From the NCBI GenBank assembly GCA_024763355.1, contig JANTFR010000004.1, positions 1 through 40,082 of the forward strand: 40,082 nt of DNA, given 5' to 3'. The notes beneath the pieces were generated by a model. The model saw nothing but the letters and a program-made list of their open reading frames with translations, ran no database searches and was not told where the DNA came from. The stretch comes from Anaerolineales bacterium. Lineage in GTDB: Bacteria > Chloroflexota > Anaerolineae > Anaerolineales > DRKV01. Shown here piece by piece: positions 1 to 40,082 of this stretch; position 1 is the first letter of the stretch, and each line of letters starts with the position of its first letter. The position numbers and the translations under genes are program-made.

Positions 1-119
1 ACGGCCTTTTCCCCCGCCTGGAGGAGATGACCAGACGATTTTGTGAGGTCGCCCACCACTTCCGCGGGGACGACTACGGGTATAATGCAAACCTGACCGT
101 TTATGCCTGCCGTTGGTAA
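1..119 (+). CDS. 3' end of an unidentified gene (partial)
   Basis: An open frame enters from the left edge and stops at TAA 117-119, giving about 38 C-terminal residues that end in NLTVYACRW. The piece is too short to name a family. It has the same strand as the rfb genes, which start 141 bases later, so it may be the preceding gene of the same surface-polysaccharide locus. The stop is followed at once by the repeat-rich spacer at 120-259, a layout seen at other gene ends in this window. Confidence 0.55.
   Translation, partial: GLFPRLEEMTRRFCEVAHHFRGDDYGYNANLTVYACRW
81..86 (+). promoter_or_regulatory. Possible -10 box upstream of the rfb genes
   Basis: A perfect TATAAT lies inside the end of the preceding gene. 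The hexamer 17 bases upstream (ACTTCC) is a poor -35 and there is no TG extension, so this is only a candidate for an rfbC promoter. If used, it would give a leader of roughly 165 bases carrying the three small hairpins at 148-194. Confidence 0.2.
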
Positions 120-259
120 CTCGCCCACTTGCAAACTTCCTCCTCCGGCGACTGAAAGTCGCGGCAACGCTTGCGAAACCTGCCTTCGCAGGTTGACTCC
201 CAAGAGACTGTCCCACTTTCCCACTTTCCCACTTGCTTACTTCCCCACTTGCAAACTTT
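120..259. repeat. Repeat-filled spacer with three small hairpins
   Basis: The spacer is bracketed by two identical copies of CCCACTTGCAAACTT (124-138 and 244-258). Before the second copy there is a run of CCCACTTT-like units at 211-243. Between them lie three perfect small hairpins in a row: GCGACT-GAA-AGTCGC (148-162), GCAA-CGC-TTGC (164-174) and AACCTGC-CTTC-GCAGGTT (177-194). The CCCACTT unit is the reverse complement of the AAGTGGG repeats found at 24464-24490, 25484-25515 and 25829-25893. No ribosome binding site is visible before the rfbC ATG, which directly follows the repeat. Confidence 0.7.
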
Positions 260-808
260 ATGAACTTCCTCCCCACCGCCATTTCCGACATCATCATTGT
301 TGAACCGCAAGTATTCGGCGATGCCCGCGGCTTCTTCATGGAAACCTACCATCAGGCCAAATTCCACGCGGGCGGCATCACCGCTGAATTCGTCCAGGAC
401 AACCACTCCGGCTCGCGGGGCGGCATCTTGCGCGGCCTCCACTACCAGATTCGCCATCCGCAAGGGAAACTGGTGCGCGTCGTAGTCGGGCGCGTTTTCG
501 ACGTGGCCGTGGACATCCGCCGTTCCTCTCCCACTTTTGGTAAGTGGGTGGGCGTGGAACTTTCCGCCGAAAACAAGCGCCAGATGTGGATTCCCGAAGG
601 TTTTGCCCACGGATTTTACGTTCTCAGCGAGTGGGCGGAGGTGCTCTACAAGGCCACTGCCCTGTACGCTCCTGAATGGGACCGCAGTATCCGTTGGGAC
701 GACCCCGACCTCGGCATCACCTGGCCTCTGCTGGGCGGGCAGCCGCCGCATCTCTCGCAAAAAGATGCCAATGCGCCCTTCCTCCGGGACGCCGACCTCT
801 ACGAATAG
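260..808 (+). CDS. rfbC: dTDP-4-dehydrorhamnose 3,5-epimerase
   Basis: RmlC epimerises C3 and C5 of dTDP-4-keto-6-deoxyglucose, the third step to dTDP-L-rhamnose, in the cytoplasm. The protein of 182 residues has the normal family length. It shows GDARGFFMETY near the N terminus, the GLHYQ motif with the expected catalytic His at about residue 61, the IPEGFAHGFYVLS core strand, and LYKATALYAPEWDRSI with the tyrosines of which one is catalytic in the family. The ATG at 260 is chosen because an in-frame TTG at 233 lies inside the CCCACTTT repeat and would add a repeat-encoded leader. rfbB follows after 33 bases. The identification is secure. Confidence 0.96.
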   Translation: MNFLPTAISDIIIVEPQVFGDARGFFMETYHQAKFHAGGITAEFVQDNHSGSRGGILRGLHYQIRHPQGKLVRVVVGRVFDVAVDIRRSSPTFGKWVGVELSAENKRQMWIPEGFAHGFYVLSEWAEVLYKATALYAPEWDRSIRWDDPDLGITWPLLGGQPPHLSQKDANAPFLRDADLYE

Positions 809-841
809 TATCCCCCATCCCCTCATCTCCCCAAATTTCCC

Positions 842-1936
842 ATGAAAAACATCCTCGTTACCGGCGGAGCGGGCTTCATCGGCTCGAATTTCATCCGCTA
901 TATGCTGAGCCACGAACCCGAAATCCGCATCGTCAACCTGGATAAACTTACCTATGCCGGCAGCCTGGAGAATCTGAAAGACCTGCCCGACCCGGAACGC
1001 CACACTTTCGTGCAGGGCGACATCTGCGATGCCGACCTGGTGGCGCGTTTGCTGCGCGAGCACCGCGTGGATACCATCGTCCACTTTGCCGCCGAATCCC
1101 ACGTAGACCGCTCCATTCTGGGGCCGGACGCTTTCGTGCAGACCAACATCGTGGGCACGTTCACCTTGCTGGAGGCCGCCCGCGTTTTCTGGCTCAACGA
1201 AGATGGCCTCGGCGGCGCGCCGGTGCGCTTCCACCATGTCTCCACGGATGAGGTCTACGGCACGCTGGGGCCGGATGACCCGCCCTTTGACGAAAATACG
1301 CCCTACGCGCCGCGTTCTCCCTATGCGGCTAGCAAGGCCTCCAGTGACCATCTCGTGCGGGCCTACTTCCACACCTACGGCCTGCCGGTCACGATTACCA
1401 ACTGCTCGAACAATTACGGTCCGTACCAGTTCCCTGAAAAACTCATCCCTCTGATGATTTTGAACGCCCAGGAGGGTAAACCCCTGCCCGTTTACGGCGA
1501 CGGGATGCAGATTCGCGACTGGCTCTACGTGGACGACCACAGCGAGGCCATCCGCCGCGTCATTCGCGGCGGGCGTCCCGGCGAGACCTACACCGTCGGC
1601 GGCGACAACCAGCCTCCCAACATCCAGATTGTGCGTACCATTTGCCAGATTTTGGACGAATTGCAGCCGACCTCCCCGCATACCCCGCACGAGAAACTCA
1701 TCATCCACGTTGCCGACCGTCCCGGCCATGACCGCCGCTACGACATAGACATCACTAAAATCCATACCGAACTGGATTGGGCGCCGCGTGAAAAACTGGA
1801 GAGCGGTTTGCTGAAGACCGTCCGTTGGTATCTCGACAATCCCGCCTGGGTGGCTGCCATCCGCAAACAGCAGGAGTACCAGCAATGGATGGATGCGAAC
1901 TACGCGGGACGACGGACTGTGGATGAAGGACGGTAG
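842..1936 (+). CDS. rfbB: dTDP-glucose 4,6-dehydratase
   Basis: RmlB is an NAD-dependent short-chain dehydrogenase that converts dTDP-glucose to dTDP-4-keto-6-deoxyglucose, step two of dTDP-rhamnose synthesis. The nucleotide-binding motif GGAGFIGSN starts at residue 8. The catalytic set is STDEVYG (T135, D136, E137) and YAASKAS (Y161, K165), followed by the family signature [20 protein letters not shown]. Length is 364 residues against about 340-355 usually. The last residues, GRRTVDEGR, are encoded by GACGGACTG-like repeat DNA that continues past the stop, so the C terminus appears to be repeat-derived. Confidence 0.97.
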
Positions 1937-2033
1937 ACCGTGCGATGTACGGCGTGCGACGTGCGGGCAAACCGATGAACCAATGCAACCGACAAACCAA
2001 TGCAACCGATGAACCAATGAACCAATGCGACCC
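1908..2033. repeat. Short-unit repeats between rfbB and rfbA
   Basis: Three sorts of units follow each other: GGACGACGGACTGTGGATGAAGG-like units over the end of rfbB, then GTGCGATGTACGGCGTGCGACG (1938-1960), then AACCAATG/CAACCGATG units of 8-9 bases (about 1970-2027). The last kind recurs in reverse complement at 35268-35340, and the first kind at 35347-35440. The repeat reaches the rfbA start and adds the codons Met-Arg-Pro if ATG 2025 is used. Confidence 0.75.
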
Positions 2034-2933
2034 ATGAAAGGAATCATCCTCGCCGGCGGGAAAGGCACCCGCCTCTACCCCCTCACGTTGAGCGCCAGCA
2101 AGCAGATGCTGCCGGTGTACAACAAGCCTATGATTTACTACCCGCTCTCGATGCTCATGCTGGCGGGTATCCGTGACATCCTGGTGATTAGTTCCCCGGA
2201 TGCACTGCCCGCCTTCGAGCACTTGCTGGGAAGCGGGGCGCAGTGGGGCCTGCGTTTCACCTACGCCGAACAGCCCGAACCGCGCGGCCTGGCCGAGGCT
2301 TTCATCATCGGGCGGGATTTCGTGGGGCAGGATAACGTGGCCCTGATTTTGGGCGACAACATTTTCTACGGACACGGTCTGCCTGCTCAACTGCGGAAGG
2401 CCGCGGCTCTCCAAAGTGGCGCCAGCATCTTTGCCTATGCCGTGCGCGACCCTGAACGCTACGGTGTGGTGGAATTCGATGAGAACGGTACGGCCCTGAG
2501 CATTCAGGAGAAGCCCGAACAGCCGCGCTCGCATTACGCGGTCCCCGGCCTGTATTTTTACGATAACCACGTGTTGGAAATTGCCGCCGGGCTGACCCCC
2601 TCACCGCGCGGCGAATTGGAAATCACGGATGTCAACCTGGAATACCTGCGCCGCGGCCAACTCAAGGTGCAGGTCATGGGGCGCGGCGTGGCCTGGTTGG
2701 ATGCCGGGACGCACGAATCGCTCTTGCAGGCCGCTAACTTCGTCCATGCGGTGGAAGAACGTCAGGGGATGATGATTTCCTGCCCCGAGGAAATCGCCTA
2801 CCGCCTGGGCTACATCGGGGTTGATGCTTTGCGCGCCCTGGCGGAGCGCTACAAGGGCAACGACTACGGCCAATACCTGCTGCGCCTGGCGCGAGATGCC
2901 ACCCTGCCCTCTTACTTGCAGGAATTGCATTGA
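2034..2933 (+). CDS. rfbA: Glucose-1-phosphate thymidylyltransferase
   Basis: RmlA joins glucose-1-phosphate and dTTP to dTDP-glucose, the entry step of the rhamnose branch. The protein of 299 residues fits the short RmlA class. It begins [18 protein letters not shown] with the nucleotide-binding GGxGTRL loop, has LGDNIFYG with the metal-binding Asp at about residue 108, and [11 protein letters not shown] with the second Asp at about 223. ATG 2034 is preferred over the in-frame ATG 2025 because the three extra codons belong to the AACCAATG repeat. Neither start has a clear Shine-Dalgarno sequence. Confidence 0.96.
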
Positions 2934-2989
2934 ATCCCCCTCCCCCTGAGGAGGACGGGAAGCGACTACCGTCTGCATCAATGTATGCG

Positions 2990-3871
2990 ATGAAAATTCT
3001 CTTGATTGGGAATCACGGCCAACTGGGCTGGGAATTGGAGCGCACGCTGGCGACCCTCGGCCCCGTGACGGCTCTCGATTACCCTGAAATTGACCTCACC
3101 GATACGAGAAACGCCTCCGCCCTGGTGCGCGACCTGCGCCCGGATGTAGTCGTCAACGCCGCGGCCTATACCGCTGTGGATAAGGCCGAATCAGAGCGGG
3201 AGGCTGCTTTTGCGCTCAACGCTGCCGCCCCCCGCGCCCTGGCGGAGGAAACCGCCCGCCTGGGCGCGGCCCTGATTCACTACTCCACCGATTACGTCTT
3301 CGACGGCGCGAAAGGCGCGCCTTACACCGAAGACGACCTCCCGGCCCCGCTCAACGTCTACGGAGAGAGCAAACTGGCCGGAGAGCAATCTGTTCTGGAG
3401 GCGGGCGGCGCGGCGCTGGTCTTCCGCACGGCCTGGGTGTACAGTTTGCGGCGTCCCAGTTTCGTCACCAAAGTGCTTTCCTGGGCGCAGAAGAACCCCG
3501 TTCTCCGCATCGTGGACGACCAGGTGAGTAATCCGACCTGGGCGCGTGCCCTGGCGGAAGCCACCGCGCAAATCCTGGCGCAGGCCCTCGTTGACGGAGC
3601 CCCCCTCGACTGGCTGGGGGAACGCGCCGGACTGTATCACCTGGCGGGGGGCGGTTACGCCAGCCGTCTGGCCTGGGCGCGGGAAATCGTTTCTCTGGGG
3701 GGGCTGGCAAACCCTCCTTTGGTGGAAGCCGCTAAAAGCGCGGAATTTCCCACCCCGGCGCAGCGCCCCCTCTTCTCGGCGCTGGATTGTTCCAAATTCG
3801 AGGCCACCTTCGGGCTGCGTCTGCCTCCCTGGCGCGAGGCGCTGCATCTGGCAATGGAATCTGAAAGATGA
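2990..3871 (+). CDS. rfbD: dTDP-4-dehydrorhamnose reductase
   Basis: RmlD reduces dTDP-4-keto-L-rhamnose to dTDP-L-rhamnose with NAD(P)H, the last step of the pathway. The 293-residue protein has the Rossmann motif IGNHGQLGWEL (residues 6-16), STDYVFDG, and YGESKLAGE with the catalytic Tyr at about 124 and Lys at 128. ATG 2990 gives the usual MKILLIG start. ATG 2981 in frame would add three residues, and a GTG/TTG start near the rfbA stop would add a non-conserved Pro-rich leader. The stop overlaps the wecB start as ATGA, which suggests translational coupling. Confidence 0.95.
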   Translation: MKILLIGNHGQLGWELERTLATLGPVTALDYPEIDLTDTRNASALVRDLRPDVVVNAAAYTAVDKAESEREAAFALNAAAPRALAEETARLGAALIHYSTDYVFDGAKGAPYTEDDLPAPLNVYGESKLAGEQSVLEAGGAALVFRTAWVYSLRRPSFVTKVLSWAQKNPVLRIVDDQVSNPTWARALAEATAQILAQALVDGAPLDWLGERAGLYHLAGGGYASRLAWAREIVSLGGLANPPLVEAAKSAEFPTPAQRPLFSALDCSKFEATFGLRLPPWREALHLAMESER

Positions 3872-4968
3872 AAGTGCTCTCTGTAGTTGGCACCCGCCCT
3901 GAGGCGGTCAAGATGGCTCCCGTTATCCTGCGCCTGCGGGAAACTCCCGGCGTGGAATCCGTGGTGTGCGTCACGGCGCAGCACCGCGAGATGCTCGACC
4001 AGGTGTTTTCCCTCTTCGGCATCATCCCGGAGATTGACCTGAACCTGATGCGCCCCGGTCAGACGCTGGCGGGAATCTCGGCGGCCATTTTCACCCATCT
4101 CGACCCTGTGTTGAACGATGTGCGCCCCGATTGGGTGCTGGCGCAGGGGGATACCACCACCGTGATGGCGACCGCCTTGCTGAGTTACTACCACCGCATC
4201 CGCTTTGGACATGTGGAAGCCGGGCTGCGTACCGGCGACAAGTGGCAGCCTTTCCCGGAGGAAATCAACCGCCGGGTAGCGGGCGCGGTGGCCGACCTGC
4301 ACTTTGCCCCTACCGCCTGGTCGCGGGAGAATTTGCTGCGCGAGAACGTCCCCGATGAGACCATTCGAGTGACCGGGAACCCGGTGATTGACGCCCTGCA
4401 ATGGGTGGCGGAGCGCCCCTTTGCGTGGGATGCCTCCCCCCTGGCTGTTTTGCCGGTTGATAAGCGCCTCATCCTGGTGACCGCCCACCGCCGCGAGAAT
4501 TTCGGGCAGCCGCTGGAGAACATCTGCGCCGCCCTGAAAGCGCTGGCCGCCCGCGGGGACGTGCATCTGGTCTATCCGGTGCATCTCAACCCCAATGTGC
4601 AGGAGCCGGTCTACCGCCTACTGGGGGATGTCCCGAACATCACCCTGTTGCCCCCGCTGGATTACCTCCCCCTGGTGCATCTCCTCAAGCGCAGTACGCT
4701 GGTGCTGACCGATTCGGGCGGCTTGCAGGAAGAAGCTCCCGGCTTGGGCGTCCCCGTCCTGGTGCTGCGGGAGGTCACCGAGCGCCCTGAAGGTGTGCAG
4801 GCGGGGACGGTTAAACTGGTGGGCACCGATACCGTCCGTATCGTGGATGAGGCCGCCCGTCTGCTGGATGACCCCGCGGCGCACGCCGCCATGGCGCAAG
4901 CCGTCAACCCCTATGGCGACGGCCACGCCGCCGAGCGCATCGTCGCGGCTTTGCCCCGTTACCCCTGA
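3868..4968 (+). CDS. wecB: UDP-N-acetylglucosamine 2-epimerase (non-hydrolysing)
   Basis: The enzyme interconverts UDP-GlcNAc and UDP-ManNAc, a precursor of ManNAc or ManNAcA in surface glycans. Length is 366 residues, typical for the family. Visible signatures are VVGTRPEAVKMAPV at the N terminus, QGDTTTV, HVEAGLRTGDKWQPFPEEINRR, VTAHRRENFG, and LTDSGGLQEEAPGLGVPVL followed by REVTERPEG. The gene overlaps rfbD by four bases and is followed one base later by an in-frame ATG of the exporter permease. No adjacent UDP-ManNAc dehydrogenase is present, so the further fate of the sugar cannot be told from here. Confidence 0.95.
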   Translation: MKVLSVVGTRPEAVKMAPVILRLRETPGVESVVCVTAQHREMLDQVFSLFGIIPEIDLNLMRPGQTLAGISAAIFTHLDPVLNDVRPDWVLAQGDTTTVMATALLSYYHRIRFGHVEAGLRTGDKWQPFPEEINRRVAGAVADLHFAPTAWSRENLLRENVPDETIRVTGNPVIDALQWVAERPFAWDASPLAVLPVDKRLILVTAHRRENFGQPLENICAALKALAARGDVHLVYPVHLNPNVQEPVYRLLGDVPNITLLPPLDYLPLVHLLKRSTLVLTDSGGLQEEAPGLGVPVLVLREVTERPEGVQAGTVKLVGTDTVRIVDEAARLLDDPAAHAAMAQAVNPYGDGHAAERIVAALPRYP

Positions 4969-4969
4969 A

Positions 4970-5800
4970 ATGCACAACCGTATGGCTACTGTCTACTACG
5001 ACTCTGATTCCATCCGTTCCCCTGAAATCCAGGAACTGCGCGAACTGTGGCGCTACCGTGACTTGTTGCAACTGCTGGTCTCCAACAGCATCAAAACGCG
5101 CTACAAACGCTCCGCCCTGGGCGTGCTCTGGACGCTGCTCAACCCGTTGCTGACCACCATCGTGCTCACTGTGGCGCTCTCGCAGTTGTTCCGCTTCCGC
5201 ATCGAAAACTACCCCGTTTACCTGCTTTCCGGCCTGATTGCCTGGAACTTCTTTTCCCAGACCGTCACGCAAGTGATGAGCACTCTGATTTGGGGAAGTC
5301 GTCTGATGAAGCGCATTTATGTGCCGCGTACCGTTTTCCCCATTTCTGTTGTCGGAAACGGCCTGGTCAACCTGACGCTGGCGCTTATTCCCTTGCTGGT
5401 GATTATGCTTTTTGTGCATCAGCCTCTGCGCTGGACGCTGCTCTTGCTACCTCTGGCAATGCTGGTTTTGAGCATGTTCACCACCGGGGTATCCTTGCTG
5501 CTGGCAACTGTGGCGGTGTATTTCGTTGACCTGGTGGAAATGGTCAAGATTTTGCTCATGGCGTGGTTCTACCTGACGCCCATCATTTACCCGCTGGAGG
5601 CTGTACCGCCCAGATTCGCGTGGTTCATCAAACTGAACCCCATGAGTTACTTCATCGAAGTGTTTCGCGGCCTGATTTACGATGGCTGTATTCCCTCTGC
5701 ATCTCATTTGGCACCGGCGCTGGTGTTGAGTATCATCATTTTGCTGGCCGGCTGGGTGATTTTCACGAGAAAGGCCAATGAATTTGCCTACCGCATCTGA
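4970..5800 (+). CDS. Polysaccharide ABC exporter, permease (Wzm/TagG type)
   Basis: This is an ABC-2-type integral membrane protein of 276 residues with about six hydrophobic segments, for example VLWTLLNPLLTTIVLTVAL, YLLSGLIAWNFFSQTV, and LVLSIIILLAGWVIF at the end. The N-terminal ELRELWRYRDLLQLLVSNSIKTRYKRS is the usual cytoplasmic amphipathic entry of Wzm-like permeases, and FYLTPIIYPLE and LNPMSYFIEVFRGLIYDG are family signatures. It would form the channel for an undecaprenol-linked glycan together with the next gene. The start could be ATG 4970 or ATG 4982 (MATVYYDSD). Neither has a ribosome binding site, so the choice is open. It overlaps the ATPase gene by 23 bases. Confidence 0.93.
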   Translation: MHNRMATVYYDSDSIRSPEIQELRELWRYRDLLQLLVSNSIKTRYKRSALGVLWTLLNPLLTTIVLTVALSQLFRFRIENYPVYLLSGLIAWNFFSQTVTQVMSTLIWGSRLMKRIYVPRTVFPISVVGNGLVNLTLALIPLLVIMLFVHQPLRWTLLLLPLAMLVLSMFTTGVSLLLATVAVYFVDLVEMVKILLMAWFYLTPIIYPLEAVPPRFAWFIKLNPMSYFIEVFRGLIYDGCIPSASHLAPALVLSIIILLAGWVIFTRKANEFAYRI

Positions 5801-7034
5801 ACAAACGCCCGTCATTCAACTGGATGGCGTGACCGTGGAATACCAGGCGGCGCAGGAACGCATCCCTTCGTTCAAAGAGTATGCCATCCGCTGGTTGAAG
5901 CGCGAAATTCGCTACCAGCGTTTCACTGCTTTGCGAGACATTACTCTCCAGGTTTACCCCGGTGAAATTCTAGGTATCATCGGGCCGAATGGAGCTGGGA
6001 AAAGCACCTTGCTCAAGGTGGTGGCGCGCGTGCTGCACCCCACCCGCGGGCGGGTGCGCATTGCGGGACGCGTGTTTCCTTTGCTGGAACTGGGCGCCGG
6101 CTTCGACCCGGAATTGACCGGCCGAGAAAATGTGTACTTGAACAGCGCCATTTTGGGTTTTCCCCGCCGGGACGTGGAAAAACGCTTCGACCACATCGTG
6201 GAATTCGCCGGCCTGCAGGAATTCATTGATGCCCCTGTGCGCACCTACTCCACCGGTATGGGGGCGCGCCTGGGGTTTTCGGTTGCCACCGATGTGCAGC
6301 CCGAAATCCTGATTGTGGATGAAATCCTGGGTGTTGGCGATGCCAATTTTCAGAAGAAATCCTTTGAGCGTATTCAGCAGTTCCAGGCCGATGGTTCGAC
6401 CATTCTGCTGGTGACTCATAGCCTGCAAAAAGTGCGTGAGATGTGTACGCGCGTCATCTGGCTGGAGCAGGGCAATCTGGTGATGGAGGGCGATGCCGAG
6501 CAGGTGGTTGGGCAATACCTGGAACGGAACAAAAAACGGGAAGAGTCCCGTTTGCAGAAAAAACGCGTGGTGCAGAAGAAAAAGGAAGCCCCCAAGCGAT
6601 GGGGAAACCGCAAGGTGGAAATCATTGACGTGCGCATTGAAAATGGCCACGATGAGGAGCAACATGTCTTTCAAACGGGGGACGAACTGCGTTTGCGTAT
6701 CCGTTACCACGCACATGAGCCGGTTGATGACGCTGTTTTTGGGATGGCTATTCACAATCACAAGGGCATTCACATCACCGGCCCGAATACGCAGGTGGCA
6801 GGGCTGGATTTGCCGGTTTTGCGGGGGCAGGGGGAAGTATTGTTCAAGGTGCCGGCACTCCCTTTGCTGGATGGCCTCTATCACATTTCCGTAGCCATTG
6901 TTGACGAACAGGATACGGATACCTACGATTATCACAATCGGCTTTATGATTTTCGTATCGATAACGTGGATAGTTCATCCATTGAAAAATACGGCCTGGT
7001 GACGTTAGGAGGCCAGTGGGAGTTGCTGGGATGA
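5778..7034 (+). CDS. Polysaccharide ABC exporter, ATPase with C-terminal Wzt-like domain
   Basis: The 418-residue protein has an ABC domain at residues 10-245: Walker A GPNGAGKST from 69, the signature YSTGMGARLGF at about 155-165, Walker B ILIVDEILGVGD at about 177-188, and the switch His in VTHSL. A highly basic linker (about 250-272) leads to a C-terminal beta-rich region (275-415; KVEIIDVRIEN, VFGMAIHNHKGIHITG) that resembles Wzt C-terminal domains. In known O-antigen systems such domains bind the capped end of the finished chain before export. This argues for export of a complete polymer by this transporter. The stop overlaps the next gene as ATGA. Confidence 0.92.
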   Translation: MNLPTASEQTPVIQLDGVTVEYQAAQERIPSFKEYAIRWLKREIRYQRFTALRDITLQVYPGEILGIIGPNGAGKSTLLKVVARVLHPTRGRVRIAGRVFPLLELGAGFDPELTGRENVYLNSAILGFPRRDVEKRFDHIVEFAGLQEFIDAPVRTYSTGMGARLGFSVATDVQPEILIVDEILGVGDANFQKKSFERIQQFQADGSTILLVTHSLQKVREMCTRVIWLEQGNLVMEGDAEQVVGQYLERNKKREESRLQKKRVVQKKKEAPKRWGNRKVEIIDVRIENGHDEEQHVFQTGDELRLRIRYHAHEPVDDAVFGMAIHNHKGIHITGPNTQVAGLDLPVLRGQGEVLFKVPALPLLDGLYHISVAIVDEQDTDTYDYHNRLYDFRIDNVDSSSIEKYGLVTLGGQWELLG

Positions 7035-10000
7035 GTATGCCCGACATGACCGTTGTGGTGTACACCAACGTAGCGTGGGAACATGCCCTGGCCTGGTTGC
7101 GCTACCGTGCTCCCTTGGACATGCTGGGCTGGCGGGTGCTGCGCGGCAACCAGGGTGTACATGTTTCCCCGGAATTAGCCGCGCAGGCTGACATCGTGCT
7201 CATCCAGCGCGGTTTTCCGCAGAACTATGCGGCTTTCTCCGCCGTCTTGCAGACCGCCAGGGCGCATGGCCGGCCCGTGTTATACGAAATCGATGACTGG
7301 CTGCCAGAAATGCCGGAAGAACACCCGGCTTTCGATTCGCATGTTGAGCAACTGATTCCCGTTTTTTTGGGGATACTGGAAGCCGATGGAGTGCTGGTCT
7401 CTTCGGAGGTGCTGCGCACCCAGGTGCAGGCCTTTCACCCGCGGGTGTGGCTGCTTCCCAATGGTTTGCCGGATACCCTGTGGAACGTGCGCCCTCCACG
7501 CTTCCCTTCGCCTGATGCCCCTGTCACCATTGGGTACATGGGCACGGCCACCCACCTGCCCGATTTGGAAGCCATCGTCCCCGTCCTGTTGCGCGTGCTG
7601 GAAGCGCGCCCTCAGACGGTTGTCAAAGTGTGGGGCTGCCCGCTGCCCGCCGCGCTGACAGAACATCCACAGGTATTTTCCGCTTCCGCTGAAGTGGGGG
7701 ACTACTGCGAATTTGCGGCCTTTTTCCAGCAACAGCAAGCCGATTTCTGGATTGCCCCTTTACTGGATACGCCCTTCAACCGCGCCAAAAGCCCCATCAA
7801 ATTTTGGGAATACGCTGCGAGCGGGGCACCTGGGGTATTTCAGGCCATGCCGCCTTACGATGGCGTAGTGCAACACGGCGAGAACGGCCTGCTGGCCGGT
7901 GATGAGGATGCCTGGGTGGCTGCCTGTCTGCGTTTGATTGACCATCCGGAAGAGCGGTACCGCCTGGCACAAGGAGCGCAGCACACGTTACGAGAACGCG
8001 GGATGCTCTCCCGCGTGTTACCCCGCTGGGAGCAAGTTCTTCGAGACGCTGCGGTGCTGTCCGGGGGAGTGCGACACCCGGATGACCGGGAAATGCTGCG
8101 GCAAACCTTGCATCGGGCGCAGCAACGTGCCTGGCAGCGTCACCTGGATACGCTGGATATCCTGGCGCGCTTGGATGACTTGCAAGCGCAGCATACCGAC
8201 TTGCAGGCACGCCACGCCGACTTGCAGCGTACCCATGCCATGGTGCGGGGTGAGTTGCAGGCCATTCTCGATAGCCGCAGTTGGCGTTTCATGCGGCGGG
8301 TGCAGCGCGTGCGCGAAGTGCTCATTCCCCCTGGGGGACGTCGCGAACAGGCTCTCAAGGCTGTTTTCCGTGCCTTACGCGCCTGGCGACGGGATGGAAC
8401 GCGTTTTACTCTCCGGCGTATAACCGACATGGCGCACACGACTGTTTCCCGGCACTATTTTCGCTGGCAGCAACGCCGCTACGGGGATGTGTTTTTCCCG
8501 GTCGAAGCCGTACCGTCGCCGCTGCCAGTGGCAGCCCGGCACGCATCTGTGGATGTCATCGTGTGCGTACACAATGCGCTGGATGACGTGCGCCGCTGTC
8601 TGGAATCGGTGGTGCGGTACACGGCTCCGCCATACACCATCATTTTGGTTGACGATGGCAGCGACGTCCCTACGCGTGACTACTTGCAACGCTTTGCCGA
8701 TTCTCAGGGGGCGGTGTTGTTGCGCAATGAGCAGGCGCGCGGGTACACGCTGGCTGCCAATCAGGGGTTACGCGCCTCCTCTGCCGATTATGCCCTGCTT
8801 CTCAACAGTGATACCATCGTCACCCCCGGTTGGCTGGATGGTATGGTGGCCTGTGCAGAATCGGACCCCCGCATTGGGCTGGTGGGGCCGCTTTCCAACA
8901 CGGCCTCCTGGCAATCGGTGCCGCAAACGCTCAATGAGGAGGACGATTGGGCTGATAATACCCTGCCCGAAGGGGTTTCTGTGGTCGAGATGGCGCGCCG
9001 CATTCGCACCGATTCCGCACGCCTGTACCCCCACATCCCCTTCCTGAACGGTTTTTGCCTGATGATGAGGCGCGCCGTATTGGAAGACGTTGGCTATTTC
9101 GACGAGGAAACTTTCGACGCGGGGTATGGTGAAGAGAACGACTATTGCCTGCGCGCCCGCAAGGCCGGCTGGGAACTGGCTGTAGCGGACGATGTGTATA
9201 TCTACCATGCCCAATCGAAGAGTTATTCCCACGAGCGCCGCCGCAAACTGGCGCGCCGCGCCGACCAGAAACTGGCCGCCAAGCACGGCCAGCCGCTCAT
9301 CTCACGAGGGGTACAGGCGTGCAGGGAAGACCCGGCCTTGATGGGGGTGCGTGCGCGTGCGCAGGTAGCCCACCAGCGTGCAAGTCTCATTCAACAAGGG
9401 TTGGCGTGCTGGGAAGGCCGCCGGATGCTGTTCATCCTGCCGGTGCTGCATGCCACCGGCGGCGGACACGTGATTGTGCAGGAGGCCAAATCTATGCGCC
9501 AGATGGGGGTGGATGTGCATCTCCTCAACCTGCGCCCCCACAAGGCCACTTTCGAGCGTGAATACCCGGAGTGTGACCTGCCGGTAGTGTACGTGGACGA
9601 ACCCCGCCTGCCTGCTCATCTTCATCAGGCCTACGACGCCGTTTTCGCCACCGTGTATCACACCGTCAAGTGGCTGGAGCCGCTGGATGGCGTGCGCCGC
9701 GGTTACTACATCCAGGACTTCGAGCCCTGGTTCTTCGAGCCAGGTACGCCTGAATACCGGGAGGCCTGGGAATCGTACACTCGCTTCGACGACCTCGTGC
9801 GGGTGACCAAGACCGAGTGGAATAACCGTACCCTGCGAGAACAGGTAGGCATTGAGGCGCAGGTCATCGGCCCCAGTTTGGATATCAACCTCTTTCGTCC
9901 GCGCCCGCCCTCTGCCCCTCCCTGGCCGGAGCGTCCGTTGCGCATTGCTGCCATGGTGCGCCCAAGCACGCCCCGTCGCCAGCCGCAATTTACCGTGGAA

Positions 10001-10462
10001 GTGCTGCGCGAGTTCAGCCGTCGCCGTGATGTGGAAATTGTGTTTTTTGGCTGTGACCCCGGCGACCCGGATTTTCAGCGCTGGGCGCAAGGTTTTCGCT
10101 GGCGACATGCCGGGGTGCTCACCCGTCCCCAACTGGCGCGTCTGTTCAGCGAGACGGATATCTTCCTGGATGCTTCCGCTTTTCAGGCCATGGGGCTGAC
10201 AGCTATGGAAGCCATGGCTTGCGGTGCGGCGGTGATTGTGCCGCAGGCAGGCGGGGCAGAGAGTTTTGCCGTCCATGAGCGCAATGCGCTGGTGGCGGAT
10301 ACCTCCTCCCACCCTGCCGTTTTGCAGGCCCTGGAACGCCTGAGCACCGACCATGCACTGCGCAAACGCATACGACAGCATGCCATTGCCGATATTTGCG
10401 CGTACGCGCCGGAGCAGGCCGCATACCGTTTGCTGGATGCCTTGTGGGGGGAGACTGCCTGA
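7031..10462 (+). CDS. Three-module glycosyltransferase (GT4-like, GT2, GT4-like)
   Basis: The product is 1143 residues. Module 1 (about 1-350) is a GT-B-like domain with VLYEIDDWL, VTIGYMGTATHLPDL and PIKFWEYAASG. A heptad-like segment with repeated LQARHADLQ follows (about 370-410) and then SRSWRFMRRV. Module 2 (about 505-760) is GT2: VDVIVCVHNALDDV, VDDGS, LLLNSDTIVTPGW with the DxD-like SDT, FLNGFCLMMRR and GEENDYCLRARKAGW. Module 3 (about 796-1140) is GT4-like, with YYIQDFEPWFFEPG and AMGLTAMEAMACGAAVIVP, similar in style to WsaF-type rhamnosyltransferases. One polypeptide could add two or three successive sugars. Start ATG 7031 overlaps the ATPase stop; ATG 7037 and 7046 are also possible. 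The sugar donors cannot be read from sequence. Confidence 0.88.
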   Translation: MSMPDMTVVVYTNVAWEHALAWLRYRAPLDMLGWRVLRGNQGVHVSPELAAQADIVLIQRGFPQNYAAFSAVLQTARAHGRPVLYEIDDWLPEMPEEHPAFDSHVEQLIPVFLGILEADGVLVSSEVLRTQVQAFHPRVWLLPNGLPDTLWNVRPPRFPSPDAPVTIGYMGTATHLPDLEAIVPVLLRVLEARPQTVVKVWGCPLPAALTEHPQVFSASAEVGDYCEFAAFFQQQQADFWIAPLLDTPFNRAKSPIKFWEYAASGAPGVFQAMPPYDGVVQHGENGLLAGDEDAWVAACLRLIDHPEERYRLAQGAQHTLRERGMLSRVLPRWEQVLRDAAVLSGGVRHPDDREMLRQTLHRAQQRAWQRHLDTLDILARLDDLQAQHTDLQARHADLQRTHAMVRGELQAILDSRSWRFMRRVQRVREVLIPPGGRREQALKAVFRALRAWRRDGTRFTLRRITDMAHTTVSRHYFRWQQRRYGDVFFPVEAVPSPLPVAARHASVDVIVCVHNALDDVRRCLESVVRYTAPPYTIILVDDGSDVPTRDYLQRFADSQGAVLLRNEQARGYTLAANQGLRASSADYALLLNSDTIVTPGWLDGMVACAESDPRIGLVGPLSNTASWQSVPQTLNEEDDWADNTLPEGVSVVEMARRIRTDSARLYPHIPFLNGFCLMMRRAVLEDVGYFDEETFDAGYGEENDYCLRARKAGWELAVADDVYIYHAQSKSYSHERRRKLARRADQKLAAKHGQPLISRGVQACREDPALMGVRARAQVAHQRASLIQQGLACWEGRRMLFILPVLHATGGGHVIVQEAKSMRQMGVDVHLLNLRPHKATFEREYPECDLPVVYVDEPRLPAHLHQAYDAVFATVYHTVKWLEPLDGVRRGYYIQDFEPWFFEPGTPEYREAWESYTRFDDLVRVTKTEWNNRTLREQVGIEAQVIGPSLDINLFRPRPPSAPPWPERPLRIAAMVRPSTPRRQPQFTVEVLREFSRRRDVEIVFFGCDPGDPDFQRWAQGFRWRHAGVLTRPQLARLFSETDIFLDASAFQAMGLTAMEAMACGAAVIVPQAGGAESFAVHERNALVADTSSHPAVLQALERLSTDHALRKRIRQHAIADICAYAPEQAAYRLLDALWGETA

Positions 10463-11493
10463 TGCGTGTTCACGTCCTGTTTGCTCACGCTGGCGACCAG
10501 AAACCTTTTGGGTGTTCGTACATCCGCCTCTTGCAGCCTCTGCAGCACCCCGCGGCAGAAAATCGAGGCGAAATCACCTTTGGGGTGCAACCTGAACTTG
10601 CAGATGTGCTTATCGTAGAGCGTACCTGGGGGCCGCGCACCACGCTGGCGCAGGTCGAATCTCTGGTTCAGGCTGTCCGCCGCCAGGGGGCATGTCTGCT
10701 CTTCACGCTGGATGACAATTTACTTGATTTGGATACCATCTCAATTGAGCAGAAGATGTACATGCGCTACCTGGCGCGGCATGCCGATGGGGTGCTGGTT
10801 TCCACCCCTCCGCTGGCGGAGCGCATGCGCAGGCTGAACAGGCGCGTCGTTGTGTTGCCTAATCAGGTGGATGAGCGTCTTTTTCCCACCGAGTATCCTT
10901 CGTTTCCCAAAACAGCACCTCTTACCATTGGGTACATGGGCACACCTACCCATGACGGCGACTTGCGTATGGTGTTGCAGGCCCTGCGGACGGTCTTGCG
11001 CCGTTTCGATGGACGCGTAGAACTGCAGTTGGTTGGCGGCGTGGCCGATTCCCGCTTGCTGCGCCTGTTTGATGGACTGCCAGTGCAGGTATTGCGTGTC
11101 CCGGTGGAGGACATGGCCTACCCCCGCTTTGTGGACTGGATGCGCGCCAACCTGCATTGGGACCTGGCGATTGCCCCGCTGGATGACACCTTTTTCAACC
11201 GCTTCAAATCGGATTTGAAATTTTTGGATTACAGTGCCCTGGGTTTCCCCGGTGTGTACAGCCGCATGCTGGTATACGAGGGGACGGTGCGGCATCTGGA
11301 AACCGGTTATCTGGCCGAGAATACGGTGGCTGCCTGGGAAGAAGCCCTGACCTGGATGTTGGAACATCCCGAAGAACGGCGGCGGATGGGGCAGGCTGCC
11401 TGGCGTTTTGTTCAAGACGAGCGGACTTTGCAGTATCATGCTGCGGCCTGGTGGAAGGCCATCCGAGACCTGTGCGGAGACACCCATGTCTGA
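10462..11493 (+). CDS. Glycosyltransferase, GT4-like, single module
   Basis: The protein of 343 residues resembles module 1 of the preceding enzyme. It has LLFTLDDNLLDLD (compare VLYEIDDWLPEM), LTIGYMGTPTHDGDL (compare VTIGYMGTATHLPDL), FNRFKSDLKFLDYSALG and a C-terminal helix LEHPEERRRMGQAAW. The two are probably paralogues from a local duplication. The start is set at ATG 10462, which shares its A with the TGA of the upstream gene; an upstream in-frame extension would lie entirely inside that gene. The last eight bases overlap the sulfotransferase gene. The role is presumably sugar transfer onto the lipid-linked chain at the inner face of the membrane; donor and acceptor are unknown. Confidence 0.85.
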   Translation: MRVHVLFAHAGDQKPFGCSYIRLLQPLQHPAAENRGEITFGVQPELADVLIVERTWGPRTTLAQVESLVQAVRRQGACLLFTLDDNLLDLDTISIEQKMYMRYLARHADGVLVSTPPLAERMRRLNRRVVVLPNQVDERLFPTEYPSFPKTAPLTIGYMGTPTHDGDLRMVLQALRTVLRRFDGRVELQLVGGVADSRLLRLFDGLPVQVLRVPVEDMAYPRFVDWMRANLHWDLAIAPLDDTFFNRFKSDLKFLDYSALGFPGVYSRMLVYEGTVRHLETGYLAENTVAAWEEALTWMLEHPEERRRMGQAAWRFVQDERTLQYHAAAWWKAIRDLCGDTHV

Positions 11494-12259
11494 AAAATCC
11501 CCTTTGCATTGCCTGGTGTGCGGCTACGAGCGCGGCGGTACCACGCTGGTGGGGGAATTGATTCGGCAGCATCCCCAAATGGACGGGCGTTTTGAAGGGG
11601 GGCTGCTCCTGGCTGAGAATTCAGCCGACTTTGCTACGCTTGAACCGTATGTTTCCAACATCAAACGCTTTTGGCACCTTGATGACGATGATATCGCTTA
11701 CCTTTGCGGTGCTGAAAGTTGGATGGATGCCTACAGGCGCTTGCGGGAATGCTCTGATTTGCCAGACAAAAATGTTTCACTATATGACAAGACGCCGGCC
11801 TATATGTTGCGTCTCTCTGAAGTACTGGAAAAAATAGATGTCCCTGCCGTATGCGTGGTGCGTGACCCAAGGGCGCTCTATTGGTCCCACTGGAAACATG
11901 CTATGGAGTCGAAAAATGAACAATCTGCCAAGCCTCCTGTGAGAGATTGGGCACGCTACTATTTGCGTTATGCAAATGGTTTGCACCAAGCACAAAAACA
12001 GTTTTTACACCGCATTCTGGTTGTGCAGATGGAAGAACTTGTTACTGCCCCAGAGCGAGTCGGGCGACAAATATACGATTTTCTAGGGCTAGAGTTTCGT
12101 CCCGAATACACTGGACTACCCGATACTGACAATCCGTACGTTTCCAGGGGAGGAATTGTTAGCAACGTGATTTATGAGTATCTCCAGCATCTCTCGAAAA
12201 TAGACCAATTTTTGTTGCGCTTTTACACCCGCTCTTGTGTTGAGTGGCATTGGAAATGA
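11486..12259 (+). CDS. Sulfotransferase family protein
   Basis: The 257-residue protein shows the two PAPS-binding signatures of sulfotransferases: a P-loop-like 5'-phosphosulfate loop GYERGGTTLVGEL (about residues 12-24) and the 3'-phosphate motif VVRDPRALYWSHWKH (about 121-135). DKTPAYM lies between them, also typical. Its likely role is sulfation of a sugar in the glycan made by the neighbouring transferases. Base composition differs sharply: five sampled 60-base lines give about 46% GC, against 70% for one line of the next gene. This suggests recent acquisition. It overlaps both neighbours (8 bases upstream, ATGA downstream), so it is co-translated with them. No PAPS synthesis genes are in the window. 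Confidence 0.85.
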   Translation: MSEKSPLHCLVCGYERGGTTLVGELIRQHPQMDGRFEGGLLLAENSADFATLEPYVSNIKRFWHLDDDDIAYLCGAESWMDAYRRLRECSDLPDKNVSLYDKTPAYMLRLSEVLEKIDVPAVCVVRDPRALYWSHWKHAMESKNEQSAKPPVRDWARYYLRYANGLHQAQKQFLHRILVVQMEELVTAPERVGRQIYDFLGLEFRPEYTGLPDTDNPYVSRGGIVSNVIYEYLQHLSKIDQFLLRFYTRSCVEWHWK

Positions 12260-14997
12260 CCTCGCCGCGCTACCTGTCTGCCGCACGGGATGCCGGGCGG
12301 ATGGCAGACCGTCCCTTGCTTGTCACGCTGCAGGGCGGACGAGTGGCGATAGATGAAATTTTGCTGGAAATCTGGCGCTACGCGCAGGAACGCAGCCTGG
12401 CGGATGTGGTCGCGCATTTCGCGGATTTTCCCGCGGACGGTGTGCGCGCCGCGCTGGCCTGCCTGGCCGAAGGGGGGCTGCTCACTCGTCAGGGAACGGA
12501 AGCCCCTGAAAGGGAGTCCAAAAATCAACGGGCAGCATGGCATGGGGGGGGCAGCGAGGCCATCTCCCCCAAAACAGGGGGGGAACGCGTCTCGGTGGTG
12601 CTGGTCACACACAACAGCCGCGCCTGGCTGGATATTTGCCTGCCCTCGCTGACAGCGCAGACCTGGCGTGACATTGAAGTCATCATAGTAGATAACGGTT
12701 CCCGCGATGACACCATCGCCCGGCTGCGGGCAACCCACCCAGAAATTCGGGTACTGGAAATGCCCGCCCCGAGTTCCCTGGCCGCGGCCATCAACGCCGG
12801 CGTGCAGGCCGCCAGCGGCGATTTTTTCCTTCTGCTCAACCCGGATGTGCGCCTGGCACCGGATGCGCTGGCGGAACTGGTGTCCGTCGCCCGCCGTAAC
12901 CCGGATGCCGCCGCCGTTGTTCCGAAATTGAGTTTCCTCTACGCGCCGGGTTTTCTCAACGGCCTGGGCAACCACGTCGGACGTTTTGGCTTTGGGGTAG
13001 ATAACGCCCTGGGGCACCTTGACCTGGGACAGTTCGACCACTGGCGTGACCTGCCTTCAGCCTGTTTTGCGGCTGCCCTCATTCCGCGGTGGGCATGGCA
13101 GGCCGTTGGTCCGATGGATGAGGAGTTCCCGCTCTATTATGAGGACAGCGAGTGGAGTTATCGGGCGCGGCTGCTGGGCTGGCGCATCGTGGGCGCGCCG
13201 CAGGCGGTGGTGTATCACGCTTACGGCGGGCATGCCGAAGCGCAGCCGCAGGCCGGTCTCTCGGCTTTCAAACTGGAACGCGCGGCCTGGGGGCGTTACC
13301 GCTTTGCCTGCAAAATTCCACAGGCCCCCTGGCGCTTTCTGTGGACGTATGCCCTCGATGATGTATTGCGCGCTGGTTTGGCGCTGCTGCGTAGGCAAGG
13401 GGATGTCTTGCAGGCGTACCGCAGGGTATGGACGCGCCTCTGGCGGGAACGGAAGACCTTGCGCGCTGCCCGGCGCGAGGTGCAGTCTCGCCGCAGAGTG
13501 ACGGATGCCGCTCTGTTCGCGTTACAACGGCACATACCGCCGCCCCGCGTGTGGCGCGGTATGCCCGAATTGACCTGGAATTCTGTGTTACACGAGTACC
13601 TGCCGCTCATAAAGGCAGGCAAGACCCGTTCCATGCCCGAATTTGATTCGTCACCTGTGCATTTGCTCATCGTCAGCCACGATGTGGTGGGAGAGAAAAT
13701 GGCCGGCCCCGGCATGCGCTACCTGGAGATGGCGCGTGCCTTGCAAGGCGATGCTCTGCAGGTCACGCTCGCGATGCCGGGCGAGGCCGCACTGTCCGAT
13801 GCCGGCGTGCCGCTGGCGGCCTACCGTGGCGCATCCGACTTGCGCATCCTGCTTGCCGAAAGTGATGTGGTACTTTTCTCGGCGTATTTGCTGGAGCGTT
13901 ATCCCTTCCTGGCCGAAGGTGCGCCGCGGCGAGTGGTAGACCTGTATGACCCGTTGGTGCTGGAAAATTTGCACTATCACCTGGATGAGCCGCTGGAAGC
14001 GCAGCAGGCGCGCAATCGCCAGGTGGTGACGCAGATGAATCGACTGGTGCAGGCCGGGGATTTCTTCCTGTGCGGCAATGAGCGTCAGCGCGATTTTTGG
14101 CTGGGGGTGCTGGCGGCCAACGGGCGCGTCAACCCTTCTACTTACGCCCAGGATAGCACCCTGCGGCAATTGCTGGATGTGGTTGGAATTGGGATTCCGG
14201 CGCGCCGGCCGCAGCATGAAACACCTTTTTTGCGCGGTGTGCATCCCGCAGTGCCGGAAGATGCCCGCATTGTCTTGTGGGGTGGGGGAATCTGGAACTG
14301 GCTTGACCCGCTTACGCTGGTACGCGCCTGGCCCCAGGTGCTGACGCGTCACCCCAATGCGCGGCTGGTCTTCATGGGCACGCGGCACCCCAATCCCCAG
14401 GTGCCTGTCCACGAGATGGCGCATAAAACCGAAGCCCTGGCCGAGGAATTGGGAGAAAAAGGTCGCAGTATCATCTTTTTGGAGTGGGTCCCGTATACTC
14501 AACGGGAAGCCTTGCTGGTGGAAGCGGATGTCGGCGTGACGTTGCATCCCGTCCACGTGGAGACGCGCTACTCGGCGCGTACGCGGGTGCTGGATTATCT
14601 GTGGGCGCGTTTGCCCGTGGTGATTACCGAGGGGGATGTGACTAGCGAGTGGGTACGGGAATATGACCTGGGGTGTGTTGTCCCCGAATCTGGCGTAGAT
14701 GCGGTTGCTCAGGCTCTTCTCGATGTGCTGGGGCAGCCAAAAGAAGCCTTCGCACCGGCTTTTACCCCGTTGCTGGAGCGGTTTACATGGAAGCGGGTGG
14801 TGCAGCCTCTGGCACAGTATTGTCTGCATGGCGCCCCCGCCCCTGACCGCGTCTCTGGCACCAAACAGTATGGCTCTCTGTTGCCGACGGGCACCCCTTC
14901 CCTGGTGGGGCAGGCTGCTCTCGTATGGCGCACGCAGGGATTACGGGCTATGCTGCGCAAGGGAATGCGTTATTTGCAATGGCGCTTGCGGTATTGA
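12256..14997 (+). CDS. Two-module glycosyltransferase (GT2 plus GT4-like) with small N-terminal domain
   Basis: The product is 913 residues. Residues about 15-80 look like a PqqD-like or winged-helix unit (RVAIDEILLEIWRYAQ ... GVRAALACLAEGGLLTR). A low-complexity linker (81-112) contains G8 and G7 tracts. GT2 spans about 113-335: VSVVLVTHNSRAWL, VIIVDNGSRDDT, LLLNPDVRLAPD, YYEDSEWSYRARLLGW. After a basic helical stretch, the GT4-like module (about 465-870) has LLIVSHDVVGEKMAGPGMR, VVDLYDPLVLEN, IVLWGGGIWNWLDPL, and RYSARTRVLDYLWARLPVV. Start ATG 12256 overlaps the sulfotransferase stop as ATGA. The N-terminal unit may bind a partner; this is a guess. Confidence 0.87.
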   Translation: MTSPRYLSAARDAGRMADRPLLVTLQGGRVAIDEILLEIWRYAQERSLADVVAHFADFPADGVRAALACLAEGGLLTRQGTEAPERESKNQRAAWHGGGSEAISPKTGGERVSVVLVTHNSRAWLDICLPSLTAQTWRDIEVIIVDNGSRDDTIARLRATHPEIRVLEMPAPSSLAAAINAGVQAASGDFFLLLNPDVRLAPDALAELVSVARRNPDAAAVVPKLSFLYAPGFLNGLGNHVGRFGFGVDNALGHLDLGQFDHWRDLPSACFAAALIPRWAWQAVGPMDEEFPLYYEDSEWSYRARLLGWRIVGAPQAVVYHAYGGHAEAQPQAGLSAFKLERAAWGRYRFACKIPQAPWRFLWTYALDDVLRAGLALLRRQGDVLQAYRRVWTRLWRERKTLRAARREVQSRRRVTDAALFALQRHIPPPRVWRGMPELTWNSVLHEYLPLIKAGKTRSMPEFDSSPVHLLIVSHDVVGEKMAGPGMRYLEMARALQGDALQVTLAMPGEAALSDAGVPLAAYRGASDLRILLAESDVVLFSAYLLERYPFLAEGAPRRVVDLYDPLVLENLHYHLDEPLEAQQARNRQVVTQMNRLVQAGDFFLCGNERQRDFWLGVLAANGRVNPSTYAQDSTLRQLLDVVGIGIPARRPQHETPFLRGVHPAVPEDARIVLWGGGIWNWLDPLTLVRAWPQVLTRHPNARLVFMGTRHPNPQVPVHEMAHKTEALAEELGEKGRSIIFLEWVPYTQREALLVEADVGVTLHPVHVETRYSARTRVLDYLWARLPVVITEGDVTSEWVREYDLGCVVPESGVDAVAQALLDVLGQPKEAFAPAFTPLLERFTWKRVVQPLAQYCLHGAPAPDRVSGTKQYGSLLPTGTPSLVGQAALVWRTQGLRAMLRKGMRYLQWRLRY

Positions 14998-15014
14998 TTT
15001 TTGTGCTGTTTGTG

Positions 15015-15044
15015 TTGCGAAAAATGGGGGAGTTATGGTATAGT
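15015..15044 (+). promoter_or_regulatory. Promoter for the secreted-protein/glycosyltransferase group
   Basis: A -35-like TTGCGA (15015-15020) and an extended -10, TGG followed by TATAGT (15039-15044), are separated by 18 bases. It lies just after the stop of the 913-residue glycosyltransferase gene and 216 bases before the next start, so a long leader is predicted. Confidence 0.45.
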
Positions 15045-15260
15045 TTGTCAAGGCGCCTTGTGTTTTCATGATTTTAAGCATCGCAATATGCGCCTGCTGG
15101 TGCGTGTGATGGACAGGGAAGAAACTAATGTGCCCGGTTACAACGTTAGCGTTGCAAGGAAAGGGCATCACTTGTTCCGGGTGTGGACAACACGACAAGG
15201 GGTATATCGAGGTCTTGTTGGACCATACCCGCCAAGTCACCTGCCAAAGGAGAACCTCGA
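15045..15260 (+). promoter_or_regulatory. Long, structured 5' leader with strong ribosome binding site
   Basis: The stretch has no convincing gene. It can fold into several hairpins: CAACG-TTAG-CGTTG at about 15141-15154, and a bulged stem pairing 15200-15205 (GGGTAT) with 15225-15230 (ATACCC) and, inside it, 15211-15214 (GGTC) with 15221-15224 (GACC). AAGGAG at 15247-15252 lies eight bases before the ATG at 15261. It does not match a riboswitch class I know. Control of the secreted protein at the RNA level is possible but unproven. Confidence 0.3.
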
Positions 15261-17126
15261 ATGGCACAAAAAGCGCTTCGTATTCTGTTGTGGGTGAGCC
15301 TGATTCTGCCCTTTATTGAGATACCAACACATGCCGCTGTTCAAGAGGGCGCGCCGCTGGTTTCTGGAGAGGGGGAAGATTTTGCCACCACGTACCTGCG
15401 CGACCCCTGGGACATGGATGCCTTTACGGATATTTCGACTGGCTTCAACGGCGATATCTTCCACATAACGAATTTCTCGACCTCGGGAGGTGTGTTTTCC
15501 GGCAAATCCACCACGGGAGCGGCGTCTTTTTACGTCCTGCACCCTGGCTATCTTCCCGGCATGCGCACCAGCAAAATCGGGTATCTGCATCCCATTGACC
15601 CCAATCAGTATTCCTGTGTAGCGGTTGCCTCGTATGTGCCTGCAGATTCCAACCCGCGCTATCACTGGGTTTCCTGGGTTGAGGATATGAACCTTACCCA
15701 AGGCGGTTACACCTATGGCATGCGCCTGGATACCGGCCGCTGGAAATTGTACCAATACGACCTCTCTACATGGCCGTATGTGGAAGGAAAGGCGTGGACC
15801 AGCCAAAATTGGCCGGGATTACGCGTTGTTGTGACAAACCAACAAAACGTCAACTTTCAGGTGGACTGGGTACGTCTGACCGATTGCACCCCGGTGTACG
15901 TTACCTTGAACGGCCTGACCGCAGGGCAGACTTATGATATATGGGTTGGACACGGTTCCCCGGAGCGTCAGATTCTGGTTGCCGAGGGTATCTCTCCGGA
16001 TGGTGACGGGAAATACCAACTGGATGTGCAGGGTATAGAGCCGGATACTTACACGTATTACGTCAAACAAGGCAGCAGTGTGGTGCAGCAAAATACCCTG
16101 ACTATCTACCCCAAGCCCCTGCCCGATTTCACGCACCCCTCACCGTTCAGCGGCGACGAATACAGCGCGCTGGCGGGCAACGAGTGGGATATGAGCGCTT
16201 CGGACGATATCGTGGCAGTGTATTGCGCCCAATGGAACGTCGCGGGTGGGGTATTCAATGTGGATACCAAACCTTCCTCGCAATTACCGCCCGAATGTGT
16301 AGGAGCGGGTGCCAATGAGGCCGACCCCCGCGTCTATCTTAACACCCCCGTCTCTGAAGACATTTCCTCCTACCGTTACCTGTCTTTCCGGCATTACATT
16401 GACGGCTCCTGGCAATTGCCCGCCGAAGGCATGGTGGTGCGCTGGGTCTGGCGTGTGCAGCATCCCACCAAACCCGGCGAATTTTGCGAATACGTCTCGG
16501 CTGAGGTAGTGCTGGATGTCAACTGGCAAACCTACTGGGCAGATTTGTACGATGCCTTCAACGGTACACCGGTGGAGACGGGCGGCTCTGTCAACGGAGT
16601 AAGCACCTGCCCAAAGAACATCCCCTGGCAAAATCAGCACAACGCCGTGCTGTATTTCCGCATTGACCCCAACGAAAACATTACCTCTGGCACCTTCCAT
16701 CAGGAGTTCGACTGGATTGCCCTCCGCAAGCCGGATAGTGTGACGCGAGGCTCTCCCTTTGATGTTCAGATGTCCCTCAACGTAGACCCGGCTTCGCTGA
16801 CGACCATGAAACTGTACTACACCACCGACCCTTCCAATCCTACTCAATACATTGCCCAGGGACAGTTCCTGGTTGGCGCACCCCAAAATCCGCTGCGGGC
16901 TGTCTCTCCAGACACGCACATGCCTGCCGGAGCATTCAGCCTCTATCTTCCGCTGATGATGCAAAATTACGAACTGCCTCCTTACCTGCCGCCAGTACCC
17001 AACGAAGTCCGTTACCGTTGGGATACCGCTGGCGTAGCCGCTGGCACATACTACATCTGTGCGGTCAGCAATGACGGGTATAATCAGAGTACGTATTGCA
17101 GTTATACCCCCGTAATCGTTCAGTGA
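15261..17126 (+). CDS. Secreted protein with two similar beta-rich modules
   Basis: The 621-residue protein starts with a signal peptide (MAQKALRILLWVSLILPFIE, cleavage probably near THAA). ATG 15261 is chosen for its Shine-Dalgarno and signal peptide. I do not recognise the family. Two modules look related: module A (about 48-202) begins DPWDMDAFTDI and ends FQVDWVRL, and module B (about 305-485) begins NEWDMSASDDI and ends QEFDWIALRK. Both contain GGVF and a Tyr/Trp-rich strand. Between them is a short domain (VYVTLNGLTAGQTYDIWVG) like bacterial Ig folds, and near the end is SLYLPLMMQNY. The architecture suggests binding to carbohydrate or anchoring of the exported glycan at the surface. 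Confidence 0.8.
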   Translation: MAQKALRILLWVSLILPFIEIPTHAAVQEGAPLVSGEGEDFATTYLRDPWDMDAFTDISTGFNGDIFHITNFSTSGGVFSGKSTTGAASFYVLHPGYLPGMRTSKIGYLHPIDPNQYSCVAVASYVPADSNPRYHWVSWVEDMNLTQGGYTYGMRLDTGRWKLYQYDLSTWPYVEGKAWTSQNWPGLRVVVTNQQNVNFQVDWVRLTDCTPVYVTLNGLTAGQTYDIWVGHGSPERQILVAEGISPDGDGKYQLDVQGIEPDTYTYYVKQGSSVVQQNTLTIYPKPLPDFTHPSPFSGDEYSALAGNEWDMSASDDIVAVYCAQWNVAGGVFNVDTKPSSQLPPECVGAGANEADPRVYLNTPVSEDISSYRYLSFRHYIDGSWQLPAEGMVVRWVWRVQHPTKPGEFCEYVSAEVVLDVNWQTYWADLYDAFNGTPVETGGSVNGVSTCPKNIPWQNQHNAVLYFRIDPNENITSGTFHQEFDWIALRKPDSVTRGSPFDVQMSLNVDPASLTTMKLYYTTDPSNPTQYIAQGQFLVGAPQNPLRAVSPDTHMPAGAFSLYLPLMMQNYELPPYLPPVPNEVRYRWDTAGVAAGTYYICAVSNDGYNQSTYCSYTPVIVQ

Positions 17127-17130
17127 CTTG

Positions 17131-18264
17131 ATGACCATCCTCGCCATCGACGCTACTGCCCTGCCTCCCAACCCTGTCGGGGCGGGGCAGTACATCATCC
17201 ACCTCATCCGGGCATTGCCGCAGGTCGCCGGCGATGCCCGTTTTCTCGTCTATGCCCAGCCGCATGGACGGAGCCTCATCGCCCTGCCGGAAAGTGAAAC
17301 CCTGCGCTTTGTCGTTCTCCCCCAGATGTCTCCGGCGCGCCGCCTGCTGTGGGAACAGACCGCCTTCCCGGCCATGCTGCGCCGCTCCGGAGCGGATGTC
17401 CTGCTTTCGCTGCATTACACCATGCCGTTGGTCAAGCCGCTGCCCCAGGTAGTCGTCTTCCATGACATGACCTTTTTCCTTTTCCCGCATCTGCACACCT
17501 TCAGCAAGCGTCACTTCTTTCGCTGGATGATACGCCAGAGCGCCCGCCGCGCCGACCATATCTTGACCGTATCCGAAAGCACCCGGCAGGACACCCTGCG
17601 TTTTTCGGATGCGCCGCCCGAAAAAATCACCGCCGCACCTCTGGGAGTCACCCCTGATTTCCATCCCATTGACGATGCCGCTGCCCTGGAAGGGGTACGC
17701 GCCCGCTATGCCCTGCCGCAACGCTTCGTACTTTTCGTCGGCCTGCTGGAACCTCGTAAGAACCTGCCAGCCCTGCTGCGCGCCTTCCAAAAGGTTGCCC
17801 CGGCCTGTCCCGATGTGCAACTGGTTATTGTCGGTCGCAAAGGCTGGATGTACGAACAGGCGCTACACTTGGTAACCAGCCTGGGGCTGCAGGGACGCGT
17901 GCATTTTACCGGTTACGTTACCCAGCAAGACCTGCCGGTGGTGTATAATCTGGCGGAAGTGGTGGCCTACCCCTCCCTGTACGAGGGCTTTGGATTGCCC
18001 GTCCTGGAGGCGATGGCCTGCGGCAAACCGGTGGTGACCTCCAACCGCTCGGCCATGCCTGAAATTGCCGGGCAGGCCGCCGTGTTGGTTCCCCCTGAAT
18101 CTCCCGATGCGCTGGCGCAAGCCCTGGCGCGCCTGCTGGAATCCCCCGAAGAACGTGTCCGCCTGTCCGCGGCCGCCCTGCGCCGTGCCGCGCAATTTAC
18201 CTGGCAGCGCACCGCCCGTCTCACGCTGGATGCCTGCCGCAAAGTGATGAAGGCAGAGGGGTGA
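17131..18264 (+). CDS. Glycosyltransferase, GT4 family
   Basis: A 377-residue GT-B enzyme of the RfaB/WbaZ style. N-terminal acceptor half: AIDATALPPNPVGAGQYI, VVVFHDMTFFLFP, ILTVSESTRQD. C-terminal donor half: FVLFVGLLEPRKNLPALL, VHFTGYVTQQDLPVVY, and YPSLYEGFGLPVLEAMACGKPVV with the conserved E-x7-E motif that contacts the nucleotide-sugar. Such enzymes often transfer mannose, rhamnose or similar sugars onto a growing O-chain, but the donor here is unknown. ATG 17131 is used; a TTG one codon upstream is less likely. Its gene starts four bases after the secreted-protein stop. The TGA lies at the start of the GACTACCC repeat. Confidence 0.9.
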   Translation: MTILAIDATALPPNPVGAGQYIIHLIRALPQVAGDARFLVYAQPHGRSLIALPESETLRFVVLPQMSPARRLLWEQTAFPAMLRRSGADVLLSLHYTMPLVKPLPQVVVFHDMTFFLFPHLHTFSKRHFFRWMIRQSARRADHILTVSESTRQDTLRFSDAPPEKITAAPLGVTPDFHPIDDAAALEGVRARYALPQRFVLFVGLLEPRKNLPALLRAFQKVAPACPDVQLVIVGRKGWMYEQALHLVTSLGLQGRVHFTGYVTQQDLPVVYNLAEVVAYPSLYEGFGLPVLEAMACGKPVVTSNRSAMPEIAGQAAVLVPPESPDALAQALARLLESPEERVRLSAAALRRAAQFTWQRTARLTLDACRKVMKAEG

Positions 18265-18350
18265 CTACCCGACCAACAGCCACGGAACTGCACGGAATTA
18301 CGCGGGCTGGCAGACTACGCGACCAGCCGACTACCCGACTACCTCCCCCC
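18265..18350. repeat. GACTACCC/CACGGAAC short-unit repeats
   Basis: The whole spacer between two glycosyltransferase genes consists of 7-9 base units: CACGGAACTGCACGGAATTACG near 18284-18304, and CCGACTACCCGACTACC near 18327-18343. An in-frame GTG at 18261 would translate it as a Thr/Arg-rich leader of the next protein, which is not conserved in style. A similar unit (CTACCCAAC) recurs at 24526-24558. Confidence 0.6.
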
Positions 18351-19235
18351 ATGCTCTCCATCTGCATCCTGACCCTCAACGCGCGTGACTACCTGCGGGA
18401 ATGTCTGCGCTCCATCGAAGCGCATACCCACGTCCCGCATGAAATCATTGTCGCCGATAACGGCTCCACCGATGGCGTGGCAGAAATGCTGGAACGCGAA
18501 TTCCCGCAGGTGCAGTTCCTCCCCGGCACGCACAACGAAGGCTTCACCAAACCGATGAACCGCGCCATGCGCCGGGCGCGGGGCACATACGTCGCCCTGC
18601 TCAACCCCGATACGGTCGTTCAGGAGGGCGCATTCGACGCCTTGATTGCCTTTATGGAACAGCACCCCAAAGCGGGCATCGTCGGCCCCAAAGTGCTCAA
18701 CCCCGACGGAACCCTGCAAGGCCCCTGTCGGCGCGGCGAACCGCGTCCGTGGGCGGTCGTCAGTTACTTCAGCGGCCTGTCGCGCCGCTTCCCCGACAAA
18801 CCCTTCTTCAACGGCTACCTCCTCTCCCACCTCCCCGAAGACCAAACCGCCCGCGTGGATGGCGTTTCCGGCTCGTGCATGCTCATCCGCCGGCAGGTCA
18901 TCGAACAAATTGGCTATCTGGACGAACGCTTCTTCGCCTACCAGGAGGACGCCGACTACTGCGCCCGTGCCCGCGCCGCCGGCTGGGAGGTGTATTACGT
19001 CCCCGCGGCGCGAGTCATCCATTACGGTGGACAGGGCGGCTCCGCTGTCCAGCCCTACCGCGCCCTGTTCGCCTGGCACCACTCCTACTACCTGTACTAC
19101 CGCAAACACCTGGCGCAAGATTACTTTTTCCTGCTAAACTGGGGCTACTACGCCCTGATGGCAGTGAAACTTTTCTCGGCGTTGGCTTTGAATGCGTTAC
19201 GAAGCCGTCCGCATTTCTTCTCCCCCCGGCACTGA
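18351..19235 (+). CDS. Glycosyltransferase, GT2 family
   Basis: The 294-residue GT-A enzyme begins MLSICILTLNARDYLRECL. It has IIVADNGSTDG, the LLNPDT motif in place of a strict DxD, GPCRRGEPRPWA, VSGSCMLIRRQVIEQIG and FFAYQEDADYCARARAAGW, the family core of rhamnosyltransferase-like GT2 proteins. The C-terminal helix (YFFLLNWGYYALMAVKLFSAL) is hydrophobic and may sit at the membrane. With dTDP-rhamnose made in the same locus, rhamnosyl transfer is a reasonable guess. ATG 18351 is preferred because the upstream in-frame codons are repeat DNA. A terminator follows at once. Confidence 0.9.
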   Translation: MLSICILTLNARDYLRECLRSIEAHTHVPHEIIVADNGSTDGVAEMLEREFPQVQFLPGTHNEGFTKPMNRAMRRARGTYVALLNPDTVVQEGAFDALIAFMEQHPKAGIVGPKVLNPDGTLQGPCRRGEPRPWAVVSYFSGLSRRFPDKPFFNGYLLSHLPEDQTARVDGVSGSCMLIRRQVIEQIGYLDERFFAYQEDADYCARARAAGWEVYYVPAARVIHYGGQGGSAVQPYRALFAWHHSYYLYYRKHLAQDYFFLLNWGYYALMAVKLFSALALNALRSRPHFFSPRH

Positions 19236-19263
19236 AACGCCCCGCTTTGTGCGGGGCGTTTTT
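19236..19263 (+). terminator. Rho-independent terminator between convergent genes
   Basis: A perfect 10-base stem AACGCCCCGC / GCGGGGCGTT (19236-19245 and 19251-19260) with loop TTTGT is followed by TTT, giving five T in a row. It begins at the base after the GT2 stop and ends four bases before the minus-strand GT39-like stop. On the minus strand the T-run is only three, so it should work mainly for the plus strand. Confidence 0.85.
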
Positions 19264-19266
19264 CGT

Positions 19267-21972
19267 TTACGGACATTCCAACGGCACATCGGCGCTGCGC
19301 CACAACACCGCCTGCACCTGTCCATCCGTATCCGCTCGTGCTACCAGACGCGCCTCGACGAATTCCCTTTCCCCCGGCTGGACGCAGCCCGCTACCACCA
19401 CGTCGCTCCCGTTGGGGAAGGCTGTGCGCAGCCCCTCCAGCGGCAGACGCACGACGTAATTGCGCTCCCCAACCAGAAAGAACACCAGCCGCCCGTAAGG
19501 CTGCACCGCCACCAGTGGCGCGTCGCTTAGGCGGTTGCCATCCCCCGCCTCCAGATAGCGCGGATACAGCGCCCGCCCGCTTAGCACCAGCAGGCCCTCC
19601 ACCTGCGCTTGCTCGGTCGGAGAAATGGCGGCCAGGACGGCTTGCTCCATGTGCGTCTGTACGGCAGGAGAATAGCGCCGGGGAATCAGTCGCTCTCCGA
19701 TAGGAATCGCCAGCCCCAGGAGCAATACCGCTCCCAGAGGTACAATCACCCCCCCCCGGCGCGGGGAGCGAACTCCCTTTGAGAGGCCGCCGTTCTTCGG
19801 GGAAACGGCAGCCCTCCAAAGGGAGTCCGCACCTTCTAGCCATCCCAGAGCGCGCCCGACTCCCAGGGTTAACGCGGCAATCCCTAAAGTGTAGTACAAA
19901 ATCACAATCCAGTTCACCGGCTGGATGTAGCGCCCGCCGGAGACCAGAAAGGCGGCGTTGGTTGCCAGATACGCGATGTGTACAAAAGCGGGGAGCGCTC
20001 CGGCCCAGCCCATCCGCCGCGTTGCCAGCCCTACGCCCAGCGCCACGAGCAGCAAATTGCCCGCCAGGAGAAAAGCGGCTTGTCGCGGCAAGCCTTCGAA
20101 GTACGGCCAGAAAGGCAGGCGCGCCCGGTAGCCTTCCAATTGGCAGCACTGGGCCCAAAAGAGGGTGTTTTCGCGGTACAGGCGGCGGTCGAGATGTTCC
20201 CCGGCCAGCGCGGGGTTGTCAGGCCGCTCGTTCAAATACAGGCGGATATCGCGAAGGTACAGAAATCCGTAAGAAAGCAGCGTATCCGGCAGGCGAAAAG
20301 TTGCCGGTAGCGCCAGAAAACTCTGGATTTCGCTGTTCAGGTAATGCTGGATTACCAGCATGGGCAGATTGGGCGGTTGGGAGGACGGCGGTATGGGCAG
20401 GGCAACTTTGGAGGGCGTCCCGCTTTGAGGCTGCGGCGTAGCCGTGGCTGGCGGGATTGCCTCTGGCTCCAAAGGCTCCGGTGGGGACGGGTGGAGCGAA
20501 TCCCACGCCCGGCGGATGGCGATGTACACCCGCGGGTCGGGCGAATCGAAAAAGGGTTTGCCGTAACGCGCCCAATTGCGTCCCACCCACGGAGCAGTTA
20601 CCAGCCCCGCTCCCAGCGCGAAGATGACTGCGTGCTGTGCCCATAAGCGCGGCTGTCGCCTCCATTGCAGAAGCGCAGTCAGAAGGGCGGCGATGCCTGC
20701 CGTGATGCTTTCCGGGCGCACCATCAGCAGCGCGCCCAGGGCTGCTCCGCTGTAGAGCGCCCCCTGCCAGCGCGGGGAACGTGCCCGTTGCCAGCGCACT
20801 GCCAGCACTAAAAAGGCGGCCATCAACACCGCCATCGGAAGGTCGGGCATCAACAGGCGGGCGTGTGACACGGTGAACAAATTGGCGTAGGCGATGTTGG
20901 TATACCCCTGTAAAGCCAGCAGGCCTGCCAGCAGCACACCCGCCGTTCGCCCGTGCAGAGCGCGCCCCAGGAAGTAGGCCAGGACCACGAAGGCCGCCAG
21001 TACCCATACCTGGAGATGGGTTACGGGGTCATACTCGATGCCTCTCACGAGATGGAACAGCGCCAGCGCGCCGGTATAAAGCGGACGTAAGGTGCGCGCC
21101 TGGTTCTCGGTTTGCAGCCCGTTGCCAATCAGCGCGTTTTGGGCGGTAGCATCGTAGCGCAAGGCGTCGGAGGCGGGGTAACGCTGAAAATTGGGCGCTG
21201 TGGGGGGGGTGAAGAACCACGTCGGGCGGTCGGGAGGCATCTGCCACAGGAAAACGGCCAGCAGGTACAGCCCCAGGGCGAGCGCAAAATCCGCTTGTCG
21301 GGCGGAGAGCCGCAAACCGCGGCGGGCTGCCGCGTCTGCCCCTTTCCGCAGTCCGACGGCCAGCCCCCAGGCCAGCAGGAGTTGTGTTTCCAGGAGGGGA
21401 ACTCCCATCTCATAAAAATACTCCGAGAGAGGATGCACCCCCCAACCGGTGCGGGCAACGAAGGCCCACGCGCCCAGCAGCACGCCGAAGAGCGCCGCCG
21501 TCAGGCGAAAGATGCGCTGCCGCCCCAGATGCCGAACGTCCTCCCGCGAAATGGACAGCATTAGGAGGGCGCCTTCCAGACAGGCCGCGCTTCCGTAAAA
21601 CAAAAGCGGCGCGGCGCGCAGCAGTACGGCGCGGGCGGCGGCGTCCGTCAGGTCGGGAGGAAGAATCAGCAGGTAAAGCCCGTTGAAGGCCGCCAGCATG
21701 AGCCAGAAGGCGCGTCTGCGGCGGCGCAGCGTGTTTCTCAGGTGAGTTTCCCAACGCGGCAGAAGATGCCTTTGGGCGGCGGGGAGCAATCCGGCCAGCG
21801 GCAATCCCGTCCCCATCAGCAATAACCCCAACAACACAAGCCGCGCCGCCGAAAGACCGCTCTCCGATGGGATACGCAGCAGCCAGATGAGGGCAATCAT
21901 CCCGTCCAGCGCGGTCAGCGTCAGCAGCAGGCGCAGCGTGAATTTGGGGGTAAAATGCGGCGTGTTTTTCAT
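19267..21972 (-). CDS. Multi-spanning membrane glycosyltransferase, GT39/ArnT-like
   Basis: The 901-residue protein has many hydrophobic segments over residues 10-600, for example LLLTLTALDGMIALIWLL, LVLLGLLLMGTGLPLAGLL and FALALGLYLLAVFLW. After the second third comes a luminal stretch YPASDALRYDATAQNALIGNG, which resembles the sugar-transfer loop of PMT/ArnT-type enzymes that use polyprenyl-phosphate sugars. The C terminus after the last segment is soluble. A family assignment below 'GT39-like' is not safe. ATG 21972 is chosen; it has no Shine-Dalgarno and a TATAAT only 16 bases upstream. A palindrome is inserted in frame near residues 716-734, and C/G tracts of 8 and 9 bases occur. Confidence 0.8.
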   Translation of the reverse strand: MKNTPHFTPKFTLRLLLTLTALDGMIALIWLLRIPSESGLSAARLVLLGLLLMGTGLPLAGLLPAAQRHLLPRWETHLRNTLRRRRRAFWLMLAAFNGLYLLILPPDLTDAAARAVLLRAAPLLFYGSAACLEGALLMLSISREDVRHLGRQRIFRLTAALFGVLLGAWAFVARTGWGVHPLSEYFYEMGVPLLETQLLLAWGLAVGLRKGADAAARRGLRLSARQADFALALGLYLLAVFLWQMPPDRPTWFFTPPTAPNFQRYPASDALRYDATAQNALIGNGLQTENQARTLRPLYTGALALFHLVRGIEYDPVTHLQVWVLAAFVVLAYFLGRALHGRTAGVLLAGLLALQGYTNIAYANLFTVSHARLLMPDLPMAVLMAAFLVLAVRWQRARSPRWQGALYSGAALGALLMVRPESITAGIAALLTALLQWRRQPRLWAQHAVIFALGAGLVTAPWVGRNWARYGKPFFDSPDPRVYIAIRRAWDSLHPSPPEPLEPEAIPPATATPQPQSGTPSKVALPIPPSSQPPNLPMLVIQHYLNSEIQSFLALPATFRLPDTLLSYGFLYLRDIRLYLNERPDNPALAGEHLDRRLYRENTLFWAQCCQLEGYRARLPFWPYFEGLPRQAAFLLAGNLLLVALGVGLATRRMGWAGALPAFVHIAYLATNAAFLVSGGRYIQPVNWIVILYYTLGIAALTLGVGRALGWLEGADSLWRAAVSPKNGGLSKGVRSPRRGGVIVPLGAVLLLGLAIPIGERLIPRRYSPAVQTHMEQAVLAAISPTEQAQVEGLLVLSGRALYPRYLEAGDGNRLSDAPLVAVQPYGRLVFFLVGERNYVVRLPLEGLRTAFPNGSDVVVAGCVQPGEREFVEARLVARADTDGQVQAVLWRSADVPLECP
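19772..19826. repeat. Palindromic element inserted in frame in a gene
   Basis: Two 23-base arms (19772-19794 and 19804-19826) enclose a 9-base loop. By eye 19 of 23 positions pair, and the four exceptions are transitions that could form G-U pairs in RNA. The arms begin ACTCCCTTTG and end CAAAGGGAGT. It adds a charged stretch (SLWRAAVSPKNGG on the minus strand) next to a hydrophobic segment of the GT39-like protein without breaking the frame. The right arm resembles 12494-12519 in another glycosyltransferase gene. Confidence 0.7.
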
Positions 21973-21988
21973 GATGTTTGCGCGTGGT

Positions 21989-21994
21989 ATTATA
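21989..21994 (-). promoter_or_regulatory. Minus-strand -10 box close to a start codon
   Basis: TATAAT on the minus strand lies 16 bases before the ATG of the GT39-like gene, so the transcript leader would be only about ten bases. No good -35 is visible; the upstream DNA is made of GTGCGAAAGTACGAAAGTGC-like repeats. On the plus strand the same site reads ATTATA and may also serve the divergent Wzz-like gene. Confidence 0.35.
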
Positions 21995-22035
21995 CCCTCG
22001 CACTCTGCACTTTCGTACTTTCGCACATTCTCGTC

Positions 22036-23088
22036 ATGTGGAACCTCCGCCAATTCCTCCTCCGCTACGCTTCCCGCTGGCCGTGGATGGCCGCCCTGAT
22101 GCTCTTGGGTGCGGTCATCGGCTGGGGGGGGGCGCGCCTGGCTTCTCCGCAGTATCGCGCCTCCGCCGAACTCTACGTCGGCCTGCACGCCTACCGCGCC
22201 CCGCAGGAGCAGAACCGCAATCCATCCTCCTACTATGATTTCCGCAATCTGGATGATTTCAAGAACTGGCAACTGGAGCAATTGAACCAGTTTGTGCGCC
22301 ACGACGAAATCGTGGCCGAGACGCTGGCACGTTTACAGGCCGAGGATGAATCCTGGCAGCAGGTTACGTCCGCCGATTTGCAGGCCATGCTCACCCCCCA
22401 GTGGCGCACGGTAGGTAAGTGGCGCTTGACCGCCACCGCGCCGGCGGCGCGCATGGCGGAAGAAGCCGCCGAAACCTGGCGCGCCGTTGCCCTGGATGCG
22501 CTGGATGCCGCCATGCAGTCCGCTGCCGAGGTGATGCGCCTGGATATGGCAATGCAGGCTACTGCCACCGCCCAGGCGGATTTGGCGCGCCGTACTGCCC
22601 TGCTGGAGAACGCTCGCGCCGCGCTGGAGAGTTGGCGCGCCGAAGCACAATCGCTGCCACCCGATGCTCCTCTCCCTCCCGAGGAACGTTGGCGCTTGCA
22701 GGCCCTGGCGGCGCAGGCCAGCGGTTTCACCCCTGCCTGGGAATCGCTGCTGAGAGATTTCCCACCCCCCGATGCGCCCCGCAGCGCAGTCCTGGCCTGG
22801 AGCGGGCGGGCGCTGGCCGCCGTGGAAGCGGAGCAATCCGCCATCCCTTCCCTGCAACAGGAGACACAGGCGCGTCTCGACGACCTGCTGGCGCAGTACG
22901 AAGCCGCCAACGCCGCTTCCTACGGCCTTTCGCTCAATCTCTCCCTGGACGGAATTTCCACCGTGCCGGTGCGGGCGCAAGCGGTACGCTCCACGGGGGC
23001 GTGGGCTTTGACGGGGGCTATCCTGGGGATGCTGGCGAGTATCCTCTTGTGGCTCGCGGCCCTGGGCGCGGAGGCTCCCGATGCGTGA
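22036..23088 (+). CDS. Wzz-like polysaccharide chain-length/co-polymerase protein
   Basis: The 350-residue protein has the typical layout of polysaccharide co-polymerases: an N-terminal membrane segment (about 14-34, WPWMAALMLLGAVIGWGGAR) followed by SPQYRASAELYV, a long Ala/Glu-rich helical extracytoplasmic region (about 85-310, with ARRTALLENARAALESW), and a C-terminal membrane segment (ALTGAILGMLASILLWLAAL). No cytoplasmic kinase domain is present. It probably sets the chain length of polymer made with the next gene, which it overlaps by eight bases. A G9 tract at 22124-22132 (codons 30-33) could slip. ATG 22036 is chosen; upstream codons derive from repeats. Confidence 0.78.
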   Translation: MWNLRQFLLRYASRWPWMAALMLLGAVIGWGGARLASPQYRASAELYVGLHAYRAPQEQNRNPSSYYDFRNLDDFKNWQLEQLNQFVRHDEIVAETLARLQAEDESWQQVTSADLQAMLTPQWRTVGKWRLTATAPAARMAEEAAETWRAVALDALDAAMQSAAEVMRLDMAMQATATAQADLARRTALLENARAALESWRAEAQSLPPDAPLPPEERWRLQALAAQASGFTPAWESLLRDFPPPDAPRSAVLAWSGRALAAVEAEQSAIPSLQQETQARLDDLLAQYEAANAASYGLSLNLSLDGISTVPVRAQAVRSTGAWALTGAILGMLASILLWLAALGAEAPDA

Positions 23089-24559
23089 GCGCCTGGGCGA
23101 AATCCTGTGGGCTGCCCTGCTGATTTCCCTGCCGGTGACCAGTTTCCCTTTCTTCCCCGGTGGGGTGGGAGGGGCGACGCTGGTGCGCCCCCTGGCGGTC
23201 TATCCCCTGCTTCTCCTTCTTCCCATCGTCATCCTGCCGCGCTTGTGGAAAGCCTCCCTGCCGCGTCCTGCTCAGCCCTTATTGGCTTTCGCGGTAGTTG
23301 CCACGGGGAGCACCCTGCTGGCGCTTGTCTCCCTCCAGGCAGGGGTACGCGGTGTGAGCGTCCAGGCCCGCGCCCTCCGCTCTCTGGCGACCCTGGGATT
23401 GGGGCTGGCGTTGTACTTCACCGTGGTCCTCTATCTGCGGGATGAGGCCGCTTTGCGCCGCTCCCTGCGCTGGCTGTACCTCGGCATGGCGCTGACGTTG
23501 GCCTGGGGGAGTTTGCAGGCCGTCTACATTTTGCATTTCAATCAGGACTATTTTGACCTGCTCGGCAAAATCCAGCGCTTTATTTCCACCCGCCCGCTGT
23601 TCGAGCGGCGCGTCTCCGGGATGACTTTTGAGCCGAACTGGTTCGCCGAGCAAATCGTCTTCCTGTGGATGCCGTGGCTGCTTGCTGCTGCCCTCACCCG
23701 GCGGAGCGCCTTCCGCTGGCGCTGGGGCGGCCTGATGGTGGAGCATCTTTTGATTGTTTGGGGCGCGGCGGTGACGCTTTTTACCTTTTCCCGCCTGGGA
23801 TTGGCTGCGCTAGGGGGATTGGCGGTACTTGCCGCGGGGATGGCAATCCCCTGGGGGAAGGCGCGCCGCCTGAAAGGGCGGAGGCTTCTCCTATGGGGAA
23901 CAGGCGTTTTTTTGAGCGGCGCGCTGGCCCTGGGGCTGGTCTTCACGTTGGGGCAGCGCAATCAGTATTTTTCCCGTTTGTGGCGTTACTGGACGAACCC
24001 TGAAGAGCGCGGCGGGCAGTCTTATCTGGAGTTCATCGCTTTCGGCCAGCGCATGACCTACTGGGAGACGGCCTACCGCATGTACGCCGACGCGCCCTGG
24101 CTGGGAGTTGGGCTGGGGAATTACGCTTTCCACTTTGGGGAGTACCTGCCTTACCGCTCGTGGCATCGCCAGCCGGAGATTGTGCGCCAATTGACGCCTT
24201 TGGAGGGCAATATCCGTCTGATTACCCCCAAGAATCTCTATCTGCGCTTGCTGGCCGAGACCGGCTTGCTGGGGACGACTTTCTTTGCTGTGTTCGTGCT
24301 GCTGCTGGCGCGACAGGCCGTACATCTGCGGAGCATCGGCGGAGAGGCGCGCTTCTGGGGCACAGGCGGGTTGTTGGGGCTGGCAGTCTTCGCATTTGCT
24401 TCGCTGTCTTACGATTCGCTGGCGCTGCCGAATATGTGGGTGCTCTTCGGGCTGCTGAGCGCGGAAAGTTTGCAAGTGGGGAAAGTGGGCAAGAGGATGG
24501 TGCGGCGTGCGACGACGAACGGCCTGACTACCCAATCACCAAACTACCCAACTAACTAA
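23081..24559 (+). CDS. O-antigen ligase/polymerase family membrane protein
   Basis: The 492-residue protein has ten or more hydrophobic segments and the large extracytoplasmic loop of the Wzy/WaaL family. The loop holds TYWETAYRMYADAPWLGVGLGNYAF and later LITPKNLYLRLLAETGLLG, the classic motif pair of the Wzy_C region (about residues 325-400). It would polymerise or attach undecaprenol-linked glycan units on the outer face of the membrane. Together with the Wzz-like protein this is half of a Wzy-dependent system, yet no Wzx flippase is seen. About 30 C-terminal residues (from LQVGKVGKRM on) are encoded by AAGTGGG and CTACCC repeats. Confidence 0.85.
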   Translation: MRERLGEILWAALLISLPVTSFPFFPGGVGGATLVRPLAVYPLLLLLPIVILPRLWKASLPRPAQPLLAFAVVATGSTLLALVSLQAGVRGVSVQARALRSLATLGLGLALYFTVVLYLRDEAALRRSLRWLYLGMALTLAWGSLQAVYILHFNQDYFDLLGKIQRFISTRPLFERRVSGMTFEPNWFAEQIVFLWMPWLLAAALTRRSAFRWRWGGLMVEHLLIVWGAAVTLFTFSRLGLAALGGLAVLAAGMAIPWGKARRLKGRRLLLWGTGVFLSGALALGLVFTLGQRNQYFSRLWRYWTNPEERGGQSYLEFIAFGQRMTYWETAYRMYADAPWLGVGLGNYAFHFGEYLPYRSWHRQPEIVRQLTPLEGNIRLITPKNLYLRLLAETGLLGTTFFAVFVLLLARQAVHLRSIGGEARFWGTGGLLGLAVFAFASLSYDSLALPNMWVLFGLLSAESLQVGKVGKRMVRRATTNGLTTQSPNYPTN

Positions 24560-24560
24560 C
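24464..24560. repeat. Short-unit repeats over the 3' end of the ligase gene
   Basis: Three unit types run together: AAGTTTGCAAGTGGGGAAAG (24466-24485), GTGCGGCGTGCGACGACG (24500-24517) and CTACCC(A)AAC-like units (24526-24558). All three types occur elsewhere in the window (124-258, 1938-1960, 18327-18343). They encode the last 30 or so residues of the membrane protein and its stop codon. Confidence 0.65.
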
Positions 24561-24564
24561 TTGC

Positions 24565-24726
24565 ATTGCGGATAGGCCATTTCAGTCCACCGCGCAGAGC
24601 GGAGCGACCCTGAGCCTGTCGAAGGGGAGCGCAGTCGAAGCGCAGATTCCGGCTGTTTCGACTACGATTGCTGAGCAATCTCCGCTCAATGCGGGAGGCC
24701 ATGCTTTATCCGCAACTGAGATTAGG
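24565..24726. repeat. Interspersed element, copy A, left of vapBC
   Basis: The sequence starts ATTGCGGATAGGCC and ends CTTTATCCGCAACTGAG plus ATTAGG, so its ends are inverted repeats of TTGCGGATA. The interior contains GAGCGACCCTGAGCCTGTCG, a palindrome-rich motif of a kind dispersed in many bacterial genomes. A second copy in the same orientation lies at 25525-25685 and differs by scattered substitutions and a one-base gap. No protein is encoded. It follows the ligase stop and may act as a transcription end for both flanking genes. Confidence 0.75.
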
Positions 24727-24754
24727 CAAGTGGGAAAGTTTGAAAGTATCCCCC

Positions 24755-25171
24755 TCAACTATCGTCTTCGCTGTTCGCAAATACATCGAGTGCAATTGCG
24801 TCTGCGGGGAATTCTCGCAGGATTTGTTTGTCCACCGTTACCACGGGAACTCTTAACGCTCGCGCCAGAGCCACAAATTCGCAGTCATAAGCCGAACACG
24901 TGCTTTCCTTAACCAACTGCAGCACGTCCATAGACGGCACTTCGTATTCCCTTCCTTCCATCAATCTCGCGGCTTCATCCATGATGCGGACGGCATCTTC
25001 AAATGACAGGATGCCTTTCCTGATGTAGTGTGCCAGGACGTTCTGCAATTCGCTTCGCCACAATCTGGGTGCAGCCCATTCAGAATCTTTCAGCAAGGCT
25101 TGCTCAGCCTGCCCAGACCGCTCGCTGCTCAGATACAGGTATCCGATGACGTTTGTATCCACGACTATCAT
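24755..25171 (-). CDS. vapC: PIN-domain ribonuclease toxin (VapC family)
   Basis: The 138-residue protein has the four acidic residues expected for a PIN nuclease: D5 (VVDTN), E41 (WRSELQN), D96 (SAYDCEFVALA) and D114 (VTVDKQIL). VapC toxins cleave tRNA or rRNA when the antitoxin is degraded. The start codon overlaps the antitoxin stop as ATGA, the usual gene order antitoxin then toxin. The pair lies between two copies of an interspersed element, which suggests an acquired module. All catalytic residues are intact, so it should be active. Confidence 0.9.
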   Translation of the reverse strand: MIVVDTNVIGYLYLSSERSGQAEQALLKDSEWAAPRLWRSELQNVLAHYIRKGILSFEDAVRIMDEAARLMEGREYEVPSMDVLQLVKESTCSAYDCEFVALARALRVPVVTVDKQILREFPADAIALDVFANSEDDS

Positions 25172-25410
25172 GGCCGTCCTGTCGTCTTCGCGAGGTTAAA
25201 TGCCTCATCAGTGATGGGATGCTGCTTCGTTTTTTCGCGCAGTTGCCGTGCTCTGGGCAGGTAGTCTTCGGGTTGAACCCGACGGCTGCGGATTGCCCGT
25301 TCAATGCACAAGATGACTTCGCTGTTGAGGCTGCGCCGATTGATTTCTGCGTAGCGTTTCAGCTGGATGTACAGGTCTTCGGGGATGTTTTTGATAGTCA
25401 GGGTTGGCAT
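25168..25410 (-). CDS. Antitoxin with ribbon-helix-helix domain (FitA/VapB type)
   Basis: The 80-residue protein begins MPTLTIKNIPEDLYIQLKRY, a ribbon-helix-helix DNA-binding fold (residues 1-40, with INRRSLNSEVILCIERAI), and ends in a charged tail (about 45-80) that would bind and block the toxin. ATG 25410 has GAGG nine bases upstream and the correct N terminus; the longer open frame upstream is non-coding promoter DNA. It should repress its own operon through the palindrome at 25440-25454. The length and domain order fit FitA-like antitoxins. Confidence 0.88.
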   Translation of the reverse strand: MPTLTIKNIPEDLYIQLKRYAEINRRSLNSEVILCIERAIRSRRVQPEDYLPRARQLREKTKQHPITDEAFNLAKTTGRP

Positions 25411-25439
25411 GTCGCTACCTCTGAGGTGGTTCCGTTTTG

Positions 25440-25473
25440 CATCCATTATGGATGATGTCCGCTGTCTTGTCAA
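25440..25473 (-). promoter_or_regulatory. vapBC promoter and operator
   Basis: On the minus strand a perfect -35 TTGACA (25473-25468) and a -10 CATAAT (25450-25445) are 17 bases apart. A perfect palindrome CATCCAT-T-ATGGATG (25440-25454) covers the -10 box. This is the arrangement expected for autorepression by a ribbon-helix-helix antitoxin. The start codon lies about 35 bases downstream of the -10. Confidence 0.8.
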
Positions 25474-25524
25474 GGGGAGTGAGAAAAGTTTACAAGTGGG
25501 CAAGTTTGAAAGTAGGAAACCTGA

Positions 25525-25685
25525 ATTGCGGATAAGCCATTGCAGCCCACCGCGCAGAGCGGAGCGACCCTGAACCTGTGAAGGGGAGCGTAGTCGAAGC
25601 GCAGATTTTGGGCGTTTCGACTACGATTGATGGGCAATCTCCGCTCAACGCGGAAGGTCATACTTTATCCGCAACTGAGGTTAGG
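25525..25685. repeat. Interspersed element, copy B, right of vapBC
   Basis: It matches 24565-24726 in the same orientation along its full length, with scattered substitutions and one base missing at 25580 (CCTGTG against CCTGTCG). It starts AATTGCGGATAAGCC and ends TTTATCCGCAACTGAGGTTAGG, again with inverted TTGCGGATAA ends. Together the two copies bracket the toxin-antitoxin pair as direct repeats about 960 bases apart. Confidence 0.75.
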
Positions 25686-25715
25686 AAAGTTTGCAAGTTG
25701 GGGCTCTCTTCAGAT

Positions 25716-25812
25716 TTGTGGGGGTAAGACTTCCGAGATTTTGACGAGAGCCGCTTCGGGGGCGAACATCGTCCCCCGGAAATCTCGGAAGTCTGTCTCT
25801 CCTACCCCACAA
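25716..25812. repeat. 97-base inverted repeat
   Basis: The left arm TTGTGGGGGTAAGACTTCCG continues to 25742, and the right arm runs from 25780 (AAATCTCGGAAGTCT) through a short unpaired GTCTCTCC to TACCCCACAA at 25812. The outer TTGTGGGG/CCCCACAA and inner AGACTTCCGAGATTT/AAATCTCGGAAGTCT segments pair. The motif AGACTTC..GAAGTCT recurs at 25894-25908. It resembles a small non-coding mobile or REP-type palindrome. Confidence 0.65.
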
Positions 25813-25828
25813 TTTCGCGTTGACCCCC

Positions 25829-25910
25829 AAGTTGGAAAGTGGGAAAGTGGGGAAGTTTGCAAGTGGGAAAGTTTGAGAGTGGGAAAGTCGGCGAGACTTC
25901 GGAAGTCTGG
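25829..25910. repeat. AAGTGGGA/AAGTTTG unit array and AGACTTC palindrome
   Basis: About seven units of 7-9 bases (GAAAGTGG, GAAGTTTG, CAAGTGG and variants) follow each other at 25829-25893. This is the longest run of this family in the window. The perfect 15-base palindrome AGACTTC-G-GAAGTCT follows at 25894-25908. Confidence 0.65.
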
Positions 25911-25945
25911 TAAAGCGGGGAAACACCCCTCTCCCCTCTTTCCTC

Positions 25946-27685
25946 TCACCTCTCCTCTCTCCCCACCACCGGCAAAAAAACGTGCCAGGGAGCGGCCAGG
26001 TACACGCCCAGGAGCGGGTCGTGGTCGCTGGCGCGGTAGTACGAATCGGCCTGCGCCTGAAAAATCTCCGGCATGTCGGCATCCACGTGAACCGCCTGCA
26101 TCTGGAGCACCGCTCCGTTCCAGAAGGCCGCGTTGCCGCAGGCGTGGTCGAGAGGCTGGGAGATGCCCTCGTGGATGTAGGTGTAGCGTTTCGCGTGGGG
26201 AATGGTCTCTACGGCATCGAACAGGCCGTAAATCCGAAGTGCCTCCAGCGGGGCGGAGTTGGGGGTATCGTTCAGGTCGCCGAGCACCAGGACGGGGAAA
26301 TCGGCGCGGGCTGCCGCCAGCGCGCCCGTGAATTGCGCCTGCTCCAGGCGGCGGGGGAGGGTGTAGGCCGTCTCTGTGGTGTCCTGGGTCTTCGATTTCC
26401 AGTGGGAAACGATAACCCACATCTCGCCTTGGGAACCGTCCCCCAGGGTGAGGCGCAGATGAATGGCCAACGGCGGGCGCGAAAACAGGCGGTTGCCGTC
26501 GAGGCTGCCGTCGCCGTCCGTATCGCAGGTCAGGGCGTTGGCGGGATGCGCCATGTCCAGGTTTCCGTCCGGGCCGAGACCGTCTTGCAGGGTGGTGCAG
26601 CCCTGCTCTTGCGTATAGCCGAGAATCGTGACCAGGTCGGGGCGGTAGAGCAGCCCCACGTCAATCCCGCGGCGGTCAGGGCCTTCCACGAGCAGCCAGT
26701 GGTAGACGTGCTCCCATTCGGGACGCGCCGCCAGCCATTCCAGCACCTCGGCGTTTTCCGCCTCTTGCACGGCGATGAAAGCAGGCTCGCCCAGGATGTC
26801 GTGCATCAGACGGGCGTGCTTCTCCAGCCGGCGGTGGAATTCGGCGCTGGAGGGGACGGAGTCCTCCGTGGCGGGGTCGTCGTAGGGGTCGAACAGGTTT
26901 TCCAGATTGAGGGACGCGAAGGAGAAAGCCGCCGCTCCGGGAGGAGGCCGCAGCCCGGAAGGCGGTGCGCCCCCCGCGGGATACAGCAAAGGAGCGGACG
27001 TGGCCTGCAGGTGGTACGCGCCCCCTTCAAAGGTCAGCAGCCCCTCGAAATCCACGCGGTCCCCGACGCGGCCCTCCGGGGAGAGGGCGAAATTCCCGCG
27101 GGAATCGAGCACCAATCGGGCGTCGTACCCCTGGGCATCGTCCCAAAACAAGCGCGGCAGGCCGAGCGAGGCGGGCAGCAGCCAGGTTTCGGAGCGGGAG
27201 TCGGTGGGGCCAATCACGGGGGCCTGCGCCAGCGAGACCAGCATCCCCTCGCTGGATTCGTAGTATGTCTTGTCGTCATCCAAAGCCGGGGAAAGCGGGA
27301 CGGGAACGGGCAGCGTGTTGCCCTGCGAGAGAATGGTGGCATCGGAGGGGTCGGCTCTCAGACGCGTCAGGCCATAGTACTCCTCCACCGTGCCGGTGAC
27401 CCGCACCCGGTCGCCGCGCTGCACCACATCTTGCGATGTGCCCAGGGATACGAAAACCCCGTCCGAGGTGGCGGGGTCGGAATCGCAATCTATCTGTTGG
27501 AGGGCAAAGCCTTTGGGCGGACGCTGGTCGAAATCGGCGGTGACGATGCCCTCAATGGTCACACTTTGCCCGACGTAAGGCGAAGTCTGGCCACTGCCCT
27601 GCACGGCGCAGATGGGGGTTGACGCGGTTGTGCGGGGGATGTGGAGTATCAGCGGAAGAAGGCAGAGGAACGGCCAGGGTTTCAT
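25946..27685 (-). CDS. Secreted endonuclease/exonuclease/phosphatase-family protein
   Basis: The 579-residue protein starts with a short signal peptide (MKPWPFLCLLPLILHI). Residues about 40-115 form an OB-fold-like domain (GQSVTIEGIVTADF, GDRVRVTGTVEEYYGLTRL), as in ExeM-type extracellular nucleases. The catalytic EEP domain (about 260-560) has LNLENLFDP, AVQEAEN with the metal-binding Glu, VSHWKSK with a His, LGDLND, and SDHDPLLG with the catalytic Asp-His. All key residues are present, so it is probably an active secreted nuclease or phosphodiesterase for nutrient scavenging. It ends WHVFLPVVGREER. ATG 27685 gives the signal peptide; an upstream in-frame extension lacks any signal. No ribosome binding site is obvious. 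Confidence 0.88.
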   Translation of the reverse strand: MKPWPFLCLLPLILHIPRTTASTPICAVQGSGQTSPYVGQSVTIEGIVTADFDQRPPKGFALQQIDCDSDPATSDGVFVSLGTSQDVVQRGDRVRVTGTVEEYYGLTRLRADPSDATILSQGNTLPVPVPLSPALDDDKTYYESSEGMLVSLAQAPVIGPTDSRSETWLLPASLGLPRLFWDDAQGYDARLVLDSRGNFALSPEGRVGDRVDFEGLLTFEGGAYHLQATSAPLLYPAGGAPPSGLRPPPGAAAFSFASLNLENLFDPYDDPATEDSVPSSAEFHRRLEKHARLMHDILGEPAFIAVQEAENAEVLEWLAARPEWEHVYHWLLVEGPDRRGIDVGLLYRPDLVTILGYTQEQGCTTLQDGLGPDGNLDMAHPANALTCDTDGDGSLDGNRLFSRPPLAIHLRLTLGDGSQGEMWVIVSHWKSKTQDTTETAYTLPRRLEQAQFTGALAAARADFPVLVLGDLNDTPNSAPLEALRIYGLFDAVETIPHAKRYTYIHEGISQPLDHACGNAAFWNGAVLQMQAVHVDADMPEIFQAQADSYYRASDHDPLLGVYLAAPWHVFLPVVGREER

Positions 27686-28165
27686 TATTTGCGCAATTTG
27701 GCCAGCGTGGATTGCTGACCAAAGACTTGGATAGCGCGCTGGCGGGAACTGGAACGATTCTTTTGTACAGTATCCCGTGGGCGATGTCAAGCAAGATACC
27801 TGCAAAAAGGTCTGGGTTCGAGAAGAATGCGCTTTGCAACGGTATTATTGCAATGCTGCCGGGTATCTCTTCTCGGCTTCGAATTCGCCACAGGTGGGGG
27901 AAACAGACGTATACTCCCTCTATACGGGGGCTGCTTTGGGGGAAACCGAAGCAGCCCAGGGAAGTTCTTATCTAAATAATATGTAAATAACGGGCTGAAG
28001 ATGAGACTATTTTGCATCTTTGCTGTTTAAATAAATACACGCCAGAAGATTTGTCTGAAAGGAGGCCTGCCTATACGTTCATTGTGTTGTCAAGATGTTT
28101 GCTTTTTTATGTCTGTTTGTTTCATTCCCAATTGCTTTTTGGGGCAACCTGTTTCGGAGGAGAAT
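27686..28165. other. 480-base gene-free region between divergent genes
   Basis: I see no credible gene. It is AT-richer than its surroundings. It contains an inverted repeat CGTATA-CTCCCTC-TATACG (27908-27926) and, directly after, a hairpin GGGCTGCTT / AAGCAGCCC (27928-27936 with 27949-27957), neither followed by a T-run. An AT-rich block (27968-27990) and the segment TTGTCA (28089-28094) could hold a promoter for the binding-protein gene, but no pair is convincing. A second AAAGGAGG (28059-28066) precedes no good start. The ribosome binding site GGAGGAGA for the lipoprotein lies at 28156-28163. Confidence 0.5.
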
Positions 28166-29974
28166 ATGTCGAAAGTATCGCAAAAGTTCCTGGTTGTATT
28201 GTTGCTGATTGGCGCGCTGGTTGTCTTGGCGGGATGTTCCCCCTCTCAGCCTGCCACCGAGAAGCCGGCGGAAGTGCCTGCTGCCACTGAAGCGCCTGCT
28301 GCCGCGCCGACATCTATGCCGGCTCCTACCGAGGCCGCTGCGCCTACTGAGCCGCCTGCTCAGCCGGCTGAGCCTAAAACCATTATCTTTGGCCTCTACC
28401 AGGAGCCTGATGTCCTTAATCCCTTCATTGCTACCCAATATGCTGCGGATGAAGTCAGCAAGATGGTGGTAGAGGGCTTAGTGGATGTTGACCCAGACGG
28501 TAATTTTTATCCCGTTCTGGCGGAGGATGTTCCCAGTATCGCCAATGGTATGGTTTCGGAAGATGGCCTTAATGTCACCTATCATCTCAAAAAAGGAGTC
28601 GTCTGGGCTGACGGAGAGCCTTTTACCTGTGACGATGTCAAATATACGTGGGAAATCGTGACAACGCCTGACAGTGGTGCGGTCAATACGGCGGGATACG
28701 ACAAAATTGAATCTGTGACTTGCCCTGACCCTGAAACTGTCCAGGTGACATTCAAGCAATTCTATGCTCCTTACCTGACGCTTTTCGAGTCGGTACTCCC
28801 CAAACATGCGGTGGGAGATTCGACCGACATGACCACCTGGGATTACAACACTACAGGACTTCTGGGAACAGGCCCCTTTGTGTTGAAAGAGTGGGAATCG
28901 GGCGACCATATCACTTTGGTCAAGAATGAAAAATACCGGGACTATCCGGACAAGCCTAAAGTTGACCAGATTATCGTACGCATCATTCCCAGTCGCGAAG
29001 TGGGCAAGGCCCTCATCACGTCGGGAGAAATTGATGTTTTGTGGGACCTCTCTGAGGCGGATGTCCCGGAATTTGAAGACAATCCTGATATAGTCGTCAA
29101 CATACGCCCGGGCCCCGGTTCCGAACGCTTACTGCTGAATCTGGCCGACCCCACGCTGGACGCTACCGACGACCCCATCAATCATCCTCATCCCATTTTG
29201 GGAGACCTGAAGGTACGCCAGGCGATTCAATACGGCATTGACAAACAGTTGATTGTGGATGAATTGTTGTATGGTGCTACGACGGTAGGAACCAGCGAAC
29301 TGAGCATTGGGTGGGCCAAATGCGATATTGCCCCCTCGGAATACAATCCCGATAAGGCCAAGGCCTTGCTGGACGAAGCCGGCTTCACCGATGAAGATGG
29401 CGATGGCGTGCGTGAATGTCATGGTTGTCTGTATGCTGAAGAAGGAACGCCTTTGCGTTTGAAGATTCAGACTACTTCGGGCAACCAGTTGCGTGAGGAG
29501 AGCGAACAGTTGCTGGTGGAGATGATGAAAGACATCGGCATCGAATTTTATATTGAAAATGTTCCTAGTTCCGAACTCTTTGGCTCCTGGGCCAGCGGCG
29601 CTTTCCGTAAGCACGGCAATTTTGATATCCTCATGTACACCACCAGCGATAGAATCGACCCCCAAAGCCACATGTATGGCTATTTTCACAAGAACAGCAT
29701 TCCGACAGAAGCCAACAATGGCAAAGGGTTCAACTATGTGCGCTGGATTAACGAGCGGGCGAGTGATGCTCTGGACAAGGCTGGGGCGACGCCTGACATG
29801 GACGAGCGCAAGGCGCAGTATCAAATCGCGTGCGAAGAAATTGCTTCGGACATTCCTCACCTTTACCTGTACGACCGCTCTGAAATCCATCTGACACGCG
29901 CTAATATCGTGGGGTTCAAGGTTAATCCCTGGGGCCGCCAGACGTGGAACGTGGAAGAATGGGATAAGAAATAA
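28166..29974 (+). CDS. Peptide ABC transporter substrate-binding lipoprotein (SBP_bac_5)
   Basis: The 602-residue protein has a lipobox (VVLAGC, Cys24) and an Ala/Pro/Thr/Glu-rich linker (25-72) that lifts the domain from the membrane. The family-5 solute-binding domain (about 73-600) has LYQEPDVLNPF, FYPVLAEDVPSI, TYHLKKGVVWADGEPFTCDDV, GTGPFVLKEWESGDHITLVKN and VRQAIQYGIDKQLIVDE. It captures oligopeptides or similar solutes for the two permeases downstream. ATG 28166 follows GGAGGAGA by two to three bases. An intercistronic hairpin after the stop may keep its expression above that of the permeases. The substrate cannot be told, although the M20 amidohydrolase nearby points to peptides or amide-linked compounds. 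Confidence 0.93.
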   Translation: MSKVSQKFLVVLLLIGALVVLAGCSPSQPATEKPAEVPAATEAPAAAPTSMPAPTEAAAPTEPPAQPAEPKTIIFGLYQEPDVLNPFIATQYAADEVSKMVVEGLVDVDPDGNFYPVLAEDVPSIANGMVSEDGLNVTYHLKKGVVWADGEPFTCDDVKYTWEIVTTPDSGAVNTAGYDKIESVTCPDPETVQVTFKQFYAPYLTLFESVLPKHAVGDSTDMTTWDYNTTGLLGTGPFVLKEWESGDHITLVKNEKYRDYPDKPKVDQIIVRIIPSREVGKALITSGEIDVLWDLSEADVPEFEDNPDIVVNIRPGPGSERLLLNLADPTLDATDDPINHPHPILGDLKVRQAIQYGIDKQLIVDELLYGATTVGTSELSIGWAKCDIAPSEYNPDKAKALLDEAGFTDEDGDGVRECHGCLYAEEGTPLRLKIQTTSGNQLREESEQLLVEMMKDIGIEFYIENVPSSELFGSWASGAFRKHGNFDILMYTTSDRIDPQSHMYGYFHKNSIPTEANNGKGFNYVRWINERASDALDKAGATPDMDERKAQYQIACEEIASDIPHLYLYDRSEIHLTRANIVGFKVNPWGRQTWNVEEWDKK

Positions 29975-30036
29975 CTCCCGCCATTTCGTTCCGGTAGAGT
30001 AAGTCCTACCCCTATCAATCATTGAAACATTCTGTT

Positions 30037-30069
30037 GACCTCCGAGGGGCAATCCGCCTCTCGGAGGTC
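30037..30069 (+). promoter_or_regulatory. Intercistronic hairpin covering the permease ribosome binding site
   Basis: GACCTCCGAG (30037-30046) pairs perfectly with CTCGGAGGTC (30060-30069), and the stem extends inward by GGGC/GCCT (one G-T wobble) to a 5-base loop, 14 pairs in all. The 3' arm contains GGAGGT, the Shine-Dalgarno of the permease gene. The structure should protect the upstream mRNA from 3' decay and lower translation of the permease, matching the usual excess of binding protein over membrane subunits. There is no T-run, so it is not a classical terminator. Confidence 0.7.
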
Positions 30070-30074
30070 AGGTG

Positions 30075-31109
30075 ATGGAGATTGTCTTGATTAACTACAT
30101 CCTTCGTCGAGTGGTCTACTCTATTCCTCTGCTTGTTCTTATCAGTATCATTGTGTTTGTGCTGATTTCTCTGGCTCCGGGCGGGCCGATGTCTGCCTTT
30201 GAAGAAAATCCGAATCTAACCCCGGAAGACATCGTGCGTCTGGAGGAGGAATTTGGCCTCAACCAGCCCATTTACGTGCGCTACTGGAAATGGGCAAGCC
30301 GCATCATGGTAGGTGATTGGGGCTACAGCAATGTGACCCACCAGCCAGTCCTGGAAGAGATTGGACATCGTCTGCCTAATACCTTGCAACTGATGTTGGT
30401 GTCATTCAGCCTCACCCTGCTGGTGTCTATCCCTATCGGCTTGTACTCGGCGCTGCATCAGTATTCTCTCTTTGACCACTTTGCTACGTTGTTTGCCTTT
30501 GTGGGACAAGCCATTCCGATTTTCTGGTTTGGGCTTATCCTGATTATCGTCTTCAACGTTTGGCTCAACAATCCGGTCAGCCCGCGTGATGGTTTTGCCT
30601 GGGCGCATTTTACCCACTGTGCCGATTGTCCACCGCTTTTGCCGGGTGGCGGCATGGCTCCATACGGGGTAGACAATCCTACCCTGGCCCAGCGCATCCA
30701 GCACATGATATTGCCTGTGGTTATGCTGGCAATGTTTGGCATGGGGACATACACGCGGTACATGCGGGGGCAGACACTGGAAGTCATTTATCAGGATTAC
30801 ATCCGTACGGCGCGTTCCAAAGGTCTGACCGAGCGCATGGTCGTGATACGACATGCGTTCAAAAATGCCCTTGCCCCGGTTGTGACCATCATTGCCCTGA
30901 ATTTGCCGGGCTTGTTCGGCGGTGCACTCTTTACCGAGACAATTTTTTCTTGGCCGGGGATGGGACGCCTTTTTTATCGCTCAGCCCAGCGCGGTGATTA
31001 TCCCCTCTTGATGGGAATTGTGATGATAAATGCTGTGCTGATTATTATTTTCAATTTGTTGGCAGACCTCTCTTACGCCTATCTCGACCCGCGGATTCGA
31101 TACGATTGA
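30075..31109 (+). CDS. Peptide ABC transporter permease (DppB/OppB type)
   Basis: The 344-residue protein begins with INYILRRVVYSIPLLVLISI, the standard first segment of DppB-like permeases, and has PNLTPEDIVRLEEEFGLNQP, GDWGYS, and further membrane segments. Near the C terminus is the EAA loop YIRTARSKGLTERMVVIRHAFKNALAPV, which docks the ATPase. ATG 30075 lies six bases after GGAGGT; GTG 30072 just before it is also possible. It pairs with the DppC-like protein that starts one base after its stop. No ATPase gene follows. Confidence 0.92.
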   Translation: MEIVLINYILRRVVYSIPLLVLISIIVFVLISLAPGGPMSAFEENPNLTPEDIVRLEEEFGLNQPIYVRYWKWASRIMVGDWGYSNVTHQPVLEEIGHRLPNTLQLMLVSFSLTLLVSIPIGLYSALHQYSLFDHFATLFAFVGQAIPIFWFGLILIIVFNVWLNNPVSPRDGFAWAHFTHCADCPPLLPGGGMAPYGVDNPTLAQRIQHMILPVVMLAMFGMGTYTRYMRGQTLEVIYQDYIRTARSKGLTERMVVIRHAFKNALAPVVTIIALNLPGLFGGALFTETIFSWPGMGRLFYRSAQRGDYPLLMGIVMINAVLIIIFNLLADLSYAYLDPRIRYD

Positions 31110-31110
31110 T

Positions 31111-32037
31111 ATGACAACCACAAGTGCTTCCCTCTCTACATCCGACCTCCGTTCTGCCAAACCGCGCACCTTGCGCGATATAGCCTGGCAACAATTCCGG
31201 CACCATCAAATGGCTATGTTCGGCAGCGCGATATTGGGGATTTTGATTCTGGGGACGATTTTTGTCTCTGTACTCAGCCCGTACAGTCCGACTGACAGCA
31301 GTCTGCGGGAGCGCCGCGACCCGCCAAGCCTGATTCATCCGATGGGCACGGATACCTTGGGACGCGACCTGATGACGCGCGTCTTCTATGGCGGGCGTAT
31401 CTCTTTGACCATCGGCCTGGGCGCGACTTTGGTGGGGGTGCTCATCGGCGTATTCATTGGAGCCATGGCCGGCTTTTATGGCGGGAAAACAGACGAAATC
31501 CTGATGCGGTTGACGGATTTGTTCCTTTCGCTGCCTCGCATTTTCTTGCTTATCATCATGGCTATTTTGCTGCGAGAGGTGGATGTTCCCATCCTCAAAG
31601 CCAATGGAGATATGGGGGGAATCATCCTCATTCTGGGATTGTTGTCCTGGACCAGCGTAGCCCGCTTGGTGCGGGGACAATTTTTGAGCCTGAAGGAAAA
31701 GGAATTTGTCGAATCGGCGCGTGCCGTTGGCGATACCAATGCCCGTATCATTTTCCGGCACATCTTGCCCAACACAGCGACGCCTGTCATTGTGGCGGCC
31801 ACCTTGCTAGTGGCGCGTAACATCATTTCCGAGTCGGGGCTGAGTTTCCTGGGCTTCGGTGTTCAACCGCCTACGCCTACCTGGGGGAACATGCTCAACG
31901 CGGCGCAAGATGAGATGCGCAAGGGGAACTGGTGGATGGCCTTTTTCCCCGGCCTGATGATTTTTCTCACCGTCATCAGTATTAATTACATTGGCGATGG
32001 TTTACGCGACGCGCTGGACCCCCGCAAGATGAGATAA
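31111..32037 (+). CDS. Peptide ABC transporter permease (DppC/OppC type)
   Basis: The 308-residue protein has the OppC N-terminal helix (AWQQFRHHQMAMFGSAILGILIL), HPMGTDTLGRDLMTRVFYGGRISLTIGL, LTDLFLSLPRIFLLIIMA, and the EAA loop EFVESARAVGDTNARIIFRHILPNTATPV, then SFLGFGVQPPTPTWGNML. The ending INYIGDGLRDALDPR is the family hallmark. It forms the translocation pore with the DppB-like protein. A 45-base gap with its own Shine-Dalgarno separates it from the amidohydrolase gene. Confidence 0.94.
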   Translation: MTTTSASLSTSDLRSAKPRTLRDIAWQQFRHHQMAMFGSAILGILILGTIFVSVLSPYSPTDSSLRERRDPPSLIHPMGTDTLGRDLMTRVFYGGRISLTIGLGATLVGVLIGVFIGAMAGFYGGKTDEILMRLTDLFLSLPRIFLLIIMAILLREVDVPILKANGDMGGIILILGLLSWTSVARLVRGQFLSLKEKEFVESARAVGDTNARIIFRHILPNTATPVIVAATLLVARNIISESGLSFLGFGVQPPTPTWGNMLNAAQDEMRKGNWWMAFFPGLMIFLTVISINYIGDGLRDALDPRKMR

Positions 32038-32082
32038 GAAATCCGAATTACGGGTGAGAAGACCTGCCCTGGAGAAGATACG

Positions 32083-33318
32083 ATGACCGAGCCAAATTTC
32101 GTCAAGCAGCGCGTGCAGGAATACATCGAGAGCATTTCGGATGAACTGTCTGCCATCAGCCATGACCTGCATGAGCACCCCGAGTTATCGTTTCAGGAAT
32201 ACCGCTCCATGGCGCTGTTGGCCGATGTAGCCGAGCGGCATGGCTTTCAGGTGCAGCGAGGGGTGGCGGGGCTGGATACGGCTTTCATTGCTCGCAGTAT
32301 AAAAGATGCTGACCATCCAGCCATTGCTATTCTGGCTGAGTATGATGCCTTGCCTGGGCTGGGACACGCTTGTGGGCACAATGTGATTGCTACTTCGGCT
32401 TTGGGAGCAGTTCTGGCGTTGCAATCAGTACGGGATGACATATCGGGGGTTATCGAACTTATCGGCACACCCGCAGAGGAAACCGGAGGAGGCAAGGCTA
32501 TTATGGTGGAACGGGGCGTGTTCGACCATCTGGACGCAGCCATGATGATTCATCCGGGCAGCAAAAACATGGTTGCCAGAGGGTCCATTGCCTCCAATGC
32601 AGTGGTGTGCGAATTCTTTGGCCGAGCCGCCCATGCCGCCGCGGCTCCGGACAAGGGTGTCAACGCTTTGGATGCTTGTATCCAGACCTTCAACAATATC
32701 AACGCGTTACGTCAGCACCTGACCCCCGATGTGCGGATTCACGGTATCATCACGGATGGCGGCGAAGCGCCGAATATCGTGCCTGCCTACGCCCGCGCCA
32801 TCTTTGGCGTGCGCGCTGCTACTTCCGATGCCTCGCTTGATGTTGTGGAGCAAGTGAAACGCTGCGCTGAGGCAGGCGCCTTGGCTGCCGGGGCCAGGGT
32901 CAAGGTTAAGCACTTACGACATTATGCCCACCGATTGCCTAATCCCACCTTGGCGCGGCTGTTTGCCCAGAATTTGGAACTGTTAGGGCAACCTGTCTTT
33001 GACCCTGCGCCAGACGAGCGGCGCGGCTCCAGCGATATGGGAAATGTCAGCCATCTCATCCCATCTCTGCATCCTTACATTGCCATGGTGCCGGATGATG
33101 TCGGCGCGCATACTCCGCAGTTTGCCTTGGCCGCGGCGGGAGAAGCCGGAGACCACACCTGGCGTATCGGTGCAAAAGCGTTGGCGATGACGGCTGTGGA
33201 CCTTTTCCAGCAGCCTGCCTTATTGCAGCAAGCCAAAGCGGAATTGGCTCAGATGAGCAATCCACAGGCGCGCTGGCGGAAGATGCGCTTCTTTGATGAC
33301 CTGAAAACGGGGGAGTGA
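32083..33318 (+). CDS. M20-family metal-dependent amidohydrolase (AbgB/amidase type)
   Basis: The 411-residue protein is a zinc-type M20D-like hydrolase. It has DLHEHPELSFQEYRS, EYDALPGLGHACGHN with the metal-binding His, GTPAEETGGGK with the catalytic Glu pair, MMIHPGSKN, and RGSSDMGNVSHLIPSLHPYI near the C terminus. The dimerisation domain lies at about 175-290. These enzymes cleave amide bonds, for example in p-aminobenzoyl-glutamate or N-acylated amino acids. Following the importer, it likely processes the imported compound in the cytoplasm; no signal peptide is present. ATG 32083 has GGAGAAG six bases upstream. Confidence 0.9.
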   Translation: MTEPNFVKQRVQEYIESISDELSAISHDLHEHPELSFQEYRSMALLADVAERHGFQVQRGVAGLDTAFIARSIKDADHPAIAILAEYDALPGLGHACGHNVIATSALGAVLALQSVRDDISGVIELIGTPAEETGGGKAIMVERGVFDHLDAAMMIHPGSKNMVARGSIASNAVVCEFFGRAAHAAAAPDKGVNALDACIQTFNNINALRQHLTPDVRIHGIITDGGEAPNIVPAYARAIFGVRAATSDASLDVVEQVKRCAEAGALAAGARVKVKHLRHYAHRLPNPTLARLFAQNLELLGQPVFDPAPDERRGSSDMGNVSHLIPSLHPYIAMVPDDVGAHTPQFALAAAGEAGDHTWRIGAKALAMTAVDLFQQPALLQQAKAELAQMSNPQARWRKMRFFDDLKTGE

Positions 33319-33358
33319 CGGAATCCGTACCGCGCATGGGAAACCCTATCCGGCTGCG

Positions 33359-33367
33359 TGATACAAT
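33359..33367 (+). promoter_or_regulatory. Extended -10 box before the sugar transferase gene
   Basis: TGA followed by TACAAT forms an extended -10 (33359-33367). No good -35 is seen, which is common for extended -10 promoters. It would give a leader of about 85-90 bases to the ATG at 33460. Confidence 0.35.
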
Positions 33368-33459
33368 TTTGGTCGTTCACAAATGTCGGGGCAGCAGAAA
33401 ATGTTGTTTATGTCTCGCCCCGATACTCTCGCTATTTTGCGCAATTCCGCAATACTTCC

Positions 33460-34080
33460 ATGCCCATCTTTCCTTCCGGCGTGCCCAAATCCAAGCGAAT
33501 CTTTGATTTGCTGGTGACAGTTATCGGGCTGGTTATACTCTCCCCGGTGATGTTGGTGCTGGCCCTCCTGGTGTGGATTTTCCACGGCTGGCCGGTGCTT
33601 TTCCGGCAGGTGCGCCCCGGCTACCGCGGCGTACCCTTTGCCCTCTACAAATTCCGCAGCATGACGAATGCTCGCGATGCGCAGGGCAATTTGCTGCCCG
33701 ATGAGGCCCGCCTGACGCGTTTCGGGCGTTTCCTGCGCGCTTCCAGTTTGGACGAACTGCCGGAGTTGTTCAACGTCCTGCGAGGGGAGATGAGTCTGGT
33801 AGGGCCGCGCCCCCTCCTGATGCAGTATCTGGAGCGCTATTCGCCGGAGCAAATGCGCCGCCATGAGGTGCTGCCGGGCATCACCGGCTGGGCGCAAGTC
33901 AACGGACGCAACGCCCTTACCTGGCAAGAGAAATTCCGCCTGGACGTGTGGTATGTGGACCACTGGTCTTTATGGCTGGACCTCAAAATCCTGGCAATAA
34001 CGGTGTGGAAAGTGCTCAAGCGGGAGGGGATTGACCAGGCCGGGCACGTCTCGGCGGAAGAATTTATGGGGAACGAATGA
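33460..34080 (+). CDS. Polyprenyl-phosphate sugar-1-phosphate transferase (PglC-like)
   Basis: The 206-residue protein is a minimal initiating phosphoglycosyl transferase. It has an N-terminal re-entrant hydrophobic helix ([21 protein letters not shown]), [43 protein letters not shown] containing the DE catalytic pair region, and [17 protein letters not shown]. It transfers a sugar phosphate from a nucleotide-sugar to undecaprenyl phosphate and so starts glycan assembly at the inner membrane. It is the only initiating enzyme in the window, so it may serve the locus at 260-24559, although it stands 9 kb away. ATG 33460 gives the correct N terminus; the longer frame upstream lies in the leader. 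Confidence 0.92.
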
Positions 34081-34086
34081 CCTCTA

Positions 34087-35271
34087 TCAGGGGGCGGGGG
34101 GCAGGGCGGTGCTGGCCGCCGAAATGCGCTCGATAATTTCCGCCGCCTCGGCTTCATCTGCCAGGTGAACGGTGCCGTCGCCGTCGGCGTACACGGGGGT
34201 GAACTCGTAACCCAGGTATTGCGTTCCCTGAAAACGTATCGTCAACAACACGGATTGCTGATTTTTGTGGTCCCAGGTCTGGTCGAAAACGAAATTGCCC
34301 AGCCCGTAAAACACGGGTACGCCGGAGATGGTTTGTACGGCCTGCACCACATGGGTGTGATTGCCCACTACCAGGTCGGCCCCGGCTTCGACGGCCATTT
34401 GAGCGTACTTGCGCTGGTTCCAGTTTGGGGTGGATGTGTACTCCGGCCCCCAGTGCGGCATGAAAATCACCACATCCCCCATCTGGCGGGCGGCAGCGAT
34501 TGCTTGACGCAGATTGGTCTCAGTCAACGGAGCAATGCCGGGGGTATCTGCATCGGCAAAGGCCATCGGCTCGATTTCTCCCAGCGAGACGATAGCGAAA
34601 CGCACCCCCTGAATTTCCACCACCACGGGCTGCAGGGCCTCCTTCACGTTTTTCCCCGCTCCGACAGGCAGGATGCCGACCCTGTGCAGGTTTTCGAGCG
34701 TATCCAGAAAGGCGCGGTCCCCGCAAGTGTTGGAATTGCAGTTCTTGATGTGGTTGGTGGCGACGCTCATCACGTTGAAGCCCGCCTTGGCGAGGGCGTC
34801 GGCGTTGTTGCTGCTGCCCGTCAGCACGAAAGTCTCGATGCAGCCGGTCATGGGGGCGTGATCGCTGAGAGATGCGTTGAGCGTCCCGATGGTCAGGTCG
34901 GCGGATTGCAAGATGTCGCGCACTTCGGCGTAGATGTAATCCGCGTTGCCGCGGGCGTCCACTCCGGCCTGGACGCAGCGCCCCGGCACGATTTGGCCGG
35001 TGAAGAGCAAGGTAATCTCCGCCGGCGTGGGGGTGGTCGTGGGAGAAAGCGGCGTTGCCGTGGCGGCAGGTGTGGGAGGGACGATGGTTGAGGCGGGGAG
35101 CGGTGTTGCGCTGGGAAGCGGGGTGGGGGTAGATTGTCCCAACACGAAGACCCCTTCCGCGGGTTTGACGGTGGCAATCTCCGGCGGGGTCCCGGTGCGG
35201 GCAGATTGGCAGGCGCTCAGGAGCATCAGGGCGAGGGAGATGATGAGTTTGTGTGTTGGGAGGCGGTTCAT
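34087..35271 (-). CDS. CapA-like lipoprotein with altered metal-site residues
   Basis: The 394-residue protein has a lipobox (MLLSAC, Cys21) and a Pro/Thr/Ala-rich linker (30-83). The domain at about 84-390 matches CapA/PgsA-type metallophosphatase-fold proteins: VMSVATNHIKN, VIFMPHWGPEY, AGADLVVGNHTHVVQAV and YGLGNFVFDQ. Several expected metal ligands differ: the first motif reads FTGQIVPGR where GD is usual (Q93), the NLE motif reads TLN, and NHxxD reads NHIKN. Metal catalysis may be lost or changed. ATG 35271 gives the lipoprotein signal; codons further upstream are AACCAATG repeats. The gene is convergent with the sugar transferase, with six bases between the stops. Confidence 0.85.
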   Translation of the reverse strand: MNRLPTHKLIISLALMLLSACQSARTGTPPEIATVKPAEGVFVLGQSTPTPLPSATPLPASTIVPPTPAATATPLSPTTTPTPAEITLLFTGQIVPGRCVQAGVDARGNADYIYAEVRDILQSADLTIGTLNASLSDHAPMTGCIETFVLTGSSNNADALAKAGFNVMSVATNHIKNCNSNTCGDRAFLDTLENLHRVGILPVGAGKNVKEALQPVVVEIQGVRFAIVSLGEIEPMAFADADTPGIAPLTETNLRQAIAAARQMGDVVIFMPHWGPEYTSTPNWNQRKYAQMAVEAGADLVVGNHTHVVQAVQTISGVPVFYGLGNFVFDQTWDHKNQQSVLLTIRFQGTQYLGYEFTPVYADGDGTVHLADEAEAAEIIERISAASTALPPAP

Positions 35272-35440
35272 TGGTCGCGTTGGTTGCATCGGTTGCATTG
35301 GTTCATTGGTTACATTGGTTGCATCGGTGGCGTGGTGCATGGTTTACCGCCCGCGGTCTGTTGTCCGTCGTCTGTTGTCCGCCGTCTGTTGTCCATTGTC
35401 TCTCGTCCGTCGTCTGTTGTCCGTTGTCCGGCGTCCAGTT
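35265..35440. repeat. CCAATG- and GACGACGGAC-type repeats between capA-like gene and queG
   Basis: Read on the plus strand, TTGGTTGCATCGGTTGCATTGG-type units run from about 35270 to 35335, then GTCTGTTGTCCGTCGTCTGT-type units from 35355 to 35435. They are the reverse complements of the two main unit types at 1908-2033. The array encodes roughly the last 40 residues of QueG and directly abuts the start of the CapA-like lipoprotein gene, so both genes have termini set by the repeat. Confidence 0.75.
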
Positions 35441-36476
35441 GCTGGAGGGCCCAGCGGGCGTGCGTCCGCACCAGGGGTTCGGGGTCGTCGAGAGCGGCGC
35501 GCAAGGCGGGGAGGCCCTCGACGGTGCCGGCGTTGCCCAACGCCACGCTCACATTCCGCAGGTAGCCGCGGCGTTTGGCGCGTTTGACGGGGCTGCCTTT
35601 GAATTTGCGGTTGAACTCCTGCGGGGAGAGACGCAATTCCTCACCCAAGATGGGAGCGGGAACGTCGGGTCGGGGGGCAAAGGCCGGTTCCGTGGCGGGC
35701 TTTGCAAAGCGGATGTTCCACGGACAGACCATCTGGCACACGTCGCAGCCAAAAACCCAGTCGCCCATCAGGGGGCGCAGGTCGGGGGGGATGGCGCCTT
35801 TGTTCTCGATGGTCTGGTAGGAGATACAGCGGCGGGCGTCCAGGGTGCGGTCGGGCAGGATGGCCTGGGTAGGGCAGGCCTCGATGCAGCGCGTGCAAGT
35901 GCCGCAGTGGTCGGTGGGGAAAGGCGGGTCGGGTCGGAGGGGCAGCCCCAGCAAAATTTCGGCCAGAAAGAAGTATGAACCAATGCCGGGCGCAATCAGG
36001 CAGGTGTTTTTCCCCACCCAGCCGAGACCGGCGCGCTGCGCCAGGTCGCGCTCCAGAAGGGGACCGGTGTCGGTGTACTCGCGGTGCGGGAAGGGATGTC
36101 CGACTTCCGCCTCCAGAAAGGCGACCAGCGCCCGGAGTTTGGGCGGGATGACTTCATGGTAATCCTCTCCCCAGGCGTAGGATGCAATCCTGCCCCGCTC
36201 CCCTGCCCCGGCCCTTTCCCCACCGGGGAGAAGGCCGGGGGGATTGTAGCGCATCCCCAAAACGAGGACACTTTCACATTCGGGCAGGATTTCCTTCGGG
36301 TTGGCGCGCTTGCGGAGGGCGTCTTCCCGCTCCAGGTAGCGCATCTCCCCGTGAAGGCCGGCCTGCACCCAGCGGGCGTAGACCTCAAAATGCGGGGGCG
36401 GCTCCGGGGTTGTGATTCCCGCCAGGTCAAATCCCAGATGGCGGGCTTCGTCTTTGAGGCGCGCCTCCAGTGTCAT
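35310..36476 (-). CDS. queG: Epoxyqueuosine reductase
   Basis: QueG reduces epoxyqueuosine to queuosine in tRNA using cobalamin and two [4Fe-4S] clusters. The 388-residue protein has the catalytic Asp136 in YTDTGPLLERDLAQRAGLGW, ferredoxin-type Cys191/194/197/201 (CGTCTRCIEACP) and Cys244/247/251 (CDVCQMVCPWN). It ends with HEAT-like repeats (about 305-347). Two oddities: residues 81-95 (GLLPGGERAGAGERG) are an in-frame insertion encoded by a REP-like palindrome, next to the GRIASYAWGEDYH motif; and residues from about 349 to the end (QRTTDDGRETMDNRRRTTDD and on) are encoded by GACGACGGAC repeats. ATG 36476 shares its A with the TGA of the upstream lipoprotein gene. Confidence 0.95.
   Translation of the reverse strand: MTLEARLKDEARHLGFDLAGITTPEPPPHFEVYARWVQAGLHGEMRYLEREDALRKRANPKEILPECESVLVLGMRYNPPGLLPGGERAGAGERGRIASYAWGEDYHEVIPPKLRALVAFLEAEVGHPFPHREYTDTGPLLERDLAQRAGLGWVGKNTCLIAPGIGSYFFLAEILLGLPLRPDPPFPTDHCGTCTRCIEACPTQAILPDRTLDARRCISYQTIENKGAIPPDLRPLMGDWVFGCDVCQMVCPWNIRFAKPATEPAFAPRPDVPAPILGEELRLSPQEFNRKFKGSPVKRAKRRGYLRNVSVALGNAGTVEGLPALRAALDDPEPLVRTHARWALQQLDAGQRTTDDGRETMDNRRRTTDDGQQTAGGKPCTTPPMQPM
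36208..36238. repeat. REP-like palindrome in frame inside queG
   Basis: CCGGCCCTTTCCCC (36208-36221) pairs with GGGGAGAAGGCCGG (36225-36238) around ACC, 12 of 14 positions. With the flanking CTCCCCTGCC it matches the widely dispersed 'CCCCACCGGGGAGAGGGC' style of extragenic palindrome. On the minus strand it encodes LLPGGERAGAG in QueG at residues 80-90 without a frame change. Confidence 0.7.
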
Positions 36477-37648
36477 CAGCGTTCTACGCGCAGGGAGGAC
36501 CACACGCCGCGGTCGCCGTGATAATCGCCGTCGGCATCGAAAACGAGGATGAACTGCACTTCCTCGCCGTTCAGGGAGGAAAGATCGACGTTGACTTTGA
36601 CGAGTTTGCCGTCACAGGAATCGCGCCAGTCTCCCAGGGTATGGACGGTACCGTCACTGGTCAGTTTGTAGCGGATGATGAAGACGGCTTGACCGGGGCC
36701 GCAGGAGCCGTCGCTCTCAGCCTGGAAGCCGAGTAATCCTTTGAGATAATCGCCGCTGTACACGGTGTAGGGGGGATAGGTGGCGGTGATGGAACCGTTG
36801 TTGTTGTGGGGCGGCATGGTGAACAGGACGGTGCCGGTGGTACGCCCGTCTTCCAGTTTCAGGTCGCGCTTGATTTTTGCGACGCCGTGGGGGTCGTCGT
36901 CGGCTCCGTTGTAGGTCAGCGCACCGGTTTCCGTGCCGGTATCGTACTCCCACGTAGCGGAGGATGCCTGCGCCAGGAAGTCGTAGGTGATGCCGCCGGG
37001 CAGGGTGACCTTGATGCGTACCCAGAAGGTCTTGTCCGCTTTGTCTCCGATGCCGAAGGTTTTGCCCTTGTCGTCTTTCAGTTGCCAGTTACCCTGGTAC
37101 GTTCCCAGCGTATCCGGAGCGGTCAGTTCCGCGGAGAGGTCTACCGTTTGACCGGGAGCCACGCTGACCGTGAGAGGCACTGCGTCAGGCGCGCCCATTC
37201 TGTCGCCGTCGGCGAAAACCAGGGCGTAGGAGGTCGTCCAGGTGCAGGAGCCGGTGTTCTTCAGCCGCCAGGTTTTTGTGAATTTGTCGCCGGGGCGGAA
37301 AGCGGTGTCGTCGGGGACGGTGACATCGGCCACAAAAGATGCCCGGTTACAGGGGGTGCCAGGGGTGTCGGTGGGCCTGGGTGTACTGCTGGGCGCGCCT
37401 GGCGCGGCGGTATCCGTAGGCGGCGGCGGGGGAGGGGTGGTTTCCTGGGGAAGAAGCGTCACCGCCGCGGGGGTGATGGTGGGACGCGGCGTGCCGGCCA
37501 GGATGGTTTGCTGGGCGGCGATGGTCTTGGCGGCGATGGTCTCTATGTTTTCGGCGGGCGGCAAATCGGTGGCCTGCATACCGGGGAAATTGCAGGCGCT
37601 CAACACAAGGGCGCTCAGTGCCAGGACAATCCAAAGTCGTGTACGCAT
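36476..37648 (-). CDS. Lipoprotein with NBR1-Ig-like domain
   Basis: The 390-residue protein has a lipobox (VLSAC, Cys19) after MRTRLWIVLALSALVLS, then a Pro/Thr-rich linker (about 50-97). Residues about 100-212 are an NBR1-Ig-like domain: FVADVTVPDDTAFRPGDKFT, KTWRLKNTGSCTW and GTYQGNWQLKDDKGKTFGIG. The C-terminal half (about 215-390) is another beta-rich region with four Cys and no known motif. Its function is unknown; the NBR1-Ig-like fold in bacteria is thought to mediate protein binding at the surface. A strong AGGAGGAG lies just before the ATG. It is probably translated together with queG. Confidence 0.85.
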   Translation of the reverse strand: MRTRLWIVLALSALVLSACNFPGMQATDLPPAENIETIAAKTIAAQQTILAGTPRPTITPAAVTLLPQETTPPPPPPTDTAAPGAPSSTPRPTDTPGTPCNRASFVADVTVPDDTAFRPGDKFTKTWRLKNTGSCTWTTSYALVFADGDRMGAPDAVPLTVSVAPGQTVDLSAELTAPDTLGTYQGNWQLKDDKGKTFGIGDKADKTFWVRIKVTLPGGITYDFLAQASSATWEYDTGTETGALTYNGADDDPHGVAKIKRDLKLEDGRTTGTVLFTMPPHNNNGSITATYPPYTVYSGDYLKGLLGFQAESDGSCGPGQAVFIIRYKLTSDGTVHTLGDWRDSCDGKLVKVNVDLSSLNGEEVQFILVFDADGDYHGDRGVWSSLRVER

Positions 37649-37784
37649 ATCTCCTCCTGATAAGTAGACGCGTTATCCAGGACTGCGATTATGCCTGATT
37701 GTACCGTGATAGCGCACCTCTTGGCCTTGCAATCTCGTGAAAGAAAACATCTCTTTGCGATTTTGCGTGGAGGGTAGTGTATCT

Positions 37785-37821
37785 GGGGGTGTTTTGCGGG
37801 CAAAGCCCGCAAAACACCCCC
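37785..37821. repeat. Perfect 17-base-pair hairpin
   Basis: GGGGGTGTTTTGCGGGC (37785-37801) and GCCCGCAAAACACCCCC (37805-37821) pair without mismatch around AAA. There is no T-run on either side, so it is not a standard terminator. It lies in the spacer between miaB (ending at 37881) and the lipoprotein start at 37648 and may be a REP-type palindrome or an RNA-processing site. Confidence 0.75.
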
Positions 37822-37841
37822 AAATTTTCCCATCACCTTGC

Positions 37842-37874
37842 AAAATACAAAACCGCCCGGCACAAGACGGGCGG
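37842..37874 (-). terminator. Terminator after miaB
   Basis: On the minus strand the stem CCGCCCG/CGGGCGG (37868-37874 with 37853-37859) with an 8-base loop is followed by TTTTGTATTTT. It begins seven bases after the miaB stop. Confidence 0.85.
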
Positions 37875-37880
37875 ATGGAT

Positions 37881-39254
37881 TCAGGCGTTGTGGAACGGGA
37901 CGGGTATGCCCCCCTGCGGTTTCGCCAGCGGCAGCGCCCCCTGCATAGACCACGGCCCCGTCCAGGTGATGGTGACGGGCAGGATTTGCCCCCGCAGGTC
38001 GGCCTCGCTTTCCACGAAGACCAGTTTGTTGGTCGGCGTGCGTCCCCGCCAGCGGCCCTTCACCTTGTCCTCGAAGAGGACTTCCACCTGCTCCCCCTGG
38101 TAGCGGGCGTTGATTTCGGCGGCGATGCCCTCCTGCAACTCCTCCAGCAGGCGGAAGCGCCGCCACTTCTCCTCCTCGGTCACGTCGTCGGGCATCCGCC
38201 GGGCAGAGACGGTGCCGGGACGGGGCGAGTAGCGCGCCAGGTGGGCGACATCCAGTTCGAGTTCGGCCAGCAAGTCGTAGGTATCCTGAAACTGTGCTGC
38301 GCTCTCGCCGGGGAAGCCCACGATGATGTCCGTGGCAATGGAGGCTCCCGGAATGCGGGCCCGGATTTTGCCTATCAGGCGGCGGTAGTCCTCGGCGGTG
38401 TACTCGCGGCGCATGTTCTTCAGCACCTCGTCGTTCCCGGCCTGGATGGGCACTTCGATGTGCGGCATCACACGCGGCAGTTCGGCGACGGCGTCCAGCA
38501 GTTCGTCCGTCATCCAGTTGGGGTGGGAGGTCAAAAAGCGGATGCGCTCCAGCCCCTCCACTTCCTCGTGCAGACGGTGCAGCAAATCCCACAGTTTGGG
38601 GCCGTCGGGGATGTCCTTACCATAGCGGTCCACGATTTGTCCCAGGAGAGTGATTTCCTTCACCCCCTGCCGCACGAGGGCGCGGGCCTCGGTCAGGATT
38701 TCCTCCGCCGGGCGGCTGCGCTCGACGCCGCGTTTGTAGGGGATGATGCAGTAGGTGCAGGCGTGGGAGCAGCCGTACACCACCGGGATGAAGGCCGAGA
38801 CCAGTTTGCCGCGCTCCGCTTCGGGGAGCAGCAGGTCCCCGTCCATCAGGGCGAACCGCCTTTGGGTGGATTCCGTTTCCAGAGAGCGGACTTCCTCCTG
38901 GGTGAGGTGGGCAATCAGCGGCCCCGGGTCCGAGGGGGGAGAGAAAACGTCCACAAAGGGAAAGCGCTGCCGCAATTTGTCGTGTCCCTTGACGCCCACC
39001 AGGCAGCCCATCAGGTTGATGACCAGGCCGGGATTGCGCTTCTTGAGCGGCTTGAGGCTGAACAGGCGTCCCACGGCCTTGTTTTCGGCGCTCTGACGCA
39101 CCACGCAGGTGTTGAGGACGATGACATCGGCCTCCTCGGGGCGCGGCGTGCCGCGGTATCCCAGACGCTCCAGCGCCGAAGATACCCGCCGGGAATCGGC
39201 CACGTTCATCTGGCAGCCTTCCGTCCAAATGTGATATTTCAACTCCGATTTCAT
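37881..39254 (-). CDS. miaB: tRNA-2-methylthio-N6-dimethylallyladenosine synthase
   Basis: MiaB is a radical-SAM methylthiotransferase that modifies A37 of tRNAs reading U-starting codons. The 457-residue protein has the N-terminal cluster Cys14 (EGCQMN), Cys50 (NTCVV) and Cys84 (MGCLVG), the radical-SAM Cys162/166/169 (CSHACTYC), SHPNWM, the QAGNDEVLKNMRREY motif, DIIVGFPGE, and a C-terminal TRAM domain (from about 375). It is of the MiaB rather than MtaB group by GCQMN and CTYCIIPYKRG. ATG 39254 lies just nine bases after a TATAAT, so the mRNA may be leaderless. It is followed by a good terminator. Confidence 0.93.
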   Translation of the reverse strand: MKSELKYHIWTEGCQMNVADSRRVSSALERLGYRGTPRPEEADVIVLNTCVVRQSAENKAVGRLFSLKPLKKRNPGLVINLMGCLVGVKGHDKLRQRFPFVDVFSPPSDPGPLIAHLTQEEVRSLETESTQRRFALMDGDLLLPEAERGKLVSAFIPVVYGCSHACTYCIIPYKRGVERSRPAEEILTEARALVRQGVKEITLLGQIVDRYGKDIPDGPKLWDLLHRLHEEVEGLERIRFLTSHPNWMTDELLDAVAELPRVMPHIEVPIQAGNDEVLKNMRREYTAEDYRRLIGKIRARIPGASIATDIIVGFPGESAAQFQDTYDLLAELELDVAHLARYSPRPGTVSARRMPDDVTEEEKWRRFRLLEELQEGIAAEINARYQGEQVEVLFEDKVKGRWRGRTPTNKLVFVESEADLRGQILPVTITWTGPWSMQGALPLAKPQGGIPVPFHNA

Positions 39255-39263
39255 AGCGCGGAG

Positions 39264-39272
39264 ATTATACCA
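39264..39272 (-). promoter_or_regulatory. Extended -10 promoter of miaB
   Basis: On the minus strand TGG-TATAAT (39272-39264) is an extended -10. Only nine bases separate it from the ATG, so transcription would begin two or three bases before the start codon. No Shine-Dalgarno is present, in line with a leaderless transcript. Confidence 0.6.
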
Positions 39273-39285
39273 TTGGAGGGGATAT

Positions 39286-39337
39286 AATAATCTGAGTTGC
39301 GGATAAGGAAACGCCCCTATCCGCAACTCAGATTATT
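39286..39337. repeat. Perfect inverted repeat of TTGCGGATA ends (solo element)
   Basis: Two 20-base arms (39286-39305 and 39318-39337) pair perfectly around a 12-base loop. Each arm contains CTGAGTTGCGGATA, the same end motif as the two elements around vapBC. It could be a shortened form made of element ends only. It sits immediately upstream of the miaB promoter. Confidence 0.8.
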
Positions 39338-39590
39338 TACAGCAAGATACGCTCCCCGCCCCCCCCCGCAATTACTTTCTGCCTGCCCCATTTCGTTGTA
39401 AACTCGCACTTTTTGTCTTGGCCGTTTCTATCAACCATCTTTGGCAGCAACTTGGTTTAAATGGGGAAACGCCTGCAACATTACAGGCGTTTCCTACGAA
39501 AAGAGGAATATAGTCACGCAGCATACTTTTTACACAAACTATAGCAACAGCGTACTACTTCACCGTTAAATTGCACAATACGCTGGAATT
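39338..39590. other. Spacer between miaB and surE with C9 tract and hairpin
   Basis: No gene is visible. It contains a C9 tract (39359-39367) and a perfect 11-base stem GGAAACGCCTG / CAGGCGTTTCC (39465-39475 with 39484-39494). On the minus strand the stem is followed by CCATTTAAACC, so it may be a weak terminator for surE, about 100 bases past its stop. Confidence 0.5.
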
Positions 39591-40082
39591 TTATTTCCTT
39601 TCAGGCGTGGCTTTTTCGCTCCACTCCCAAGTATTCAGGTCTGTCAACGCGCGGTAGGCGGTCAGATCAAGGTGCAGGGGCGTAATCGAGACGTAACCAT
39701 CTGCGAGAGCACCGATATCCGTGCCGCGCTCGGGCACACCGGTTGGGGCTTCTCCACCAATCCAATAGTACGGGCGTCCACGGGGATCTACCCGTTCGTC
39801 AAGGCGACTGTGATAGACCCGCAACCCTTGTCGCGTCAAACGAAAGCCGCGTAATTCTTCATCCGTAAGAAAGGGCACATTGACGTTTAATAATATTCCT
39901 TCGGGCAATTCCTTTGCCAAAACATGCTCCACAACCTGACGCGCAGCTTTGGCCGCTGGTTTAAAGTCAATTGTACCGACGTGGTCTTCAGGCACTTCCA
40001 ATGAAACCGCCACGCTGGGAATCCCGGCAATCATGGCTTCCATTGCGGCAGTGACTGTGCCAGAATAAGTGACATCATGTCC
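39591..40082 (-). CDS. surE: 5'/3'-nucleotidase SurE (partial, N terminus outside window)
   Basis: The frame enters from the right edge and gives 163 C-terminal residues. It starts GHDVTYSGTVTAAMEA, the conserved SurE core around the YSGTV motif, followed by GIPSVAVSL, ILLNVNVP, RLTRQGLRVY and ERGTDIGALADGYVSITPLHLDLT. SurE is a metal-dependent phosphatase acting on nucleoside monophosphates in stress and stationary phase. The N-terminal metal-binding DDG motif lies beyond the window. The stop is TAA at 39591-39593. Confidence 0.93.
   Translation of the reverse strand, partial: GHDVTYSGTVTAAMEAMIAGIPSVAVSLEVPEDHVGTIDFKPAAKAARQVVEHVLAKELPEGILLNVNVPFLTDEELRGFRLTRQGLRVYHSRLDERVDPRGRPYYWIGGEAPTGVPERGTDIGALADGYVSITPLHLDLTAYRALTDLNTWEWSEKATPERK

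Follow-up and report, generated by a model that had tools for sequence, protein, structure and literature searches.

The 40,082-nucleotide stretch of the Anaerolineales bacterium contig JANTFR010000004.1 analyzed here (the window) carries a short palindrome upstream of a miaB-like gene, and its arms recall the ends of two larger elements in the window. This raises the question of whether the palindrome is a mobile element reduced to its ends, a scar of a larger one, a functional hairpin or a chance repeat. Sequence reading and a repeat search bore out the perfect 20-base inverted repeat described in the initial annotation. The 52-base palindrome (39286–39337) consists of a left arm AATAATCTGAGTTGCGGATA (39286–39305, plus strand), a 12-nt loop AGGAAACGCCCC (39306–39317) and a right arm TATCCGCAACTCAGATTATT (39318–39337, minus strand), the right arm being the exact reverse complement of the left over 20/20 bp. 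The left arm reads AATA followed by ATCTGAGTTGCGGATA, an IS982 left-type end; in both arms the tip is ATC in place of ACC (ATCTGAG...), and the match between the arms runs outward four bases past the end (AATA/TATT). The palindrome had no coding capacity, and its predicted RNA fold had a free energy of -34.4 kcal/mol (z = -7.5), with 0/200 shuffles equally stable.

The motif TTGCGGATA occurred six times in the window against 0.16 expected, always in inverted pairs, of which there were three (24566/24707, 25526/25666, and 39297/39318). A palindrome that contains the end motif by accident is strongly disfavoured by this excess, by the 20-bp perfect repeat with 16 family-end bases in each arm and by the fold z-score, and is highly improbable. 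What speaks for such an accident is that 12 of the arm bases, ATAATCTGAGTT, occur about 100 nt upstream of miaB in the relative G003 (L186) without an inverted partner, either by chance or as the trace of an older element.

The other two pairs belong to elements on either side of a vapBC-like pair, composed of a PIN toxin (PF01850) and a FitA-like ribbon-helix-helix antitoxin (PF22513). The 163-bp element (25519–25681, plus strand) has left-type ends on both sides and an exact 6-bp target duplication, TAGGAA (25513–25518 and 25682–25687), while its 164-bp sister (24559–24722, plus strand) has a decayed left end and no exact target duplication (TAACTA / TAGGCA). The palindrome had been said to carry the same end sequence as these elements, which holds for the end family but not for the letters: CTGAGTTGCGGATA was exact in the solo repeat only, the flanking elements having CTGAATTGCGGATA and CTCAGTTGCGGATA (1 mismatch) as well as one decayed end (3 mismatches). 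Across the genome there were four copies of the 162–164 bp element and one 225-bp element with related ends, in addition to single ends. There were thus five two-ended copies of the end family in this genome, yet the interior-less form occurred once. The same ends were present in part of the order. A flank search for an empty site of the C110 element gave no ortholog, only dispersed repeats. The interiors at 24580–24700 and 25540–25660, and those at L062, L119, and L123, contained TTCGACAGGCTCAGG-like and CGCTCCGCTC-like blocks shared with other small same-ended elements, which gives the impression that the elements had taken up other dispersed repeats. At G000:C110:5126-5714 (L226, query bases 75–197) there is a dispersed repeat of about 120 bp, unrelated to IS982 ends, which matched the genome at about 30 other places and G002 at 18.

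The origin of the ends was indicated by relatives in the order, which carry IS982 elements of about 1 kb whose left end is ACCTGAGTTGCGGATAAG and whose right end is ACCTGAGTTGCGTTTAG. The family ends in G143 and G144 border elements of 973–975 bp with one transposase gene each, and the transposase belongs to the IS982 family (NF033520, E = 1e-84, above cut-off). The IS982 elements of G143, G144, G176, and G388 have the left end ACCTGAGTTNNGGATAAG and the right end ACCTGAGTTNNGTTTAG (or GCTTAG, GTTTAA). Their AC tip is also that of the IS982 consensus in the literature, and target duplications in this ISfinder family have a published range of 2–10 bp (PMC7335449). On sequence comparison, the ends of the vapBC-flanking elements and of the solo repeat belong to the IS982 family. 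The arms of the palindrome matched the order's left ends (those of G143, G144, and G388) at 15/16 bases and the right ends at 13/16, which refines the family identity as IS982-derived, with both arms corresponding to the left end of the IS. An IS982 transposase search of 16 genomes gave matches in five, one of them weak; none was found in the window's genome (a 2.76 Mb draft of 285 contigs, 91% complete) or in G001–G003. Three other candidates were discarded. A 4-bp target duplication with ends AACC..GGTT was superseded by 6-bp duplications with ends ACC..GGT, which fit the IS982 AC end; none of the loci from a PF01609 search of six genomes carries family ends; and an inverted pair in G041 proved to be a chance repeat within a histidine-kinase-like coding sequence.

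On its minus strand the loop (GGATA + GGGGCGTTTCC) is similar to the bases that lie immediately inside the left end of the order's IS982 elements (GGATA AGGGCGGGTTCC), with a shuffle p of about 0.01 that is the best among five targets and concerns one of two strands, so that a relationship to inner left-end sequence is only suggestive. The description of the palindrome as a minimal derivative of the element family is sustained in that its ends are common to a real non-autonomous family in the genome and the order, but derivation from the vapBC-flanking elements specifically is not, the variable end bases being different and the loop unrelated.

In the usual picture, MITEs are transposons with an internal deletion that retain a left end and a right end. 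Among 36 small-element candidates of the family, by comparison, a left-type end was present on both sides in 36/36, and the right type was never the better match. Ends of either type were paired within 34–330 bp around loci that had been retrieved with a left-type end; one end of each pair is thus left by selection, but its partner could have been of either type. A few candidates are weak, with up to three mismatches in an end. The candidates were 86–230 bp in size, plus two of 38–39 bp, and 15/36 had exact target duplications of 6–8 bp, mostly TNNNNA. Their interiors fell into several unrelated subfamilies, and only the ends are therefore common to the small elements. The left–left arrangement implies that these are not simple internal deletions of the observed IS, which would retain a left and a right end.

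A collection of 85,000 genomes was scanned for two left-type ends with 0–30 bases between their GGAT cores, and palindromes of 39–60 bp were found at 12 places in 11 genomes. The hosts were members of the Odoribacteraceae, Bacteroidales, Cyclobacteriaceae (two places), Legionellales, Candidatus Symbiothrix, a Rickettsia endosymbiont, Flavobacteriales, Anaerolineales, Psychromonas, Colwellia, and an unclassified gammaproteobacterium. Copies without an interior exist elsewhere, in support of the initial annotation's reading of a minimal derivative, and 5/12 have exact 5–6 bp target duplications (TAACTA, TAATA, TATAA, TACTTA, and TATTTA). Within-genome searches revealed three copies with the same letters in the Rickettsia genome, one of them truncated, and three in a Cyclobacteriaceae genome; the flanks differ in both cases, i.e., the copies lie at different loci, and most of the other genomes had a single copy. 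The Cyclobacteriaceae copies read GATAAGG/CCTTATC except for one, in which both arms carry the corresponding change to GATGAGG/CCTCATC. The Bacteroidales genome KA00344 also contains a damaged IS982 copy whose left end is matched exactly by 27 bases of the palindrome arm; this is direct evidence that the arm is a left end and the palindrome its near-exact mirror. Identical 17-base ends were found in 9/12 of the tiny palindromes and 0/6 of the long elements under the same end rule (Fisher p = 0.009), a comparison of small numbers in which the tiny set spans many phyla and the long set one order. By open reading frames the tiny palindromes were mostly intergenic, although one (G021) touches the end of an open frame. 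An IS982 transposase, intact or partial, was present in just 4/10 of the genomes with tiny palindromes, indicating that the parent IS has often been lost or was missed. Within the order, a strict search of 400 genomes returned the window copy alone, and a looser pattern added the one in G021. No tiny palindromes were detected in viral contigs with two search patterns, and no copies of the window palindrome or the Rickettsia palindrome in plasmids.

Three copies at different loci in each of two genomes suggest, from their letters and flanks, that such micro-elements have spread, and the same copies bear on whether the palindromes are scars of nearly precise excision. Under that explanation, a longer left–left MITE, or an IS982 with two left-type ends, would have lost its interior by replication slippage across the hairpin, leaving the ends fused. 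Excision scars would also look like tiny palindromes with target duplications, the single copy in most genomes fits them, and nearly precise excision is a known process for Tn10, mentioned in two reports (PMC5991714; PMC12524634). A scar with two left arms needs a left–left parent, and such parents do exist among the small elements of the order. However, the intact IS observed are left–right, so a scar of these would not be left–left, and the occurrence of a single palindrome sequence three times, at separate places, in each of two genomes is more simply explained by copies of a tiny element than by scars. An excision scar is the main alternative for the window palindrome, though a rather unlikely one.

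The surroundings of the palindrome raise a further alternative. It lies in the gap between the co-directional genes surE and miaB, the downstream gene being miaB-like with radical SAM, UPF0004, and TRAM domains. Its edge is 16 nt upstream of the extended -10 promoter TGGTATAAT of miaB (39264–39272, minus strand), which is conserved in two same-genus relatives and a same-family relative, and it covers the -35 position. Extended -10 promoters depend little on a -35 box, and this may be why an insertion at this position was tolerated. Alternatively, the hairpin could be functional and unrelated to transposition, as a surE–miaB terminator or a regulatory palindrome at the miaB promoter, in its first role or by later use. 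Its position between co-directional genes and beside a conserved extended -10, its listing by a scan as terminator-like on the minus strand, and the presence of other, unrelated hairpins upstream of miaB in some relatives all fit such a function. On the other hand, the stem is followed by TATTATATCC rather than a real U-run, 29 other genomes showed no conservation of the sequence upstream of miaB, no Rfam family scored above gathering (the matches to MIR405 and mir-3817 were far below and due to the long perfect stem), and the IS982 end sequence in both arms would go unexplained. A functional hairpin is thus improbable, more so than an excision scar.

The corresponding region upstream of miaB in G001–G003 contained no such palindrome; it was not syntenic in these genomes, or its sequence was masked, and consequently no clean empty site could be read. 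At almost the same spot, the same-genus relative G002 (L184) has a different palindrome, AGACCTGACGGGTCT / AGACCCGTCAGGTCT, and in several other genomes hairpins with arms of at least 10 bases occur within 330 nt of miaB. A further perfect hairpin, at 39465–39498 (GGAAACGCCTG TAATGTTG CAGGCGTTTCC), occurs once in the window; with GTAG in front of it on the minus strand, it is built like a GTAG-tagged REP palindrome (PMC3733652).

The most probable reading, to which we assign a probability of about 0.6, is that the solo repeat is a fossil of a putative left–left IS982 micro-MITE, composed of two inverted left ends with 12 bases between them. Such a palindrome could have arisen when template switching during replication produced an inverted copy of a left end, or when a longer left–left element lost its interior by deletion. 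With two transposase binding ends, it would be movable in trans by an IS982 transposase into TNNNNA-like sites. After the lineage had lost the transposase, the window copy would have decayed, with hairpin-templated repair maintaining the identity of its arms; this would account for both the shared C-to-T change at the tips and the additional AATA/TATT match. In Escherichia coli and yeast, mutation by template switching at imperfect palindromes is known to extend arm identity (PMC7202029, PMC3820800). Such switching would give the same outcome as inverted duplication of a single end, and arm identity cannot separate the two. Several features count against the micro-MITE: no target duplication was detected at the window copy (ATAATA / TATTTA, checked at 4–9 bp with shifts of up to 2), both tips are AT where intact family members have AC, the genome yielded no transposase, and the strict search of 400 genomes of the order returned this copy alone. 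The view of an element that needs only its ends is accordingly not supported by this copy. An element of 40–60 bp would also be very short for the synapse of two bound ends.

A broader and more tentative proposal, less likely than the fossil reading itself, is that IS982-family transposases mobilise perfect left–left palindromes of 40–60 bp, perhaps as an extruded hairpin or cruciform, and that these seed larger MITEs sharing only their ends. Movement of the tiny palindromes, if it occurs, would define a minimum length for DDE-enzyme transposition that is difficult to square with double-stranded DNA looping, and inverted duplication of one end would be suggested as a route of MITE birth. The wider results, beyond this single locus, are that the small elements are left–left as a rule and that tiny palindromes recur in distant phyla. 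No report of left–left micro-palindromes was found in a literature search, most subscription papers lying outside its reach.

Among known systems, nearly precise excision of Tn10 likewise leaves a short palindrome derived from transposon ends. However, Tn10 is from a different IS family, and its remnant is a scar that is not known to spread and is not left–left by necessity. REP and GTAG-tagged palindromes are also short extragenic palindromes spread in prokaryotic genomes, but one of their ends is tagged with GTAG or CGTC (PMC3733652), whereas the window palindrome has IS982 ends and no GTAG tag at the border of 39286–39337. IS982-derived MITEs are already known from MITECca01 of Cardinium (PMC9769881), which is similarly non-autonomous, with IS982 ends and no transposase gene. 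Unlike the window palindrome, MITECca01 is about 240 bp long, keeps parental sequence inside its left repeat, has its parent IS in the same genome and is not a bare palindrome. Another close system is the IS982 family itself (PMC7335449), with which the palindromes share an AC-starting end in intact members, inverted repeats of about 18 bp, target duplications of 5–6 bp and a DDE transposase in autonomous partners. They differ from it in lacking a transposase gene, in having two left ends instead of a left and a right, in their length of 45–52 bp instead of about 1 kb and, for the window copy, in a tip of AT instead of AC.
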